64,000 nt of DNA, taken from the NCBI GenBank assembly GCA_009797885.1, contig WNKP01000001.1, positions 930,001-994,000 on the forward strand. Direction: 5' to 3'. The stretch's first letter is position 1, and each line of letters starts with the position of its first letter. This document shows, in pieces, positions 1-64,000 of this stretch. The translations under genes and the position numbers were made by a program. This stretch comes from Flavobacteriaceae bacterium GF1 (GTDB lineage Bacteria > Bacteroidota > Bacteroidia > Flavobacteriales > Flavobacteriaceae). The notes beneath the pieces are model-generated. The model did not search any database and was not told the DNA's origin. It saw nothing but the letters and a program-made list of their open reading frames with translations.

Positions 1-40
1 AACATAAATATATGCAAAAAAATTACATAAATCGCAAATT

Positions 41-745
41 GTGGAATTCATTAAGCAGTTAAGAAGGAAAAAAGGGATGAACCAAAGTGATTTGGCCGCT
101 GTCATAGGGGTAAGTCTTAGGACCATTCAACTCTATGAAAAGAAGGATGCCAACATTCCCATAAAAAACCTTGGCAAGATTGCTGATTTCTTTGAAATAA
201 GTATTGGAGAACTGTATTTACACGAAGTCAATGAAACCGATGGCCAGTATTCCAAAAAACGGACGTTTTTAAGTCATGGAAATATTGGTTACCGTTTGGA
301 TAAGGGCAAAGTAGTGCTTAAAGTCCCCCTGGTTATGGCCACTTCCCATAAAGCATTGGTGGACAATTTTCAGGACGAATCCTTTATCAAAGGGTTATTT
401 CGAATTGATTTTTTGGTCCAGGTGGTCGAAGAAGCCTTTTATATGGCCTTTGAGGTTTTGGGGGATGCCATGAATGACGGTACCTCCCACGCCATCCCAA
501 ATGGCGCATTGGTGCTGGGAAAAAAGACGGCCACAAACGCCTTCCTGTCACATACCGAATATATCAATAGGCCATTTATCCTTGTTTGTACGGACAGGAT
601 TATCTGTAAATCAATTACGGGTATTTCTGATGACAAGAAGGCCCTGGTTTGCCATAATTTAAATCCATCGCCCGAATTCACGGATTTTGAAGTTCCGATC
701 GATAAGGTCTTAGGACTCTACGAAGTAGTTAAAAAACAGGTTTAA
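41..745 (+). CDS. XRE-family repressor with S24/LexA-like C-terminal domain
   Basis: A 234-residue DNA-binding regulator. Residues about 1-58 form a Cro/CI helix-turn-helix (QSDLAAVIGVSLRTIQLYEK), followed by a linker. A C-terminal half (about 95-230) resembles the S24/LexA-like domain of CI-type repressors, seen in the pattern AFEVLGDAMNDGT and NGALVLGKK. In active S24 peptidases the core reads GDSM; here residue 143 is Ala instead of the nucleophilic Ser, so self-cleavage is unlikely. The start is a GTG at the window edge; an in-frame stop at 5-7 limits any upstream extension. Phage or SOS relatives are not present nearby, so it is probably a chromosomal regulator of unknown target. The family call is firm; the role is unknown. 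Confidence 0.8.
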   Translation: MEFIKQLRRKKGMNQSDLAAVIGVSLRTIQLYEKKDANIPIKNLGKIADFFEISIGELYLHEVNETDGQYSKKRTFLSHGNIGYRLDKGKVVLKVPLVMATSHKALVDNFQDESFIKGLFRIDFLVQVVEEAFYMAFEVLGDAMNDGTSHAIPNGALVLGKKTATNAFLSHTEYINRPFILVCTDRIICKSITGISDDKKALVCHNLNPSPEFTDFEVPIDKVLGLYEVVKKQV

Positions 746-773
746 CGGAACTGCCGCCCCCAAAAAAATTCCA

Positions 774-1919
774 CTAAATCCGGTTCAGGATTTCAGCGGC
801 CCGGTCCAAGGTTTCCTGGGTTTTTGCAAAACAAAATCGCAACTGTCCGTTATCCCTATTGTTCAGATGAAATACCGAGAGGGGAATACTGGCAATTTTA
901 TATTCTTTTATGAGTCGTTTGGAAAAAGTAATATCGCTCTCATCGGTAATGGCAGCATAGTCCACGACTTGAAAATAAGTGCCATGGGAAGGCTTGAACC
1001 GAAACCTTGAAGGCCGAATGGCCTCCAAAAAGTAATCCCGTTTTTCCTGATAGAACTGGTTGAGCCCCAAATAATGGTTTTCATCCTCCAAATAGGTCGC
1101 AACAGCTTTTTGCATAGGGTGATTTACAGAGAAAACCGTGTACTGGTGAACCCTTCGAAATTCCCTCATCAGTTCCTTTGGGCCAACCACATATCCCAAT
1201 TTCCAACCCGTTACGTGAAAGGTCTTTCCAAAGGAGGCGCATATGAAACTCCTGGAAGCCAAATCCGGGAATTTTGAAGCACTTTCATGCAATAGACCAT
1301 CAAAAACAATGTGTTCATACACCTCATCACTCAGTAAAACAATATTGGTGCCACGGAGGATTTCCTGCAATTGCAGCATATCGTCCACGGACAACAACGT
1401 GCCACTGGGATTATGGGGTGAATTGATGATCACCATTTTTGTTTTTGCACTTATTTTGTTTTTGAAGGCTTCCCAGTCCACTTGAAAATTTTCGTTGGAC
1501 AATGGTATGGGCACCACTTTTCCCTCATAGAGTTCAATGGAAGGCTCATAACAATCATAGGCCGGTTTAAATACGATAACCTCGTCATTTGGACGAACAA
1601 AAGCGGAAATGACGTTAAAGATGGCCTGTGTGGCTCCTGTGGTAATGGTAACCTCAGTTTCGGGGTGATAGGTCGTCCCATAAAGCGCTTCAATTTTTTC
1701 CGCTATTTTTTCCCTTAGGGAATACGTGCCCTGCATTGGGGCGTATTGGTTGTGCCCATCCCTTAAGGCATTTTCAACCAATTCCAATAGTTTGGGATCC
1801 GTGCCAAAATTGGGAGCGCCCTGGGAAAGGTTTACGGCCTTGTGCTGTAATGCCAATTGTCCCATTTCGGCAAAAATGGTTGTCCCTACATTGGGCAATT
1901 TGGAAGTGAAGTCAATCAT
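774..1919 (-). CDS. PLP-dependent methionine/aspartate-type aminotransferase (YbdL-like)
   Basis: A 381-residue fold-type I aminotransferase of the class I/II family, closest in style to methionine aminotransferase YbdL and kynurenine-oxoglutarate transaminases. Visible features are the SQGAPNF substrate motif (32-38), INSPHNPSGT around 165-174, the PLP-contacting D198 and Y201, the Schiff-base Lys232 in ASFGKTFHVTGWK, and the C-terminal Arg of GQLRFCFAK that grips the substrate carboxylate. It would move amino groups from methionine or aromatic/branched amino acids to 2-oxo acids in the cytosol. Its start codon overlaps the stop of the upstream vsr-like gene by 4 nt (ATGA type), so the two are probably co-translated although no functional link is obvious. 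Exact substrate is inference. Confidence 0.88.
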   Translation of the reverse strand: MIDFTSKLPNVGTTIFAEMGQLALQHKAVNLSQGAPNFGTDPKLLELVENALRDGHNQYAPMQGTYSLREKIAEKIEALYGTTYHPETEVTITTGATQAIFNVISAFVRPNDEVIVFKPAYDCYEPSIELYEGKVVPIPLSNENFQVDWEAFKNKISAKTKMVIINSPHNPSGTLLSVDDMLQLQEILRGTNIVLLSDEVYEHIVFDGLLHESASKFPDLASRSFICASFGKTFHVTGWKLGYVVGPKELMREFRRVHQYTVFSVNHPMQKAVATYLEDENHYLGLNQFYQEKRDYFLEAIRPSRFRFKPSHGTYFQVVDYAAITDESDITFSKRLIKEYKIASIPLSVFHLNNRDNGQLRFCFAKTQETLDRAAEILNRI

Positions 1920-2383
1920 AGGTTTTTTAAGTGGTTTAGTACCCTATCCAGGCATTCATCGAGGTTCTTGTCCACTTCTTTTTGCCAGAAACGGAAAACG
2001 GTATATCCCAAATCTTGCAATGCCTCGTTTACTTCGGCATCACGCTGTATGTTCCGCTCAATTTTTGGTATCCAGAACTCCCGATTACTCTTTATTTTTT
2101 CCTTGCGCTGCTCCCAATCATATCCATGCCAGAATTCGCCATCAACAAAAATGGCCGTTCGATACTTTTTCAAAACAATATCGGGTTTGCCGATCAGTTT
2201 TTTGTAATCAATTCGATAGCGATATCCAGCGGCCCAAAGTGCCTTTCTGAGGGCGAGCTCCGGTTTGGTGTTTTTACCCCGAATTTTGGACATGATCTTG
2301 GAACGTTCGGGAGTGGTGTAAAAACCGGCTTCCTCGTTAAATCGAGGTACTTTAATGCGTTCTTTGGAATACGCTTTCGGCAT
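1916..2383 (-). CDS. vsr: Very short patch repair (Vsr)-type endonuclease, orphan
   Basis: A 155-residue nuclease of the Vsr family, which nicks at T:G mismatches made by deamination of 5-methylcytosine. The family core is clear: RSKIMSKIRGKNTKPE (27-42), GKPDIVLKKYRTAIFVDG and EFWHGYDW. By alignment with E. coli Vsr, Glu42, Asp68 and His86 correspond to E25, D51 and H69. The second His is replaced by Asp81 and the zinc-binding Cys by Glu83, so this belongs to a zinc-less subgroup. No Dcm-type cytosine methyltransferase lies within the window. It sits just upstream of, and overlaps by 4 nt, the aminotransferase gene. Family membership is confident; biological role without a cognate methylase is uncertain. 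Confidence 0.85.
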   Translation of the reverse strand: MPKAYSKERIKVPRFNEEAGFYTTPERSKIMSKIRGKNTKPELALRKALWAAGYRYRIDYKKLIGKPDIVLKKYRTAIFVDGEFWHGYDWEQRKEKIKSNREFWIPKIERNIQRDAEVNEALQDLGYTVFRFWQKEVDKNLDECLDRVLNHLKNL

Positions 2384-2398
2384 TTTTCAAGATACTAA

Positions 2399-2432
2399 AA
2401 AACCCAAACTCCGTGAACGGAATTTGGGTTTT
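2399..2432 (-). terminator. Rho-independent terminator after sdhB
   Basis: A near-perfect hairpin, AAAACCCAAA / TTTGGGTTTT outer arms with an inner CCGT/ACGG stem separated by a CT/AA mismatch. On the minus strand it is followed by a run of six T. It lies between the sdhB stop and the vsr start and would end the sdhCAB transcript. Confidence 0.75.
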
Positions 2433-2455
2433 GTCAATTTGGTTGGTAGTAGTAT

Positions 2456-3202
2456 TTATCCTTTAATGGTGGCCGACAAATATTCGCGATTCATTCGGGC
2501 AATATTTTCCAGGGAAATTCCCTTGGGGCATTCCACCTCACAAGCACCGGTATTGGTACAATTGCCAAAGCCTTCCAAATCCATCTGGCGCACCATGTTC
2601 ATCACGCGGTCTGCAGCTTCTACCTGACCCTGTGGCAAAAGCGCAAATTGCGAAACTTTTGCCGAGGTAAATAGCATGGCGCTGGCATTTTTGCAAGCGG
2701 CCACGCAAGCACCACAACCAATGCAGGTAGCGGCATTAAAAGAAGCATCGGCTGCATCCTTTTCTATGGGAATGGCATTTGCGTCCACAGGAAGACCGGA
2801 AGTATTCACGGAAATGTACCCTCCCGCTTGTTGAATACGGTCAAAAGCCGTTCTGTCCACAATCAAATCCTTGATAACGGGAAATGCTTTGGCACGCCAG
2901 GGTTCAATAACAATGGTATCCCCATCATTAAAACTTCTCATGTGCAATTGGCAAACCGTAATTCTTGAATCCGGCCCATGGGGGCGTCCATTGATCATCA
3001 AGGAACAGGTCCCGCAGATCCCTTCCCTACAATCATGGTCAAATTCCACAGGCTCTTCGCCTTTGGCGACCAACTCCTCGTTCAAGACGTCCAACATCTC
3101 CAGGAAAGACATATCGCTTTCCACACCATCCATGGTATAATCGACCATTCCCCCTTTGGAATTGGCATCTTTCTGTCTCCAAATCTTAAGATAAATTTTC
3201 AT
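2456..3202 (-). CDS. sdhB: Succinate dehydrogenase/fumarate reductase iron-sulfur subunit
   Basis: The 248-residue electron-transfer subunit of respiratory complex II, passing electrons from FAD in SdhA to the membrane cytochrome b. The N-terminal ferredoxin domain has the [2Fe-2S] ligands C58, C63, C66 (CREGICGTC) and C84. The C-terminal domain has C160-x2-C163-x2-C166-x3-C170 and C215-x5-C221-x3-C225-P, the usual set for one [4Fe-4S] and one [3Fe-4S] cluster. Last gene of sdhCAB, 64 nt after sdhA, with a terminator beyond its stop. The length and cysteine spacing match the Bacteroidota type. Its clusters would be supplied by the SUF operon also found in this window. Confidence 0.97.
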
Positions 3203-3232
3203 AGCTATTTAGTTTCTTGTTGTCCGTTGCTC

Positions 3233-3260
3233 GTTGTTGGGTTAACCATCAACCAACAAC
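3233..3260. repeat. Inverted repeat in the sdhA-sdhB gap
   Basis: GTTGTTGG at 3233-3240 pairs with CCAACAAC at 3253-3260, with a TT/AA extension after a one-base bulge. It lies in the 64-nt gap between sdhA and sdhB and could shape relative expression or mRNA stability; function is inference. Confidence 0.45.
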
Positions 3261-3266
3261 TGTGAA

Positions 3267-5270
3267 CTATTTATAACTTCTTGTTTTAACTTCAATGTTT
3301 TCGTAGACCAAATCTTCTTTATGCAGCTCGGACTTACTTGGGTCCCCTTTGTATTCCCAGGAAGCGACATATTTAAAGTTTTTGTCGTCTCGCAATGCTT
3401 CCCCTTCAGGGGTTTGGTATTCTTCCCTAAAGTGGCCACCACAAGATTCGTTGCGATGCAGCGCATCCATGGCGAACAGTTCACCCAACTCCAGGAAATC
3501 TGCCACACGTCCCGCTTTTTCCAGTTCCTGGTTTTTGGCTTCCGCCTTTCCGGTAACCTTTACATTTTCCCAAAAGTCCTTCCGCAATTCGGAGATTTCC
3601 TTGATAGCCTCTTTCAAATCCTTCGCATTACGTGCCATACCACATTTGTTCCACATGATTTTACCCAGTTTCTTGTGATAATAATCTACGGAATGGATGC
3701 CATTGGCAGACATTAGTTTGTGTATTCGGTCACGGACGTTTTGTTCGGCTTCGTCAAATTCCGGACTATCGGGGGATATGGGTCCGGTCCTAATATCATC
3801 ACTCAGATAATCCCCTATGGTGTAGGGCAATACAAAGTAACCATCTGCCAAACCTTGCATTAGGGCCGAAGCTCCCAATCGGTTGGCCCCATGATCACTA
3901 AAGTTGGCCTCTCCGGCAGCATAACAGCCGGGGATGGTTGTCATTAAATTGTAATCCACCCAAAGTCCGCCCATGGTATAGTGTACCGCGGGATAGATCA
4001 TCATTGGGGTTTTGTAGGGATTTTGGTCCACAATCTTTTCATACATCTGGAAGAGGTTGCCATATTTGGCCTCTACCACTTCCTCACCTAATTTTCTAAC
4101 CGTGGCATCATCAGGATTCTTCATTCCGGAAGTCAATGCCTTTTCGCGACCGTACCGCATAATGGCGGCATCAAAGTCCAGATAAACGGCCTCTCCGGTT
4201 TTATTCACCCCATATCCGGCGTCACAGCGTTCCTTGGCTGCCCTGGAAGCCACGTCCCTGGGGACCAGGTTTCCGAAGGCGGGATATCGGCGTTCCAAAT
4301 AATAATCCCGATCCTCTTCTTTGATTTCAGTAGGTTTCAATTGGCCTGCACGGATAGCTTCCGCATCTTCCTTTTTGGCAGGGACCCAAATACGCCCATC
4401 ATTACGTAAAGATTCCGACATCAGGGTCAATTTCGATTGATGGTCACCGGAAACGGGAATACAGGTCGGGTGGATTTGCGTAAAACATGGGTTTGCAAAA
4501 TGGGCTCCTTTTTTATGGGCTTTCCAGGCGGCCATTACATTGGCTCCCATGGCATAGGTGGAAAGGAAGAATAAATTTCCATAACCTCCGGTGGCCAGTA
4601 CCACCGCATGTCCAGCATGTCTTTCGATTTCCCCGGTCACGAGGTTCCGGGCAATGATGCCCCTGGCCTTACCATCAACAAGGACCACATCCAACATCTC
4701 ATGACGGGTATAGGATTTTATCTTACCACGGTGTATTTGACGGTTCATGGCGGCGTAGGCCCCCAACAGCAATTGTTGTCCGGTCTGTCCCTTGGCATAA
4801 AACGTTCTGGATACCAGTACCCCTCCAAAAGAACGGTTGTCCAAAAGACCACCGTATTCCCGGGCAAAAGGCACTCCTTGTGCCACGCATTGATCGATGA
4901 TATTGGTGGAAACCTCAGCGAGTCGGTACACATTGGCTTCCCTTGAGCGGTAGTCACCGCCTTTAACGGTATCATAGAACAAACGGTACACACTATCTCC
5001 ATCACCTTGATAATTCTTGGCTGCGTTCACGCCACCTTGAGCGGCAATGGAATGAGCGCGTCTTGGGGAATCTTGGTAACAAAATGTTTTTACATTGTAC
5101 CCGAGCTCTGCCAAGGTAGCGGCGGCCGAACCTCCAGCAAGTCCGGTCCCCACAACAATAATATCTATATTACGCTTGTTCGCAGGATTGACAAGGTCGA
5201 TTTCGTTTTTATGTTTTGTCCATTTATCGGCCAAAGGGCCTGATGGAACTTTGGATTCCAATACTGCCAT
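3267..5270 (-). CDS. sdhA: Succinate dehydrogenase/fumarate reductase flavoprotein subunit
   Basis: The 667-residue catalytic flavoprotein that oxidises succinate to fumarate. The Rossmann FAD motif is [15 protein letters not shown] (41-55). His73 in [11 protein letters not shown] matches the histidine that carries covalent FAD in this family. Further family blocks are the [14 protein letters not shown] substrate loop, PRDVASRA with the catalytic Arg, and [12 protein letters not shown] near the C-terminal third. The length and the long C-terminal helical domain match the FrdA/SdhA group of Bacteroidota rather than the shorter proteobacterial SdhA. It starts 4 nt after the sdhC stop, so translation is likely coupled. 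Confidence 0.97.
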
Positions 5271-5274
5271 AATT

Positions 5275-5943
5275 CTAATGTGTTATTGGGTTAAGATGGT
5301 GGTAAATAGCGATAAAGGCAAAAGCTAAAGGAACCACCACGGCAAAAGCCTGAGCAAATTTTTTGATGCCGGGGGTGTATTTGTTGTTCACCCCCATGGA
5401 CTGGAAGGAAGATGCAAATCCGTGCCATAAGTGCAAACTCAAAAGCACAAAGGATATCACATAGAGTACGGTCCTCCAAATCGGCGCAAATTTTTCCACG
5501 GTCTCCGCATAATAACGGGTGGGATCCTCTGGATTGACCTCCACATATTTGTAAGCCATTTCATGGATCCAGAAATCGTAAAAGTGCAGTCCTAAAAAAG
5601 CGAGAACAACAAGACCGCTATAAATCATATTTCGGGATACCCAAGGTGCATTTGCACTTCCCTGGAACTTCACGTAACTGATGCCCCTTGCCCTTTTGTT
5701 TTGGATTTCCAGCACAAAACCCATCACAAAGTGTACAATCACTCCGGCGATAAGGATGGGCTGCATAAGAAACTGCACCAAAGGATTGTAACCCATAAAA
5801 TGGGAAGCTTCATTAAAAAAATCGGGAGAGATCACCGAGGCCAGGTTGATGGTTACGTGGAGCACTAAAAAAATGACCAAAAAAAGACCCGAAAGTGCCA
5901 TCACATATTTTCGGGCCAGCGAAGATTTTATAAGTCCGCTCAT
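5275..5943 (-). CDS. sdhC: Succinate dehydrogenase cytochrome b subunit (b558 type)
   Basis: The 222-residue membrane anchor that binds heme b and reduces menaquinone for complex II. About five hydrophobic helices are visible (near 12-35, 58-80, 101-122, 152-175, 193-215), with His residues inside or next to them (LHVTINL, HFVMGF, LHFYDFW, LHLWHGF, IYHHLNP) as expected for the di-heme Wolinella/Bacillus-type cytochrome. No separate sdhD exists, which is normal for this single-anchor type. First gene of sdhCAB; a consensus-like promoter lies about 17 nt upstream of the start. Confidence 0.94.
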
Positions 5944-5960
5944 TAGTTTAAGGTTTTCTA

Positions 5961-5991
5961 CAAATTTACGGCAAGGTCAAGTTTTTAACAA
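5961..5991 (-). promoter_or_regulatory. Flavobacterial housekeeping promoter for sdhCAB
   Basis: Read on the minus strand, TTG (5991-5989) is followed after 20 nt by TAAATTTG (5968-5961), an exact match to the Bacteroidota -7 element TAnnTTTG with permitted -33 spacing. The predicted start site leaves a leader of roughly 10-12 nt before sdhC. Confidence 0.65.
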
Positions 5992-6191
5992 GTTTCTAAC
6001 AATCACCCCGCCTTATTTAGAAGCGTTATAAGCAAGATTTGAAAGCGTTTGATGTTGCGATGGATTTTTACAAAATATTGGGGGAAAGCTTAGACATTTT
6101 TTGTGTTTTTGGCACATTTTAATTCTTGAAGTCTTTCATTAACTCTATTTTTTGACCGATATTGAAGCCTAACTTAATGGGTAACCGGCGA

Positions 6192-7082
6192 ATGAATATT
6201 GCTATCCTCTCTGTGAGCCTTAATGTGCATTCTACAAGAAGAATAGTCCAGGAGGCTCAGCAACTGGGTCATTATGTGGAACTGATAGACCATACCAAGT
6301 GTTCCGTAAAACTTGGAGAGGGAAACCCCAAGATTTTTATTGGAGAAGAGGATATTACCCATGAATTTGATGCCGTTATTCCCAGAATAGGAGCCAAGGT
6401 CACCAAACACGGTTCCGCCATTGTAAAGCAATTTGAAATGAACGGAGTTTTTAGTACGGCCCGTTCGTTGGGCATTACAAGGGCCAGAAACAAAGTACGC
6501 ACCCTCCAGATTATGGCAAGGAAGGGAATTCCCATACCAGAGACCCTGTTCTCCATAAATCCCAACAATATTGAAGACCAGATTCGATTATTGGGCGGTC
6601 CTCCCGTGGTGATCAAACTTCAGGAGGGTACCCAAGGCCTTGGTGTAATTTTGGCAGAAAGCAAAAAATCGGCCAAGTCCATAATAGACACCTTTTACAA
6701 AATGGATACCAGCATACTGTTGCAACAATACATTGAAGAGGCCAATGGTGAAGACATTCGGATCATTGTGGTGGGCAATAAGGTGGTTGCCGCAATGAAA
6801 CGGAAGAGTGACTTGGACGAATTTCGTTCCAATGTCCATAGAGGGGGGGACACGGAGGTCGCCGAGATCACCAAAAAAGAACAACATATTGCATTGGATG
6901 CCGCCAGATACTTGGGGTTGGGTGTTGCCGGGGTAGACCTAATGCGTTCTAAAAAGGGCCCTGTTTTGATTGAGGTCAATGCCTCCCCGGGACTTAAGGG
7001 AATTGAGGGGGCCAGCGGGGTCAATGTCGCAAAACATATTGTTCAATTTGTGGAAAGGAATGCATTTCGAAGAAGAAAATAG
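6192..7082 (+). CDS. rimK: RimK-type ATP-grasp ligase (ribosomal S6 glutamate ligase family)
   Basis: A 296-residue ATP-grasp amino-acid ligase. RimK adds glutamates to the C-terminus of ribosomal protein S6 in Proteobacteria. The fold is shown by an N-terminal MNIAILSVS strand, the nucleotide loop KLQEGTQGLG (142-151), the AGVDLMRS strand, and the metal-binding ILIEVNASPGLKG-type block (Glu261 and Asn263). Longer readings from a TTG at 6162 or an ATG at 6177 are possible, but family alignment favours the ATG at 6192. Its last 23 nt overlap the AstE-like gene, so the two are coupled. Whether the target is S6, a cofactor or a peptide cannot be told from sequence. Confidence 0.88.
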   Translation: MNIAILSVSLNVHSTRRIVQEAQQLGHYVELIDHTKCSVKLGEGNPKIFIGEEDITHEFDAVIPRIGAKVTKHGSAIVKQFEMNGVFSTARSLGITRARNKVRTLQIMARKGIPIPETLFSINPNNIEDQIRLLGGPPVVIKLQEGTQGLGVILAESKKSAKSIIDTFYKMDTSILLQQYIEEANGEDIRIIVVGNKVVAAMKRKSDLDEFRSNVHRGGDTEVAEITKKEQHIALDAARYLGLGVAGVDLMRSKKGPVLIEVNASPGLKGIEGASGVNVAKHIVQFVERNAFRRRK

Positions 7083-8013
7083 GACCATAACCATCAATGG
7101 GGACTCCGTTGCTCCCGGGCAAAACAAACTGCTCAGGATAGAAATTGCCCGATTGCCCACCGGAACCTTGATCGATATCCCTGTTCACGTGTTCAACGCA
7201 AAAAAGAAGGGGCCAACGGTATTGCTACAGGCAGGACTCCACGGAGATGAAATCAATGGGGTGGAGACCCTACGCCGAATGCTGGAAAATGGGGATTTAA
7301 GCATTAGTAAGGGAGCGGTAATTGTAGTCCCCATCCTAAATGTTTTTGGGTTTATCCATTTTTCACGGGATGTTCCGGACGGCAAAGATGTAAACCGAAG
7401 CTTTCCCGGTACCAAAACGGGATCACTGGCCAGTAGGATTGCCTATCATTATACCCAGGAGATCTTACCTCAAATCGATTTTGGATTGGACCTACATACG
7501 GGTGGGGGCCAGCGTCATAACTTTCCCCAAATGCGGTATACCGAAGGGGATGAAATGAGTTTAAAGTTGGCCATGCTGTTCAATGCCCCGTTTGCTTTCG
7601 CTTCCAACCTTATTTCAGGTTCGTTCAGAAAGGCTGCCCATAAACTGGGGAAACCCATTGCCGTTTACGAAGCTGGGGAAAGCATGCGTTTTGATGAAAG
7701 CGCCATTGAAATTGGCATTAAAGGGGTTAAAAACGTACTGTTCGGATTGGGGATGTTGTTGGATAAACCCGAACAAATCCCATCCATTTCATTGGAATAC
7801 CGAAAATGGTTGCGAGCGCCCAGGGCAGGGATGTTCATACCGGAAATCAAGAATGGCAAACGAATGAAAAAGGGGCAATTATTGGGTATGGTAACGGACA
7901 CCTATGCCAAAAAACACAAAAAAATAAAAGCCCCGTTTGATGGCCATATCATCTGCATCAATCACCAGGCCGTGGTAAATCAGGGTGACGCCCTATTTCA
8001 TGTAGGAAGATAA
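7060..8013 (+). CDS. AstE/AspA-family zinc amidohydrolase (M14-like)
   Basis: A 317-residue succinylglutamate desuccinylase/aspartoacylase-family hydrolase. The zinc ligands are visible as His61 and Glu64 in GLHGDEINGVE and His146 in LDLHTGGG; the KDVNRSFPG block (109-117) binds the substrate carboxylate. A C-terminal swivel domain follows (RAGMFIPEIKNG onward, about residues 250-317). I chose the ATG at 7060 because it gives the normal family N-terminus; the frame is open further upstream only because it overlaps rimK. The 23-nt overlap with rimK implies coupled translation, and such ligase-hydrolase pairs suggest addition and removal of an amino acid on one substrate. No arginine catabolic (ast) genes are near, so AstE proper is unlikely. 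Confidence 0.82.
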   Translation: MHFEEENRTITINGDSVAPGQNKLLRIEIARLPTGTLIDIPVHVFNAKKKGPTVLLQAGLHGDEINGVETLRRMLENGDLSISKGAVIVVPILNVFGFIHFSRDVPDGKDVNRSFPGTKTGSLASRIAYHYTQEILPQIDFGLDLHTGGGQRHNFPQMRYTEGDEMSLKLAMLFNAPFAFASNLISGSFRKAAHKLGKPIAVYEAGESMRFDESAIEIGIKGVKNVLFGLGMLLDKPEQIPSISLEYRKWLRAPRAGMFIPEIKNGKRMKKGQLLGMVTDTYAKKHKKIKAPFDGHIICINHQAVVNQGDALFHVGR

Positions 8014-8453
8014 TCGTTGCGTTTTGCAGCCGTTTTTTTATGGTGCATTTCACTCTTTTTAAGGCTCCACTCAATGGCCTTTTCCAAATCGGTAAATTTT
8101 TTGATGGAGTTTTTGAAGAACATACGTTCCATAACAAGACTGGCAAAACTACCTTTGGTATTTCCCACCACCGAATAAAATACGAGTTGGTTCCGATTTT
8201 TATAAAACTTTGACCAGTCCGTGGGGACTACATGGTAGGCGTTTACCCTATTGGAGATGTAGGCAATGGGCATGTCTTCGCCAAATACCTCCCTGGCAGC
8301 GTTGATTGCCTTTTGCGCCATATCCCATCCAAAGGTTATGCCCTCATTGATTTCGGAAATGACAAGGCCATCAAAAAAGTAGAATGTACCAAATTGATAT
8401 TCCCTGATCTCCTTGATATTTTTAAAAAAGGCAATATCCTTTACCCTTTTCAT
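7998..8453 (-). CDS. Conserved hypothetical protein, STAS-like size
   Basis: A 151-residue cytosolic protein with no signal peptide or membrane helix. The alternation of short strands and helices (GTFYFFDGLVISEI, AQKAINAAREVF, IAYISNRVN, LVFYSVVG, DLEKAIEWSL) recalls the SpoIIAA/STAS-like proteins annotated in flavobacteria, but I cannot confirm that. The last about 15 residues are basic and His-rich (KSEMHHKKTAAKRNDYL). It converges with the AstE-like gene and their ends overlap by 16 nt. Real coding is supported by its length, the ATG start and the lack of any competing frame; function is unknown. Confidence 0.7.
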   Translation of the reverse strand: MKRVKDIAFFKNIKEIREYQFGTFYFFDGLVISEINEGITFGWDMAQKAINAAREVFGEDMPIAYISNRVNAYHVVPTDWSKFYKNRNQLVFYSVVGNTKGSFASLVMERMFFKNSIKKFTDLEKAIEWSLKKSEMHHKKTAAKRNDYLPT

Positions 8454-8520
8454 GACAAAAAGTATTAGTTGAGTTGGAGCTTTAAAAGTAGCAAAAATTC
8501 TAAAATTTTACAGTAAGAAT

Positions 8521-8599
8521 AGGTAAGGCCATGGTAAGGAAAAATCTTATTTTACCTGTTCACAATACAATTTTAGGGAGTAAGAAATACTCCCTTTTT
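8521..8599 (+). ncRNA. Candidate small structured RNA ending in a terminator
   Basis: In the divergent gap upstream of the 7998-8453 gene, AGGTAA (8521-8526) pairs with TTACCT (8552-8557), enclosing an inner TAAG (8535-8538) / CTTA (8546-8549) hairpin. A second perfect 8-bp hairpin follows, AGGGAGTA / TACTCCCT (8575-8582 and 8588-8595), then a plus-strand T-run. No plus-strand gene ends here, so the terminator may belong to a small RNA. A promoter is not clear (weak TTG and TAAAATTT elements 24 nt apart). Confidence 0.35.
8575..8599 (+). terminator. Rho-independent terminator
   Basis: A perfect 8-bp stem AGGGAGTA / TACTCCCT with a 5-nt AGAAA loop and a run of T at 8595-8599. The T-run is on the plus strand only. 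It has no upstream annotated plus-strand gene closer than 8013. Confidence 0.6.
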
Positions 8600-8645
8600 G
8601 CCGTTGGTGTAAGGTTTTTCCCAAAAAGAATCAGTTTATGGCCTC

Positions 8646-9341
8646 TTAACCCCTATTGTCATCCACACGTTGTTTGGTCGATTTCCCCAGATAAATGGAA
8701 AAGCCAAGCCTTAGACTAAAAGAACTCACTATGGAACGTAAGTTGTTGTCATTGTTATCCGCTGGCTTAACCTGGGAATTTAAATAAACCAATAGTGCAT
8801 CAAAACTGACATGATTTCCCAAGGAAACCGCCAGTCCTGCACCGCCACCGAATGAAAACAGATTTGAACTAAATTCCAAATCCCCGCCATCGACCGGATT
8901 CCCTCCTTCAATGGTGTCGTTAGTCCTTCCAAAAGACAACCCGCCCTCAATGATCGGTCTTATTTTTTCACCCTTAAAATAATAGCGGATAAAAGGACCA
9001 CCACTATATTGATTGCTTTTGGTTTCACTGCCACCAAAGCCTTGAAGTCCTGGATTTTCAAAACGTAAGAACGAATAGGTCAGTTCCAAACCTACGACCA
9101 AATCGTTCGTCACGAAATAACCCAGTCTTGGGGATAGGTTAAAGTTGAAACCATTGGTGCCATCCGATTCAAAATCATCGGACTTGGTCTTTGTACTGGC
9201 AAAAGATAGACCGGTATCGCCTCCATTGTTGCCCAAGGCAGAGGAAATGGCGATTAGGGTTCTGCCTTTTTCTATTTGTGCAAACAAATGATTCGAGGCA
9301 AAGAATAAGGTAGCCGCAATAAGAAATACAGTTTTTTTCAT
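8646..9341 (-). CDS. Outer membrane beta-barrel protein
   Basis: A 231-residue exported protein. A signal peptide is clear (MKKTVFLIAATLFFASNHLFAQ, cleavage after about residue 21). The rest shows alternating polar/hydrophobic strands ending in a C-terminal stretch SLRLGFSIYLGKSTKQR, with repeated aromatic-flanked strands such as LSPRLGYFVTNDLVVGLELTYSF and GPFIRYYFKGEKIRPIIEGGLSFG. This is the pattern of small outer membrane beta-barrel (OmpW/porin-family-like) proteins common in Bacteroidota. It appears monocistronic, 97 nt downstream of the DUF2721 gene stop. The ligand is unknown. Confidence 0.8.
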   Translation of the reverse strand: MKKTVFLIAATLFFASNHLFAQIEKGRTLIAISSALGNNGGDTGLSFASTKTKSDDFESDGTNGFNFNLSPRLGYFVTNDLVVGLELTYSFLRFENPGLQGFGGSETKSNQYSGGPFIRYYFKGEKIRPIIEGGLSFGRTNDTIEGGNPVDGGDLEFSSNLFSFGGGAGLAVSLGNHVSFDALLVYLNSQVKPADNNDNNLRSIVSSFSLRLGFSIYLGKSTKQRVDDNRG

Positions 9342-9438
9342 GGTATTCAGTTTAGGATTGATCCACTAAAAATACTACTGAACCCCCATACAAAAACCAT
9401 AATGGCATTAAATTTGAATTAAGTTCCGATGCTACCGT

Positions 9439-9828
9439 CTAGCTTTCCATCTTTTTTAGCTGAATACCAAGGGCTTTGGTGGATAACTGCACTTCAATAA
9501 GGGACAAAACCAGGGACATCATCAATAAAATCAAACTAATTCCAAAAATGATGTTGGCGAAGACATTCATTTCCACATAAATTAAAAACATGGAAATTGC
9601 AGCCAATAAAAAGCTTCCTATAGCGGTGGCCTGCATGTTCTTAATGATATTGAGACGTTTTCGAAGCGATTCTATTTGACGCTTTAAAGGACTGTCCTGC
9701 GTTTCCTCAAATTGTTTATGTAACTGCCGGATCAATGCCGCGATGGCCAAATAACGCGCGTTATAGGCAAGCATGGTCAAGGAGACCGCGGGAAATAATA
9801 AGGCCGGAATAGTAAGGGTAAGTTGCAT
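9439..9828 (-). CDS. DUF2721 membrane protein
   Basis: A 129-residue integral membrane protein of the DUF2721 family. It has an N-terminal hydrophobic segment (about 4-35, IPALLFPAVSLTMLAYNARYLAIA), a charged coiled middle (LIRQLHKQFEETQDSPLKRQIESLRKR, about 32-60) and two further helices (about 70-112). Its ATG overlaps the stop of the large BNR-repeat gene by one base (TAATG), so the two are translationally coupled. No catalytic motif is known for the family, and the sequence gives no hint of a ligand. Confidence 0.8.
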   Translation of the reverse strand: MQLTLTIPALLFPAVSLTMLAYNARYLAIAALIRQLHKQFEETQDSPLKRQIESLRKRLNIIKNMQATAIGSFLLAAISMFLIYVEMNVFANIIFGISLILLMMSLVLSLIEVQLSTKALGIQLKKMES

Positions 9829-12671
9829 TATTCAATTTTAAATTCCACTTTTTCGGTGGCGCCGTTGGCAGAAAGTTCAATGATGTATTCACCTTTGGGC
9901 AAATAGGTCTTTCCATTTTTTGCCGCTATCAACTTGGTCTTATTCTTTTTCAAAAAAGCCTTTTTACCTTCTTTGCTAAAAGCAACATCATAGGATAATA
10001 GGTTCAGGCCCTTATCCGCAGTCAACTCGGTTGAGCCCACTTCAATCCCATCCGTGGTTTTGATGGAAGCGGAAGTATTTCCGGCCTTGGACGTATAAAA
10101 GGCAATATCCAGACCTGGGGTGTTGGGTTCGATCCAAGTACTCCAACTATTGCCCCATCCTTTGGAATGTTTTATGTCCCCAACTTCAAAGACCGCCAAG
10201 GGTTTTGATAGGGCTTCCGCGGTCATTTGCTGCAAGGAACTGATGTCTGCCTTGTAAATACTGCGTCCGTGCGTACCCACCAACAAATGTTTGGCTTCCG
10301 GTTGTATAACCAGATTATGAACGGCAACATTGGGCATTCCATTTTGGAACAGCTCCCAAGATTCACCCCTATTGAAGGAAACATAAAGCCCGTTGTCGGT
10401 GCCGACAAACAAGAGGTCCTGATTGCTTGGATCTTCAACCAGGGCATTTACGGGGGAAATTGGAATTCCCTTTGAAATGGCCTTCCAGGTTTTTCCATAG
10501 TCCTCACTAAGGTACACGTAGGTCGTGAAATCATCCCAGCGATACCCGTTTAATGTGGCGTAAACCCGTTCCTTTTTGTGGGTACTGGCCACCACCTCAC
10601 TGACCCATAGGTCTTTGGGAAAGGCATCGGAAATGTTCTCCCAACTTCCTCCGCCATTTTTGGAAATATGTAGCAATCCATCGTCACTCCCAACATACAA
10701 CAATCCAAACTGAAACGGGGATTCCGAAATGGTGGTTAGGGTACCATAGGCCACATTACCTTTTTTGCCCCCTTGCGTTAAATCCTGGGAAATGGTTTCC
10801 CAGTCATCACCTTGATTCATGGATCGGTGCAATTTATTTCCCCCTAAATAGAGAATGTCCTGATTGTGACTGGACAAGAGGATTGGGGTTTGCCAGTTGA
10901 AGCGATAAGGGGCTTCCCCCAATTCATGTTTGGGCTGTATCCGGGTATTCTTTTTGGTAGCCAGATCCAAACGGAAGTAATTCCCAAATTGAAAACCCGT
11001 GTAGACGGTATTGGCATTTCTGTTATCAATCTGGACCTGCATTCCATCGCCCCCCAATATTCGTTGCCAGGGGTTCTTTCCAGTTCCATGCCATGCGTTA
11101 TTGTCCGTGCTGTTATGGGCTCCCATCCAAACCCCATTGTCCTGCAACCCGCCATATACATTATAGGGTTCTTCATTATCTACATTGATGGCATAAAACT
11201 GACCTACATTGGGGGAGTTGTTTTTCATCCAAACCGCACCGTCATTATAGGTAATGTTCACCCCACCATCATTCCCATTGATGAGGTGCCCCGGTTTTTG
11301 GGGATTGATCCAAAGGGAGTGGTGGTCCACATGGACATTTTCCTTGCCAATGGAAGTAAAGGTGTTTCCCCCATCCTCGGAAAGCAGTAAAGGAACCCCA
11401 GCCAGATAGATTTTGTCCTTGTCCGAAGGGTCCACCCTAATCTGCGCGAAGTAGTAACCATAGCTATAAAACAAATCATCTATATAATCCTCGTTCATTT
11501 TTTTCCATGTTTTTCCCGCATCATCACTTCTATAGACCTCGGCACCAATTACGGGCGTATCGAACAATTGGGAATTGGCATTTTCCAAATACGTGGCCAA
11601 ATCAATGGGCTTAACAGCACCATCACGTACCATGTTCTTTACATTCTCGGCACGATATTTCTCCTGAAAATTGTTCGTCTTTAAAAAAGCATTCAGTTTT
11701 TTGTTTTCAAGGGCCAGGAAGGTTTCAACGGTCATGATTTTAAAATCTTCCTTGGTCAGATCATCCTTATCGGTTTCCTTTTCCTTTTTTGGAAGCCTAC
11801 GGTCCTGATTATCCAGTACGGCATAAACCGTGGTATCATCAAAAACGGCCAAACCTATTCTACCGACACCTTCCCCAGTAGGGAAACCGCTGTTGATGGT
11901 GCTGATCAAGGTCCAGCTTTCGCCACCATCAGTGCTTTTATAAATGCCAGAACCCTTGCCATTGCCCAAAAAGTTCCATGCCTTTCTGTCCTTTTGCCAA
12001 GCTGCAGCATATTGGATGTTGAAGTTATTGGGGGCATGGGCAACATCAATAATGCCTGTTTCTTCGTTTATGAACAGTGTTTTTTTCCAGGTTTGTCCAC
12101 CATCAGTGGTTTTATAGATGCCACGTTCCCCATTTGTGGAATAGAGCCTTCCGGAAGCCCCAACGACCACTTCATTTGGATTGTTGGGATTGACCAGTAT
12201 TCTGCCAATATGTTGGGAATCGTGCAGGCCTGTATTTTCCCAATTTTTCCCGTTATCGGTGGACTTTAAAATTCCAATTCCTGCATAACTTGAGCGGGAA
12301 GCATTGTTTTCCCCTGTTCCTACCCATATCGTATTGCTTTTCCAATCCACGGCAATGTCTCCAATGTTTTGGGTATCACTGTTATCCAGTAATGGGGTAA
12401 AAGAGATGCCATTATCCTTGGTGAGCCAAAGACCTCCGGAGGCATAGGCCACGTAAAATTCTGTGGGATCGATGGGATTAACATCCAAATCCACCACACG
12501 GCCACTCATTACGGCAGGACCAATATTTTGTAAAGGGAGGTTTTTGACCAAGGAGTTCTTGGCCATCTGCGACTTCTGTTGCAACGCCTCAATTATGGAT
12601 TCTTTTGATGTTGGAGTGGATTGCGCAAAACAGATGCCGACGGAGAGGAGAAAAGCAAAGAAAAGTTTCAT
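9828..12671 (-). CDS. Secreted BNR/VPS10-type beta-propeller protein
   Basis: A 947-residue exported protein of the sortilin/VPS10-like glycosyl-hydrolase-repeat group. The start at 12671 gives a proper signal peptide (MKLFFAFLLSVGICFAQ); the frame extends 16 codons upstream without signal character. At least ten Asp-box repeats are visible, for example STDNGKNW, TTDGGQTW, STDGGESW, SDDAGKTW, SEDGGNTF, NGGGSW, SEDYGKTW and FNRGESW, which fold as beta-propeller blades. A helical insert interrupts the propeller at roughly residues 290-360. The last 100 residues form a beta-sandwich-like module (KGEYIIELSANGATEKVEFKIE). The protein probably acts in the periplasm or at the surface; related proteins occur throughout Bacteroidota with no settled function. 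No T9SS tail is seen. Confidence 0.85.
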   Translation of the reverse strand: MKLFFAFLLSVGICFAQSTPTSKESIIEALQQKSQMAKNSLVKNLPLQNIGPAVMSGRVVDLDVNPIDPTEFYVAYASGGLWLTKDNGISFTPLLDNSDTQNIGDIAVDWKSNTIWVGTGENNASRSSYAGIGILKSTDNGKNWENTGLHDSQHIGRILVNPNNPNEVVVGASGRLYSTNGERGIYKTTDGGQTWKKTLFINEETGIIDVAHAPNNFNIQYAAAWQKDRKAWNFLGNGKGSGIYKSTDGGESWTLISTINSGFPTGEGVGRIGLAVFDDTTVYAVLDNQDRRLPKKEKETDKDDLTKEDFKIMTVETFLALENKKLNAFLKTNNFQEKYRAENVKNMVRDGAVKPIDLATYLENANSQLFDTPVIGAEVYRSDDAGKTWKKMNEDYIDDLFYSYGYYFAQIRVDPSDKDKIYLAGVPLLLSEDGGNTFTSIGKENVHVDHHSLWINPQKPGHLINGNDGGVNITYNDGAVWMKNNSPNVGQFYAINVDNEEPYNVYGGLQDNGVWMGAHNSTDNNAWHGTGKNPWQRILGGDGMQVQIDNRNANTVYTGFQFGNYFRLDLATKKNTRIQPKHELGEAPYRFNWQTPILLSSHNQDILYLGGNKLHRSMNQGDDWETISQDLTQGGKKGNVAYGTLTTISESPFQFGLLYVGSDDGLLHISKNGGGSWENISDAFPKDLWVSEVVASTHKKERVYATLNGYRWDDFTTYVYLSEDYGKTWKAISKGIPISPVNALVEDPSNQDLLFVGTDNGLYVSFNRGESWELFQNGMPNVAVHNLVIQPEAKHLLVGTHGRSIYKADISSLQQMTAEALSKPLAVFEVGDIKHSKGWGNSWSTWIEPNTPGLDIAFYTSKAGNTSASIKTTDGIEVGSTELTADKGLNLLSYDVAFSKEGKKAFLKKNKTKLIAAKNGKTYLPKGEYIIELSANGATEKVEFKIE

Positions 12672-12731
12672 TAAAGGACCATTTAAGTTTGGATTTGGAA
12701 GGTATGAAGAAGGAAGCAACAGGACAAATTG

Positions 12732-12745
12732 TGTGAATTATCACA
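12732..12745. promoter_or_regulatory. Palindrome TGTGA-N4-TCACA upstream of the BNR-propeller gene
   Basis: TGTGAATTATCACA, centred about 67 nt upstream of the 12671 start codon. It resembles a Crp half-site pair but with a 4-nt rather than 6-nt centre. The same arrangement occurs at 20597-20610, which suggests a shared Crp/Fnr-family regulator. Confidence 0.45.
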
Positions 12746-12780
12746 GAAACTGAGAAAAACGAAATAAATTTGTTAAAATC

Positions 12781-12811
12781 TTGCAAAAATAATTACTAAA
12801 CAGTTTATTTG
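12781..12811 (+). promoter_or_regulatory. Putative promoter for the 12.8 kb RNA
   Basis: TTG (12781-12783), 20 nt, then TTTATTTG (12804-12811), one mismatch from TAnnTTTG. Transcription would begin near 12817. Confidence 0.4.
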
Positions 12812-12816
12812 TTACG

Positions 12817-12931
12817 CTTTTAGAGCCCAACTTTAAAAGTCGTTCTCATTCATAGGACGTTAGCGATGCAATAACCAACAAACTATTGCGAAAAAGTGAG
12901 ACTTAAAAGGAGCCTTTGGGCTCCTTTTTTT
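12817..12931 (+). ncRNA. Candidate structured RNA or attenuator leader with alternative stems
   Basis: An intergenic region of about 115 nt with several helices. GCAATA (12868-12873) and TATTGC (12884-12889) form a hairpin with a 10-nt loop. CTCA/TGAG (12845-12848 with 12897-12900) and AAGT/ACTT (12837-12840 with 12901-12904) form an outer helix. A terminator follows (GGAGCC/GGCTCC, 12909-12914 and 12919-12924, then seven T). The 5' segment GAGCCCAA (12823-12830) is perfectly complementary to TTGGGCTC (12916-12923), which would break the terminator hairpin. It could be a free small RNA (flavobacterial families such as flavo-1 exist; I cannot verify a match) or a conditional leader for the DUF547 gene at 13060. 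Sequence evidence only. Confidence 0.5.
12905..12931 (+). terminator. Rho-independent terminator
   Basis: AAAAGGAGCC / GGCTCCTTTT stem around a 4-nt loop, ending in a plus-strand run of seven T (12925-12931). No protein gene on the plus strand ends upstream, so it terminates the RNA candidate beginning near 12817. Confidence 0.75.
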
Positions 12932-13059
12932 GTCCTGCCCTTGAAGGGTACTTTACAGTGGCTAAACAGGGATTTTTTTAAGGAAAACAGGAATTTCGAA
13001 ATCCATGTAATCCGTATTCCATTTTTACGTCAAAGGAAAAAGGAAAACCCCCAACAACA

Positions 13060-13887
13060 GTGCACATGAAATTGACATCACTGGTTTATAGCCTTCTCAT
13101 CTTTGTTTCATACACGAACAACACGTCCAGGAACGCGCATGATGATTCCGGTAGGGTAGAAAGTACCCTAATGGAAAACATACCATCTTCCCACAAAAAC
13201 ACTACTGTGGAAACAAGGAAGGAAGGTTTGCAAAGCAAAGCCCCATCCCACAAAGCTTGGGATGAATTGCTTCAAAAATATGTGGATAATTCGGGCAATG
13301 TGGATTATAAAAGCTTTAGGAACGGCGCTACAAAACTTAATGCCTATTTGGAAGCACTTGCCCAAAATAGCCCGACCACGGCTTGGTCCAAAAACGAAAA
13401 GTTGGCCTATTACATCAATTTATATAATGCGGCTACAGTGAAGTTGATTCTGGACAATTACCCCACCAACAGTATCAAGGATATTAAAAAGCCCTGGGGG
13501 AAGGATATTGTTAAGGTGGGGGACGATTTGGTTTCTTTGGGTTATATAGAGCACAAAGTACTTCGTAAAATGGACGAGCCCAGAATTCACTTTGCCATTA
13601 ATTGTGCTTCATACTCCTGTCCCAAATTGATCAATGAAGCGTTTACGGCTTCGGCAATGGAACGTCAATTGGAGGCCGCCACCAGGGGATTTATAAATGA
13701 CCCGACCCGCAATCAATTTAATGCCAATGAGGCCAAACTGTCCGAAATATTTAAATGGTATAAGGGCGATTTTACCGATAATGGAACACTTTTGGAATAC
13801 ATCAACGGATATTTGAGCACACCTCTTGCGGTTGCTACCAAAATCAACTACTTACCATACAATTGGAGTTTAAACGAGAAGAACTAA
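13060..13887 (+). CDS. DUF547 domain protein, exported
   Basis: A 275-residue protein of the DUF547 family. A short hydrophobic N-terminus (about 3-18, LTSLVYSLLIFVSY) looks like a signal peptide; an alternative start is the Met at codon 3. A low-complexity linker leads to the domain at about 62-270, with the characteristic blocks KLAYYINLYNAATVKLIL, WGKDIVKVGDDLVSLGYIEHKVLR, HFAINCASYSCPKL and FKWYKGDF. The family is widespread, of unsettled function, and the Cys pair in the CASYSC motif is conserved. The gene follows the 12.8 kb RNA candidate by about 130 nt and could be under its control. Function is unknown. Confidence 0.82.
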   Translation: MHMKLTSLVYSLLIFVSYTNNTSRNAHDDSGRVESTLMENIPSSHKNTTVETRKEGLQSKAPSHKAWDELLQKYVDNSGNVDYKSFRNGATKLNAYLEALAQNSPTTAWSKNEKLAYYINLYNAATVKLILDNYPTNSIKDIKKPWGKDIVKVGDDLVSLGYIEHKVLRKMDEPRIHFAINCASYSCPKLINEAFTASAMERQLEAATRGFINDPTRNQFNANEAKLSEIFKWYKGDFTDNGTLLEYINGYLSTPLAVATKINYLPYNWSLNEKN

Positions 13888-14135
13888 GGTTCCCGCTTGG
13901 CCGTTTGTTATTCTAACCTCAACGGCGTGGTTTTTTGAAAGATGGTACTGGATGTGATTTGTTTTCATTCCTTCGGACCCCTAAACGGCGAACCCCAAAA
14001 TCTTGGAATGTCCGATACATCATTTTTAGGAATAAGATTAGGTTGAATTTTCGTTGTGTTCTGGGTAGGATGAAAAAACAGTTCTTACATTTACGGAATG
14101 GGATAGTAAACCCATTTGACTGAAATACCAATCCA

Positions 14136-15428
14136 ATGAAATACAAACAAATCAGCAACCAACTTTTTATAAAGAACCGTAAAAAGTTTACAGATCAAAT
14201 GAGGCCCCAAAGTATTGCGGTCTTTAATTCAAACGATATTTATCCTGTAAGTGCGGACAGTACCTTACCCTTTAAACAACATCGGGACATATTTTACCTT
14301 AGCGGAGCAGATCAGGAAGAGACCATTTTGCTCTTGTTTCCAGATGCCATGGATAAAAAGCACCGTGAAATCCTTTTTGTACGGGAAACCAATGCACATA
14401 TCGCTGTTTGGGAGGGGGCCAAGTTGACCAAGGAACAAGCTACCGCGGTTTCGGGAATTGAAACGGTGTATTGGCTAACCGATTTTGACAAGGTCTTTTT
14501 TGATTTGATGACGGAAGCGGATACCGTTTATTTTAATACCAATGAGCATTATCGCCAGGCCGTGGAAACCCAAACACGGGAGGACCGTTTTATTGAAAAG
14601 TGCAAGAAAGATTTTCCCGCGCACCAATGGGCCAAGAGCAATCCGATCCTGCAACAAATTCGAGGGGTAAAGGAGCCGGAGGAAATTGCAGTGATGCAGG
14701 AAGCCTGCAATATCACCGAAAAGGGGTTCCGAAGGATTTTAGGGTTTACCAAACCCGGGGTTTGGGAATATGAAATGGAAGCGGAGTACTTGCATGAGTT
14801 TGTCCGAAATCGCTCCAGGGGTTTTGCCTATACACCAATCATTGCAGGGGGGAACAATGCCAATGTGTTGCACTATATCGAGAACAACCAACAAGTGAAG
14901 GATGGCGATTTAATTTTGATGGACGTAGGTGCGGAATATGCCAATTATTCCAGTGACATGACCCGTACCATCCCGGCCAATGGACGATTTACCGATAGAC
15001 AGAAAGAAGTGTACAGCGCAGTGCTTCGGGTAAAAAATGAAGCCACCCAGTTACTGGTGCCCGGAACCATTTGGGCAGAATATCACAAAGAGGTGGGCAA
15101 AATCATGACCTCGGAATTATTGGGTCTGGGCCTATTGGATAAAGCCGATGTTCAAAATGAAAAGAAGGATTGGCCGGCCTACAAAAAGTATTTTATGCAT
15201 GGGACCAGTCATCATATTGGATTGGACACCCATGATTATGGCGCATTGAAAACCCCGATGAAACCCAACATGGTATTTACCGTGGAACCGGGCATCTATA
15301 TTCCGGATGAAGGCTTTGGCATTCGCCTGGAAGATGATGTGGTCGTCCAGGAAAGCGGGGAGCCGTTCAACTTGATGAAAAACATCCCGATTGAAGTCGA
15401 GGAAATCGAGGAATTGATGAATAGGTAA
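14136..15428 (+). CDS. pepP: Xaa-Pro aminopeptidase (M24B)
   Basis: A 430-residue cytosolic metallopeptidase that removes N-terminal residues preceding proline. The N-terminal creatinase-like domain (about 1-170) includes FYLSGADQEETILLLFPD. The pita-bread catalytic domain has all five metal ligands in order: Asp263 and Asp274 (LMDVGAEY and SSDMTRT), His359 in HGTSHHIGLDTHD, Glu384 in FTVEPGIY and Glu399 in GIRLEDDVVV. Length and motif order match E. coli PepP. It appears to be a single gene; the following small membrane protein gene is separated by a dispersed repeat. Confidence 0.95.
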   Translation: MKYKQISNQLFIKNRKKFTDQMRPQSIAVFNSNDIYPVSADSTLPFKQHRDIFYLSGADQEETILLLFPDAMDKKHREILFVRETNAHIAVWEGAKLTKEQATAVSGIETVYWLTDFDKVFFDLMTEADTVYFNTNEHYRQAVETQTREDRFIEKCKKDFPAHQWAKSNPILQQIRGVKEPEEIAVMQEACNITEKGFRRILGFTKPGVWEYEMEAEYLHEFVRNRSRGFAYTPIIAGGNNANVLHYIENNQQVKDGDLILMDVGAEYANYSSDMTRTIPANGRFTDRQKEVYSAVLRVKNEATQLLVPGTIWAEYHKEVGKIMTSELLGLGLLDKADVQNEKKDWPAYKKYFMHGTSHHIGLDTHDYGALKTPMKPNMVFTVEPGIYIPDEGFGIRLEDDVVVQESGEPFNLMKNIPIEVEEIEELMNR

Positions 15429-15453
15429 TGGTTGTTCGTTGGTGGTTACAGGC

Positions 15454-15490
15454 GTCATTTCGAACCGACCTGTGGGAGTGTGAGAAATCT
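15454..15490. repeat. Dispersed intergenic repeat (GTCATTTCGA...GAGAAATCT)
   Basis: The segment starts GTCATTTCGAACCGACC and ends GAGAAATCT, with terminal complementarity (ATTTC / GAAAT). This is the style of short intergenic repeat seen many times in flavobacterial genomes; only one copy of this exact subtype is in the window. Confidence 0.45.
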
Positions 15491-15502
15491 AAATTTTTAC
15501 CG

Positions 15503-15679
15503 ATGAATGCAATAATGTTTTTTATACAACAACCCAATATCGAAAAAAAAATGGAGGAAGCCCCGGACAGTGCCTATGAAATTGGCGTGGTCATTGGGTC
15601 GTATTTGCCCTTTGTTGTTTTGGTTATTATTGCCTATTTGATTTATAACTACAATAAAAAGAGGAGGGGGGAATCGTAA
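15503..15679 (+). CDS. Small single-pass membrane protein
   Basis: A protein of about 58 residues from the ATG at 15503; later in-frame starts lie at 15515 and 15551. The sequence after the acidic MEEAPDSAYEIG segment is one hydrophobic helix (VVIGSYLPFVVLVIIAYLIY) followed by a basic tail (NYNKKRRGES), so the C-terminus should face the cytosol. No family was recognised, but the clean helix with a positive-inside tail argues that it is real rather than a chance frame. It lies between pepP and a convergent gene. Confidence 0.55.
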   Translation: MNAIMFFIQQPNIEKKMEEAPDSAYEIGVVIGSYLPFVVLVIIAYLIYNYNKKRRGES

Positions 15680-15733
15680 TCGTATCCAAATCGGCATGCG
15701 ACTGGAATACCATCTAAAACATTTTGGAATGGA

Positions 15734-16948
15734 TCATTCCGTCCCACTGTTTTTTTGAAACGGTTCCAGTGCTTCCGCATTGTTCACCAGGACCAGGACA
15801 TCAAAATTGAAAATGAATGTTTTGAGGCTTTCGGAAAAAAGGCTTCCATAAGACTTTTCACGGAGGGGTTCCAAATGAACAATGGTATATTTTTTGTCAA
15901 AGCCAACCACCAGCTCCTGCAATTCCTTGGGCAATTGTTCGGTGTTGTCAAACCCGCGTATGGGATTTTCAACAAAAGGATTGCCTTCCAGGACCGTTCC
16001 GTTCATTCCGGCCACCATAAAATGTAGGGACCGCATACCGTTGAAAATGGCAAGTTCCGATAGGTAATTGGAGACGTCATAAATGTTGGTCATGCTCAGT
16101 CCCCTGGTGGCATGGGTGGCCCCAAGTTTAAGAACAACTTTGGGTGTTGGATCGGTGTTAAGGGCTTCCTTGTAATACGCATTGAAGTTGGATTTCATTA
16201 ATTGCCCCCGAACTTCGTTGTTCAAATAATAGCGTTTGGAAGCAAAATGGCCATAGATTTCCCTGGTTTTTTTTAATTGGTACAAAATCTCGGCTTCCTT
16301 CGCGTTGGGACGGGTGGCCAGCAAACTATCATGGAGTGCATCCGTATAGGAATAAATGAACATATCACCAAAAGACTTGCTTTTGAACGATTCCTCAAAA
16401 GCTGTTTTTGCCTTGTCCTTCAATGTAGCCGTCATTTTTTTTAACAAAGGGTTGGTCGTGTTTTTTGAAAGATGATCCAAATTCAACCGGAATTGGGCCA
16501 TAAATGTTTGGTCAATCCCCCAAATGGTTCCGCCTTTGGAAACCACATTGGTAAATAGGTCATAATCCGATGCATTATTGTAAAAAGGTATGGCCAAAGG
16601 GAATTTTTGATAAAGGGCATTGGCCAATTTCAGAGGTTCTTTTGAAGAGGCCATTTGTTGGATCTTCGTGGCGGCCAAGGCATCCGTTTCAATACAGAGC
16701 GTATGGAAACCGTTGGTATGGACAAGATCAAAAATGGCATTGGTAAAAATGCCCACTTCTTTAATCCCATGTTGTTCGCCTATGAAAACAAATTGTGCGT
16801 TTTGACTGACCTCCTTGATGAATCCAACAAATTTTTCATCCTCTAAACTGTCCACTTGAAAAATGTTGTCCATAAGGGAAGTGTCCGATTGTGCAATCAT
16901 CAGATTTGTAAAGAGCAATAGGGATAAGAGGCGCAGTAGCATTTGCAA
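15734..16948 (-). CDS. Exported erythromycin esterase/TIKI-like (ChaN fold) protein
   Basis: A 404-residue exported protein with a signal peptide (hydrophobic LLRLLSLLLFTNLMIAQ at the N-terminus). It carries FIGEQHGIKEV (Glu58, His60, Glu64), the first catalytic block of the EreA/ChaN/TIKI superfamily, and the later LGATHATRG block that mirrors the second His motif. Middle regions are helical, as in EreA-like proteins. Members include esterases, heme-binding ChaN and Wnt-cleaving TIKI proteases, so the reaction cannot be assigned. It probably acts in the periplasm. The next upstream gene is divergent. Confidence 0.65.
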   Translation of the reverse strand: MQMLLRLLSLLLFTNLMIAQSDTSLMDNIFQVDSLEDEKFVGFIKEVSQNAQFVFIGEQHGIKEVGIFTNAIFDLVHTNGFHTLCIETDALAATKIQQMASSKEPLKLANALYQKFPLAIPFYNNASDYDLFTNVVSKGGTIWGIDQTFMAQFRLNLDHLSKNTTNPLLKKMTATLKDKAKTAFEESFKSKSFGDMFIYSYTDALHDSLLATRPNAKEAEILYQLKKTREIYGHFASKRYYLNNEVRGQLMKSNFNAYYKEALNTDPTPKVVLKLGATHATRGLSMTNIYDVSNYLSELAIFNGMRSLHFMVAGMNGTVLEGNPFVENPIRGFDNTEQLPKELQELVVGFDKKYTIVHLEPLREKSYGSLFSESLKTFIFNFDVLVLVNNAEALEPFQKNSGTE

Positions 16949-17161
16949 TCGTTTGCCCCTAAAGGTAGAAGTACAAACAGGGATTGCCGTTGCCAGATTT
17001 CATGAAACCCAAAATTATGGGGATGAAACCCCAAAGGGCATGTACAAACCCTAATTTCAGTAGGATAAAGCCTCACAAAACGTGGCTTTCCCAGAAAAAT
17101 GCGAACTTTAAATACGAACGAATGGCTACATTTAATCCCAACATGGGCTAACGAATCCCTT

Positions 17162-18196
17162 ATGGAGGAACAGCAACTAAAATGGTATGTAAGGCTTTCA
17201 ATTGCTTTGGCGGTATCGTCAATTCTATTTTTGATGGTATGGATCTTTTCCCAGTTCAAGGAGCCCCCGGGTTTTAATATTTTGATGAATAGCTTGCTGG
17301 TATTCATGGCCTTTATTTGTTTGGAAAGCATCCGGTTCACGCAGCTGGGATTAGCAAAGTGGAATGGTGGTAGGGTCCCATTGGCAAAGGACGCCTTGAC
17401 TTTTGTGGTCCCTGTTTTTGTGGGAACCTTGGTATATTCCGTATTATTCTACGTTTTTAAATGGTTGGATCACTTTGTATTGGGTAGCGAACCCCCTTTG
17501 TTACCGCATATGATCTCGGCCCTTTTGATCGGGTTGATCCTATCCCTGATTTTTGGCCTTATCCTCTGGCTGGTCACCTGGAAAGATTCCTATTATCGGG
17601 CACTCATTAGGAATGAAGCTTACAAAACGGGAATTGTAAAAGCAAACCTTCAGACCCTTCGTAACCAACTGGACCCTCATTTTTTATTCAATAATTTCAA
17701 TACCATTTACTATTTGGTGGATGAAAATCCCGATATGGCCAAAAAGGTCCTGAAAAATGTATCCAATATCTATCGCCACATTTTAAAACATTCCAAAGCG
17801 GACCTTATTCCCGTAATGGAAGAATACAAGGTTACCATGCAATATCTAGAAGTGCTAAAAGAACGTTTTGGCAACGCATTTCAACTGGAGGAGAAGGTGG
17901 AGAAGGACCATCTGAAAGGGAAGCATGTCCCACCTTTGGTGTTGCATGAGTTGGTGGAGAACGTCATCAAGCACAATCAAATTGATGCTGAAAATGGGAT
18001 TGTTTTAAAACTTCTGTCTAGTAACGGGTACCTGACCCTCTCCAACAATCTAAATCCCAAAAAGGTAGAACACAGCATAAAAAGCGGATTGCAAAATATC
18101 CTGGCCAGGTACGATCTTTTAACGGAATCCAAAGTAGTGGTGGAAAAGAAGGAGGATTGTTTTTGCGTAAGGGTTCCCCTAATTGAACTCATTTAA
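17162..18196 (+). CDS. LytS/YehU-family sensor histidine kinase
   Basis: A membrane histidine kinase of the His_kinase/LytS type (about 344 residues from the ATG at 17162; an upstream in-frame ATG at 17099 would add 21). Four hydrophobic segments fill the N-terminal half (about 10-32, 41-60, 80-101, 120-142). The dimerisation box is NQLDPHFLFNNFNTIYYLVDE, with the phosphorylated His in PHF. The ATP-binding end has LHELVENVIKHN (N-box) and a GLQNILARYDLL glycine block. It is followed after 160 nt by a LytTR response regulator, so the two form a two-component system. No extracellular sensor domain is present, so the signal is probably sensed in the membrane. Confidence 0.88.
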   Translation: MEEQQLKWYVRLSIALAVSSILFLMVWIFSQFKEPPGFNILMNSLLVFMAFICLESIRFTQLGLAKWNGGRVPLAKDALTFVVPVFVGTLVYSVLFYVFKWLDHFVLGSEPPLLPHMISALLIGLILSLIFGLILWLVTWKDSYYRALIRNEAYKTGIVKANLQTLRNQLDPHFLFNNFNTIYYLVDENPDMAKKVLKNVSNIYRHILKHSKADLIPVMEEYKVTMQYLEVLKERFGNAFQLEEKVEKDHLKGKHVPPLVLHELVENVIKHNQIDAENGIVLKLLSSNGYLTLSNNLNPKKVEHSIKSGLQNILARYDLLTESKVVVEKKEDCFCVRVPLIELI

Positions 18197-18356
18197 ACTT
18201 TTTGGAATGAAGCGAAAATTAGGGGTTTTGTGCACAGATGAAGGCTTTTTTGAGTTGCATAGCTGGGCTACGGAGGGAAAAAAAGACGAAAAATGGGTGC
18301 AAAAGGACAATTTTTAGCCATTTGAAAAAGTTTAAACGAGTTCATTGCTATAGACC

Positions 18357-19130
18357 ATGAAAACTAACGTCATCATTGTTGAGGATGAGCCTAAGGCACA
18401 GAAACATCTGGAGAACCTTCTGGAGTTGTCCGGCTTTGGGATTGTAGTGGATGCATGTTTGCCCAGTGTGGAAGCGGCCGTTGGGTGGTTAAAGGAAAAT
18501 ACCCATCCTAACCTGATATTTATGGATATTCATTTATCCGATGGTATTTCCTTTGACATCATGGAAAAAACGGGTCTTGAGGCGCCCATCATTTTTACGA
18601 CCGCCTATGATGAGTACGCCATACGTGCCTTTAAGACCACAGGAATTGATTATTTGCTCAAACCTTTGACCGTCAAGGAGGTCAACCAGGCGTTGGCCAA
18701 GTTTTTCAGGACAAGGGAGAAGTACCTCAACGATTGGATGGCAAAAAGCGTTGAATTGAAACAACATTTTCAAAACGATATTTCAAAAAACAGGAAAGAT
18801 CGTTTCTTGTTGAAGTCAGGGAAAGAATTGTTACCGTTTCATATTGATGACATTGCCTATTTCTTCAGAAGTGAAATTGTTTTTGCCAAAACCCATGATG
18901 GTTCCCAGTTTTCGATCAATACCTCTTTGAACCATTTGCAAACCCTTGCGGACCCAAATCAATTCGTTCGATTAAATCGGCAACTTTTAACAAACATTGG
19001 CTCCGTTTCAAAAATAAAACCGGGCAAAGCAGGCCAATTGGTGGTGGAACTAAAGCCCCAATACCATAAAGCTGTTATCGTGAGCCAGGAACGTGCGGGT
19101 TGGCTAAAAAAGCTTTTGGGTCATATTTGA
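18357..19130 (+). CDS. LytTR-family response regulator
   Basis: A 257-residue response regulator. The receiver domain (1-120) has the acidic pocket VEDEP (9-12), the phosphoacceptor Asp57 in FMDIHLSDG, the Thr of TTAYDEYA and the Lys of DYLLKP. The C-terminal LytTR DNA-binding domain (about 145-257) includes RFLLKSGKELLPF, HIDDIAYFFRSEIVFAKT, TSLNHLQTLAD and FVRLNRQLLTNI. It pairs with the LytS-type kinase just upstream. Its last 10 nt overlap the convergent brnQ gene. Targets are unknown. Confidence 0.92.
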   Translation: MKTNVIIVEDEPKAQKHLENLLELSGFGIVVDACLPSVEAAVGWLKENTHPNLIFMDIHLSDGISFDIMEKTGLEAPIIFTTAYDEYAIRAFKTTGIDYLLKPLTVKEVNQALAKFFRTREKYLNDWMAKSVELKQHFQNDISKNRKDRFLLKSGKELLPFHIDDIAYFFRSEIVFAKTHDGSQFSINTSLNHLQTLADPNQFVRLNRQLLTNIGSVSKIKPGKAGQLVVELKPQYHKAVIVSQERAGWLKKLLGHI

Positions 19131-20395
19131 CCCTTCTCCAGCAGACGAACCAAAAAGAAAGCACATAACGAAGGAAGCACCCAACCCATATGAAAGCCGC
19201 TCAAGGGAATCCACTGGGTCAACTGGGACAGCGACCCTCCCAAGCCCACGCTTCCCAAAAAATCGGGTACACTAAAAACCAATGTTGCTGCAACCACCCA
19301 TTGAAAGACCTTTTTGGAAGCCCATTTTTTGGGAAGTAGATTTAAGAAAATGAGCACTATGGTCACTGGATACATGAACATCAGTGCAGGAAGTGCAACC
19401 GCGATAATATACCCCACATTGAACTGTCCCATCACCACACCCAAAAGACATCCAATAACCGCCGTAAAAACATAGGCGCTTTGGGAATCATTGAACCGGC
19501 CCTTTACAAAATCGGCCGTTCCGGTAACAATACCAACCGCAGTGGTAAAGCAGGCCAGGCTTACCAGGACGCTTAAAAATAGGGTGGCCGCATTTCCTAG
19601 GGTGGTTAAGCTAATGCCGGTTAAAAGTTCCGTCCGGGAAATATGCTTTTCAAATTCATCGGCCATCAATGCTCCGGTAAGAATTAGACCTGTGTAGACC
19701 AAAAAAAGCCCTAAACCGGCGTATATACCGGCCCTGCCGATCAATTGTTTTTTTTGGTCAAAATCCAATCCCTTGTGTTTTAGGTTTACCGAAATAATGA
19801 TTACCCCGCCCACGACTACGGCACCAATGGCATCAAAAGTTTGGTAACCCTCCAAAATACCATGGGTAAAAGGGTTTGGAAACTCTGATTCCCCAAAGGA
19901 AAAGTCAAATCCCATAATGGTGGTAACAATGATTGCCAAAAGAATGAGCAATATGCCCGGGGTCAAAAACTTTCCGATAAGGTTTAGAATTTTGGAGCGG
20001 TTCAAAACAAAAAGGAGCACCAGTGCAAAATAGACAAAGCTGGTCAACCATGGGGAAGTCTCAAAAATGGGAACAATGGCCATTTCATGGGTAACGGATG
20101 CCGTTCTGGGTGAGGGCAAGCTTATGGAAATGGCATAAATTAAATAACAATAGATTAAACTAAATGTTGGGGAGACCCCTTTGGCAATATCAAACAATGT
20201 GCCTTGCAACCGGGCATGCGCAAGAATACCTAAAATGGGAATAACAACGGCAGAAAGGGTAAAACCAAGGGTTACCCAAATCCACGTATGGTCCGCCTTA
20301 AACCCAAGTTGGGGGGGCAAGATAAGGTTGCCGGCACCAAAAAACAGGGAAAACAGGGCAAATGCAATGACAAAAAGTTGTTTTTTATTCTCCAT
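19121..20395 (-). CDS. brnQ: Branched-chain amino acid permease (BrnQ)
   Basis: A 424-residue inner membrane Na+-coupled transporter for Leu, Ile and Val of the LIVCS family. The start at 20395 gives the classic N-terminus MENKKQLFVIAFALFSLFFGAGNLILPPQLG, whose FGAGNLI motif is diagnostic; a further upstream start lacks this fit. About twelve hydrophobic helices run to the C-terminus, with an FDAIGAVVVGGVII block in the middle and SLACFTTAVGIVTG in helix 8 or so. It converges with the LytTR gene and is divergent from the PagL-like gene. Confidence 0.92.
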   Translation of the reverse strand: MENKKQLFVIAFALFSLFFGAGNLILPPQLGFKADHTWIWVTLGFTLSAVVIPILGILAHARLQGTLFDIAKGVSPTFSLIYCYLIYAISISLPSPRTASVTHEMAIVPIFETSPWLTSFVYFALVLLFVLNRSKILNLIGKFLTPGILLILLAIIVTTIMGFDFSFGESEFPNPFTHGILEGYQTFDAIGAVVVGGVIIISVNLKHKGLDFDQKKQLIGRAGIYAGLGLFLVYTGLILTGALMADEFEKHISRTELLTGISLTTLGNAATLFLSVLVSLACFTTAVGIVTGTADFVKGRFNDSQSAYVFTAVIGCLLGVVMGQFNVGYIIAVALPALMFMYPVTIVLIFLNLLPKKWASKKVFQWVVAATLVFSVPDFLGSVGLGGSLSQLTQWIPLSGFHMGWVLPSLCAFFLVRLLEKGQI

Positions 20396-20596
20396 AGGTT
20401 GTAGGACATCAAGGTTCCAAGCGTGGTATTGGTATGCCAAATCTAAACACTGCGCACGAGTCTTTGAATAATGGGCTTACTTTTTTGGGGAAAGGGGTCA
20501 ATTGTAATTCATGCTGTCATGTGGAAAATACGGTCCGTGGTGGCCTTTTTACCCCTTCTTTTCTAAAATTTAACAATAACACAAGACAAAATGTAG

Positions 20597-20610
20597 TGTG
20601 AGCTATCACA
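20597..20610. promoter_or_regulatory. Palindrome TGTGA-N4-TCACA in the brnQ/PagL divergent gap
   Basis: TGTGAGCTATCACA, 41 nt upstream of the GTG start of the PagL-like gene and about 200 nt from brnQ. It has the same 14-nt architecture as the site at 12732-12745. A Crp/Fnr-type regulator is the simplest guess. Confidence 0.45.
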
Positions 20611-20650
20611 ATTAGTCCAAATTTTGATGCTTAAGTAGTATTTTTTAACG

Positions 20651-21751
20651 GTGAAAAATCTTACGGTAATCCTATTCGCTTTTCTTTGCTTAGGCCCTGG
20701 GGTGTATGCACAAAAAGATACCACTTTTGTGGAAAGCAAACCCGTGTTCCTCGGCGTTAGTGCTGATTATGGATTTTTGCTAAAACACTCGGAATCACTT
20801 CGCCAAATAGATGATTCCTACCCGGTCGGTATCCGATTGGATGTCAGTAAACTACTACTCACCAGAAAGTCATGGGAGTTTTGTAATTGTTATCCGAGAA
20901 TTGGGGTCAGTCTCGCGTATTGGAATTGGGACAATGCCGAGGTTTTAGGAAGTGGCATCGTTCCCTTGGCCTATCTGGAACCGTATTTCCTCACTCAAAA
21001 ACGAACCAATTTATTTGTTCGGATGGGTTTGGGTGGGGCCTATTTGACCAATCCTTTTGATGAGGTGACCAATCCAAGAAATCAGTCGTATAGTACCGCC
21101 CTTGCCTTTTCCATTGTATTGGGGGCGGGACTTAATTACCGAATTACCGATAAACTGAATTTTCGGTTGGCGGCCAAGTATAGCCACATCTCCAACGGGG
21201 GTGTCAGCTCACCCAACAAAGGGCTGAATCTTCCCACTTTGAGTGTTGGGGTCAACACCAGTCTTGTGCCGATTACCTATCCGAACCTTCCAAGGATTTC
21301 CAAGCGAAAGCCCCCAGAGGATAAGACACGGTTGTCCCTTGTTCATTTTTCGGGTTTAAGCAATGCCACTGTTGGGGAGCGCGATAGATTTTATGTTTTT
21401 GGGTTTTCGGGAAACTATAGCCGATGGGTGGGCGGCAGAAGTGCCCTTACCATTGGAACCGAATGGGCAGTGGACTTTTCAAGAAGGGAGCAAATTAAGT
21501 TGGAGGATGCCGATGCCGCATTTCCTCAAGCAGCACTATTGGTGGGCCATGAATTTTGGTTGGGAAGAATAACGTTTAGTCAGCAATTGGGAATCTATTA
21601 TTTCAATCAGTTCCGCACAACGGACGATGTGTATCAGCGCTATGGATTGACCTATAGTTTTAACAAGCGCCTATTCGCCGGTTTTAACCTAAAGGCACAT
21701 CGACATGTTGCCGATTTTTTTGACCTAAGAATAGGGTATGTTTTTAAATAA
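20651..21751 (+). CDS. PagL-like lipid A 3-O-deacylase/acyloxyacyl hydrolase, outer membrane barrel
   Basis: A 366-residue exported protein with a signal peptide ending near residue 20 (LCLGPGVYA). Beta-strands suggest a barrel. Residues 170-200 carry KYSHISNGGVSSPNKGLNL, matching the PagL catalytic His-x-Ser pattern (His179, Ser181) with downstream Asn and Leu positions. It is about twice the length of classical PagL; the extra C-terminal half (about 225-366) also looks strand-rich, as in the longer acyloxyacyl hydrolase family of Bacteroidota. It would trim acyl chains from lipid A at the outer membrane. The start is GTG. Activity is inferred from the motif only. Confidence 0.75.
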   Translation: MKNLTVILFAFLCLGPGVYAQKDTTFVESKPVFLGVSADYGFLLKHSESLRQIDDSYPVGIRLDVSKLLLTRKSWEFCNCYPRIGVSLAYWNWDNAEVLGSGIVPLAYLEPYFLTQKRTNLFVRMGLGGAYLTNPFDEVTNPRNQSYSTALAFSIVLGAGLNYRITDKLNFRLAAKYSHISNGGVSSPNKGLNLPTLSVGVNTSLVPITYPNLPRISKRKPPEDKTRLSLVHFSGLSNATVGERDRFYVFGFSGNYSRWVGGRSALTIGTEWAVDFSRREQIKLEDADAAFPQAALLVGHEFWLGRITFSQQLGIYYFNQFRTTDDVYQRYGLTYSFNKRLFAGFNLKAHRHVADFFDLRIGYVFK

Positions 21752-21888
21752 TAACCGGTTTTTAAAATCCAATCATTAACTGGATTTAGTGGTGTACCAT
21801 TTGTATTGTGAGGTATGTATGTAGGGTATTGAACACCAAATTTTTTTTGGAAGGAATCAAAGCAAAGTCCTTAACAAGAAGTTTTTTA

Positions 21889-21960
21889 GTTCCCTGAAAT
21901 GTTCGATCGAAGAACATTCCAATAAGGGAACAACGGTCCGGAGTATTGACCAAACCGTTG
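21889..21960. repeat. Nested hairpins in the PagL/NTF2 convergent gap
   Basis: GTTCCCT (21889-21895) pairs with AGGGAAC (21925-21931), enclosing AATGTTC (21898-21904) / GAACATT (21912-21918). Directly after, CAACGGT (21931-21937) pairs with ACCGTTG (21954-21960). This lies between convergent genes and may be a bidirectional terminator or a folded 3' UTR; there is no clear T-run at the end. Confidence 0.5.
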
Positions 21961-21991
21961 TTTTGAAGTATCCATTTTAGGAATAGCCTTC

Positions 21992-22474
21992 CTATTCTTT
22001 TTTGTAATCATGGGCATCTTCACCGTCGTTGGCGTTTCCAATTCCCACAAAATCTCCGACTCCATTGATATATCCAGCATATTCCCTTATATGCCTTGCC
22101 TTTCCATTTTCAATAACAAAGAGCATCAATAACTGATTGCCATAGGACTTTCCTTCTATGGTTCCGTGCGTCCAGCACTCGAAGCCCACTTCGTTCCCAT
22201 TGGCAATGATGTTCTTCAATTCCCAGGTTGTCCTGGTTACTCCAGCATGGTGCTTAAACAATTTTTCCATGGAACCCCTGCCCCTATGAAGGCCTTGAAA
22301 TCCGTCCACCGGAGCGAACCAGGTCAAATCTTCATGTAAGAGTTCCAAGAAGGGGTCCCATTCACCCGTTTGGGCACCTTGGTTGAGTCGATTGTAGAGC
22401 TCTAGACCAGTGGACAAAGCTTCTTCATTTACCGTTTTGGGCTTCAATTTGTTGTAATCCATTTGTGTTTTCAT
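21992..22474 (-). CDS. NTF2-like (SnoaL-type) protein
   Basis: A 160-residue cytosolic protein of the NTF2/SnoaL-like fold. The pattern NEEALSTGLELYNRLNQGAQTGEWDPFLELLHEDLTWFAP then LHRGRGSMEKLFKHHAG and NQLLMLFVIENGKARHIREYAGYING is the usual alpha+beta barrel order of small polyketide-cyclase-like or stress-inducible members. The C-terminal 20 residues are acidic and His-containing. It is the gene immediately downstream of the MarR gene, with a MarR-type operator 51-73 nt upstream of its start, so it is a probable MarR target. The substrate is unknown. Confidence 0.8.
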   Translation of the reverse strand: MKTQMDYNKLKPKTVNEEALSTGLELYNRLNQGAQTGEWDPFLELLHEDLTWFAPVDGFQGLHRGRGSMEKLFKHHAGVTRTTWELKNIIANGNEVGFECWTHGTIEGKSYGNQLLMLFVIENGKARHIREYAGYINGVGDFVGIGNANDGEDAHDYKKE

Positions 22475-22524
22475 ATGATGTTGATTTTAAATGATGTTCC
22501 CTTAATTAGAATGTTTCGTATTAC

Positions 22525-22547
22525 AACTGTTGTCAAAAACAACAGTT
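22525..22547. promoter_or_regulatory. MarR-type operator for the NTF2-like gene
   Basis: Perfect inverted repeat AACTGTTGT-N5-ACAACAGTT. It lies in the 85-nt gap between the marR stop and the NTF2-like start and matches the half-site of the 23013-23036 operator. Confidence 0.65.
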
Positions 22548-22559
22548 TATTTAAAATTT

Positions 22560-23012
22560 TTAGCGCTCTAGATTGCGTTTGATCATTTGCAGTTTTTTGA
22601 TAAGATCGTCTATCTCGTCTTTGGTAAAATCTTTGTAAGCAATCTCAAAGGCCTCCTCGAGTGCATTGATGATAATGGGTCTGCTCTCTTTTGTAAAATT
22701 GGAAAGGCAGATAAGTTTTGTCCGTCTGCTATCAGGATCGTTCCTTCGTTGGACAAGACCGGAATCTTCCAGCTCATCGAGTACACGGGAAGTTTTTGGC
22801 CTATCGTAGCCGAACCATTCCGCAATGGTCTGCTGCGGTACGGCATCCTGTATAAAAAGTCTGTTGATTATTGGGAACAACTCCACTTTTATCGGGACAT
22901 TTCTAATATCGAACTGACGTTGCAGCTCCTTTTTCAACAAACCAAAAATAGAACCCGTCAACATTCCTATTGAGGTACTTTTGTCATAATGGATTCTATT
23001 GTTGTTGCCCAT
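22560..23012 (-). CDS. MarR-family transcriptional regulator
   Basis: A 150-residue winged-helix regulator. The core reads TIAEWFGYDRPKTSRVLDELEDSGLVQRRNDPDSRRTK (HTH plus wing), flanked by helical dimerisation regions. The start at 23012 is chosen because it sits next to the palindromic operator and fits the family length; the frame is open upstream to 23123, but that extension falls in a region of unusual composition partly shared with a distant repeat. The gene is likely autoregulated and also controls the downstream NTF2-like gene through a second copy of the operator. The effector is not predictable. Confidence 0.85.
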   Translation of the reverse strand: MGNNNRIHYDKSTSIGMLTGSIFGLLKKELQRQFDIRNVPIKVELFPIINRLFIQDAVPQQTIAEWFGYDRPKTSRVLDELEDSGLVQRRNDPDSRRTKLICLSNFTKESRPIIINALEEAFEIAYKDFTKDEIDDLIKKLQMIKRNLER

Positions 23013-23036
23013 AACTGTTGTAAACCTACAACAATT
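23013..23036. promoter_or_regulatory. MarR autoregulatory operator
   Basis: Inverted repeat AACTGTTGTA-AACC-TACAACAATT directly upstream of the marR start codon, 9 of 10 arm positions complementary. It shares the AACTGTTGT half-site with the site at 22525-22547, at a 1-nt wider spacing. Confidence 0.65.
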
Positions 23037-23099
23037 AATCCGATTGCTCAATTTTATACTGCGAGGGCTAAAAAAATTGGATATACGATAAGCAAACCA

Positions 23100-23163
23100 T
23101 TTTTGCATTGAACCAAATGCCATACGTCGAATTCACGTTAATTTAATCACTGTCAAATCAAGG
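23100..23163. repeat. Direct repeat copy A flanking the metal cluster
   Basis: Positions 23100-23151 are identical to 29383-29434 (52 of 52), and the next 12 positions match at 9. The segment contains GCATT/AATGC and ACGT/ACGT inverted arms. It lies between marR and the end of the metal cluster; the other copy is beyond the cluster's first gene. See the finding on bracketing. Confidence 0.8.
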
Positions 23164-23183
23164 GAACCAGGCATGGATACTAC

Positions 23184-23221
23184 AAAATCGGCCTGGGCAC
23201 CTTAGTGCCCAGGCCGATTTT
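23184..23221 (-). terminator. Strong hairpin terminator after the metal cluster
   Basis: A perfect 17-bp stem AAAATCGGCCTGGGCAC / GTGCCCAGGCCGATTTT with a CTTA loop. It follows the stop of the AztD-like gene (23244) on the minus strand and ends the metal cluster. The T-tract is short (4). Confidence 0.7.
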
Positions 23222-23243
23222 TATGCTTTGAATAGGTAAGTCA

Positions 23244-24602
23244 TCAGTGATCGTGATCCCCGTGTTGTTCCCCTTCTATGGAAAATCCATTCTTCATCAT
23301 ACTGTGCACGGGGGAATCCAATTCAATGGTGTGTACGTGCTTTAGCTCATCTATTTCCAAGACCTTGATTTGCGTGCGATTGGGTGCCAACACATAAAGA
23401 AAATCATCGGAGGCTACCAAAACGGGGCTGGGGTCTTCCCCATCCTTAAGGATATCCGTTTCCGAACCACCTTTGGCGGATAGCTCGGGGATATCGGCCA
23501 TTTCAACGATACGATCCGTAATGAGATCTCCGTCGTGTCCATCGAACACCTGTATCCTGCCACCCTCGGTATGTACCAGATAGTATTCCCCGTCAAAGCT
23601 GAACATATCGCCAACAACATCGCCTCCGGAATAGATGGGGGTTATGGATTTGTTCTCCGGGTCCACCATAAAAACACCCAAGTTTCCGGATCTTCCAAAA
23701 AAGACATCGGCATGTTCATGTCCCTTAAGGTTTCCCAACCAGTTCCCAGATTCCGAATTGAGGCCCTCGGCATTGGGAATCAGGTCAATATTGTCTTGAT
23801 CGTCCACGATGATAACGCCATCGGTAGAACCAAAGGCCCCGTAGCTACCATTGTTGGCACTGCCGTGGATTCTGCCTACTTCCACACCTCCATTGTCATC
23901 GATGACAGTGCCATCACTGGTCACAAATTTAACCATTTGGGGTAGGCGCTCTTCACTGGAAACCGTTTCACTTTGGAAGGTTACGGCAAATTTGCCACTA
24001 TCCAATCGAATCCCTACGCCATGATGGTTTTTGGTGCCTTCCAACTGAAATGTCTCGGGTTGGTAGGAAGGGATTTCCAATCGGGTTTCATCGATGTAGG
24101 AGATGGATCCATCCCCATCGTTAAAGATCAACATATGGAATCCTGAGTATGTGTAATGCGTGGGCAAAACGGACGTGAGTTCGGCATTGACCCATCGGGC
24201 CGGGTTTTCGTGCCCGTGGTCGTCATGGTTTACGATGCCGGAATCAAAAAAGCGGACTTTCCCGCCAGTCCGATCCACCTCGATAAGATACTGCCCGGAG
24301 CCACTGGTATAATAGCGGGCACCTTCTACCAATTCGCCCTCAACGCTGTACTTGATTTCCCCGGAATCGGCCTGCATAACATCTATGCCGCCGTCCCTCA
24401 TAAGGGAAAGCCGTACCCAGTCACTTTCCATGTCTATAAATTCAACGGCAACCGGGTCATCGGGGTCGTTTGGGTTTGGGTCTTCCCCAATGGGATCATC
24501 ATCGATTATAGGTGTAGAATCGTCATCGCTACAAGCTATAAAACTGGCCATAGCCAAAAAAAAGAGGGATAGTTTAAAAATTGATTGTTTCATGTTGTTC
24601 AT
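23244..24602 (-). CDS. AztD-like beta-propeller lipoprotein, putative metallochaperone
   Basis: A 452-residue lipoprotein (lipobox about residue 24, ASFIAC followed by SDDDST, the export pattern of surface lipoproteins). The mature chain is a propeller of repeated strand blocks (VRFFDSGIVNHDDHGH, GRIHGSANNGSYGAFGSTDGVIIVD, LKGHEHADVFFGRSG, GRIQVFDGHDGD). Histidines cluster in HDDHGHENP, THYTY, NHHGVG and LKGHEHAD, and the C-terminus ends EQHGDHDH. This fits AztD-like zinc-binding propeller chaperones. It lies after the DUF4625 lipoprotein (6 nt gap) and the TonB receptor, so it probably binds metal at the cell surface or periplasm. Metal identity (zinc most likely) is inference. Confidence 0.68.
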   Translation of the reverse strand: MNNMKQSIFKLSLFFLAMASFIACSDDDSTPIIDDDPIGEDPNPNDPDDPVAVEFIDMESDWVRLSLMRDGGIDVMQADSGEIKYSVEGELVEGARYYTSGSGQYLIEVDRTGGKVRFFDSGIVNHDDHGHENPARWVNAELTSVLPTHYTYSGFHMLIFNDGDGSISYIDETRLEIPSYQPETFQLEGTKNHHGVGIRLDSGKFAVTFQSETVSSEERLPQMVKFVTSDGTVIDDNGGVEVGRIHGSANNGSYGAFGSTDGVIIVDDQDNIDLIPNAEGLNSESGNWLGNLKGHEHADVFFGRSGNLGVFMVDPENKSITPIYSGGDVVGDMFSFDGEYYLVHTEGGRIQVFDGHDGDLITDRIVEMADIPELSAKGGSETDILKDGEDPSPVLVASDDFLYVLAPNRTQIKVLEIDELKHVHTIELDSPVHSMMKNGFSIEGEQHGDHDH

Positions 24603-24608
24603 TTTTAC

Positions 24609-25496
24609 TTAATTATTAAATTGGGTTACTGAAATATTTCCATTGGTGTCCTCGGCCCAAACAACGAGTTTGTTCCCCTGTAGTACTTCGAAAAAGTCCT
24701 GATCGTTCGCTAAAAGCTGTGCCATATCCAGCTCTTGGGCATTGGGTAGCGCATCACCCTGATTAGGGCGGAACTGGTGTGGCCAATTGGATTGCCCCCA
24801 AAGCCGTTCCTCAAGGATCTCCCCCTCCTGATCGGGGTTCTCTGTGTTCGGTTCCTGGACATAGATCCACAGGAAGGTGATATCAGAGGAGGCCGCATGA
24901 TCCATGTTCCTGTAAATACGTCCGGAAATGCTGCCTTCCGCAATATTCAGGGTAGTTATTTCTGCCTGAGGTGCGTAGGGTTTGTTGATGTATACCGTAG
25001 TATGGTAAATGGTATCGTCCCCATACGTGGTCTGGTTGCCCTCTACGTCCGTGGCCTGGATGGAAAAATGATAAGGTCCGGCCAGAAATAGCTCATCCTC
25101 CTCAATCTCTGGATTTCGCTCGTCCAAATAAATGTTCGAACTATAGGTAAACCTCGTGGGATCGTCCATGCTTTCTGCACGGATCACATGGTTATGGTTG
25201 AACAGTTTAAATTTTGGATTGCGGGCCGAAATCGACTTTCCGTGGGTGTGGCCATCAAAACCACTGTGCGCTTCCATGAGGACCTCCTGGATGCCCGTGG
25301 CATCCTGTACTACAAATGCCACGGGAATTTGTCCATTATCCGGAGAAGTATTGTAAAAATATTCCGGTTGGATGTTCCCTCCCGCGTCGGCAGAAATGGT
25401 GGGAGCCTCCAAATCTACTGTCTCCTCATCATCCTCTCCGAGACAAGAGGATAACAGGGTTAAAAAACTTAAAGGAATACATAGGTGTTTTCTCAT
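24609..25496 (-). CDS. DUF4625 lipoprotein of metal cluster
   Basis: A 295-residue lipoprotein (lipobox LLSSC at residue 18, then LGEDDEE acidic residues). The chain matches the DUF4625 pattern: an N-terminal immunoglobulin-like unit with His motifs GFDGHTHGKS and FNHNHVIRAE, a second unit with GPYHFSIQATDVEGNQTTYGDD, and a C-terminal unit with LWGQSNWPHQFRP. The paired His residues (HTH, HNH) are suitable for binding zinc or copper. It follows the TonB receptor gene by 73 nt and precedes the AztD-like gene by 6 nt, so the three should form one operon. Function is inferred from neighbours. Confidence 0.78.
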   Translation of the reverse strand: MRKHLCIPLSFLTLLSSCLGEDDEETVDLEAPTISADAGGNIQPEYFYNTSPDNGQIPVAFVVQDATGIQEVLMEAHSGFDGHTHGKSISARNPKFKLFNHNHVIRAESMDDPTRFTYSSNIYLDERNPEIEEDELFLAGPYHFSIQATDVEGNQTTYGDDTIYHTTVYINKPYAPQAEITTLNIAEGSISGRIYRNMDHAASSDITFLWIYVQEPNTENPDQEGEILEERLWGQSNWPHQFRPNQGDALPNAQELDMAQLLANDQDFFEVLQGNKLVVWAEDTNGNISVTQFNN

Positions 25497-25569
25497 TTGT
25501 TATGGGTATTAAATTCAACATTGTTTTTAATCTTCATTTTTTCATTTATAATTAGGTTCATTCTTCTTT

Positions 25570-27942
25570 TTAGAGGGATATAGGTATCTGGACGGATAGT
25601 ACGATGTTCCGTCCCTGTTCGGGCAAATTGAGCAATCGGTACCGACTTATATGATTAAAATAGGCGGTGTCCAAAAGGTTGTTGGCGCTTAGCCTGAATT
25701 TCGAATTTTGACCAAACAGCTTTGCCGAAAAGCCCAAACCGGCATTAAGGATAAAGCTGTCCGGTGTGGTCCTTTCATTCCTGTCCGTTTGGTTCTGTTC
25801 AAAATTGTAGCGGCCCAGAACAAATAGGTAACCGTTGTTCACAGTCTTTGAATTGGGCAAAATCCCGTATTCCAGACCCAGTTGCAAGGAAGGCGGAGGG
25901 GTAAGTGGCAATGGCAAGCGACTGTCCAGATTTAGGTTTTGGACAAAATCGATGCCCAGATCTACCTTCAATCCAAAAGGGAGGTAGTAGCTGCCCGTAA
26001 TCTCAAAACCATTGAACAGGGCATCCTCCTGACGGTATTGCCATAGGGTGCCCCCGGAGGCCAAGGGCGAAAAGGTACCGGTTGGAGATAAATAAATATA
26101 ATCGGTGTAGTACCCAAAAAATGCGGAGACTTCAAGAGACAGGCCTTTTGATCGGTGCAAGTAGGTAACATCGGCTTGATAACCCCTTTCCATACCCAGG
26201 TCAGGATTGCCCACTTCGTGCCTAAAGTTGCCATGGTGTACCCCATTACTGGACAGTTCTATGGCCGTAGGAAACCGAAAGCTATTGCCCAGATGTAGTT
26301 TCCAGAGATTTTTTGTGTTCATTTTATAGGTGGCTCCAAGAGCGCCGCTAAGGTTGTTGAACCGCCGATCAAATGCCGGAGTACGTTCATCGAATTCGCC
26401 CGTGGGCAATAAGGTGCCCCGGTCATAAATAGGCTGTAGGTGCTGTTCAATGTCGTGCGTTCCCATGTCGAATCGAATCCCGGCGTTCACGGTCCACTTT
26501 GAGGAGATGTCCCATAACCGATAATGAAAGAGACCCATTTGGAAACTTTGGAAAACGGGCAGTAAAAACTCGAACCCGTCATTTTGGTTGTCCATATATT
26601 GCAACTGCATCCCAAAGAGGATTTCATGGTCGGGCTTCGGGTTGATCTCATACCGTAAATTGGCCGTGTAGGTATCCAGATAAAGCCCCAAGGCCAAATT
26701 GGAATCGGCCAGTTCGGGTGCTATCCCATGCGCTCCGGGGAAGGACAGTTCTTCCCGGATATTGCGTTGGTAACCCAAATCCATTTCCAAGCGATCCCTG
26801 CCCAAGGAGAGGGTCGTGTTACTCGTAAGCATATGATGGTGGTTTTCTTGTCGTGGGACATCAATATTCCTGAACTCACCATTGTGCTGCAGGTTATAGA
26901 CCCGGGGCAAACCGATAGCTCCCGTAAAAATGCCCGCTCTTTGATTGAAGCTGGTGAACCGCAAACTCGATTTCAAGTTTTTGGTTCGATAGCCTACCGA
27001 ACCGCTAAAATGCAATTCCGAACCAGCCGTATTTTTAAGTCTGTTGTCAAATATGGGCAAGTTGAAGCCTGCATAGGTAAATTTATTGGAGGGCACCGTA
27101 TAGTCGCCATAATCCTGATGGGTGGCCCTAACACTGTAAAACCATTTTTCCTGACGGCCTTTCCACTCCAGTGAATTGGATATTGCCCTGTTATTGGACT
27201 GGTACATGGTGCGGTATTCCACGGTATTCCCATTTTCTGCCAGGGGTTCGTTCTCCTTAATGTTGATGACACCCCCCAGGCCATCAGAACCAAAGAGCAA
27301 GGAAGCGGGACCTTTGATGATATCCACCTGTTCCACATCAAATGGGTCCATTTCCAGTCCATGGTCCGCCCCCCATTGCTGTCCCTCTTGCTTTATGCCC
27401 CTGTTGTTGACCAAGATTCTGTTGAATCCCATTCCCCGGATCATGGGTTTGGCAATCCCTACCCCAACATTCATGGTATTGAGTCCCGGAAGTGTGGCCA
27501 GGGCCGCAGAAAAGGTTCCTGAACTGTTTCGGGAGATAAAATCCCGATCAACCGAGATAATGGACTGCGAATTATTGATCACCTTCTCCAGGATACGGTG
27601 CTGCACTAAGGTCACTTCTCGAAGATCGGTCACAGCATCGGTCATTTTTATCCTGAGGGGCGACAAATCTTTAAGGCCCGATAAGGCAAGATGCACCGTA
27701 TGATAGGCAATATGGGTTGCCTCCAGATAGGATATACTGTCCCTTTTCGAAACCGGGATGGCGAAACGACCCTGGGAATCGCTTATCGCAAACCTTTCCG
27801 TGGGATGGAGTTGAACCGTAGCCGCTTCAATGGGTTGACCTTCACTGTTGAGCACAAATCCGGAGATTTGTTGGGAATGACCCGAAAGGCAACTGAAAAG
27901 GGCCACCAGTAAAAGCGGTGGGGATAACCAATGGTATAACAT
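25570..27942 (-). CDS. TonB-dependent outer membrane receptor (ZnuD-like)
   Basis: A 790-residue TonB-dependent receptor. Signal peptide about 1-23 (LLLVALFSCLSGHSQ). Residues about 25-105 are a CarboxypepD-regulatory-like domain (ISGFVLNSEGQPIEAATVQLH). The plug runs about 112-215 and includes MIRGMGFNRILVNNRGIKQEG and DPFDVEQVDIIKGPASLLFGSDGLGGVINI, very like ZnuD-type metal receptors. A 22-stranded barrel follows with His-rich loops (NHHHM, GVHHGNFRHE) and ends IVLSVQIPISL. It imports a metal or metal complex; the neighbours suggest zinc or copper. The receptor probably starts its own transcript, because 312 nt separate it from the upstream small gene. Confidence 0.88.
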   Translation of the reverse strand: MLYHWLSPPLLLVALFSCLSGHSQQISGFVLNSEGQPIEAATVQLHPTERFAISDSQGRFAIPVSKRDSISYLEATHIAYHTVHLALSGLKDLSPLRIKMTDAVTDLREVTLVQHRILEKVINNSQSIISVDRDFISRNSSGTFSAALATLPGLNTMNVGVGIAKPMIRGMGFNRILVNNRGIKQEGQQWGADHGLEMDPFDVEQVDIIKGPASLLFGSDGLGGVINIKENEPLAENGNTVEYRTMYQSNNRAISNSLEWKGRQEKWFYSVRATHQDYGDYTVPSNKFTYAGFNLPIFDNRLKNTAGSELHFSGSVGYRTKNLKSSLRFTSFNQRAGIFTGAIGLPRVYNLQHNGEFRNIDVPRQENHHHMLTSNTTLSLGRDRLEMDLGYQRNIREELSFPGAHGIAPELADSNLALGLYLDTYTANLRYEINPKPDHEILFGMQLQYMDNQNDGFEFLLPVFQSFQMGLFHYRLWDISSKWTVNAGIRFDMGTHDIEQHLQPIYDRGTLLPTGEFDERTPAFDRRFNNLSGALGATYKMNTKNLWKLHLGNSFRFPTAIELSSNGVHHGNFRHEVGNPDLGMERGYQADVTYLHRSKGLSLEVSAFFGYYTDYIYLSPTGTFSPLASGGTLWQYRQEDALFNGFEITGSYYLPFGLKVDLGIDFVQNLNLDSRLPLPLTPPPSLQLGLEYGILPNSKTVNNGYLFVLGRYNFEQNQTDRNERTTPDSFILNAGLGFSAKLFGQNSKFRLSANNLLDTAYFNHISRYRLLNLPEQGRNIVLSVQIPISL

Positions 27943-28254
27943 GTGTTGTCGATTTTTACGGAACCATTATTTATACGATTTCCGAGAATCTTTAAATGGC
28001 CTCACATTGCCAAAATGAAATCGTCCGGCAGCACTTCGTTTATCCATAGGCTTTGGGACAGACCAATTTTGGTCATGGGCGTTGAAAACTCAAAAAAGAA
28101 CATACTCGCATGGAAAGGCCGGATGCCTTGGCGAGAAGGGATAACATGGGTTTTTGAACACTACCAACCTTATGGATAAAACCAAAGCTTATCTATAGGA
28201 AATGTATAGTTTGAACTTCAGGATATGCTACGGCAGTATTCGGTGAAAGGCAAA
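27943..28254. other. Intergenic gap upstream of the TonB receptor
   Basis: About 312 nt with no convincing gene; the plus-strand open frame at 27943-28179 has no family resemblance. I found no TAnnTTTG element in the minus orientation and no clear Fur/Zur palindrome. It presumably holds the receptor promoter. Confidence 0.4.
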
Positions 28255-28623
28255 TTATCCCTTTATGTAAAAGGGTGGGGCCTTATTGTTATAATAATCG
28301 GAAAGGCGAGTTTTCTGATATGGTGCTTTATAGTGCACAAGCCTTTTTTCCCATTTTGGGGATAGAAGCAGTGTGGGAACTAAATCGGTATTGGCTGTTG
28401 CTTGAAGGGGCATGCCCTGTTTGGCACATAGGATGAAGGCGCATTGCCCACAATGCTCCATGTCCTCATGGTCATGGGAGCAAAAATGGGCGATGCTGTG
28501 CAGATTCACTACTCTTAGCAATAGAAAACTTGCCAAGAAAAAGAGTGCTATGATGTTTTTCCAGTGCGTCTTCAAGACGATTACCTGAATATAGTTGGTT
28601 AAGTCGAAAGTATCATGGTACAA
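28255..28623 (-). CDS. Small His/Cys-rich membrane-anchored protein, paralog 1
   Basis: A protein of up to 122 residues; a TTG at 28575 would give a more typical N-terminus (KTHWKNIIALFFLASFLLLRVV as the hydrophobic anchor or signal). The soluble part carries HSIAHFCSHDHEDMEHCGQC (residues about 42-61 of the long form), a dense set of His and Cys suited to binding zinc or copper. The tail ends NNKAPPFYIKG. It resembles its neighbour at 28730-29062 in the HCxxCxF core and the APP end, so the two are paralogs. It is upstream of the TonB receptor in the same direction and is probably a metal-binding periplasmic protein. No named family was recognised. Confidence 0.6.
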   Translation of the reverse strand: MYHDTFDLTNYIQVIVLKTHWKNIIALFFLASFLLLRVVNLHSIAHFCSHDHEDMEHCGQCAFILCAKQGMPLQATANTDLVPTLLLSPKWEKRLVHYKAPYQKTRLSDYYNNKAPPFYIKG

Positions 28624-28729
28624 GAAGCCCTATAAAGTGTCAACAAGCACAACGGTCTGGACCAGTTGTCAACAAACAAGGCCTCTTGCCCTCCATAGGG
28701 CAAAATGAAATATAAAACTGGAGGAAGTT

Positions 28730-29062
28730 TTATGAAGAAAACAAGGGAGGGGCCCTTAATCGGGCATTGGTCAGTGTAAAGCAATCAATAGCTGTGTAAA
28801 AAAAATGCTTTTCGGCAGTTTCCGGATAGCCATGTGACAAAAGTTCTGGAAAAGCCGGAATATCATAAGTGAATGAGGCGAGTTGAAAATGGCATATCGG
28901 ACAATCGTGCCCTGCTTCGTGAAAATCATCCACATCAAGCGTAAACGTATGATGTTCATGCGCTTCACAATGATGGGAAAAACGGATTGCCAAAGGAAAC
29001 TGTAAAATTGACACCAGTACAAAGACCGAAATACCCTTTCCCACATGTTTCCACAATCCCAT
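28730..29062 (-). CDS. Small His/Cys-rich membrane-anchored protein, paralog 2
   Basis: A 110-residue protein from the ATG at 29062 (GLWKHVGKGISVFVLVSILQFPLAIRF is a signal-anchor; the open frame extends upstream to 29116). It contains SHHCEAHEHHTF and HEAGHDCPICHFQ, with Cys54 and Cys57 forming CxxC, and ends ARLRAPPLFSS. The HDCPICHFQL core parallels EHCGQCAFIL of the next gene. Such short His/Cys-rich proteins often accompany TonB metal receptors in Bacteroidota. It is the first gene of the 23-29 kb metal cluster. Confidence 0.6.
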   Translation of the reverse strand: MGLWKHVGKGISVFVLVSILQFPLAIRFSHHCEAHEHHTFTLDVDDFHEAGHDCPICHFQLASFTYDIPAFPELLSHGYPETAEKHFFYTAIDCFTLTNARLRAPPLFSS

Positions 29063-29341
29063 ATACGCTCTTTTCGATATGGGGACAAAGATATGAAACC
29101 AGGGAGAGAAAATCATTGGAAATCAACAAAAGGAAATGCATAAATGGTTGAATGCCCACGCTGTTTTTTGGTGAACGCAAGGCAGGATAGCCAGCCCATA
29201 AAGTGGCTATTTTGCAAAGCTGAAAAACGTCTCGGGAAACCATCGGATTTTAGTTCCTTTTAATGGTTTTGCTCGCTAAGATTTCGCCGTATAACCATTA
29301 TCCCTGATTTAGGCTTTCTGAAACATTTTCCTACAATTGGC

Positions 29342-29364
29342 ATCGCAATGAAATTGATTGCGAT
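29342..29364. repeat. Perfect 8-bp inverted repeat upstream of the metal cluster
   Basis: ATCGCAAT (29342-29349), 7-nt spacer, ATTGCGAT (29357-29364). It sits 280-300 nt upstream of the 29062 start, near repeat B. It could be an operator or a hairpin. Confidence 0.35.
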
Positions 29365-29382
29365 TATGGAAATCAACCCAAT

Positions 29383-29446
29383 TTTTTGCATTGAACCAAA
29401 TGCCATACGTCGAATTCACGTTAATTTAATCACTTTTGAATCAAGG
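29383..29446. repeat. Direct repeat copy B flanking the metal cluster
   Basis: Same orientation as the copy at 23100-23163; 52 identical positions, then 9 of 12. The minus-strand frame in both copies begins with MAFGSMQK; here it continues as a 48-codon frame (29406-29260) with a hydrophobic stretch that may or may not be expressed. The rest of the gap 29063-29786 holds the inverted repeat at 29342, the short repeats at 29545-29621 and no convincing gene. Confidence 0.8.
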
Positions 29447-29544
29447 ATGCGGATCAGACCTCGGACACAGGATGCAGAACAAAAGTAAGAGGAATACTAC
29501 ATTTGTTTACGTTTTGAGGTTCAATGCTTTAAAATGATTTGTTA

Positions 29545-29621
29545 AAACGCTTTGATTTTGTATATTGAAAACTGCATCGATTTATCGATTTTATCAAACG
29601 CTTTGTCGATTTTGTGCAGTT
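29545..29621. repeat. Cluster of short direct and inverted repeats
   Basis: AAACGCTTTG occurs at 29545-29554 and again at 29596-29605. AACTGCA (29570-29576) and TGCAGTT (29615-29621) are inverted arms, and ATCGAT repeats lie between them. The stretch lies 166 nt upstream of the 29787 gene. It may be a regulatory region; nothing proves it. Confidence 0.3.
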
Positions 29622-29786
29622 CATCGAAAAAACAAAAAATATTGGCATGGCTTCAAAATAAAGGAGAATTAGCAATCGTTGCCTTTTAAAAGAACCAAAC
29701 CCGCGTTGTGAACGCAATAGAACAATAACTAATCATTGCATTATTCGGTCCCCAAATCGAAACATGCAACTAACTTTTTGAAGCCT

Positions 29787-30059
29787 ATGAAAAATACCAT
29801 TACCCCCGATGGCAACAAAATTGCTGGTATCTTTTGCAACTTCTTCGGCCATCATTATGTGGTATCCAAAAAAGTGACCGAGCATATTAAAGAGTACAAG
29901 TGTATCCACTGCCAGAAACAGGTGACGACGGATGAGCGTGGCAAACTGTCTCCACTTACTCCCAAACTAAAGGAAATCAATAAAACGTTGGAAGATATGT
30001 ACCATCGCCGTAATAGAAGGCGTGCAATAGGCCGTCCGGAACGTAAGCGAGTTGCCTGA
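29787..30059 (+). CDS. Small Cys/His-containing conserved protein
   Basis: A 90-residue protein from the ATG at 29787. It has C-x16-20-C spacing: CNFFGHHYVVSKKVTEHIKEYKCIHCQKQV, with CxxC (CIHC) and an upstream Cys and His pair that could hold one zinc. The C-terminal third is strongly basic (MYHRRNRRRAIGRPERKR), which suggests nucleic-acid binding. Similar short proteins are common in flavobacteria, sometimes in prophages, but no phage genes are near. Function is unknown. The upstream frame start at 29736 is a poorer choice. Confidence 0.6.
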   Translation: MKNTITPDGNKIAGIFCNFFGHHYVVSKKVTEHIKEYKCIHCQKQVTTDERGKLSPLTPKLKEINKTLEDMYHRRNRRRAIGRPERKRVA

Positions 30060-30077
30060 TCCGGCATTGAAAGGATT

Positions 30078-30290
30078 TCAAAGGTATTCCTGGAGATTAA
30101 GTGTGCCCCATATTTTATCCGTCACCTGCCCCAAGACCGTAAAATTTGGATAGCCCTTAATTTTCCGGGATTTTTTGTTGTTAGAAGACACTCCCATAAA
30201 TTCCTTGAAAACATGGAACAGGGCTTCATCCCAAAAGGCCATATCGGGACGGTTTCCATTGAAAATAGTGAAGATTTCGGGCTTATTCAT
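30078..30290 (-). CDS. Small gene with a decayed copy of the thiL 3' end
   Basis: A 70-residue frame whose start ATG overlaps the thiL stop by 8 nt. Residues about 41-57 read RKIKGYPNFTVLGQVT, strikingly like ThiL FPKIKGNPNLTVIGHMT. At DNA level about 41 of 54 positions of 30123-30176 match 30379-30432 by hand count, so it carries a partial duplicate of thiL. The first 40 residues do not align with ThiL. It may be a pseudogene fragment or a short coupled gene. Confidence 0.45.
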   Translation of the reverse strand: MNKPEIFTIFNGNRPDMAFWDEALFHVFKEFMGVSSNNKKSRKIKGYPNFTVLGQVTDKIWGTLNLQEYL

Positions 30291-31335
30291 TCCCGGGAAA
30301 GGAATTCCAACCTTGAGCCGTCAACGGAATTTTAGAGCCATTTCTTGAGATAAGGTGGGCTCCCTCATTCCTGTGGGTCATATGCCCAATAACCGTAAGA
30401 TTCGGATTTCCCTTAATTTTTGGGAATTCTTTTTGATCAATGGTAAACAATAGCTCGTAATCTTCCCCACCACTTAGGGCAATCATTGTACTGTCCATCT
30501 TAAATTCTTCCGAGGTAGATATAACGGTTGGATCCAATGGTATCTTATCCTCATATAGATTACAACCTACGCCACTTTGCTCACATAGGTGCAATATTTC
30601 AGAGGAAAGTCCATCACTGATATCGATCATACTTGTGGGATGAACATCCAGTTTTTCCAATAATTCCACAACATCCTTTCTGGCCTCCGGTTTTAATTGG
30701 CGCTCCACAATATAACTATAGGGCTCCAGATCAGGTTGGTTATTGGGGTCGACCTTAAAAACTTCTTTTTCCCGTTCCAATACCTGTAGGCCCAAATAGG
30801 CTCCACCCAAATCCCCCGTTACCACCAATAGGTCGTTTTCCTTGGTGCCAGATCGCATTACCAACTCCTCCCCGCTTGCTGCACCCAGGGCAGTTACACA
30901 GATAAGCATGCCTTTGGTTGATGAGGTGGTATCCCCGCCAACTAAATCTACCCCATATATTTTGCAGGCCAGGGCAACTCCGGCATAAAACTCCTCCAAA
31001 GCCTCCAAGGGGAATCGATTGGAAACAGCTATGGACACCGTAATCTGTGTGGCCATGACATTCATGGCATAGATGTCCGAAAGGTTGACGATAACGGACT
31101 TATACCCCAAGTGTTTTAGGGGCATGTAGCTTAAATCAAAGTGTACGCCCTCAACCAATAAGTCCGTGGAAACTATTGTTTTTTTTGGGGAAAAGTCGAG
31201 CACGGCAGCATCATCCCCAATCCCTTTAATGGATGAAGGGTTGACCAATTCAAAATCCCTTGTCAGATGTTTAATAAGACCGAACTCCCCAAGCTGTTGC
31301 AACGGGGTGTTGGATTGGTTTTTGTCTTCTAGCAT
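30283..31335 (-). CDS. thiL: Thiamine-monophosphate kinase
   Basis: A 350-residue kinase that phosphorylates thiamine monophosphate to the diphosphate, the last step of vitamin B1 cofactor synthesis. Motifs of the ThiL/PurM fold are clear: GIGDDAAVLD (Mg2+/ATP Asp pair), VEGVHFD, YKSVIVNLSDIYAM, LVGGDTTSS, SMIDISDGLSSE and ALSGGEDYELLFT. The start at 31335 gives the normal N-terminus (MLEDKNQSNTPLQQLGEFGLI); the longer open frame to 31590 overlaps the divergent lipoprotein gene and is rejected. A 61-nt gap separates it from that gene. Confidence 0.95.
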   Translation of the reverse strand: MLEDKNQSNTPLQQLGEFGLIKHLTRDFELVNPSSIKGIGDDAAVLDFSPKKTIVSTDLLVEGVHFDLSYMPLKHLGYKSVIVNLSDIYAMNVMATQITVSIAVSNRFPLEALEEFYAGVALACKIYGVDLVGGDTTSSTKGMLICVTALGAASGEELVMRSGTKENDLLVVTGDLGGAYLGLQVLEREKEVFKVDPNNQPDLEPYSYIVERQLKPEARKDVVELLEKLDVHPTSMIDISDGLSSEILHLCEQSGVGCNLYEDKIPLDPTVISTSEEFKMDSTMIALSGGEDYELLFTIDQKEFPKIKGNPNLTVIGHMTHRNEGAHLISRNGSKIPLTAQGWNSFPGNE

Positions 31336-31396
31336 TTGGCAAAAATAACCGCAATTCCTGAAAGTCGTATCTTTACTTAACAGCAATTTAAAAGGG

Positions 31397-32665
31397 ATGA
31401 ATCGAAGTTTTATAGGCTTGTTGCTCCTTATGGTTTTTGGGGTGTGGGCCTGTGGATCGGACCAGGACGATGATGGGGTGGTGCCGGTTGATAACCTAGA
31501 TCCGGAAGGGAACGGAAACGGCGATGGTTCCGTTGTTGGTACGGGAGCAGTTCCCTGTGAAAATGGAATGGCCGGGGAATTCCCCTGCAATGGCTATGAT
31601 TTATTGGGCAGAATTGAACATTCCGTTTTTTCGGCCGGGGAAGGAAATGATATTTGGGGCTGGACGGATAGTACCAACGGAAAGGAATATGCTTTAATTG
31701 GTCTGGACAACGGAACGGCCTTCGTGGACATCAGTGATACGGATAACTTGATTTATCTCGGAAAATTGCCAACCGCTACCACTTCCAGTATTTGGCGGGA
31801 TGTAAAGATATATCAGGACCACGCCTTTATTGTATCCGAAGCGAATGGGCATGGGATGCAAGTTTTTGATTTGACCCGATTAAGGGATGTGGCCGACCCA
31901 CCTGAAAACTTTAGTGCCGACACCCGATATACGGACATTGGCAATGCCCATAATGTGGTCGTCAATGAAGCCATCGGATTTGTGTATCCCGTAGGGACTG
32001 CCCGCAATGATGCCTTTAGTGGGGGAGTGCATTTTGTGGATGTCCAAAACCCTAGTTCCCCTACCGGCGTCGGGGGATATGGAGGCAATGGCTACACCCA
32101 TGATGCCCAGGTGGTTACCTATGTAGGACCAGATACGGATCATACGGGACGTGAGATTTTTATCGGCGCAAATGAAAACCAAATTGCCATTGTGGATATC
32201 ACGGACAAATCCAATCCTACCCTCATCTCAAATTTGGACTATCCGCAATTGGGGTATACCCACCAAGGGTGGTTTACGGAAGATCAACGCTATTTTTTGT
32301 TGGGGGATGAATTGGATGAAATCAACTTTGGTTTCGATTCCAGGACCTTGGTCTTTGACCTGACCGATTTGGACGCCCCACAATTGCACATGACCTATAC
32401 AGGGCCCACGGCAGCCGTAGACCACAATGGTTACGTAAAAGGGAACGAATTCTTCCTGGCCAACTACGCAGCTGGAATGCGGGTATTGGATATCTCGACC
32501 ATCGCAAGCGGGAGCATATCCGAAACTGGTTTCTTTGACACCTTTCCCTCAAACAACAATGCGAGTTTTAACGGGGTCTGGAGCGTTTACCCGTATTTTG
32601 AAAGTGGTAAGGTGATCATTAACGATTCAAATACTGGTTTCTTCGTGGTGAAGAAATCGGAGTAA
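31397..32665 (+). CDS. Choice-of-anchor B/LVIVD-repeat lipoprotein
   Basis: A 422-residue lipoprotein (lipobox about residues 16-19, WACGSDQDDDG, with the acidic export signal). The mature part is a propeller with repeated blocks of the type ALIGLDNGTAFVDISD, HAFIVSEANGHGMQVFDLTRL, GGVHFVDVQNPSSP, IAIVDITDKSNP and LVFDLTDLDAP, which is the LVIVD/choice-of-anchor B signature. It is probably surface-exposed. The next lipoprotein gene starts 12 nt later, so the two form an operon. Ligand and role are unknown. Confidence 0.85.
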   Translation: MNRSFIGLLLLMVFGVWACGSDQDDDGVVPVDNLDPEGNGNGDGSVVGTGAVPCENGMAGEFPCNGYDLLGRIEHSVFSAGEGNDIWGWTDSTNGKEYALIGLDNGTAFVDISDTDNLIYLGKLPTATTSSIWRDVKIYQDHAFIVSEANGHGMQVFDLTRLRDVADPPENFSADTRYTDIGNAHNVVVNEAIGFVYPVGTARNDAFSGGVHFVDVQNPSSPTGVGGYGGNGYTHDAQVVTYVGPDTDHTGREIFIGANENQIAIVDITDKSNPTLISNLDYPQLGYTHQGWFTEDQRYFLLGDELDEINFGFDSRTLVFDLTDLDAPQLHMTYTGPTAAVDHNGYVKGNEFFLANYAAGMRVLDISTIASGSISETGFFDTFPSNNNASFNGVWSVYPYFESGKVIINDSNTGFFVVKKSE

Positions 32666-32677
32666 TCAACTGCTGTT

Positions 32678-34018
32678 ATGAAAAGAGTATCCTATTTTTT
32701 AATGGTAATCCTTGGTGTTTCCTGCTCGGAGGACTCCAGTAAAATTGAAGGGAACTACCCAATCCCCAGTACCCTTCAGAATGTGGTTTGGACCAAAAAC
32801 TTTGGAGGTTCGGGAGACGATTCTGCGCGTTCCATTATACAGACCAACGATGGTGGATTTGCCATTTTGGGAATGAGCAATAGTACTGATGGGGATCTTT
32901 CGTTCAAAAACCTTGCGGTAAATGATTATTGGTTGGTAAAATTGGATATGGATGGAAATTTGGAATGGCAGAAAACCTATGGAGGTAGTAAAGATGACCA
33001 AGGACAGCAGATTATTCAGACCTCGGACGGGGGGTATGCCATAACGGGTTATGCCATGAGCGATGACGGGGACGGAAGTAATAATGAGGGCTTTCATGAC
33101 AATTGGATCTTACGATTGGACGCTGCCGGAAACATTCTGTGGGAAAAGAGTTTTGGCTTTTCCGGGCATGACCATTCCTATGATTTGGTGGAAACCGTTG
33201 ACGGGGGATTTTTCTTCTCCGGTTTTTTGGATGTGACCTCTTCCAATGGCGAAGGCAGCACGGACAAAGGCCGGTTAACGGCCCATGGCGTAGGGGAGTT
33301 TTGGGGCACTAAAATAGATGGCGATGGCAATCTGCAATGGCGCAAATTTTTTGGGGGAACCAATAATGACCGCTCTTTTGGTGTGGTCAATGCCCATGAT
33401 GGAGGTTACATTTTGGTTGGATCCTCCGAGAGTGATGACTTTGATATTGGCGATCCAAAGGGTAGCTATGACTTTTGGGCGGTGAAAATCAATAAAAACG
33501 GGACTTTTGTGTGGGAAAGCTCCTTTGGGGGTACCGGCATTGACCAAGCCCAGGATATCGTTGCCACAACGGATGGCGGTTATGTCATTGCAGGCAACAC
33601 TTTTAGTGAAGATACCCAGGTCACCAAAAACAATGGGCAATCCGATGTTTGGCTCATAAAAATAGATGATAATGGTCAATTGCTCTGGGAAAAATCCTTT
33701 GGAGGTGCTGGTTTCGATGCTGCCCACAGTGTACGAGCGACTATGGATGGAGGATTTTTGGTGTGTGGGAATTCCAAGAGTTTTGATGGAGATCTGGCCG
33801 AAAATTTCGGGGAAAACGACATTTGGGTCTTTAAAACGGATGCTTCCGGCAAGTTGGAATGGGAAAAATCCCTTGGGGGATCAAACCTGGATTTTGGATA
33901 TGACGCACTGGAAACCGCCGCAGGGAATGTGGTGCTCATAGGAGAAACCACAAGTCAGGATTTTCCTGAAATTCAGACCAAAGGAGGGATGGATATGGTG
34001 GTCATCAACTTGCAATAA
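32678..34018 (+). CDS. Surface lipoprotein with six-fold propeller repeats
   Basis: A 446-residue lipoprotein (lipobox LGVSC, then SEDSSK). It has six or so repeats of the pattern WEKSFGG...D...DGGY/F...G....D.WL/V.K.D..G, visible as VWTKNFGGSGDDSARSIIQTNDGG, WQKTYGGSKDDQGQQ, WEKSFGFSGHDHSYDL, WRKFFGGTNNDRSF, WESSFGGTGIDQAQ, WEKSFGGAGFDAAH and WEKSLGGSNLDFGY. Such repeats fold as beta-propellers and are frequent in Bacteroidota surface proteins. It is co-transcribed with the upstream LVIVD lipoprotein. Function is unknown. Confidence 0.8.
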   Translation: MKRVSYFLMVILGVSCSEDSSKIEGNYPIPSTLQNVVWTKNFGGSGDDSARSIIQTNDGGFAILGMSNSTDGDLSFKNLAVNDYWLVKLDMDGNLEWQKTYGGSKDDQGQQIIQTSDGGYAITGYAMSDDGDGSNNEGFHDNWILRLDAAGNILWEKSFGFSGHDHSYDLVETVDGGFFFSGFLDVTSSNGEGSTDKGRLTAHGVGEFWGTKIDGDGNLQWRKFFGGTNNDRSFGVVNAHDGGYILVGSSESDDFDIGDPKGSYDFWAVKINKNGTFVWESSFGGTGIDQAQDIVATTDGGYVIAGNTFSEDTQVTKNNGQSDVWLIKIDDNGQLLWEKSFGGAGFDAAHSVRATMDGGFLVCGNSKSFDGDLAENFGENDIWVFKTDASGKLEWEKSLGGSNLDFGYDALETAAGNVVLIGETTSQDFPEIQTKGGMDMVVINLQ

Positions 34019-34043
34019 TTCTCTTAGTACGATAATTCGCCGG

Positions 34044-34067
34044 AAACCTATAAAATTAAAGGTTTTT
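34044..34067 (+). terminator. Weak hairpin terminator after the lipoprotein pair
   Basis: AAACCT (34044-34049) / AGGTTT (34060-34065) around a 10-nt loop, followed by T. It lies just after the 34018 stop. It has only a 6-bp stem, so it is a modest candidate. Confidence 0.4.
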
Positions 34068-34186
34068 GAGCCAAAACCAGATTGGATTTTTCTGCCAAGA
34101 TTTTGTTTAACCTTTCCATAAAAAAAGTTTATCAGATTATACGTTATAATAATGTTAGAAATCCCGGAATTGATCGACTTATCGTC

Positions 34187-34194
34187 TATATTTG
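34187..34194 (+). promoter_or_regulatory. Possible -7 element of the SUF promoter
   Basis: TATATTTG fits TAnnTTTG. The nearest TTG gives a spacer of only 14 nt, so the -33 element is unclear. GGACTATTTAG follows at once, somewhat like half of an Rrf2/IscR site. No gene lies in the 364-nt gap 34019-34382. Confidence 0.35.
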
Positions 34195-34382
34195 TGGACT
34201 ATTTAGAATTATGCTAGATAAGGATTGGTTCTACATTCAAGGTCAAAGATGATTTTTAGGGTATTGAACCGCTGGAATTTTGTTTTATCTTGAAAAAGGA
34301 GAATGAAGAAGGAAATGAAGTAAAGAATGAACAAGCCAATAATAAGAACCGATGTTTTTCTAACATCTAATCCAAGTAAAAC

Positions 34383-34712
34383 ATGATTAAAGTCTCAGAA
34401 AACGCGAAACGAAAAGTGGTGACCTTGATGACCGAGGATGGCTTCGATGCCGCCAAGGATTACGTTCGAGTGGGGGTAAAGAGTGGAGGTTGCAGTGGAT
34501 TGTCCTATGAGTTGGATTTTGACGATCAGATTCAGGAAGGGGATAAAGTGTTTGAGGACAACTCAGTGCGGATCATTGTAGATAAAAAAAGTTTTTTATA
34601 CCTGGTTGGAACTACCTTGGAGTATTCCGGCGGGTTGAATGGTAAAGGGTTTGTGTTCAACAATCCCAATGCCCAACGTACCTGCGGTTGCGGGGAAAGT
34701 TTTTCACTTTAA
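34383..34712 (+). CDS. HesB/IscA-family iron-sulfur carrier (SufA-like)
   Basis: A 109-residue A-type carrier protein that accepts and delivers Fe-S clusters. The three family cysteines are present: Cys37 in [12 protein letters not shown] and Cys101 and Cys103 in [10 protein letters not shown] at the C-terminus. It is the first gene of the SUF operon; the sufB start is only 10 nt beyond its stop. The usual flavobacterial order (A-type carrier, sufB, C, D, S, E, SufT) is kept. Confidence 0.93.
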
Positions 34713-34722
34713 AAACGGGAAC

Positions 34723-36168
34723 ATGGCCTATACAGAAGAAGAATTAAAAAAGGAACTCGAAACCAAAGAATATGAGTACGGGTTTTATACAGAAATAGAA
34801 TCCGATACTTTTCCGAAAGGATTGAATGCTGATATAGTACGGGCAATCTCCAAAAAGAAGAATGAGCCTGAATGGATGACCGAATGGCGTCTTGAGGCGT
34901 TTCGTATTTGGGAGTCTATGGAAGAACCGGAATGGGCCAATGTACATTATGAAAAACCAGATTTTCAGGCCATCAGTTATTATTCTGCTCCAAAAAAGGC
35001 CGATCCCAACAAAACCATGGATGATGTGGATCCCGAATTGTTGGAAATGTACCGAAAACTAGGTATTTCTTTAGATGAACAAAAGCGCCTTCAAAACGTT
35101 GCGGTTGATATTGTGGTAGATTCGGTTTCAGTGGCCACTACCTTTCAAAAGACGTTGGAGGAAAAAGGAATTCTTTTTATGCCCATTTCAGAAGCAATTC
35201 AAAAGCATCCTGAATTGATTAAAAAGTATATGGGTACCGTAGTCCCTAAAACGGATAATTTTTATGCTGCATTGAACTCTGCGGTTTTCACCGATGGGTC
35301 TTTTTGTTACATTCCAAAGGGAGTAAAATGCCCTATGGAGCTTTCAACTTATTTTAGAATCAATGAGGGCGGAACAGGCCAGTTTGAACGCACTTTGGTC
35401 ATTGCTGATGAGAGCAGTTATGTGAGTTATTTAGAGGGTTGCACAGCTCCTTCACGCGACGAAAACCAATTACACGCAGCAGTGGTTGAGCTGATAGCAT
35501 TGGATGATGCGGAGATTAAATATTCCACCGTACAAAACTGGTTTCCCGGCGATAGTGATGGAAAAGGAGGGGTATACAACTTTGTGACGAAAAGAGGTCT
35601 ATGTGAAAAGAATTCAAAAATATCATGGACCCAAGTGGAAACGGGCTCGGCCGTAACTTGGAAATACCCTTCTTGTATCTTAAAAGGGGATAACTCTGTT
35701 GGGGAGTTTTATTCCATCGCAGTGACCAACAATTTCCAACAAGCGGACACAGGTACCAAAATGGTTCACCTAGGAAAGAATACCAAGAGTACGATAATAT
35801 CCAAGGGGATTTCCGCAGGAAAGTCCCAAAACAGTTACCGAGGTTTGGTACAGGTGAACAGCAGGGCGGAAAATGCCAGAAACTTTTCACAATGCGATTC
35901 CCTATTGATGGGGAACGAATGTGGCGCACATACCTTCCCCTACATAGAGGCCAAAAACAAATCGGCCCAAATTGAACATGAGGCAACGACAAGTAAAATC
36001 GGGGAAGACCAAATTTTCTACTGCAACCAACGGGGCATCGATACCGAGAAGGCCATCGCCCTTATTGTAAACGGTTTTAGTAAGGAGGTATTGAACAAAT
36101 TGCCCATGGAGTTTGCCGTGGAAGCACAGAAATTACTGGAAATCAGTTTGGAGGGTTCCGTAGGATAA
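34723..36168 (+). CDS. sufB: SUF scaffold protein SufB
   Basis: A 481-residue scaffold subunit of the SufBC2D complex that assembles [Fe-S] clusters. The start at 34723 gives [21 protein letters not shown], the standard SufB N-terminus. Typical blocks are [81 protein letters not shown], and [12 protein letters not shown] followed by [19 protein letters not shown], which forms the beta-helix core. It is the second gene of the operon. Confidence 0.97.
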
Positions 36169-36233
36169 ATCCAAAGACCATGCAACGTATGCCCAAGGCA
36201 TCAAAATATTTAAAATAACCGTAGTTAATAGTT

Positions 36234-36986
36234 ATGTTAGAAATCAAAGATTTACACGCCGGTGTTGAGGATAAAAAGATTCTGAAAGGAATAAACCTTA
36301 CCGTGAACCCTGGGGAGGTACACGCCATTATGGGACCTAACGGTTCCGGTAAGAGCACATTGGCCTCGGTAATTGCCGGGAAAGAGGATTTTGAAGTAAA
36401 AAAGGGAAGCATTTCCTTGGAAGGGGAGGATTTGGAGGAACTGGCGCCAGAAGAAAGGGCACATAAAGGTATTTTTATGTCGTTTCAGTATCCTGTGGAA
36501 ATTCCGGGAGTAACGGTGACCAACTTCATGAAAACGGCCATCAACGAAAGTAGAAAAGCCAAAGGTTTGGAGGATATGCCGGCCAATGAAATGCTCAAGT
36601 TGATCCGGGAAAAGTCCGAAATGTTGGAAATCGATAGAAAATTCCTTTCACGTTCCTTGAACGAAGGTTTTTCCGGAGGGGAGAAAAAACGCAATGAAAT
36701 CTTTCAATTGGCCATGATGGAACCCAAATTGGCCATTTTGGACGAAACGGATTCCGGATTGGATATCGACGCCTTGCGCATTGTGGCCAATGGTGTGAAC
36801 AAATTGCGGAGCAAGGACAATGCCATTGTGGTCATTACCCATTACCAAAGATTGTTGGAATACATTATTCCCGATTATGTGCACGTGCTTTTTGACGGGC
36901 GAATTGCAAAGTCCGGTGGTAAGGAACTGGCTTTGGAACTGGAGGAAAAAGGTTACGATTGGATCAAGCAAGAAGTAGTCGTTTAA
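36234..36986 (+). CDS. sufC: SUF ATPase SufC
   Basis: A 250-residue ABC-type ATPase that drives SufBCD. Walker A is GPNGSGKST (about residues 35-43), the signature FSGGEKKRNEI, Walker B LAILDETDSGLD, and the switch His VVITHYQRLL. The length and the ERAHKGIFMSFQYPVEIPGV segment are typical of SufC. It follows sufB by 65 nt; sufD starts 113 nt later after a dispersed repeat. Confidence 0.97.
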   Translation: MLEIKDLHAGVEDKKILKGINLTVNPGEVHAIMGPNGSGKSTLASVIAGKEDFEVKKGSISLEGEDLEELAPEERAHKGIFMSFQYPVEIPGVTVTNFMKTAINESRKAKGLEDMPANEMLKLIREKSEMLEIDRKFLSRSLNEGFSGGEKKRNEIFQLAMMEPKLAILDETDSGLDIDALRIVANGVNKLRSKDNAIVVITHYQRLLEYIIPDYVHVLFDGRIAKSGGKELALELEEKGYDWIKQEVVV

Positions 36987-36991
36987 TGTTA

Positions 36992-37087
36992 TCATTCCCG
37001 AGCTTGCACCAAGTCAGGTCAAAGTGAAACAGGGAATCCATCGAAATAAGGAAAACAAATCAAAAATTCCTGCTTTGACAGGAAGGA
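36992..37087. repeat. Dispersed intergenic repeat in the suf operon (sufC-sufD)
   Basis: A GTCATTCC-type element beginning TCATTCCCGAGCTTGCACC and ending ATTCCTGCTTTGACAGGAA. Parts are self-complementary (GGAAT / ATTCC). Related elements lie at 38422 and 40504. Confidence 0.6.
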
Positions 37088-37099
37088 CAACAATAGCAT

Positions 37100-38416
37100 A
37101 TGGATTTAAAAGATAAACTGGTATCGTCCTTTTTGGCATTCGAAAGTAAAGTTGATGTCAACCATCCCGTTCATGATATCCGTTCAGCGGCCATTAAAAA
37201 TTTTGAGCTCAAAGGCTTTCCAAACAAAAAGCAAGAAGCTTGGAAATATACTTCGCTGAACAATTTGCAGAAGATTGATTTCAGTGTGTTCCCCAAGAAA
37301 GAGAATGTACTGGAATATAAGGATGTCAAAAAGTACTTTCTCCACGAAATAGATACCTATAAAATTGTATTTATTGACGGTATCTACAGTAGCTACTTGT
37401 CCGAGACCACGCATGATGGCGTCGATGTCTGTTTAATGAGTTCTGCCTTGACAAAGCCCATGTACAGACAGGTCATCGATGTCTATTTCAACAAGGTGGC
37501 CTCCAAAGACGAATCCTTGACGACCCTGAATACGGCTTTTAGCAAAGAAGGAGCCTATATTTATATTCCCAAAAACAAAGCACCCAGAAAGCCCATTCAA
37601 ATTCTACATTTGGCTACGGGTAATGAGGCTGCTTTGCTATTACAGCCCCGTAATTTGATTATTGCAGAGGAAAACGCGGAACTTCAGGTAATAGAACGGC
37701 ACCAAAGTTTAACGGAAAATGCAGTTTTCACGAACTCCGTTACCGAAATTTTTGCGGCCAAAAGCGCGAGGATAGATTATTACAAGGTTCAAAATGATAA
37801 GGAATCGGCCACTTTGGTGGACAACACCTATATTGACCAGAAAGATACCAGTAACGTTAGCGTGCATACGTTCTCTTTTGGCGGAAAACTTACCCGGAAC
37901 AATTTGAATTTTTATCAAGATGGGGAACGTATCGATTCTACCCTAAAAGGGGTGACCATCCTTGGGGAAAAACAACATGTGGACCATCATACCCTGGTAC
38001 ATCATGCACAACCTAATTGCGAGAGCCATCAGGACTACAAAGGTATTTTTGGGGAAAAATCCACGGGGGTCTTCAATGGAAAGATTATTGTGGATAAGAT
38101 TGCCCAAAAGACCAACGCCTTTCAACAGAACAATAACATATTGATCAGTGATCAGGCAACGGTAAATACCAAACCGCAGTTGGAAATTTTTGCGGATGAC
38201 GTTAAGTGCTCCCACGGGTGCACCATAGGTCAATTGGATGAAGACGCCTTGTTTTACCTACAGTCACGGGGTATTCCTAAAAAGGAGGCAACCGCCCTTT
38301 TGATGTATGCCTTTGCGAACAATGTTCTGGAAAGTGTACGCATACCGGAGTTAAAAACACGAATCAATTCCCTTATCGCCCAAAAGCTTGGGGTCAGGGT
38401 CGGTTTTGAAATGTAA
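37100..38416 (+). CDS. sufD: SUF assembly protein SufD
   Basis: A 438-residue SufD subunit, partner of SufB in the SufBCD complex. Blocks that mark the family are GFPNKKQEAWKYTSL near 37-50, IYIPKNKAPRKPIQILH, RLDYYKVQ-like RIDYYKVQND, ISVHTFSFGG-like VSVHTFSFGGKLTRN, VDHHTLVHHAQPNCES, QDYKGIFGEKSTGVFNGKI, and the conserved His/Cys block CSHGCTIGQLDEDALFYLQSRGI. It is the fourth gene of the operon. Confidence 0.97.
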   Translation: MDLKDKLVSSFLAFESKVDVNHPVHDIRSAAIKNFELKGFPNKKQEAWKYTSLNNLQKIDFSVFPKKENVLEYKDVKKYFLHEIDTYKIVFIDGIYSSYLSETTHDGVDVCLMSSALTKPMYRQVIDVYFNKVASKDESLTTLNTAFSKEGAYIYIPKNKAPRKPIQILHLATGNEAALLLQPRNLIIAEENAELQVIERHQSLTENAVFTNSVTEIFAAKSARIDYYKVQNDKESATLVDNTYIDQKDTSNVSVHTFSFGGKLTRNNLNFYQDGERIDSTLKGVTILGEKQHVDHHTLVHHAQPNCESHQDYKGIFGEKSTGVFNGKIIVDKIAQKTNAFQQNNNILISDQATVNTKPQLEIFADDVKCSHGCTIGQLDEDALFYLQSRGIPKKEATALLMYAFANNVLESVRIPELKTRINSLIAQKLGVRVGFEM

Positions 38417-38421
38417 TTAAT

Positions 38422-38447
38422 GTCATTCCCTGCGAAAGCAGTAACCC
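38422..38447. repeat. Short GTCATTCC repeat remnant (sufD-sufS)
   Basis: GTCATTCCCTGCGAAAGCAG, the left half of the dispersed element found at 36992 and 40504, in the 35-nt gap before sufS. Confidence 0.5.
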
Positions 38448-38451
38448 GCTT

Positions 38452-39678
38452 ATGACAGAAACCACATTGGATATCCAAAAAATCCGGAAGGACTTCCCCA
38501 TTTTAAATCGAGAGGTCAACGGAAGACCCTTGGTCTATTTTGATAATGCGGCTACTTCGCAGACGCCTCAACAGGTTATTGATGTTATTGTACACTATTA
38601 TCAAAACTATAATGCCAATATCCACCGGGGGGTACATTTCCTGTCCCAGGAAGCCACGGACGCCTATGAACAGGCACGGATCAAAATCCAAAAACACTTT
38701 AATATCGGCAAGTCCCATGAAGTGATTTTCACTTCGGGAACAACCCACGCCATCAATCTTGTGGCCAATGGTTTTTCAGGGTTTTTAAAATCAGGGGACG
38801 AGATTTTGGTGTCCGCCATGGAACACCATTCCAACATTGTGCCCTGGCAAATGCTCTGTGAGCGTACCGGCGCACAGTTGAAGGTGATTCCTATGAACCA
38901 GGATGGGGAATTGGTCATGGACTCGTATCACAATTTGCTTTCCAATAGGACAAAGTTGGTATTCTGCAATCATGTGTCCAATGCCTTGGGGACAATCAAT
39001 CCCATAAAAAAAATCATAGATGCCGCACATGCTGTGGGTGCCGCGGTATTGGTGGACGGCGCACAGGCAGCACCACATATTAAAGCGGATGTTCGGGCAT
39101 TGGATGTGGATTTTTATACCGTTTCCGCACATAAAGTATGCGGGCCAACGGGAGTGGGCGTGCTTTATGGAAAGGAAGAATGGCTCAACAAACTTCCGCC
39201 ATACCAGGGCGGTGGTGAAATGATTGCCGAAGTTACTTTTGAAAAAACCACCTATGCCGATCTGCCCCATAAGTTTGAGGCAGGAACACCCAACATAGCA
39301 GGGGGTATTGCCTTTGGTGCGGCCTTGGATTATATGAACAGCATAGGTTTTGAGGCCATTGCAGCGTATGAGGAGGAGCTTTTGCACTATGCTACCTCGG
39401 AGTTAAAGAAGATAGAGGGCCTAAAAATATATGGGGAGGCCTCTCAAAAAGCGGCCGTGGTCTCCTTTAATATTAAAGGGATACATCCCTATGATATCGG
39501 GACCATTTTGGACAAACTGGGCATCGCCGTCCGTACGGGCCATCACTGCGCACAACCCATTATGGATTTTTACCAAATTCCGGGAACGGTTAGGGCAAGC
39601 TTCAGTTTTTATAATACCAAAGCCGAAATAGACGCGCTTGTAGCGGGGGTACAAAAAGCTCGGAACATGCTTATATAA
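38452..39678 (+). CDS. sufS: Cysteine desulfurase SufS
   Basis: A 408-residue PLP enzyme that takes sulfur from cysteine for Fe-S assembly. Lys228 in TVSAHKVCGPTGVG forms the Schiff base. Cys366 in RTGHHCAQP is the persulfide-carrying Cys. The DGAQAAPH and NANIHRGVHFLSQEAT blocks are typical of the SufS group rather than NifS/IscS. It follows sufD and precedes sufE. Confidence 0.97.
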   Translation: MTETTLDIQKIRKDFPILNREVNGRPLVYFDNAATSQTPQQVIDVIVHYYQNYNANIHRGVHFLSQEATDAYEQARIKIQKHFNIGKSHEVIFTSGTTHAINLVANGFSGFLKSGDEILVSAMEHHSNIVPWQMLCERTGAQLKVIPMNQDGELVMDSYHNLLSNRTKLVFCNHVSNALGTINPIKKIIDAAHAVGAAVLVDGAQAAPHIKADVRALDVDFYTVSAHKVCGPTGVGVLYGKEEWLNKLPPYQGGGEMIAEVTFEKTTYADLPHKFEAGTPNIAGGIAFGAALDYMNSIGFEAIAAYEEELLHYATSELKKIEGLKIYGEASQKAAVVSFNIKGIHPYDIGTILDKLGIAVRTGHHCAQPIMDFYQIPGTVRASFSFYNTKAEIDALVAGVQKARNMLI

Positions 39679-39694
39679 AGAATTCCCAAAGGAA

Positions 39695-39725
39695 TTGAAC
39701 AACCGTCTTTCGCTTTGTACTTTTG
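39695..39725 (+). promoter_or_regulatory. Internal promoter ahead of sufE
   Basis: TTG (39695-39697), 20 nt, then TACTTTTG (39718-39725), a full match to the flavobacterial TTG-N17-23-TAnnTTTG promoter, 15 nt before the sufE start. It could allow sufE and downstream genes to be transcribed separately. Confidence 0.6.
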
Positions 39726-39740
39726 CATAAAAATTTGAAC

Positions 39741-40163
39741 ATGGGTATCCAAGAAATTCAGGAAGGGATTGTGGACGAATTTAGTTTGTTCGAGGACTGG
39801 ATGGAAAAGTATGAATACATGATAGGATTGGGGAAATCCCTTCCCTTGATAAAAGAGGAATACAAAACCGATGACAACATCATAAAAGGCTGTCAGAGCA
39901 AGGTTTGGGTGCATGCAGAATTGAATGACGACCGATTGGTTTTTACGGCAGATAGTGATGCCATTATCACCAAGGGCATTATTGCCATATTGATTCGGGC
40001 TTTTAGCAATCAAAAGCCTCAGGACATCATAGATGCGGATACGGCATTTATTGATGAAATAGGGCTTAAGGAACACTTATCCCCCACAAGGGCAAACGGT
40101 TTGGTAAGTATGATAAAGCAATTGAAGCTTTACGCCATTGCCTATCAAACACAATTAAACTAA
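39741..40163 (+). CDS. sufE: Sulfur acceptor SufE
   Basis: A 140-residue partner that takes persulfide sulfur from SufS and passes it to SufB. Cys51 in DNIIKGCQSKVWVHAE is the sulfur-accepting Cys; IQEIQEGIVDEFSLFEDWMEKYEYMIGLG is the typical N-terminus. The start at 39741 is preferred over 39723. It overlaps nothing and ends 4 nt before the SufT-like gene. Confidence 0.96.
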   Translation: MGIQEIQEGIVDEFSLFEDWMEKYEYMIGLGKSLPLIKEEYKTDDNIIKGCQSKVWVHAELNDDRLVFTADSDAIITKGIIAILIRAFSNQKPQDIIDADTAFIDEIGLKEHLSPTRANGLVSMIKQLKLYAIAYQTQLN

Positions 40164-40167
40164 GGAA

Positions 40168-40497
40168 ATGAGCGAAGAAGTAACTATAGATACTACGGAA
40201 CTGGGGGAAAAAATCGTTAAGGTTTTAAAGACCATATACGATCCAGAAATCCCTGTGGATATTTATGAATTGGGGCTTATATATGACGTTTTGGTCAATG
40301 AGGAGTATGAGGTGAAAATTCTAATGACCTTGACTTCACCCAATTGTCCCGTTGCAGAAACCTTACCGGTAGAGGTGGAGGAAAAGGTAAAATCCATAGA
40401 TATTTTAAAGGATGTTGCGGTAGAAATCACCTTTGACCCGCCCTGGACCCAGGATTTGATGAGTGAAGAGGCCAAACTGGAACTAGGGTTGTTATAG
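40168..40497 (+). CDS. SufT-like MIP18/DUF59 protein
   Basis: A 109-residue MIP18-family (DUF59) protein, associated with late steps of Fe-S protein maturation. Motifs are LKTIYDPEIPVDIYELGLIYDV and LTSPNCPVAETLP (Cys60) followed by ITFDPPWTQDLMSEEAKLELGL. It is immediately after sufE (4-nt gap), as usual in Bacteroidota SUF operons. The name SufT is used for related proteins. Confidence 0.9.
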   Translation: MSEEVTIDTTELGEKIVKVLKTIYDPEIPVDIYELGLIYDVLVNEEYEVKILMTLTSPNCPVAETLPVEVEEKVKSIDILKDVAVEITFDPPWTQDLMSEEAKLELGLL

Positions 40498-40503
40498 CAG
40501 GTT

Positions 40504-40569
40504 GTCATTCCGTAGGTGATACGGAATCCATCTAAAGACTGAAGTAGATTCCTGCTTTTGAAGGAATGA
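40504..40569. repeat. Dispersed palindromic repeat after the SufT-like gene
   Basis: An imperfect palindrome with GTCATTCC at one end and GGAATGA at the other, and ATCCATCTA / TAGATTCC-like inner arms (40504-40569). It belongs to the same family as the elements at 36992 and 38422. Confidence 0.6.
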
Positions 40570-40645
40570 AAGATCAACGAAAGAAGAAATTCCAAAAACG
40601 ATATTTGGCCCAATCAAACGCGTGAACAACAAAAACTGAATTCCG

Positions 40646-41149
40646 ATGTCTGAAATAGTAAATAGGGTAGCCCAAAGCAAATTGATCACCTTTGATTTGG
40701 AAGAATTGTATCCAACAGGTCAGCGCTTGGTCCTGGACATTAAGGACTGGCTTTTTGAAGGGCTTATTTTAAGGGAAAAGGAGTTCCGAACCAAGGCGTT
40801 GGAACATGATTGGACGCAGTACCAAGATCACTATGTGGCTTTGACCTGCTCATCGGATGCCATAATTCCGGGCTGGGCCTATATGTTTCTGGCGTCCCGC
40901 TTGGGACCGTTTGCCAAAAAGGTGGTGGTTGGTGATTTGGAAACCTTGGAAACGGCTATTTATCAAGATATCCTGAGGGATTTGGATGTGTCCACCTTTA
41001 AGGATAAACCGGTTATTATAAAAGGGTGTTCCCACAAGCCCGTCCCGCAGAATGCCTACATCTTTGCCGTGGAAAAGATTCAGGAGGTCGCCAAAAGCGT
41101 AATGTACGGGGAAGCCTGTTCCTCGGTGCCTATTTTTAAGCGGCGGTAA
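40646..41149 (+). CDS. DUF2480 protein, SUF-linked
   Basis: A 167-residue protein of DUF2480, found mainly in Bacteroidota next to SUF genes. It carries Cys68 (TCSSDAIIPGWAYM), Cys128 with His130 (KGCSHKPVPQ) and Cys158 (GEACSSVPIFKRR), three well-separated cysteines suited to binding a cluster or iron. It is otherwise a mixed alpha/beta protein with no signal. It lies 149 nt after the SufT-like gene, beyond a dispersed repeat. A role in Fe-S delivery is inference from position and Cys content. Confidence 0.88.
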   Translation: MSEIVNRVAQSKLITFDLEELYPTGQRLVLDIKDWLFEGLILREKEFRTKALEHDWTQYQDHYVALTCSSDAIIPGWAYMFLASRLGPFAKKVVVGDLETLETAIYQDILRDLDVSTFKDKPVIIKGCSHKPVPQNAYIFAVEKIQEVAKSVMYGEACSSVPIFKRR

Positions 41150-41289
41150 ATTTTTGACCTTACCCGTACAGGATTACAGGGAATACAGGATTTAGTTTTA
41201 AAACTGCCGGGAGAATCCCAAACAGCGCGCAACTTTTTTGGGAATTCCCATCTAAAAAGCAGAACACCAATACACCTTAATTCAATACA

Positions 41290-41646
41290 TTGAAAACAAA
41301 AACAGTTGCTGGACTTTTGCTTTTTTTGGGGTGGTTTATAGGGTGCTCCGAAGATGATAATAACCCTGAATTAGGCTGTTTTCAAGAAGAAGGTCGCCAA
41401 ATCGTTGGGACCGTCGATAATAGTAGCGGAACAATTGAACACTGCATTTCGGCTTACACTATTGCGCCAAATATGGGTGTATCAATGAGTGCTACTGGAT
41501 TGTTTGCCCCGTGTAATCTTACCGAAGAATTTCAAGAAGAGGGCATAAACGTCGTGTTCAGCGGATTTATTTACGAGTCGTTCGAAACAGAGGATATCTG
41601 CGCAGACTTTTTTGAAATTACGGAAATACGACGAATGGACCAATAA
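41290..41646 (+). CDS. Small lipoprotein, hypothetical
   Basis: A 118-residue lipoprotein from a TTG start. The lipobox is GWFIGC (residues 14-19), followed by SEDDNN, which is the acidic export pattern for surface lipoproteins. The mature part is short, beta-rich (RQIVGTVDNSSGTIEHC, VVFSGFIYESF) and has four cysteines that could pair. I recognise no family. It sits between the SUF operon and the DUF3078 gene. Confidence 0.65.
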   Translation: MKTKTVAGLLLFLGWFIGCSEDDNNPELGCFQEEGRQIVGTVDNSSGTIEHCISAYTIAPNMGVSMSATGLFAPCNLTEEFQEEGINVVFSGFIYESFETEDICADFFEITEIRRMDQ

Positions 41647-41675
41647 GTCAATTTTAAGAGAAGGTAAATTATTTT

Positions 41676-41703
41676 TTGCCCTATGTGACTATTCTTACAT
41701 TTG
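41676..41703 (+). promoter_or_regulatory. Promoter of the DUF3078 gene
   Basis: TTG (41676-41678), 17 nt, then TACATTTG (41696-41703), a full TAnnTTTG match, 29 nt before the ATG. Confidence 0.6.
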
Positions 41704-41732
41704 CGTTTCTAATTCCATAAACACTAAACACT

Positions 41733-42659
41733 ATGAAAAAAGCAGTCTTAGCATTACTTGCTTTTGGGGGAATGCTATGTGCCCATGCCCAGACCGAGGA
41801 TGAGCTGAAAACACAATTGGCCGAAAAAAAGGATTCCATTGCTGCTATCCAAGGGAGGGTAGATGCCATTCAAGCCCAAATTGATGCTCTACCGGGCTGG
41901 AAAATTGGGGCATTTGGTACCATTGGCGGAACCATTTCCCAATTCAACAATTGGTTTGCACAGGGCACGCCAAACAACAATGCCGGAAACATTGGCATTA
42001 CGGGCAATGCTTTTGCCAATCTACAGCAGGAGAAGTTCTTTTGGAGAAATGCCCTGACCACAAATTTGACATGGGTAAAGATTGACGATAAAGATGACCC
42101 CAATGACGATGACAGTTTTCAACCCACTACGGACGTTTTCAACCTTTCTTCGCTATACGGTAGAAAACTGAGCGAAAAATGGGCCGTTTCGGGATTGATG
42201 GAATATCGCACCACGTTGTTGAACAACTTCAATGATCCGGGCTATCTGGATTTGGGTGTAGGGGTCACCTGGACACCCATTACGAATTTGGTTGTGGTGA
42301 TGCACCCATTGAACTACAACTTTGTTTTTGCCGAGGACGATACCATTTTCAACTCATCGGCAGGGGCAAAAATCCTAGCGGATTACACAAGGCAAATAGG
42401 GGCGATCAGCTTTAAAAGTAATGTATCCATATTTGCGAGTTATGAAGACAGTGACCTTAGCAACTGGACCTGGACAAATGGATTTGCTTATACGTTATGG
42501 AAGGCCATTGGGGTTGGTTTCGACTTTGGATTGCGCAGCAATAAACAGGAGGCCTTGAACTACGAGGTAAATACCCTGGGCAATACCACCGCCACTTTTG
42601 ATACCATTGATAACGAACTTCAAACATTTTGGACCTTGGGACTCAGTTACGCTTTTTAA
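41733..42659 (+). CDS. DUF3078 outer membrane protein
   Basis: A 308-residue exported protein of DUF3078. The signal peptide is MKKAVLALLAFGGMLCAHAQ. A short coiled-coil follows (EDELKTQLAEKKDSIAAIQGRVDAIQAQIDALP, about 21-53). The rest is strand-rich, with GWKIGAFGTIGGTISQFNNW, FWRNALTTNLTWVKID, ALSGLMEYRTT-like GLMEYRTTLLNNF, and a C-terminus ending ELQTFWTLGLSYAF with a terminal aromatic as in barrels. Function is unknown. It has its own promoter and ends at a strong terminator. Confidence 0.85.
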   Translation: MKKAVLALLAFGGMLCAHAQTEDELKTQLAEKKDSIAAIQGRVDAIQAQIDALPGWKIGAFGTIGGTISQFNNWFAQGTPNNNAGNIGITGNAFANLQQEKFFWRNALTTNLTWVKIDDKDDPNDDDSFQPTTDVFNLSSLYGRKLSEKWAVSGLMEYRTTLLNNFNDPGYLDLGVGVTWTPITNLVVVMHPLNYNFVFAEDDTIFNSSAGAKILADYTRQIGAISFKSNVSIFASYEDSDLSNWTWTNGFAYTLWKAIGVGFDFGLRSNKQEALNYEVNTLGNTTATFDTIDNELQTFWTLGLSYAF

Positions 42660-42682
42660 AAGAGGGCCCTTTGAAGCCTATA

Positions 42683-42712
42683 AAAAAGCCCTTGGAATTC
42701 CAAGGGCTTTTT
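42683..42712. terminator. Bidirectional terminator (DUF3078/hflX convergent)
   Basis: A perfect 30-nt palindrome, AAAAAGCCCTTGGAA / TTCCAAGGGCTTTTT. It serves both the plus-strand DUF3078 gene and the convergent hflX. A second, shorter inverted repeat (ATTTTTCTG/CAGAAAAAT, 42868-42886) lies closer to hflX. Confidence 0.85.
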
Positions 42713-42892
42713 CGTGAGGTAAGCTCAGTTCGTTTGGTTGATTATTGTAGTTGTTTTTAGCGGTTTTTGGGGGTAACCCTAAAATCACGTGCAATGTAAC
42801 GCGTACATTTTTAAGTTGAATTTTTTTGATGTAAAACAGCGGAATGTTGTTGTTTGCAAAAAATTGGATTTTTCTGTCAGAAAAATTAAGGT

Positions 42893-44107
42893 TTAAGCGT
42901 ATTCATCCAGATTTTCCGGATACAAAAAGTTGTTGTAGGGAAATCGGATAACGTGAATACGGCGCACTTCCTGGTAAACCCGTTTTCTAAAATCGTCCAG
43001 ATTCTCTTTGTTCAATGCCGAAATGAACAGGGCCCTGTCACCAATTTTATTGAACCATGTCTTTTGCCATTCCTCCAAGGTAAAATGGGATTTGGTTCGT
43101 TCTGTTTCCAAATCGCCCTCTTCAATAACCTCCGGTTCATACTGATCGATTTTGTTGAAGACCATAATGGTCTTTTTATCCGAGCTTTCAATTTCATCCA
43201 AAATCTTGTGGACCGATGCAATATGCTCTTCAAAATTAGGGTGGGAAATATCTACGACATGCAACAGTAAATCAGCTTCCCGTACCTCATCCAAAGTACT
43301 TTTAAAGCTTTCCACCAATTGTGTTGGGAGCTTTCGTATAAAACCTACGGTATCGCTCAATAGAAAGGGAAGGTTTCCGATAACCACTTTTCGTACCGTG
43401 GTATCCAGGGTGGCAAAGAGTTTGTTTTCCGCAAAAACATCGCTTTTGCTTATGACGTTCATCAAAGTGGACTTTCCTACGTTGGTATATCCCACCAGGG
43501 CTACACGGACGAGGGCACCACGATTGCCGCGCTGGGTCTCCATCTGACGATCGATCTTGGTCAACTTTTTTTTGAGCAAAGCGATCCTATCCCGCACAAT
43601 ACGTCTATCCGTTTCAATTTCGGTTTCCCCGGGGCCCCGCATTCCAATTCCCCCTCGTTGCCTTTCCAAGTGTGTCCAAAGCCCGGTAAGCCTGGGGAGG
43701 AGATACTCATATTGCGCCAATTCCACCTGGGTCCTTGCATAACTGGTCTGGGCACGTTGCGCAAAAATATCCAGAATTAGACTGGTTCGATCCAGGATTT
43801 TGCAGCGCAGTAGTTTTTCAATATTATTCTGTTGGGCAGGGGTGAGTTCATCATCAAAAATGACGGAACCTATGTCATTTTCCTTTACATAGGTCTGTAC
43901 TTCCTCCATTTTTCCGGTCCCGATATACGTTTTTGGGTTGGGTACTTCCATACGTTGCACAAACCTTTTGCTTACCTCCCCACCGGCAGTGTAGGTAAGG
44001 AATTCCAGTTCGTCCAAATATTCGGTGACCTTTTCCAAATTTTGATTCTTATTGATTACCCCAATAAGTATCCCTTTTTCCAGTGTAATGGCTTTCTTTT
44101 CGAGCAT
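42893..44107 (-). CDS. hflX: Ribosome-associated GTPase HflX
   Basis: A 404-residue GTPase that splits or rescues stalled 70S ribosomes. The N-terminal HflX domain ends with a long helical region (RTQVELAQYEYLLPRLTGLWTHLERQRGGIGMRGPGETEIETDRR, a hallmark of the family). The G domain follows: G1 GYTNVGKST, G2 DTTVRK, G3 DTVGF, G4 NKID, G5 SALN. The start at 44107 (MLEKKAITLEKGILIGV) fits; the longer open frame upstream overlaps the divergent gene. Confidence 0.95.
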   Translation of the reverse strand: MLEKKAITLEKGILIGVINKNQNLEKVTEYLDELEFLTYTAGGEVSKRFVQRMEVPNPKTYIGTGKMEEVQTYVKENDIGSVIFDDELTPAQQNNIEKLLRCKILDRTSLILDIFAQRAQTSYARTQVELAQYEYLLPRLTGLWTHLERQRGGIGMRGPGETEIETDRRIVRDRIALLKKKLTKIDRQMETQRGNRGALVRVALVGYTNVGKSTLMNVISKSDVFAENKLFATLDTTVRKVVIGNLPFLLSDTVGFIRKLPTQLVESFKSTLDEVREADLLLHVVDISHPNFEEHIASVHKILDEIESSDKKTIMVFNKIDQYEPEVIEEGDLETERTKSHFTLEEWQKTWFNKIGDRALFISALNKENLDDFRKRVYQEVRRIHVIRFPYNNFLYPENLDEYA

Positions 44108-44173
44108 AGGTACAAAGCTACATATTGTTTGGCTTTCATTTTTGTATTTTGGTGATTCCAATACGTACATGGC

Positions 44174-45142
44174 ATGTCCCGAAATAGGTATAACGGCAAA
44201 AACAAGGAATGCATCATTGCATTCTACAACTTGGAAAACCTTTTTGACACCCATGACGACCCCCATACTTTGGATGATGACTTTACACCAAAGGGCTTCA
44301 AGAAATGGCGGGATGGGCGGTACCGTTCCAAAATCAAAAAATTGGGAAGGGCCATATCCAAAATTGGAGAGGAAGAAGGGCTGCACCCGCCTGTATTGGT
44401 CGGTATTGCGGAAGTGGAGAACGACAAAGTGGTCGAAAAACTATTGGGGACCAAGCACCTTAGAGATATCCCTTACGATTATGTACATTTTGACTCCCCG
44501 GATGAGCGGGGCATCGATACAGGGCTCATTTTTAACAAGGACCATTTTACGGTAGTACAGGCAGAGACCTTGCCCTTACTTATTGAAAATGGCGAGGGTG
44601 ATAGGGATTACACCCGGGACATCCTTTATGTTAAAGGGCTACTGAACGGAGAGGGAATCCATGTCTTTGTAAATCACTGGCCCTCAAGAAGGGATGGCGC
44701 GGACGAGACTAAATACAAACGTATTGAGGCTGCAAATACCGTTTTAAGAAAGTTAACATCCATAAATGATAGCGCAGAAAATCTGAACGTTATGATCATG
44801 GGGGATTTTAATGATGATCCAAATTCCGAGAGTATCGAGACGCTGCTGACCTCAGGATATTTCATCAATCCCATGCAAAAACTCCTGTCCCCGGAAACCG
44901 GGAGTGCCAATTATAAGGGCAAATGGAGTTTGTTCGATCAAATTATCCTTTCGCATAGTTTTCTAAACCATGAACCAGGAACACATATTTTTCAACAAGC
45001 GGCCATCTTTGCACCCCGTTTTCTGAAAGAGTGGAAGGGAAAATATAAAGGAAACCCATTCCGAACTTTTGTGGGTAAAAAATATATCGGGGGGTATAGC
45101 GATCATTTCCCGGTCTATGTTATAATGCGTTTCAACGAGTAG
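44174..45142 (+). CDS. Endonuclease/exonuclease/phosphatase-family protein
   Basis: A 322-residue EEP-fold metalloenzyme. Conserved blocks are FYNLENLFDTHDD (Asn/Asp), VGIAEVEND (catalytic Glu), FVNHWPSRRDG, MIMGDFNDDPNSES (Asp-Asn) and GGYSDHFPVYVIM (SDH). There is no clear signal peptide, so it is probably cytosolic. It may be a nuclease, a lipid phosphatase or a cofactor phosphatase; sequence cannot decide. It is divergent from hflX. Confidence 0.87.
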   Translation: MSRNRYNGKNKECIIAFYNLENLFDTHDDPHTLDDDFTPKGFKKWRDGRYRSKIKKLGRAISKIGEEEGLHPPVLVGIAEVENDKVVEKLLGTKHLRDIPYDYVHFDSPDERGIDTGLIFNKDHFTVVQAETLPLLIENGEGDRDYTRDILYVKGLLNGEGIHVFVNHWPSRRDGADETKYKRIEAANTVLRKLTSINDSAENLNVMIMGDFNDDPNSESIETLLTSGYFINPMQKLLSPETGSANYKGKWSLFDQIILSHSFLNHEPGTHIFQQAAIFAPRFLKEWKGKYKGNPFRTFVGKKYIGGYSDHFPVYVIMRFNE

Positions 45143-45260
45143 CAAATAAGAAAATTCTTACTCACCACAAGAAAACGGCTTTTCACCACAACTGGTGGGC
45201 CCACACTATACCAATCACCGAAATAAATGTGCATTTTATCGGAAGGTTTTGGTTTTTAAA

Positions 45261-45268
45261 TAGATTTG
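45261..45268 (+). promoter_or_regulatory. -7 element of the subtilase gene
   Basis: TAGATTTG matches TAnnTTTG, 26 nt before the start of the 45295 gene. No TTG lies at 17-23 nt, so the -33 element is weak. Confidence 0.4.
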
Positions 45269-45294
45269 TAGTCTAAATCTTACTCAATCGAAAT

Positions 45295-47487
45295 ATGAAT
45301 AATGGCAGACCTTTTCGGTACAGCGGTCAATATCCGGTTTTTTTAGTACTGTTCTTTTCTCTTCAGTTTGCCATTGCACAAACAAAACAACAGACGGCGG
45401 ATATTTCTGCGAAGTATGACCAGAACAGCCTGGAGACACTTATTGACCATTTTGAAAACGAATGGCAACGTAAAAGTAAAAACCTTACGAACAAGACCAT
45501 CCAAGGGCAATGGGCGGTGAATTCCAAACAACAGGATGGGACTACGGTTGCCTTAAACGATATTGGCGATGATGGAACGCCATTGTACTATACCACGCAT
45601 ATGGAACCTACGAGCAAGGTGTCCAGGGCGGAGGCGTTGTATTCCGAAGGTATTTTGGATTTGGATCTTTCCGGTAATGGAATGAGAGTGGGCGTTTGGG
45701 ATTCTGGAACGGCACGATTGACACATCAGGAATTTGGTACAAGGGTCACGAATAGGGATGGAGGGGATGTAGATGACCACGGTACTTTGGTTACGGGAAC
45801 GGTAATATCGGCCGGAATCAAAAAAAATGCAAAGGGAGTGGCTTATGAGGCTGAAGCTTTAGGTCATGATTGGTCCAGGGATAGGATTGAAGTTACCGAG
45901 GCGGCCGCCAACGGCCTCTTGCTTTCCAACCATTCCTACGGGATAAAAACGGATAGGGTACCGGATTGGTATTTTGGGGCTTACATCAAGGTTTCCCAGG
46001 ATTGGGATAACATCATGTACAATGCACCGTACTATCTCATGGTCGCCGCTGCGGGCAATGCACGGAATTCCTTTGATAATGAATCCCCAAATTTTGGAAG
46101 GACCCCGGATGGTTTCGACCTGTTACTTGGTTTTACCACCGCTAAAAATGGCTTGGTCATTGCTGGGGCAGATGCCCATATCGATGGTAAAGGACAACTG
46201 AAAAAAGCCAATGTTTCGGGCTATAGCAGTTTTGGCCCTACGGATGATGGACGGATAAAACCGGATTTGGCAGGGGACGGAACCTTGGTCCATTCCACTA
46301 CTGCCGATAGCAATACCAGCTATAGTTCGTTCATGGGTACGTCCATGGCAGCCCCAGGGGTCACGGGATCTCTTTTGCTTCTTCAGGAGTATCACAAAGA
46401 GCTTTACGGAAGCTATATGCGGGCCGCTACCTTAAAAGGGCTTGCCCTCCACACTGCCGATGATGTACAGGAGCCTGGTCCGGACTACAAAATGGGCTGG
46501 GGTGTCATCAACACAAAAAAGGCGGCGGAAACATTAAGGAATAAGGACTTTAGCAGTCTCATCTCAGAAGAAACATTGGTTCAGGACAACACATATTCAA
46601 TTACCGTCAAAGCCGATGGCACCCAACCACTGTCCGCTTCCATTTCATGGACCGACCCGGCAAGTGAAACGGTGAACCGGGGCGATTTAAATTCGCAGAT
46701 GGCGGCCTTAACCCATGATCTGGATATTAGGATTACCCAAGATGGAAACACCTACTTGCCATGGAAATTGAATCCAACCAAAGCAGCAAGCAAAGCGGAA
46801 AAAGGAGACAATAGGGTGGATCCTTTTGAAAAGATAGATATTGCCAACCCAAATGGTGAGTACACCATAACCATTACCCATAAAGGAGACCTTAAAATGG
46901 GAAACCAGGACTTTTCCTTAGTGGTTACCGGGGCGGAATTGACCTCCTGCACATTGGAAGCTCCCGAAGAATTTGTTATAACGTCCAATGAACAGGACGA
47001 ACCTTTGTTACAATGGGCACCCTCCTCTGAAACCCTCTATGAATTGCATTATAGAAAAGAAACGGAAACGGATTGGGAAATCAGCACCAGTTGGGAAAAT
47101 AGCTTCCCATTGCAGGGACTTGAATACGGAGAAAGCTACGTGGCCAGGGTACGTTCTGTTTGCTCACAGAATTTGGTTTCGGAATTTTCGCGGGAAATCG
47201 AATTTACCTATGAAGGTGATGCCACTGTTATTGAGGAAAATACCCCCCTATCGGTAACGGGGGACCTATCGATCCAGGTCTATCCAAACCCTGCGGACAA
47301 TGAATTGCAAATTCGTACAACACTTTCCGGGGACGCCTATTTTTCAGTGGTTTCAACCGCGGGCATAACGCTAAAAACGGGTAAGTTCCAAGGGGCCATA
47401 AATGTGGCCGACTTGGCCAGTGGCCTTTACATTGTAACGGTGCAGGATTATAACGGTCTAAAAAGCACCAAATTCTTTAAAAAATAG
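45295..47487 (+). CDS. Secreted subtilisin-like serine protease with T9SS tail
   Basis: A 730-residue secreted S8 peptidase. Signal peptide about 1-29 (LVLFFSLQFAIAQT). The catalytic triad is Asp136 (VGVWDSGTARLTHQEFG), His162 (DDHGTLVTG) and Ser350 (GTSMAAPGVTG), with the oxyanion Asn255 in AAAGNARN. A beta-sandwich (about 420-545, resembling proprotein-convertase P-type modules), a fibronectin-III-like domain (about 555-640), and a type A T9SS C-terminal signal (VYPNPADNELQI to KSTKFFKK) follow. The protein is exported by the type IX system. Substrate unknown. Confidence 0.93.
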   Translation: MNNGRPFRYSGQYPVFLVLFFSLQFAIAQTKQQTADISAKYDQNSLETLIDHFENEWQRKSKNLTNKTIQGQWAVNSKQQDGTTVALNDIGDDGTPLYYTTHMEPTSKVSRAEALYSEGILDLDLSGNGMRVGVWDSGTARLTHQEFGTRVTNRDGGDVDDHGTLVTGTVISAGIKKNAKGVAYEAEALGHDWSRDRIEVTEAAANGLLLSNHSYGIKTDRVPDWYFGAYIKVSQDWDNIMYNAPYYLMVAAAGNARNSFDNESPNFGRTPDGFDLLLGFTTAKNGLVIAGADAHIDGKGQLKKANVSGYSSFGPTDDGRIKPDLAGDGTLVHSTTADSNTSYSSFMGTSMAAPGVTGSLLLLQEYHKELYGSYMRAATLKGLALHTADDVQEPGPDYKMGWGVINTKKAAETLRNKDFSSLISEETLVQDNTYSITVKADGTQPLSASISWTDPASETVNRGDLNSQMAALTHDLDIRITQDGNTYLPWKLNPTKAASKAEKGDNRVDPFEKIDIANPNGEYTITITHKGDLKMGNQDFSLVVTGAELTSCTLEAPEEFVITSNEQDEPLLQWAPSSETLYELHYRKETETDWEISTSWENSFPLQGLEYGESYVARVRSVCSQNLVSEFSREIEFTYEGDATVIEENTPLSVTGDLSIQVYPNPADNELQIRTTLSGDAYFSVVSTAGITLKTGKFQGAINVADLASGLYIVTVQDYNGLKSTKFFKK

Positions 47488-47505
47488 TGATTCCCAAACG
47501 GGCCT

Positions 47506-48219
47506 TTACACTTTTTTGATTTCGTCCTCAGTCAACAGATCATCCCCTCGGAGTCTTAGAAAAACCTGTGCCGTGGTAACTACGTCCAATTCGCAGTAGG
47601 TTATGATCCTGTCCAAATCATTTTCTTCATAGTATACATCACGTACCATACTGCCCTCCATATCTTCTTTTGGGGAGGGAATGCCAAGAACATGTGCCAT
47701 AAGCCTTAAGGAGGAAAAATGTTTGTAATCACCAAATTTCCAGAGCTCCATAGTATCCAAATGGGGTACTTCCCAAGGTTTTTTGCCAAATAAGTCCAAT
47801 TTGTAGGGCAGTCCTATGCCGTGGATCAGCATCCTTCGGGCAATGTAGGGAAAGTCAAACTCCTTTCCATTATGGGCACAGAGCAAGTGCTTCGCCTGAT
47901 TAAAATGGGAGTTCAACAGTTGTTTGAAGTCTTGGAGCAATTGGGCCTCCTCTCCGTGAAAGGTGGTTACCCTAAATGTCCTTATATCGCCTTTAAAGGC
48001 AAAGTAACCCACGGAAATACAGATGATTTTACCAAACTCTGCCCAAATTCCGGCACGGTCATAGAATTCTTCGGGAGAGAATTCGTCTTTTCTTTGATAT
48101 TTTGATTTTTGTTCCCAGAGCTGTTGTTTTTCCTCTGGAAGTGTGGTAAATGAAGGACGTTCCGGAACGGTTTCAATGTCCAGAAACAATAAATTGTCCA
48201 AATTCAAACGCTTTAACAT
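47506..48219 (-). CDS. PolB-like 3'-5' exonuclease
   Basis: A 237-residue DEDD exonuclease of the predicted PolB-like group. The motifs are FLDIETVPE (Asp14, Glu16), LLCAHNGKEFDFPYIARRM (Exo II) and ITYCELDVVTTAQVFLRL (Exo III). It lacks polymerase domains. It would act on DNA or RNA 3' ends in the cytosol. It converges with the subtilase gene (18-nt gap). Confidence 0.88.
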   Translation of the reverse strand: MLKRLNLDNLLFLDIETVPERPSFTTLPEEKQQLWEQKSKYQRKDEFSPEEFYDRAGIWAEFGKIICISVGYFAFKGDIRTFRVTTFHGEEAQLLQDFKQLLNSHFNQAKHLLCAHNGKEFDFPYIARRMLIHGIGLPYKLDLFGKKPWEVPHLDTMELWKFGDYKHFSSLRLMAHVLGIPSPKEDMEGSMVRDVYYEENDLDRIITYCELDVVTTAQVFLRLRGDDLLTEDEIKKV

Positions 48220-48294
48220 AAAGGGTAATGTACTAATTTGGAATGGTATACCACAACTTTCGCAATTTAATGGTATCTTTTTCCTTCAAATGCT

Positions 48295-49410
48295 ATGAAA
48301 TTAAAAAAAATAATCCCGCCCTTTTTGGTGCTCCTTGTTGTTGGATGCAATTCCGATGATGGTAATGCCCCAATACCTGATGAGACGATCGTATCGACTG
48401 CCAATTTTATTGCGATTGGACAAGATTTGGAAAATGTCTATCAATATACCTTTGATGGAGCTACAAAAGTTGGTGAGCGGGTGAACCTTACCCAAGACTT
48501 AAGTATCGCCCGAAACTATATTACACTTAGGGAGATGGACGATCTGTTGTCATTTTATTTTTTTAGGGGCGGTGCCTTTTCTCTGATCATCAAAGATTTA
48601 AAAACAGGGGATTCCGTTACCTATTCCGATTTTTTTGCCAACAGCCCGGAACGTTCCGTGGCTTGGGGAACCAACAATGCTTCCAACGTGTTCCTGGGCT
48701 TTTTTGGACCTTTTGAAACACGCAATCTGGGAATACAGGATGTGGATTTGCAAAATTCCATGGGACAGGATATTGCGATAGACGCTGATATAGACTTCGT
48801 TTATCAACCTGTACTGTTCAATGACAAAGTCTATTTTGCCTATCAGGACAACAGGGGGGACTACAAGTTCACATTTTATGACACCGATTTTAAGGTAAGG
48901 GGGCCCATATTGAATTTCAATACGGTTCCCATTAGTTTTTTGATATCGGAATCCGGCAACATTGCCATCATAAAGAACGGTGTCGAAGCTGCTTTGGAAC
49001 TGTATGACCCCAATACCCTTGGCCTGGTGGAGGCTGTTCCACTGATGGTCAACACCGCTTTTGCTGCAGGTCCGGTTGAGGATGCCGTATTTGATGGAGA
49101 CGTCCTTTATTATGATTTTCCCTACACACAACCTTCCAAGCTTTCTTCTGGCCCCGCTTTGTTTGATACGACCACCCAAGAAAATGAACTCGTTGATCTA
49201 TTTGGAATCGTAAACAATGTGGAGCTGGAATTAGGAGAAGGTATTAGGGTCACCACCCAACGCTATGATACCACCCAGGACATTTTTTTGTTGGGTTATG
49301 GCATGTTGGATGGCAGTATGGCGGGAGGCGTTCTTCAGATTTCCAAAGAAGGGGAATTAGTGGCCAACATTTCAACGGATTTTGTCCCGACCTACTTTGT
49401 AAGAAACTAA
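48295..49410 (+). CDS. Surface lipoprotein, hypothetical
   Basis: A 371-residue lipoprotein (lipobox LLVVGC, then NSDDGN, an acidic export pattern). The mature part is propeller-like, with repeats such as FIAIGQDLENVYQYTFDG, VYQPVLFNDKVYFAYQDN, YYDFPYTQPSKL and FLLGYGMLDG. No named family was recognised. Its last 4 nt overlap the convergent ogt-like gene. Ligand is unknown. Confidence 0.65.
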   Translation: MKLKKIIPPFLVLLVVGCNSDDGNAPIPDETIVSTANFIAIGQDLENVYQYTFDGATKVGERVNLTQDLSIARNYITLREMDDLLSFYFFRGGAFSLIIKDLKTGDSVTYSDFFANSPERSVAWGTNNASNVFLGFFGPFETRNLGIQDVDLQNSMGQDIAIDADIDFVYQPVLFNDKVYFAYQDNRGDYKFTFYDTDFKVRGPILNFNTVPISFLISESGNIAIIKNGVEAALELYDPNTLGLVEAVPLMVNTAFAAGPVEDAVFDGDVLYYDFPYTQPSKLSSGPALFDTTTQENELVDLFGIVNNVELELGEGIRVTTQRYDTTQDIFLLGYGMLDGSMAGGVLQISKEGELVANISTDFVPTYFVRN

Positions 49411-49877
49411 AAAAGGGTCTGTTGTTTACTGGGACTTTCATGTTCCAAGAGCCATTTTTTTCGGTGCAGTCCCCCCGCATAACCAACCAAATCCCCGTTG
49501 CTGCCTATAACACGATGGCAGGGAACCACGATCCAGAGTGGATTTTTCCCATTGGCGGCTGCGACCGCCCTTATGGCTTTAACGTCCCCCAATCTCTTGG
49601 AAAGTTCCAAATAGGAAACCGTTTTCCCAAAAGGAATGGTAAGAAGTGCTTCCCAGACCCGTTTTTGAAAATCGGTCCCCTGGGGGTTAAGGGTAAGGTC
49701 AAATGTCTTACGGACGCCTTCAAAATACTCTTTCAGTTGATGGACAGCGTCCTCCAACACTGCAGGAATGATATCCAAAGGTCTCTCCATATCGGAAACG
49801 GTAATGGAGGCCAATCCATTTTCATCACCGGTTATTTCGGCAAAGCCAAGAGGTGTATGTACGATGACGGATTCCAT
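49407..49877 (-). CDS. ogt: Methylated-DNA--protein-cysteine methyltransferase
   Basis: A 156-residue DNA repair protein that removes O6-alkyl groups from guanine onto its own Cys. The active-site Cys120 is in IVVPCHRVIG, followed by GDLVGYAGGLHRKKWLLEHE, the DNA-binding and capping segment. GTDFQKRVWEALLTIPFGKTVSYLELSKRLG is the helix-turn-helix region. Its start overlaps the stop of the CNNM gene by one base, so they are co-translated. Confidence 0.95.
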   Translation of the reverse strand: MESVIVHTPLGFAEITGDENGLASITVSDMERPLDIIPAVLEDAVHQLKEYFEGVRKTFDLTLNPQGTDFQKRVWEALLTIPFGKTVSYLELSKRLGDVKAIRAVAAANGKNPLWIVVPCHRVIGSNGDLVGYAGGLHRKKWLLEHESPSKQQTLF

Positions 49878-51001
49878 TAGTCTTCATCCGGAATTTCTTC
49901 TGGGATAATTCCCAAACGTTTGGCACGTGCTTCCCAGTTTTTGCGGGCAAGTACCTGTAAATCCTCCACATTGTCACTCTCGTCCATAATTTCAAGCCCA
50001 AGCAAGGTTTCTATCACGTCTTCCATGGTAACCAAACCACTCACGGAACCGTATTCATCCACCACCAGGGAGATATGCTCGTTTTTTTCCACGAATTTCT
50101 CCAATAACTGGGGTATGGGTTTGTTTCTGCTGGTCACCAAAATTTCCCTCCGTATGGTGGAAAGGGGGTTTTGGCCCTCTTTATTGATAATGGCTTCCAA
50201 CATTTCGTCTTTTAGGATAAATCCGGTGATGTTATCCGCTCGTTCGGTAAAAACAGGGATTCGGGAAAACCGTAAAGGCCTGTTGGCCTCAAAAAACTCT
50301 TGAATGGTCGTTTCTTCCGAAGCACTTTTCATTACCGTCCTTGGGGTCATAATATCTTTGGCCTCAATTTCATCAAAGGTCAGTAGATTTCGGATGACCT
50401 TGGATTCGGACTCCTCAAAAACACCTTCTTCCTCGGCAATATCCGTCATGGCCGTAAAATCCTCACGGCTCAATACACTGCCATGGGTTCCTTTTTTTCC
50501 AATAAGTTTGGTGAACAGTTGCAATAACCATAGCAAGCCGGTCCACTTCATAATAAACACCATGGCCTTTAGGGCTTTTGCCGTAAAATTGGCGAGTTGC
50601 TTCCAATAGGTGGCCCCAATGGTTTTGGGGATGATTTCGGAAGCTACCAAAATTAAGATGGTCATGACCGTGGAAACCACGCCAACCATGACTTCCTCCG
50701 TAAATTCAATGCCAAAAATGGAATGGGTGGTACTCCCATAGAGTTCGGTATAGGCAACTTTTGCCTGTACCCCAACCAAAATGGCACCTACCGTATGGGC
50801 AATGGTATTGAGCGTTAGGATGGCAATCAGCGGTTTGTCCACATCCTTTTTAAGGTGCTCCAGTTCCACTGCATAGGCCTTGCCTTCTTGTTTTTTTACA
50901 TTGATAAAAGTGGGGGTAATGCTCAAGAGCACTGCTTCCAAAATGGAGCATAAAAAAGAAAAGAAAATAGAAATAACGGCATAGAAAATAAGGAGTCCCA
51001 T
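49877..51001 (-). CDS. CNNM/HlyC-CorC family membrane protein with CBS pair
   Basis: A 374-residue inner membrane protein. The N-terminal CNNM (DUF21) domain has about four helices (about 1-20, 58-80, 92-115, 130-155). The CBS-pair region follows (IMTPRTVMKSASEETTIQEFFEANRPLRFSRIPVF, then VDEYGSVSGLVTMEDVIETLLGLEI). The usual C-terminal transporter-associated domain is missing; it stops after CBS with a short tail. Members transport Mg2+ or act in metal resistance, but specificity is not clear. It shares a 1-nt junction with ogt. Confidence 0.9.
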   Translation of the reverse strand: MGLLIFYAVISIFFSFLCSILEAVLLSITPTFINVKKQEGKAYAVELEHLKKDVDKPLIAILTLNTIAHTVGAILVGVQAKVAYTELYGSTTHSIFGIEFTEEVMVGVVSTVMTILILVASEIIPKTIGATYWKQLANFTAKALKAMVFIMKWTGLLWLLQLFTKLIGKKGTHGSVLSREDFTAMTDIAEEEGVFEESESKVIRNLLTFDEIEAKDIMTPRTVMKSASEETTIQEFFEANRPLRFSRIPVFTERADNITGFILKDEMLEAIINKEGQNPLSTIRREILVTSRNKPIPQLLEKFVEKNEHISLVVDEYGSVSGLVTMEDVIETLLGLEIMDESDNVEDLQVLARKNWEARAKRLGIIPEEIPDED

Positions 51002-51050
51002 AGTGCTTGCTTATGACTAAGATATTAATAATTTGGAAAGCGCAGGGTTT

Positions 51051-52394
51051 TCAATTCCCCTCAATTTTTGCTTCATAAAAGACTTGGTGCAAGGCTGTTC
51101 TAATGTTGAGTTCATATAAGTTTCTATGGGAACGGTAAGGATAAACACGGTTGGAGAGGAATATAAAAACCAATTGGTATTTTGGGTCTACCCAAACAAA
51201 GGTCCCTGTGAAACCGGAGTGTCCAAAACTTTCGGGACTCGCCAAGGGGGCCGGGTATGCATCTTTCAGGGCCAACGTATCATTTCCCAAAAGGGGCTTG
51301 TCAAAACCAAGACCGCGACGGTTGTCGTTCCCCGGGTATTGCACTTTAATGAATTCCCGTACTGTATGGGAGGAAATAAAGGTTCTATCGTTCACTTTGC
51401 CATAGTTTTGATAGAGCAACAACAGTTTGGCCAAATCCCGGGCATTGCCAAAAAGGCCGGCATTGCCAGAAACCCCACCAAGCAAAGCCGCGTTTTCATC
51501 ATGGACCCACCCCTGCGTTAGGGTGTGACGAAAGATGGTATCCATTTCGGTGGGAATGATGGGGGCATCATCGTTTTTTTTAGGGTTAAAACCAAGTGTC
51601 TTGGCACCCAAGGGATCATAGAAGTTTTCCTGAAGATAGGACGGGTACCCTTGCCCGGATAACTGTTCAATTAATTTGGGAAAAATCAAAAAGGCCAATC
51701 CCGAATACCGGTACTTCTTGTCTTGGGATACCTTGGAACGATTTATGGTTCGCCATACCTTCCGTTCAAATCGATTTTTGACATACAGCTTTTCATAAGC
51801 TTGCTTTTCGAACCTTTTGGATGGGGCTTTGCGTGTAAACCGTCTTTTTAGTTTTCCTTTTTTTGTCCTGATTTTGTTCAAAAAGACAATGTAGGGTTGC
51901 AGCCCTGCTTGGTGGGCCAGAATTTCACGGAGGGTAAGGTCTTTTTTATCCTTTTGCTTGCGCCAAGGTTTCCAGTAGGTGGAGAAAGGGAGGTCCAAAT
52001 CCAGCTTTCCCTCGTCCACGAGTTGCATCAAGGCCGGTAAGGGGGCCGTGATTTTGGTCACAGAAGCCAGGTCATAACGATCCGATAAGCTGACCGGTTG
52101 CAAGCTATCATAGGTATGAAAACCATAGGCCTTATGAAAAACAATCCTTCCCTTTTTTGTGACCAATAGCTGCGCTCCTGGAAAAGCCTGCTCTTTTATA
52201 CCATGCGTTATGATGGAATCTGCCCTGGTGTGCATAACCAAGGAATCCAACCCCATTTCCGAAGGATGGGCCTTGATTAAATGACCTACATTTTGGGAAA
52301 AGCAGCTCCAGCTAAGGAGCGAGGCAACAAGGAATGCTACATTTTTCAAAATCGGATAGGCTAGGTTAAAGCAGCCGAACAGCATCTTTGGCAA
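51051..52394 (-). CDS. Class C beta-lactamase-like serine hydrolase
   Basis: A 447-residue exported hydrolase. The catalytic SxxK is S111-V-T-K114, followed by YSGLAF (Tyr) and the FGHSGFTG (KTG-like) box; ILAHQAGLQPY is present. An unusual basic insert of about 60 residues (KGKLKRRFTRKAPSKRFEK and flanking) lies between SxxK and YSG. A signal with LLSWSC lies near residues 25-31; a TTG at 52349 would give a shorter N-terminus (KNVAFLVASLLSWSC). It overlaps hemB by 29 nt in the longer form. Similar domains are fused to GH3 hydrolases in Bacteroidota; here it stands alone. Substrate unknown. Confidence 0.82.
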   Translation of the reverse strand: MPKMLFGCFNLAYPILKNVAFLVASLLSWSCFSQNVGHLIKAHPSEMGLDSLVMHTRADSIITHGIKEQAFPGAQLLVTKKGRIVFHKAYGFHTYDSLQPVSLSDRYDLASVTKITAPLPALMQLVDEGKLDLDLPFSTYWKPWRKQKDKKDLTLREILAHQAGLQPYIVFLNKIRTKKGKLKRRFTRKAPSKRFEKQAYEKLYVKNRFERKVWRTINRSKVSQDKKYRYSGLAFLIFPKLIEQLSGQGYPSYLQENFYDPLGAKTLGFNPKKNDDAPIIPTEMDTIFRHTLTQGWVHDENAALLGGVSGNAGLFGNARDLAKLLLLYQNYGKVNDRTFISSHTVREFIKVQYPGNDNRRGLGFDKPLLGNDTLALKDAYPAPLASPESFGHSGFTGTFVWVDPKYQLVFIFLSNRVYPYRSHRNLYELNIRTALHQVFYEAKIEGN

Positions 52395-53352
52395 AATAGG
52401 AAGCGATGATATTGGCCCCGGCCCTTTTTATGGCAATCAATTGTTCCAGCATAACCGCATCATGGTCCAACCATCCTTTTTCGGCGGCCGCCTTGAGCAT
52501 TGCATACTCGCCGGACACCTGATAAACGGCAACGGGAACCTCCACCTCATTGCGTATTTCCCGCACAATATCAAGATAGGCCAATCCAGGTTTGACCATA
52601 ACAATGTCTGCCCCTTCATCAACATCCATTTGGGTCTCCTTAATGGCCTCAAACCGATTGGCAGGGTCCATCTGATAGGTCTTCTTGTCCTTGGGCACAT
52701 TTTGCACGGCCACGGGAGCGGAATCCAGGGCATCCCGGAAGGGACCATAGAAAGCACTGGCATATTTTGCAGCGTAGCTCATGATTCCGGTATCCGTCAA
52801 TCCTTCGTTTTCCAAGGCCTCCCGGATGGTGAGTATCCTACCGTCCATCATATCACTTGGCGCAACAAAATCCGCACCGGCCTGCGCATGGGAAATGCTC
52901 ATTTCCCCCAGCACTTCACTGGTTTCATCGTTCAGGATTTTCCCCTCCGCCACAATACCGTCATGACCAAAGGAAGAATAGGGGTCCAGTGCCACATCGG
53001 TCATGACCAGCATTTCCGGGCATGCATTTTTAACCGTCTGTATTGCCCTTTGCATCAATCCATTTGGATTCAATGCTTCAGTTCCCTCATTATCTTTGAG
53101 ATTGTCGGGGACTTTTACAAATAGCAGCACCGCACAGAGTCCCATTTGCCATAATTCCCTTACTTCCTTTTCCAGATTGTCCAAACTTAAGCGGTAGTAG
53201 TTGGGCATGGAAGCAATTTCTTCCTTAATGCCCTTCCCTTCCACGACAAAGAGCGGTACCAAAAAATCGTCTGGGGTAATTACGGTTTCACGAACCAATC
53301 TTCGTATCGATTCGGAGGTTCGCAATCTTCGGTTTCGAATAAGTGGGTACAT
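52366..53352 (-). CDS. hemB: Delta-aminolevulinic acid dehydratase (porphobilinogen synthase)
   Basis: A 328-residue enzyme that condenses two 5-aminolevulinate molecules to porphobilinogen. The Schiff-base lysines are Lys196 (AAKYASAFYGPFR) and Lys254 (IVMVKPGLAY). The metal-site block is TDVALDPYSSFGHDG, with Asp in place of the zinc-binding Cys, so it is of the Mg2+-type. It is the last hem gene of the minus-strand run, separated by 154 nt from PhzF. Confidence 0.97.
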   Translation of the reverse strand: MYPLIRNRRLRTSESIRRLVRETVITPDDFLVPLFVVEGKGIKEEIASMPNYYRLSLDNLEKEVRELWQMGLCAVLLFVKVPDNLKDNEGTEALNPNGLMQRAIQTVKNACPEMLVMTDVALDPYSSFGHDGIVAEGKILNDETSEVLGEMSISHAQAGADFVAPSDMMDGRILTIREALENEGLTDTGIMSYAAKYASAFYGPFRDALDSAPVAVQNVPKDKKTYQMDPANRFEAIKETQMDVDEGADIVMVKPGLAYLDIVREIRNEVEVPVAVYQVSGEYAMLKAAAEKGWLDHDAVMLEQLIAIKRAGANIIASYFAKDAVRLL

Positions 53353-53506
53353 GATCGGGTGCTACGTTAAAGGTTATCGGTTAAAAGTAATTTTTTGATG
53401 GCTTGAATTGAGGCCAACACTATTTTTTTGATTATATCAATTTGTTCATTGGCCTGTCCTTCTTCGATACGTTTGAGTCCTTTGGTCTTAAACTACTGCC
53501 TAAAAC

Positions 53507-54295
53507 TTAGACCTCAATTTCACCAATTAAATAGGGAACTGCCTTCCCTGAAATCTTCACACGGTCTCCCAAATACTCTATCCATAGTTTTCCCCCGCGC
53601 TTTGATAACTGTTGGGCGGTCATTTTTGTCTTTCCCAAAACCTTTGCCCAATACGGAGCCATGGTGGTATGCGCCGATCCGGTCACCGGATCTTCGGGAA
53701 TGCCACATTTTGGAGCGAAAAATCGCGATACAAAATCCACCTTATCCCCAGGGGCGGAAACAATGACCCCACGACAATCACATTGGTCCAATAGATGAAA
53801 ATTGGGCATAAGGGCCTCAATTTCCGCTTGCGAATTGTAAATCAGAAGGTAGTCGGTTTTTCCTTTAATGGTTTTTACCGGGCTCCAACCCAGCGCCTTT
53901 TCTATGGCATCGTTACCGCGGATCATAACATTGTCATCGGAAGGAAAATCCAGGGTAATAAATCCATTGTTGCCCTTATCCACAAAAAGGTCCCCGCTTT
54001 TTTGTGAATAAAACCGAATGGTATCCTCACTGTATCCGTAGTAGTTAAAAATGGCATAGGCAGCGGCCAGGGTGGCGTGGCCACAAAGGGCCACCTCCGT
54101 TTCCGGGGTAAACCATCGAATTTCAAAACGGGCATTGTTCTGGACCACAAAGGCAGTTTCCGCCAGGTTGTTTTCTTGGGCAATTTGCTGCATCAAAGCA
54201 CTATCCAGCCATTTATCCAGAATGCAGACGGCAGCAGGATTGCCCCCAAAAATACGGTCCGTAAAAGCATCAATTTGGTATAGGTTCAATCGCAT
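53507..54295 (-). CDS. PhzF-family isomerase
   Basis: A 262-residue protein of the PhzF family (diaminopimelate epimerase fold). Catalytic Glu46 is in NNLAETAFVVQ; blocks IDAFTDRIFGGNPAAVC, LCGHATLAAAYAIF and GIPEDPVTGSAHTTMAPYW are diagnostic. No phenazine genes are near, so it is a general family member (epimerase/isomerase or metabolite repair). It lies in the hem run between the ChbG-like gene (17 nt) and hemB. Confidence 0.9.
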   Translation of the reverse strand: MRLNLYQIDAFTDRIFGGNPAAVCILDKWLDSALMQQIAQENNLAETAFVVQNNARFEIRWFTPETEVALCGHATLAAAYAIFNYYGYSEDTIRFYSQKSGDLFVDKGNNGFITLDFPSDDNVMIRGNDAIEKALGWSPVKTIKGKTDYLLIYNSQAEIEALMPNFHLLDQCDCRGVIVSAPGDKVDFVSRFFAPKCGIPEDPVTGSAHTTMAPYWAKVLGKTKMTAQQLSKRGGKLWIEYLGDRVKISGKAVPYLIGEIEV

Positions 54296-54312
54296 GGTAT
54301 AAAGCTACAGCT

Positions 54313-55155
54313 TTAGGTTGTAAATTGTTGGGTTATTTCCTTCCAGGACACCAATTTTACCTTGTTTTCAAGCAGTTTTGATCGTGTTTCCCCATCAACA
54401 AAACTGTCATAGTCCATTTGCCGCCATTCCGAACCAAAATTTGGATGGTCCACGGTTAGCGCTTTCATTTCGTCATCATCAAATGCGGGATGTATCAATA
54501 ATACGTTAAGGCCAGGGGTGAGCTGATCCACGATTTCCAGATAACGTGATTTTAAATGCCCTTTTTTAAAGTCATCAAAGGTGGCCAAATACGCATGGTC
54601 AATGAAAAAATCCGTATCGTTTAAATAGTGGTTGGGCTCAAGGCCCGTCATTTGCATCAATTTTTTGTTGAGGAGTACCGGTAATTGATATTCCTTCCCT
54701 AATTTTTTATAGATAGCGAAGAACTCGGAGGAAGCGCCAATACTGTACATATGGGAATCCAAATGGCTTGGGCGCAGACCAAAATCAAGGGCACGTTCTA
54801 TTTGGGCTTTGAGCTCCGTATATACTTCCGATGCCTTACCGTATTCCTTTAGTTCCTGTCTTGTTTTATGGAAGTGCCCCTGACCGTCAACCAGGCTTTG
54901 GACCGTGGTCAATGGAGATACTGGGCCGAACCTACAATTGTGCCATTCGCAGGTGAGCGTTAAATGTATTCCATAATCGTAGTTTGGGTTGGCTTTGGCG
55001 AAGGCCGCAATTTCATCGAAACCTGGACAAGGGACCATAATACTGTAGGAGTTGACCATCCCTTCTTTTAGGCAAGCCATAGTGGCCCGGTTTTGGGAAT
55101 GTGATAGCCCCGCATCATCCGCATGGATCATCAGTAATTTTTGGCTCATGTCCAT
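54313..55155 (-). CDS. ChbG/YdjC-family deacetylase
   Basis: A 280-residue polysaccharide deacetylase-like protein of the ChbG/HpnK (YdjC) family. The metal-binding HADDAGLSHSQN (Asp-Asp), GIHLTLTCEW (His), HLDSHMYSI (His) and LLIHPAFDDD (His) blocks match the family. It would remove acetyl groups from an amino sugar. Its first 10 nt overlap the hemF 3' end and it precedes PhzF by 17 nt. A heme link is by position only. Confidence 0.87.
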   Translation of the reverse strand: MDMSQKLLMIHADDAGLSHSQNRATMACLKEGMVNSYSIMVPCPGFDEIAAFAKANPNYDYGIHLTLTCEWHNCRFGPVSPLTTVQSLVDGQGHFHKTRQELKEYGKASEVYTELKAQIERALDFGLRPSHLDSHMYSIGASSEFFAIYKKLGKEYQLPVLLNKKLMQMTGLEPNHYLNDTDFFIDHAYLATFDDFKKGHLKSRYLEIVDQLTPGLNVLLIHPAFDDDEMKALTVDHPNFGSEWRQMDYDSFVDGETRSKLLENKVKLVSWKEITQQFTT

Positions 55156-56054
55156 TCCTTTGGGTTTTTTAAAACCTCAAGCAATTTGGCTTCCGCACTA
55201 CCGGTTTCGGGTTGATGGTCATAACGCCATTGTACATGGGGCGGAAGGCTCATTAAAATACTTTCGATACGACCATTGGTGCGAAGACCGAATAGGGTTC
55301 CTTTGTCATGTACTAAATTGAACTCTACATAGCGTCCCCTCCTAATTTCCTGCCAATCACGATGTTGTTGACTGTATCCCAAGTTCTTACGCTTTAAAAC
55401 GATAGGTATATAAGCATCTAGGAAGCTGTTTCCCACTTCCGTCACAAAACTGTACCAGGCGTTCATGTCCTTACTTTGATCCGCTTTCAGGTAATCAAAG
55501 AACAGTCCGCCCACACCTCTGGCCTCGTTACGATGGGTGTTCCAGAAATAGTCGTCACAGCGCTTTTTGTATTGGGCGTAGAAATCCCTTCCGTGCGTAT
55601 CGCAAGCCTTCTTGCAGACCGCATGAAAATGCTCGGCATCCTCTTCAAAAAGGTAGTAGGGCGTTAAATCCTGACCACCCCCATACCACTGATCTACAAT
55701 CGCACCTACCTTGTCGTACATTTCAAAATAGCGCCAGTTGGCATGAACGGTTGGGACAAAGGGATTTTTTGGGTGAAGGACCAAACTTAAGCCACAGGCA
55801 AAGAAATCGGCATCCTTTACCCCAAAATAGGTCTGCATACTTTGTGGCAGTGCTCCATGCACGGCCGAAATGTTGACTCCCCCTTTTTCAAAAATGTTGC
55901 CATTTTCAATGACCCGGGTCCTACCACCACCGCCCTCGGGGCGTTTCCATAAATCTTCTTGAAATTTTGCCTTGCCATCCACCGCCTCCAGCTTACTGGT
56001 AATGGTATCCTGCAGCCCTTGTATGTAGTTGTAAAAGTTGTCTTTAATGGTCAT
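55146..56054 (-). CDS. hemF: Oxygen-dependent coproporphyrinogen III oxidase
   Basis: A 302-residue oxidase converting coproporphyrinogen III to protoporphyrinogen IX with O2. Typical blocks are FQEDLWKRPEGGGGRTRVIENGNIFEKGGVNISAVHG, ACGLSLVLHPKNPFVPTVHANWRYFE, WYGGGQDLTPYYLFEEDA, RNEARGVGGLFFDYL and RRGRYVEFNLVHDKGTLFGL. It sits between the DUF6973-like gene (11-nt overlap) and the ChbG-like gene. Confidence 0.97.
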   Translation of the reverse strand: MTIKDNFYNYIQGLQDTITSKLEAVDGKAKFQEDLWKRPEGGGGRTRVIENGNIFEKGGVNISAVHGALPQSMQTYFGVKDADFFACGLSLVLHPKNPFVPTVHANWRYFEMYDKVGAIVDQWYGGGQDLTPYYLFEEDAEHFHAVCKKACDTHGRDFYAQYKKRCDDYFWNTHRNEARGVGGLFFDYLKADQSKDMNAWYSFVTEVGNSFLDAYIPIVLKRKNLGYSQQHRDWQEIRRGRYVEFNLVHDKGTLFGLRTNGRIESILMSLPPHVQWRYDHQPETGSAEAKLLEVLKNPKEWT

Positions 56055-56538
56055 CTGTTATGTATACCAATTGGTTTTTAAATTGATTCAAATCGGTCTG
56101 CTCGTTCATTTTAACGGCTCCTTGGGTCAGTACCAACAAGTGATCCACGAATTCCTGTGCCGACCATCCAAAGTTGGCCTCAAATAGGTTTCGTCCGACT
56201 TCGTTGTTATGAAAGTCCATCTGCCTGGGCAGTACCTGCCCCAAAAAGGCCTCTTCATGCCAATCCGTAATTTTTTTTGCCCATCGAACGGACTTAGCGG
56301 TGCCTTTACTACTTACAAAGCACTTTTTTGCAATCAATATATTCCAAAGTGCATGTCTAAAAGCATTGGCCTGTCCATTTTGATAATGTTTTTTTCCAAA
56401 ATGGGCCGTGGCCAATTGCATGCACTCTTTGGTCGCTTTGTAAGTGGGCCAAAGGAAAAGGGGATGGGTGATGCATAGTCCCAACAATCGCCAGAAGCTG
56501 CGCCATTTTACCCGGGATATGGTTTTGAACAAGTTCAT
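56044..56538 (-). CDS. DUF6973-like protein in hem run
   Basis: A 164-residue protein with the blocks NGQANAFRHALWNILIAKK, WAKKITDWHEEAF and MDFHNNEVGRNLFEAN, which match the DUF6973 pattern (His and acidic residues in helical surroundings). There is a hydrophobic stretch LLGLCITHPLFLWPTY near residues 18-33. It overlaps hemF by 11 nt and the GNAT gene by 4 nt. The conserved His and Asp/Glu suggest a metal hydrolase, but function is unknown. Confidence 0.65.
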   Translation of the reverse strand: MNLFKTISRVKWRSFWRLLGLCITHPLFLWPTYKATKECMQLATAHFGKKHYQNGQANAFRHALWNILIAKKCFVSSKGTAKSVRWAKKITDWHEEAFLGQVLPRQMDFHNNEVGRNLFEANFGWSAQEFVDHLLVLTQGAVKMNEQTDLNQFKNQLVYITDDH

Positions 56539-57089
56539 TGGGATTTTAAAAAATCGCTCTTGTTCAATTCATACAGTAACATATCGACCAAATCACCATT
56601 GGGCATTCGATGTTCATTGGCCAAAATCCCCACATATTGGAAATTGTGTTTCTCGGCTATTTTTATACTCGGACCATTGCTTTTATGGACGATAATCTGA
56701 AGCTTTAGAAGCCCGGCTGTGGCAAATGACCATTGGATCAGTTCTTGTACAATTCTGGACATCAAACCCTTGCCCGAATATTGATACCCCATGCAGTAGG
56801 CCAACTCCCCTTGGTCTTTTTCCTTATGAAGCGATTTAATATAAACCAATCCAATAATAGTGCGATTGGTATTTTCCTTTGCTACAAAAAGGTACTCCTG
56901 CTTTTGGTCAAATTGTTTCGCCTTTTTGGCAACAAATAAATCGGCCAGCGTAGGGGTTAGGTTTTCTTTTAGCGTTTCTGGGAAATAGGTCTTTAAATAG
57001 GCTTCGTTGGAAACTACAAAATCACACAACCGCCAAGCATCCTTTGGTTGGATGGGGGCTATGCTGTAGTTTTCAAAGACAATTTCCAT
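56535..57089 (-). CDS. GNAT acetyltransferase (RimJ/RimL-like)
   Basis: A 184-residue N-acetyltransferase. The acetyl-CoA-binding loop is YQYSGKGLMSRIVQELIQWSF, after the ELAYCMG strand; KLQIIVHKSNGPSIKIAEKHNFQYVG and DLVDMLLYELN are the usual C-terminal blocks. It may acetylate a protein or small molecule. It lies 6 nt after hemE and overlaps the DUF6973-like gene by 4 nt. Confidence 0.88.
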   Translation of the reverse strand: MEIVFENYSIAPIQPKDAWRLCDFVVSNEAYLKTYFPETLKENLTPTLADLFVAKKAKQFDQKQEYLFVAKENTNRTIIGLVYIKSLHKEKDQGELAYCMGYQYSGKGLMSRIVQELIQWSFATAGLLKLQIIVHKSNGPSIKIAEKHNFQYVGILANEHRMPNGDLVDMLLYELNKSDFLKSQ

Positions 57090-57095
57090 TGGCCG

Positions 57096-58121
57096 CTACC
57101 CTTTGTATTCCTTTACTGCTTCTATGAACGCGGCTGCATTTTCCAATGGGACATTGGGTAGAATACCATGTCCTAGGTTTACAATGTATCGATCTTTACC
57201 AAAATCACGGATCATTTGATGGACCCTTTTTTTGATTTCCGAAGGGGGCGAAAGCAATCGCGCAGGATCAAAATTACCTTGGAGTGTGATGTTCCCCCCA
57301 GAAAGATACCGGGCATTTTTTGGAGAACAGGTCCAATCCACGCCAAGTGCAGCCGCTCCCGAATTGGCCATATCCCTCAAGGCGAACCAACAGCCCTTTC
57401 CAAAAACAATAACGGGCGCCAAGTCCTTTAAGGCATCAACAATTTGTTGGATATACTGGAAAGAAAACTCATTGTAGTCATCCGGTGACAACATTCCGCC
57501 CCACGAATCGAATACCTGAATGGCATTGCATCCCGCTTTTACCTTTTCCTTTAAATAGGCAATTGTGGTATCGGTGATTCGCTGTAATAGGGCATGGGCC
57601 GTTTTTGGGTCCGTAAAGCACAATCCTTTGGCCAAATCAAAGCTTTTGCTTCCCTGACCCTGCACACAGTAACAAAGTATGGTCCAAGGGGAGCCGGCAA
57701 AACCGATCAACGGAATGGCATCGTCCAGTTTTTCCTTGGTCATGGTTATGGCTTCCATGACGTAGCCCAGGGTATCCTGAATATCCGGAACGATGACCTT
57801 TTCCAAATCTTTTGCGGTCCGGATAGGATTGGGAAGGTAGGGGCCAAAATTGGGTTTCATTTCAACCGCAATGTTCATGGCTTGGGGAATGACCAGAATA
57901 TCACTGAACAAAATGGCAGCGTCCATCCCATACCGCCGAATGGGCTGCACTGTGATTTCTGACGCCAGTTCGGGGGTTTGGCAACGGGTGAAAAAATCAT
58001 ATTTCTCCCGTATGGCCATAAATTCCGGCAGGTAACGCCCGGCCTGGCGCATCATCCAAACTGGAGGACGATTTACGGTTTCTCCCTTTAATGCCCGAAG
58101 GAACAAGTCATTTTTAATCAT
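57096..58121 (-). CDS. hemE: Uroporphyrinogen decarboxylase
   Basis: A 341-residue cytosolic enzyme removing four carboxyls from uroporphyrinogen III. The signature [14 protein letters not shown] (21-34) carries the substrate Arg pair. Other blocks are [48 protein letters not shown] and [13 protein letters not shown]. It lies 30 nt after hemD and 6 nt before the GNAT gene. Confidence 0.97.
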
Positions 58122-58151
58122 ATGTATCTGTTAAATACCGTTGAGTATAGT

Positions 58152-58847
58152 TTAATATGGTTCTTTTGATGGTTTGAAGCTATGGTCGTCCTTAATGTAC
58201 TTCACAACCTGGACAATCACATTTTCTACGGTTGGTTTGTTGGAGATAATGATGTTTTGGGTATGCTTTTGGGCTTCTCTTGCCGTAGTGGGACCAATGC
58301 AAAAAGCCGTGCTGGTTCCCATGGTGTTTTTTGCCATATAACTTTCTACCGCGCTGGGACTGAAAAATAGGATACCATCAAATTCCTGATCAAAGGATTT
58401 TGGATGTAAGGAAGTACGGTACACGATAATTTCTGTATACCGAATGTTGTTTTCTTTCAATAGAAGGGGTAATTCCTGCCGCCTTAGATTTCCCGAACAA
58501 AACAAAAAATAACCCGCTTTATGGTGGCTCCCAATGATTTGCCCCAATTCTTCCGCATTTTTGGCCACTTCCAACACCTGTAGGCCATATTCCTTTAGTA
58601 GGGATGCGGATTTTGAACCCACACAAAACAACTTTTTAGTGGTAAAACGGTGAGGAGGATATACAGAAAAAAAGTGTTGAATGCCAAAACTACTGGTAAA
58701 GATGAGGGAATCAAAAGGTTCCTGGGGAAGTTCAAATTCGATAGGCTGCTTTTTAATGGCGTCCCATTCCACCATACCAACGCCAGCATTGATCAATAGC
58801 CCTTTTTGGGCCAGAGTCAATAGTTTAGAGACCAATACTGATTTCAT
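58152..58847 (-). CDS. hemD: Uroporphyrinogen-III synthase
   Basis: A 231-residue enzyme that closes hydroxymethylbilane into uroporphyrinogen III. Sequence conservation in this family is low. It is assigned by the two-domain pattern (SLIFTSSFGIQHFF near the first domain, ILFFSPSAVESYM and FCIGPTTAREAQ in the second) and by its place between hemC and hemE. Its start overlaps the hemC 3' end by 23 nt. Confidence 0.88.
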   Translation of the reverse strand: MKSVLVSKLLTLAQKGLLINAGVGMVEWDAIKKQPIEFELPQEPFDSLIFTSSFGIQHFFSVYPPHRFTTKKLFCVGSKSASLLKEYGLQVLEVAKNAEELGQIIGSHHKAGYFLFCSGNLRRQELPLLLKENNIRYTEIIVYRTSLHPKSFDQEFDGILFFSPSAVESYMAKNTMGTSTAFCIGPTTAREAQKHTQNIIISNKPTVENVIVQVVKYIKDDHSFKPSKEPY

Positions 58848-59745
58848 TCTTTATTGCTTTCATTAAAACATCGCCGCCGTTCTCCAGTATTTCATAGGCA
58901 CAACTCTTTCCAAAGTCCCGGACTTTATCCAATGGGCGTTCCTTTTCAATGGCTACCCGGGTACTACCGTCCAGGGCATGCAGACAACCCTTAAAATGGA
59001 CCTTTTGATCTTTGACCTCGGCCAAAGCACCGATTGGTGCGGTACATCCCCCTTCCAAGGTGCGCAAAAATTCCCGCTCAATCTGGGTGGTAATGGCACT
59101 TTCACTGTGGTTCAACTGTGATGAACTCTCAACGGCCGTAAGATTTTTTTCCAAGGCCAGAATTACCATGGCCCCCTGTGCCGGGGCGGGTACCATCCAG
59201 TCCAATTCAATGGCATCTTTGGGCAATAGTTTAATACGTTCCAGTCCGGCTTTGGCAAAAATGGCCCCGTTCCAATCATTTTCAATCAATTTGATCAAAC
59301 GGGTATTTACATTGCCGCGGAGGTCAACCACCTTGTGGTTGGGATATTGACACAGCCATTGTGCCTTTCGTCTTAAACTCCCCGTGGCAATGGTTCCACT
59401 TCCATCCAGAAAATCGACTCCTTTATGAACCAAAATATCCGTGGTCGAAGCCCGTTCCAAAACGGCGGTCTGTACAATGCCCTTCGGCAACTGCGTGGGA
59501 ACATCCTTCATGGAATGTACTGCAATATCTATTTCCTCCTTAATGAGGGCGACATCCAATGTTTTGGTAAATATCCCGGTGATGCCCAGTTCATAAAGCG
59601 GTTTGTCCAGAACCAGATCACCGGTGGATTTCACGGGGCAAAGTATGGTATCCACCCCCAGTCTTTCAAGTTGTTCCTGTACTTTTTGTGCTTGCCATAG
59701 CGCAAGTTCGCTATCCCTGGTCCCTATCCGAAGCGGCGCCTTCAT
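58825..59745 (-). CDS. hemC: Porphobilinogen deaminase (hydroxymethylbilane synthase)
   Basis: A 306-residue deaminase building hydroxymethylbilane from four porphobilinogens on its dipyrromethane cofactor. Cofactor-binding Cys234 is in EGGCTAPIGA; the catalytic Asp81 is in HSMKDVPTQLP; the Arg-rich GSLRRKAQW and RGNVNTRL loops are present. It overlaps hemA by 4 nt and hemD by 23 nt. Confidence 0.97.
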   Translation of the reverse strand: MKAPLRIGTRDSELALWQAQKVQEQLERLGVDTILCPVKSTGDLVLDKPLYELGITGIFTKTLDVALIKEEIDIAVHSMKDVPTQLPKGIVQTAVLERASTTDILVHKGVDFLDGSGTIATGSLRRKAQWLCQYPNHKVVDLRGNVNTRLIKLIENDWNGAIFAKAGLERIKLLPKDAIELDWMVPAPAQGAMVILALEKNLTAVESSSQLNHSESAITTQIEREFLRTLEGGCTAPIGALAEVKDQKVHFKGCLHALDGSTRVAIEKERPLDKVRDFGKSCAYEILENGGDVLMKAIKNEISIGL

Positions 59746-60998
59746 TCCTGATTAATTTCAAGTTGAAAGACCTGTTGAATCAACTGCAGGCTTTCCTCAG
59801 TGTCCACTTCCGATTTTTTCAAATGATTGGCAAATTGCTTGGTGATTTTTTGGATGATACGATCGGAAACCAAATCGGCCTGTTCAGAATCAAAATCCTG
59901 TACTTTTTTGGCGTGGAAATCCAGTTCCTCCTCTTTTAGGGTTTTCAGCTTTTCCTTTAATGCTTTGATTACCGGGGCAAATTTTCGGGTTTCCAACCAT
60001 TGGACAAATTCTTTCTTCACTTCATGATTGATGCGTTCCGCATGGGGGACAAACTTTTTTCGGCGCTCCAGGGTTTCGTCCGTTACCTGGGAGAGTTGGT
60101 CCAAATGGACCAAGGTCACATTGTCCAGTTCCATAACGTCATCGGCCACATTTTTTGGAATGGAAAGGTCCAAGATCCATAGAGGCTTCTTGTTGTGTAC
60201 AATGGCTTTGGAGACGGTTGGCAGTTGACCGCCCGTGGCTACAACAAGGACATCACATTTGCGGATCTCGGTCTGGAGCTCCCCAAAGTCCTTTACGCTG
60301 AGCTGGAATTTGTGGCCAAAAGCTTCTGCTTTTTCCTTGGTTCTATTGATCAGGGTAATATGGTTGTTCCCGGTATGTTTGATCAGGTTTTCGCAGGTGT
60401 TGCGTCCAATTTTTCCCGTCCCAAAAAGCAAAATGTTCTTGTCCTTGACGTTTGGGATCACGTCCAAAATGTATTTGACGGAAGCAAAGGCCACGGAAGT
60501 GGCGCCAGAGGACAGTTCAGTCTCGTTCTTGATACGCTTACTGGCCTGTAGCACCGAATTGCAAAGACGTTCCAGAAACGGATTGGTCATTTCGTTCTTT
60601 TTGGACCGATAAAAACTCTGTTTGATCTGACTGATGATTTCAAAATCACCTAATATTTGACTGTCCAGACCGGTCCCTACCTTAAAAAGATGGGATATGG
60701 CGTCATGGTTCTTATGGACGTAGGCAACATCCTGGAATTCCTCTACCGTTCCTTCGGTATGGTGGCACAGCAACTTGATCAATTGATAGGGATGTTGGGC
60801 AAAACCAAAAAGTTCGGTCCTATTGCAGGTGGATATGACCAAGATACCGTCTATGCCCTGGGATTTGGCATCGAGGATAAGGGCATCTATTTTTGGGATA
60901 TCCAAACTGAATTTTCCCCTTAGTGCTGCATCTGCCTTTTTATAGCTAAGGCCTACTGCGTAAAAAGAAGGATGCCTGGATAGATGGTAATTCTTCAT
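59742..60998 (-). CDS. hemA: Glutamyl-tRNA reductase
   Basis: A 418-residue NADPH enzyme that reduces glutamyl-tRNA to glutamate-1-semialdehyde, the first committed step of C5 heme synthesis. The catalytic Cys58 is in STCNRTELFG. Further blocks are GLDSQILGDFEIISQIKQS and the NADPH-binding LFGTGKIGRNTCENL. The start at 60998 is the best fit to the family; 61019 is possible. It is first in the hem run and divergent from the AraC gene. Confidence 0.97.
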   Translation of the reverse strand: MKNYHLSRHPSFYAVGLSYKKADAALRGKFSLDIPKIDALILDAKSQGIDGILVISTCNRTELFGFAQHPYQLIKLLCHHTEGTVEEFQDVAYVHKNHDAISHLFKVGTGLDSQILGDFEIISQIKQSFYRSKKNEMTNPFLERLCNSVLQASKRIKNETELSSGATSVAFASVKYILDVIPNVKDKNILLFGTGKIGRNTCENLIKHTGNNHITLINRTKEKAEAFGHKFQLSVKDFGELQTEIRKCDVLVVATGGQLPTVSKAIVHNKKPLWILDLSIPKNVADDVMELDNVTLVHLDQLSQVTDETLERRKKFVPHAERINHEVKKEFVQWLETRKFAPVIKALKEKLKTLKEEELDFHAKKVQDFDSEQADLVSDRIIQKITKQFANHLKKSEVDTEESLQLIQQVFQLEINQE

Positions 60999-61201
60999 TT
61001 TGCTCAAACCTGAGCGCAAAATTAAAGGGAAGATATCATTAAAAATAACGCTAGAGGTTCTATTAATATCAAATAGATATATGAAATGGACCTTTTTTGG
61101 GTATTTTAGCGAAACCTTTGATTTTATTGGCAGTTTTGAAGGATTTTAATTAATTTAGAGCTGTTCTAAATAAGGTGGTCGAAAAAACAAAATCAAAAAC
61201 G

Positions 61202-62083
61202 ATGCAGAAAAATATCGCAAGCGGTTCTTATGAGCGGATTTTTGTACGGGATGACATCTATGTGCTTAAAATCCAGAATGATACGAATGGATTGCAAGAA
61301 ATAAAGCATGAAATAGACCGTACCTATATTCAGTTTCATTTTTCCTTAAAGGGGAACGCTAAATTTCTATTCAATGAAATGGCCTATCATTTGGAGGTGT
61401 CCGAAGAAAATTCCCTTTTGCTGTACAATACCCAAAAAGATCTGCCCCTGCATTTGGTGTTGGATCCGGATACCTGGATTGTTTCGGTAGTCATGTCCAT
61501 TCAAAAATTTCATTCCTTGTTTTCGGAAGATGCCGGACACATCCCTTTTTTAAGCGATTCCTTTGGGGAGAAGAAATACTACGCCCAGGAAGTATTGACC
61601 CCCGGAATGGCAGTGGTATTGAGCCAACTGATTTCGTACAACCTTCACCCTTCCATTAAAACCCTGTATTTAAAAGGTAAGATTTACGAGCTTATTTCAT
61701 TGTACTTCAACAAGAGTCAGGATGCCGATGTGGAGCAATGCCCTTTTTTGGCCGATGAGGCCAATGTCCGCAAAATAAAACAGGCCAAGGAGATCATTAT
61801 GGAACGAATGTCCGAACCACCTACCCTGCATGAACTTTCCGAAGAAGTTGGGTTAAGCCTTAAGCGGCTGAAGGAGGGTTTTAAACAAATCTATGGGGAT
61901 ACGGTTTATGGTTACCTCCTGGACCATAAAATGGATTTGGCCCGAAAAATGTTGGAAAGCGGGAAGTTTAATGTGAATGAAGTGGGCCTAAAAGTAGGGT
62001 ATAGTACTGCCAGTCATTTTATTGCCGCTTTCAAGAAGAAATATGGCACCACACCCAAAAAATATGTAACTTCTGTCATATAA
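61202..62083 (+). CDS. AraC-family transcriptional regulator
   Basis: A 293-residue regulator. The N-terminal half (about 1-180) is a cupin-like sensing region (QFHFSLKGNAKFLFN, ENSLLLYNTQKDLPLHL). The C-terminal 90 residues hold two helix-turn-helix motifs: LHELSEEVGLSLKRLKEGFKQIYG and VNEVGLKVGYSTASHFIAAFKKKYGTTPKKY. The ATG at 61202 is preferred; a GTG at 61175 is also open. It is divergent from hemA, so it may control heme genes; this is inference. Confidence 0.9.
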   Translation: MQKNIASGSYERIFVRDDIYVLKIQNDTNGLQEIKHEIDRTYIQFHFSLKGNAKFLFNEMAYHLEVSEENSLLLYNTQKDLPLHLVLDPDTWIVSVVMSIQKFHSLFSEDAGHIPFLSDSFGEKKYYAQEVLTPGMAVVLSQLISYNLHPSIKTLYLKGKIYELISLYFNKSQDADVEQCPFLADEANVRKIKQAKEIIMERMSEPPTLHELSEEVGLSLKRLKEGFKQIYGDTVYGYLLDHKMDLARKMLESGKFNVNEVGLKVGYSTASHFIAAFKKKYGTTPKKYVTSVI

Positions 62084-62095
62084 AATCAACCTAAC

Positions 62096-62860
62096 ATGAA
62101 ACAGATTGCCATGCTTTTTCTAGGGAGTTTTCTATCCCTTTCTTTTTTTGTCCAAGGTCAAATGTCCGCCGACCCCACCTTTGCGAATGCACCTATACCC
62201 GAACTGGTGCTAGCATTTACAAAGACGGAAGGGTATCGTCACCAAAGTATTGAAAAAGGGGTGAAAACACTACGGGCAATAGGCCGGGAAAATGGATTTA
62301 TTGTTTTACAGAGTGAAACGTCCAAGGATTTTAATCCCGATCATTTAAAGAACTACAAACTGGTTGTTTTTCTAAATACCACTATGGATATTTTGAATGC
62401 GGAAGAACAAAGGGCCTTTGAGGGTTTCATCAGGAACGGCGGTAGCTTTTTGGGGATCCATGCGGCTACCGACACGGAATATGAGTGGCCTTGGTACGGG
62501 AAATTGGTAGGGGCCTACTTTGATGGTCACCCCAACGACCCCAATGTACGAAAGGCGACCATTGATGTAGTGGACAAGGAACATCCCGCTACGACACACC
62601 TTCCGGACACCTGGACAAGATATGACGAATGGTATAATTTCAAAAACCTGAATCCGGATGTTACCGTAGTGATGCGTTTGGACGAATCCTCATATGAAGG
62701 AGGGACCAATGGCGACAACCATCCCATTGCCTGGTATCACGAGTTTGATGGTGGCCGTGCCTTTTATACCGGCGGCGGGCATACAGAGGAATCATTTGAT
62801 GAACCCATGTTCCGGCAACATTTATTGGGGGCCATTGAATGGTGTTTGAGGCGAAAATAA
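62096..62860 (+). CDS. ThuA-domain exported protein
   Basis: A 254-residue protein with a signal peptide (MKQIAMLFLGSFLSLSFFVQG). The ThuA-like domain follows: LAFTKTEGYRHQSIEKG, VVFLNTTMDILN, FIRNGGSFLGIHAATDTEYEWPWYG and GRAFYTGGGHTEESFDEPMFRQHLLGAIEWCL. ThuA is a glutamine-amidotransferase-like fold linked to sugar (trehalose) metabolism in other bacteria. It lies 12 nt after the AraC gene, so it may be its co-transcribed partner. Substrate unknown. Confidence 0.87.
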   Translation: MKQIAMLFLGSFLSLSFFVQGQMSADPTFANAPIPELVLAFTKTEGYRHQSIEKGVKTLRAIGRENGFIVLQSETSKDFNPDHLKNYKLVVFLNTTMDILNAEEQRAFEGFIRNGGSFLGIHAATDTEYEWPWYGKLVGAYFDGHPNDPNVRKATIDVVDKEHPATTHLPDTWTRYDEWYNFKNLNPDVTVVMRLDESSYEGGTNGDNHPIAWYHEFDGGRAFYTGGGHTEESFDEPMFRQHLLGAIEWCLRRK

Positions 62861-62923
62861 ATTCCCTTCGACTTTGGATTTTTGTGGGCAGGGCCGAATT
62901 CCCATGATGTATTATGCCAATAC

Positions 62924-63763
62924 TTAAAGTGTAGGTCGGGCCACGATAATACCCGTGTTGCTTTTTACCTTTTTTAGATAGTCCACGAGCGGTTCCTTGG
63001 TAATGGTAACCGCTCCGGAGATGGAGGCATGCAGTAAGTGGATCCGATTATCGGGCATACGGATGGCAAATCCGGTATGCGTAACGTCCAAACCCTTAAT
63101 GGAGGTGGCCAAGGCAATAATATCCCCATTTTCAAGTGTATCCTCTACATCTGCTATGTTTTCTTGAGGCAAAATGCATAACGATTCCTTGGCGAGGTCT
63201 TTTTCCACCTGTACCATTTTTTCATAGTTGACATCGTCCGCCAAAAAAGGATAGAGTTCGCGATGTGTTCCCATAAAATTGATGGGTTTTTTCACTTCAA
63301 CGCCCCCCAAATCGGCGGTAACATCCTGTACTAAACCCTTCTCGTTATTGTTTCGAATCCACTCCGTAAAATAATGTAAACGTGAGGGATACCCATCGAG
63401 AAAACCATCACGGTACCGAATGGTCTTTAAATTATCGGTAAAAGTGCTAAAATCGCTGCGCCCTTTCTTTACAAGCAATGAAAAAGCAAGGACATTTTCC
63501 ACAAAAGTGGTACAATCCAATCCGCGTAAATTAATGACCAAGGATTCCGTTTCCCCAATTTCAAGCGTTTTTTCCACATAGGGAGTGCCTAGAAATGTTT
63601 TTCCAATGGCTACAATTTGATCATTTCCGGTTTCCAGGTCCAATTGGTCGATTCCCTTCATTTTGGAGTGAAAAAGAAGGCTGTCTTCGGGTGTGCAGGT
63701 CATCTGCCCTTTGGTAGGCACCAAAACCAAAAGAAATAGTGCCAGAAATACTGTTTTTCCCAT
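62924..63763 (-). CDS. DUF1460 amidase-like protein, exported
   Basis: A 279-residue exported protein of DUF1460 (NlpC/P60-related, N-acetylmuramoyl-L-alanine amidase-like). Signal peptide about 1-19 (FLALFLLVLVPTKGQ). Cys84 in LRGLDCTTFVENVLAF and the DVTHTGFAIRM His are the likely catalytic pair. The start at 63763 gives the signal peptide; the frame extends upstream to 63844 but that part has no export signal. It probably trims cell-wall peptides. Confidence 0.85.
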   Translation of the reverse strand: MGKTVFLALFLLVLVPTKGQMTCTPEDSLLFHSKMKGIDQLDLETGNDQIVAIGKTFLGTPYVEKTLEIGETESLVINLRGLDCTTFVENVLAFSLLVKKGRSDFSTFTDNLKTIRYRDGFLDGYPSRLHYFTEWIRNNNEKGLVQDVTADLGGVEVKKPINFMGTHRELYPFLADDVNYEKMVQVEKDLAKESLCILPQENIADVEDTLENGDIIALATSIKGLDVTHTGFAIRMPDNRIHLLHASISGAVTITKEPLVDYLKKVKSNTGIIVARPTL

Positions 63764-63833
63764 AATATCAAAGTTATCTATTTTAACATAAAAAGTTGTT
63801 GTTGTGGCCAAGATGTTAAAGCTGTTCAAGTCG

Positions 63834-63841
63834 TATTTTTG
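63834..63841 (+). promoter_or_regulatory. -7 element of hemH
   Basis: TATTTTTG matches TAnnTTTG and lies 17 nt before the hemH ATG. No well-spaced TTG is present upstream. Confidence 0.4.
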
Positions 63842-63858
63842 CACTTCAAAAGATAGTT

Positions 63859-64000
63859 ATGCAAAAAGGAGTATTGTTGGTCAACCTCGGTTCCCCCGAT
63901 AGCCCAACCCCTAAAGATGTCAAGCCCTATTTGGATGAATTTTTGATGGATGAGCGGGTCATTGATGTGAATCCCGTATTGCGCAATATCATCGTTCGGG
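63859..64000 (+). CDS. hemH: Ferrochelatase, N-terminal part (runs off the window)
   Basis: The first 47 codons of a gene that continues beyond the window. The start [25 protein letters not shown] and the following [11 protein letters not shown] are the standard ferrochelatase N-terminus, which binds the porphyrin and receives Fe2+ to complete heme synthesis. It has its own -7 element and is separated from the hem run by the AraC, ThuA and DUF1460 genes. Confidence 0.92.

Follow-up and report, generated by a model that had tools for sequence, protein, structure and literature searches.

What is encoded in the non-coding gap between a minus-strand gene for a sortilin/Vps10-BNR-like protein and a plus-strand DUF547 gene in Flavobacteriaceae bacterium GF1? 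The window that we analyzed is the whole 64,000-nt stretch of contig WNKP01000001.1 from this member of the marine genus Croceivirga (genome G000 in our comparisons), and all coordinates are positions in the window. The gap contains an element at 12815–12931 on the plus strand, in which three hairpins precede AAAGTGAGACT, a segment of 11 nt, and a strong terminator comes last (Table 1). An initial annotation read this region as an attenuator or riboswitch controlling the DUF547 gene or as a stand-alone RNA whose ends pair. Our comparisons of sequences and computed folds favor a candidate stand-alone intergenic small RNA (sRNA) gene, to which we assign a probability of roughly 0.65, and which is probably new and restricted to some species of the genus.

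Table 1. Predicted features of the sRNA candidate and its neighbors, in window coordinates
Feature	Position	Strand	Remark
Candidate small RNA gene	12815..12931	+	Approximate ends; full-length conservation in 4 genomes, 3′ part in 2 more
Hairpin 1, arms 12816-12825 / 12831-12840, loop CCCAA	12816..12840	+	Minimum free energy (MFE) fold
Hairpin 2, arms 12841-12846 / 12854-12859	12841..12859	+	Competes with the motif-covering helix
UCUCAU, complement of GUGAGA (12896-12901)	12844..12849	+	Motif-covering helix, exclusive with hairpin 2
Hairpin 3, GCAATA / TATTGC (12868-12873 / 12884-12889), 10-nt loop	12868..12889	+	Stem identical in 4 genomes
11-nt motif AAAGTGAGACT, directly 5′ of the terminator	12893..12903	+	Identical in 6/6 members
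Intrinsic terminator: 10-bp stem (12905-12914 / 12919-12928), 4-nt loop, T run	12905..12931	+	Predicted
Promoter candidate TTG (12781-12783)-N20-TTTATTTG (12804-12811)	12781..12811	+	Weakly conserved
Second promoter −7 candidate TAAATTTG	12765..12772	+	Sequence only
DUF547 gene, ~130 nt past the terminator	13060..13887	+	Inconstant neighbor
Sortilin/Vps10-BNR-like gene, divergent	9828..12671	-	ATG at 12671; start in the open reading frame list is TTG, 12719

Strong homologs of the element occur in six of the 11 Croceivirga genomes, namely G000, G004, G006, G009, G001 (taken as C. lutea), and G010 (taken as C. thetidis), where they share one chromosomal neighborhood and where the 11-nt motif AAAGUGAGACU recurs with hairpins and a strong terminator. 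The core shared by all six consists of hairpin 3, the motif, and the terminator. Within the 5.28-Mb GF1 genome, the exact 11-mer occurs a single time. At E up to 1, model R1 matched the genus 33 times, with 9 of the 11 genomes represented; 6 of these matches were kept and 27 dropped (best E among the latter 0.0011). Alignments of three dropped matches (L021, L018, and L022) had the terminator as the main match and lacked the motif; [AG]TGAGAC was absent near the center of six weak or dropped R1 loci, and the remaining matches were judged by score alone. A DNA search agreed on the same six genomes, adding terminator-only matches. The element is missing from the other five genomes of the genus (G002, G003, G005, G007, and G008), in which the gaps between sortilin and peptidase genes are short and nowhere contain GTGAGAC. 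Copies of the 11-mer in G003, G005, and G008 were considered as relocated elements, but no terminator follows them by eye, and they were rejected; G002 and G007 contain no copy.

How far does the element extend beyond these genomes? Across 299 genomes of the family, the exact pattern matched only GF1 itself, and model R1 matched GF1 and, weakly, G114 (33.5 bits), the latter dropped for lack of the motif. This family search with R1 used strict filters, with 12 candidates scored per genome, and listed only G000 and G002 of the genus, so weak homologs can be missed. A pattern scan of a collection of named genomes, which may leave out GF1 and its near relatives, returned five stretches, four from Croceivirga and one from a proteobacterial metagenome-assembled genome (L045) that we judged to be a chance match. 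A peptidase tree made for reconstructing gain and loss held 12 rows of 22 genomes, leaving out nine that gave no readable sequence (G004 and G006 among them) and G013, which was too short; as five of its nine inner branches were open, it was set aside.

Is the element a switch built on pairing between its ends? Most of what the initial annotation had read directly from the letters is there. GAGCCCAA (12823–12830), which lies in hairpin 1, is the exact reverse complement of TTGGGCTC (12916–12923); the GGAGCC/GGCTCC terminator stem, followed by a T run, is found in all six members; GCAATA and TATTGC form the middle hairpin with its 10-nt loop; and the DUF547 open reading frame lies where it was placed relative to the terminator. 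The exact 8-base complementarity is nonetheless a minor feature of the element. When 12781–12931 was dinucleotide-shuffled 1000 times, 140 shuffles contained an exact inverted repeat of 8 nt or more with arms separated by 60 nt or more; the count was 182 of 2000 with the terminator kept, and 740 of 1000 at the same length with G-U pairs allowed; the long-range pairing is no more than expected by chance. When forced, it lies 9.3 kcal/mol above the MFE, with a pair probability of ~2e-7. We compared the pairing in four alignable sequences, the 5′ arm being unalignable in G001 and G010. It is complete in G000 and also in G004, where one C-G pair has become A-U and one pair is G-U, and five of eight pairs are left in each of G006 and G009. 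The covariation on which the proposed pairing was to be judged thus amounts to a double-sided change in one of four sequences, with broken pairs in two others. Its geometry is also unusual. A typical antiterminator pairs with the 5′ arm of the terminator; GAGCCCAA resembles that 5′ arm, so its only possible partner is the 3′ arm, the last part to be synthesized, when the local hairpin has already been able to form.

The gene context bears on the same question. The gene downstream of the element encodes a DUF547 protein in G000, G004, and G006, whereas it is a 93-amino acid glycine-rich open reading frame in G009 and G010 (without a Pfam match in the case of G009), and in G001 an M24 peptidase gene follows directly. 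On the opposite strand upstream, G009 has a DUF2721 gene and the other five genomes have the sortilin gene. Since DUF547 follows the element in only half of the members and the antiterminator pairing is not conserved, we rejected a riboswitch or attenuator dedicated to this gene. A broader version, in which the element is a cis-acting leader of whichever gene lies downstream and termination is its output, could draw on the same-strand gene found ~50–150 nt past the terminator in all six genomes and on the existence of alternative folds of similar energy. However, such a leader would have to serve three different genes in six genomes, with a long-range pairing that is both unconserved and confined to the terminator 3′ arm and with no Rfam match, and we regard it as very unlikely. 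Because the downstream gene differs and five genomes lack the element, a stand-alone sRNA is favored over a DUF547 riboswitch. Of the second proposal in the initial annotation, the stand-alone character is supported, whereas the pairing of the ends, at the probability given above, is unsupported.

Where within the locus is conservation concentrated? Between G000 and G009, successive 20-nt bins from −80 to +20 of the motif start have 14, 17, 18, 15, and 18 of 20 positions identical; the next bin has 14/29, and from 40 nt on identity is 6–11/20. For G001 and G010, identity is 20/20 and 19/21 across the motif; it falls to 7–9/20 in the three bins at −100 to −40 and is again 12–15/20 further up, on the sortilin side. 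The 11-nt motif, identical in all six members, is likely to be a functional region. An alternative is that the locus is a leftover or duplicated 3′ UTR with its terminator, for example that of the glycine-rich gene, and serves termination only, with no function as an RNA. A word of hairpin 3, CAATAACCAAC, is also present in the 3′ UTR of the G009 glycine-rich gene, similar words are found in G028 (AATAACCAAC) and G011 (ACATAACCAAC), and the 3′ end of the glycine-rich gene in G010 is a weak R1 match (29.3 bits). Yet hairpins and motif are conserved above the level of the downstream flank, which is more than a bare terminator would need, and a function limited to termination appears unlikely to us. 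As to origin, these similarities suggest that the RNA gene may possibly have arisen by local duplication near the glycine-rich gene.

Two observations concern the glycine-rich gene and its surroundings. The shared word CAATAACCAAC lies at 12869–12879 in the window and at 4139–4149 of L086, which holds the 3′ UTR in G009. In G021 and G011 (L069 and L072), which belong to related genera, the gap between sortilin and peptidase genes lacks the glycine-rich gene but holds a promoter-like word along with a hairpin resembling a terminator; read by eye, these are perhaps remains of that gene.

Folding predictions set the element apart from its background. The window's RNA is more structured than its dinucleotide shuffles (z of −3.0 to −3.45), and over the six members z ranges from −2.2 to −4.4. 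For hairpin 1, compared in four sequences, 6 of 10 pairs are unvaried, two have one-sided variants, and two are broken in G009; G001 and G010 have no aligned counterpart. Every pair of hairpin 2 is kept in all four sequences, with a single change from U-G to U-A. At the site of hairpin 3, G001 and G010 have a hairpin of different sequence (GCA-a-CGU/ACGUGC) in which the three inner pairs differ, a correspondence that we made by eye and that MAFFT shifts. The loop of the terminator is variable. Since double changes in hairpins 1–3 or the terminator are absent from the four close alignable sequences, covariation support is weak throughout, in a comparison that comprises only six sequences, three of them at least 93% alike. 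As a separate observation, the terminator hairpin of G006 (L090), GGAGCCCAAAGGCTCC, is the exact reverse complement of GGAGCCTTTGGGCTCC in G000 (12909–12924), as if the hairpin had been inverted.

If the ends do not pair, could another helix act as a switch? The predicted helix between UCUCAU and the GUGAGA core of the motif has all six pairs unvaried in four sequences, although unvarying pairs prove nothing. It appears in the centroid structures of G000, G006, and G004 (five pairs there), is missing from that of G009, and has no UCUCAU counterpart in G001 or G010. On these folds, its competition with hairpin 2 would be a better switch candidate than the 8-nt pairing, although only four genomes have the necessary 5′ domain. 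The GUGAGA core has an unpaired probability of 0.08–0.24 in the window's RNA and so is predicted to be mostly paired there, either via UCUCAU or, if transcription starts earlier, with an upstream partner. The corresponding values, which vary with the 5′ end assumed, are ~0.3–0.9 in G004 and G006, 0.5–0.85 in G010, 0.07–0.55 or 0.34–0.86 in G009, and 0.05–0.95 in G001. It is conceivable, though we think it rather unlikely, that the element is a modular, self-covering sRNA in which a core present in six genomes is joined in four of them by a 5′ domain that switches it between covered and open states, and which was possibly born beside the glycine-rich gene.

Where might transcription begin? Two −7-like candidates lie upstream of the element, both weakly conserved. 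The TTG-N20-TTTATTTG promoter candidate named in the initial annotation exists in the window and is altered elsewhere: its −7-like word is TTTATTTA in G004 and ATTATTCA in G009, where TCG also replaces TTG. The second, TAAATTTG, matches the −7 consensus, TAnnTTTG, and becomes AAAAATTG in G009. From 160 to 120 nt 5′ of the motif, G000 and G009 are identical at 14/20 and 15/20 positions, a moderate conservation outside the element that perhaps reflects promoters. The divergent gap also contains a palindrome, TGTGAATTATCACA, at 12732–12745, whose counterpart in G001 (L088) is TTGTGACATTTGACACAA. It resembles a Crp/Fnr-type site and might act on the sortilin gene, on the RNA, or on the two together.

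How might a stand-alone sRNA function? The element has its own predicted terminator, its conservation is independent of the downstream gene, and no small open reading frame is conserved in the six members. Frames starting at the GTG within the motif are 57, 22, 37, 24, 18, and 3 codons long; the first five run through the terminator, and the 3-codon frame is that of G010. Transcription would proceed divergently from the minus-strand neighbor and end at the intrinsic terminator, giving an RNA whose length, with approximate 5′ ends, would be ~115 nt in the species of the window; C. lutea and C. thetidis may have a version of only 70–80 nt. We consider it most likely that such an RNA would act in trans through the 11-nt motif, with AAAGUGAGACU, between hairpin 3 and the terminator, base-pairing with target mRNAs. 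In the members with the longer 5′ domain, UCUCAU may fold onto the motif in place of hairpin 2, covering it in part or most of the molecules. The predicted pairing of the GUGAGA core in the window's RNA argues against a segment that is simply open for pairing.

If the motif pairs with mRNAs, complementary sites might be expected. We searched for the complement of the 11-mer with at most one mismatch, using the reversed pattern as control. Sites and control sites numbered 56 and 49 in G000, 47 and 36 in G009, 39 and 38 in G001, and 40 and 51 in G010, and enrichment was thus inconsistent over the four genomes. Apart from the RNA itself, we inspected every site in G000 (55 of 56), G009 (46 of 47), and G001 (38 of 39), together with 5 of the 40 in G010, and no convincing mRNA target was found among them. 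A few sites, such as those in L148 and L226, fall near the beginning of coding sequences and are unsupported as targets. One G000 site is located in the non-coding stretch directly before the start codon of a PorP/SprF gene (L172). G004 and G006 retain this site, and it is almost intact in G005, G007, and G008, three genomes without the RNA; it is altered in G009 and missing from G002 and G003, while the RNA-bearing G001 and G010 have only 43%-identical paralogs of the gene. The presence of this weak candidate is uncorrelated with that of the RNA, and it too is unsupported as a target. A leader word, GTTTCACTTTAACCCCGAAAAG, precedes the PorP/SprF start codon in six genomes of the genus (L269, L270, L271, L273, L274, and L275), has one change in G009, and is missing from G002 and G003.

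That no mRNA target stands out would also fit a protein-binding or sponge RNA, whose conserved segment and hairpins bind a protein instead of mRNAs. The position of the conserved motif between two hairpins and the frequent predicted pairing of its core are consistent with such a role. We judge it improbable, and a trans-acting sRNA that uses the 11-nt motif remains our preferred reading.

How does the candidate sRNA relate to known RNA families? Neither the window nor any of the five homologous loci searched matches Rfam release 15 at gathering score. Eight matches obtained at E up to 10 scored 15.0–21.6 bits against gathering scores of 45–60 and were set aside as chance or terminator-driven. 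Neither family suggested by the initial annotation accounts for the locus. 6S-Flavo is not among these eight matches, and the 6S-Flavo RNA of GF1 lies elsewhere (C33:398702–398811, scoring 100.8 bits where the cut-off is 85). Flavo-1 has no match at the locus, and searching the GF1 genome for it at E up to 0.1 gives a single match, likewise elsewhere and below threshold (36.8 against 42 bits). 6S-Flavo RNA (RF01685) resembles the candidate as a stand-alone RNA of Flavobacteria of similar length, and the Flavo-1 motif (RF01705) as a structured RNA motif of Flavobacteria, but the element matches the covariance model of neither. The titles and abstract openings of the retrieved papers that name Croceivirga mention no small RNA of the genus, and none of the five stretches from the named-genome scan with the exact pattern is a Flavobacterium record.

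By description, the closest published kind consists of the sRNAs of Flavobacterium psychrophilum, including Rfp18. Rfp18 and other independent transcripts (Rfp) are described as intergenic, structured, stand-alone sRNAs conserved within their genus, and Rfp18 itself is reported to be conserved in Flavobacterium and to have metalloprotease targets (PMC9723704). At this level of description our candidate is similar, being intergenic, of predicted structure, probably stand-alone, and kept within a genus of Flavobacteriaceae. If transcribed, the Croceivirga element would join the known sRNAs of this family as a lineage-specific member that matches no family of Rfam release 15, and one whose presence, absence, and re-modeling can be traced in a single gene neighborhood across a genus.
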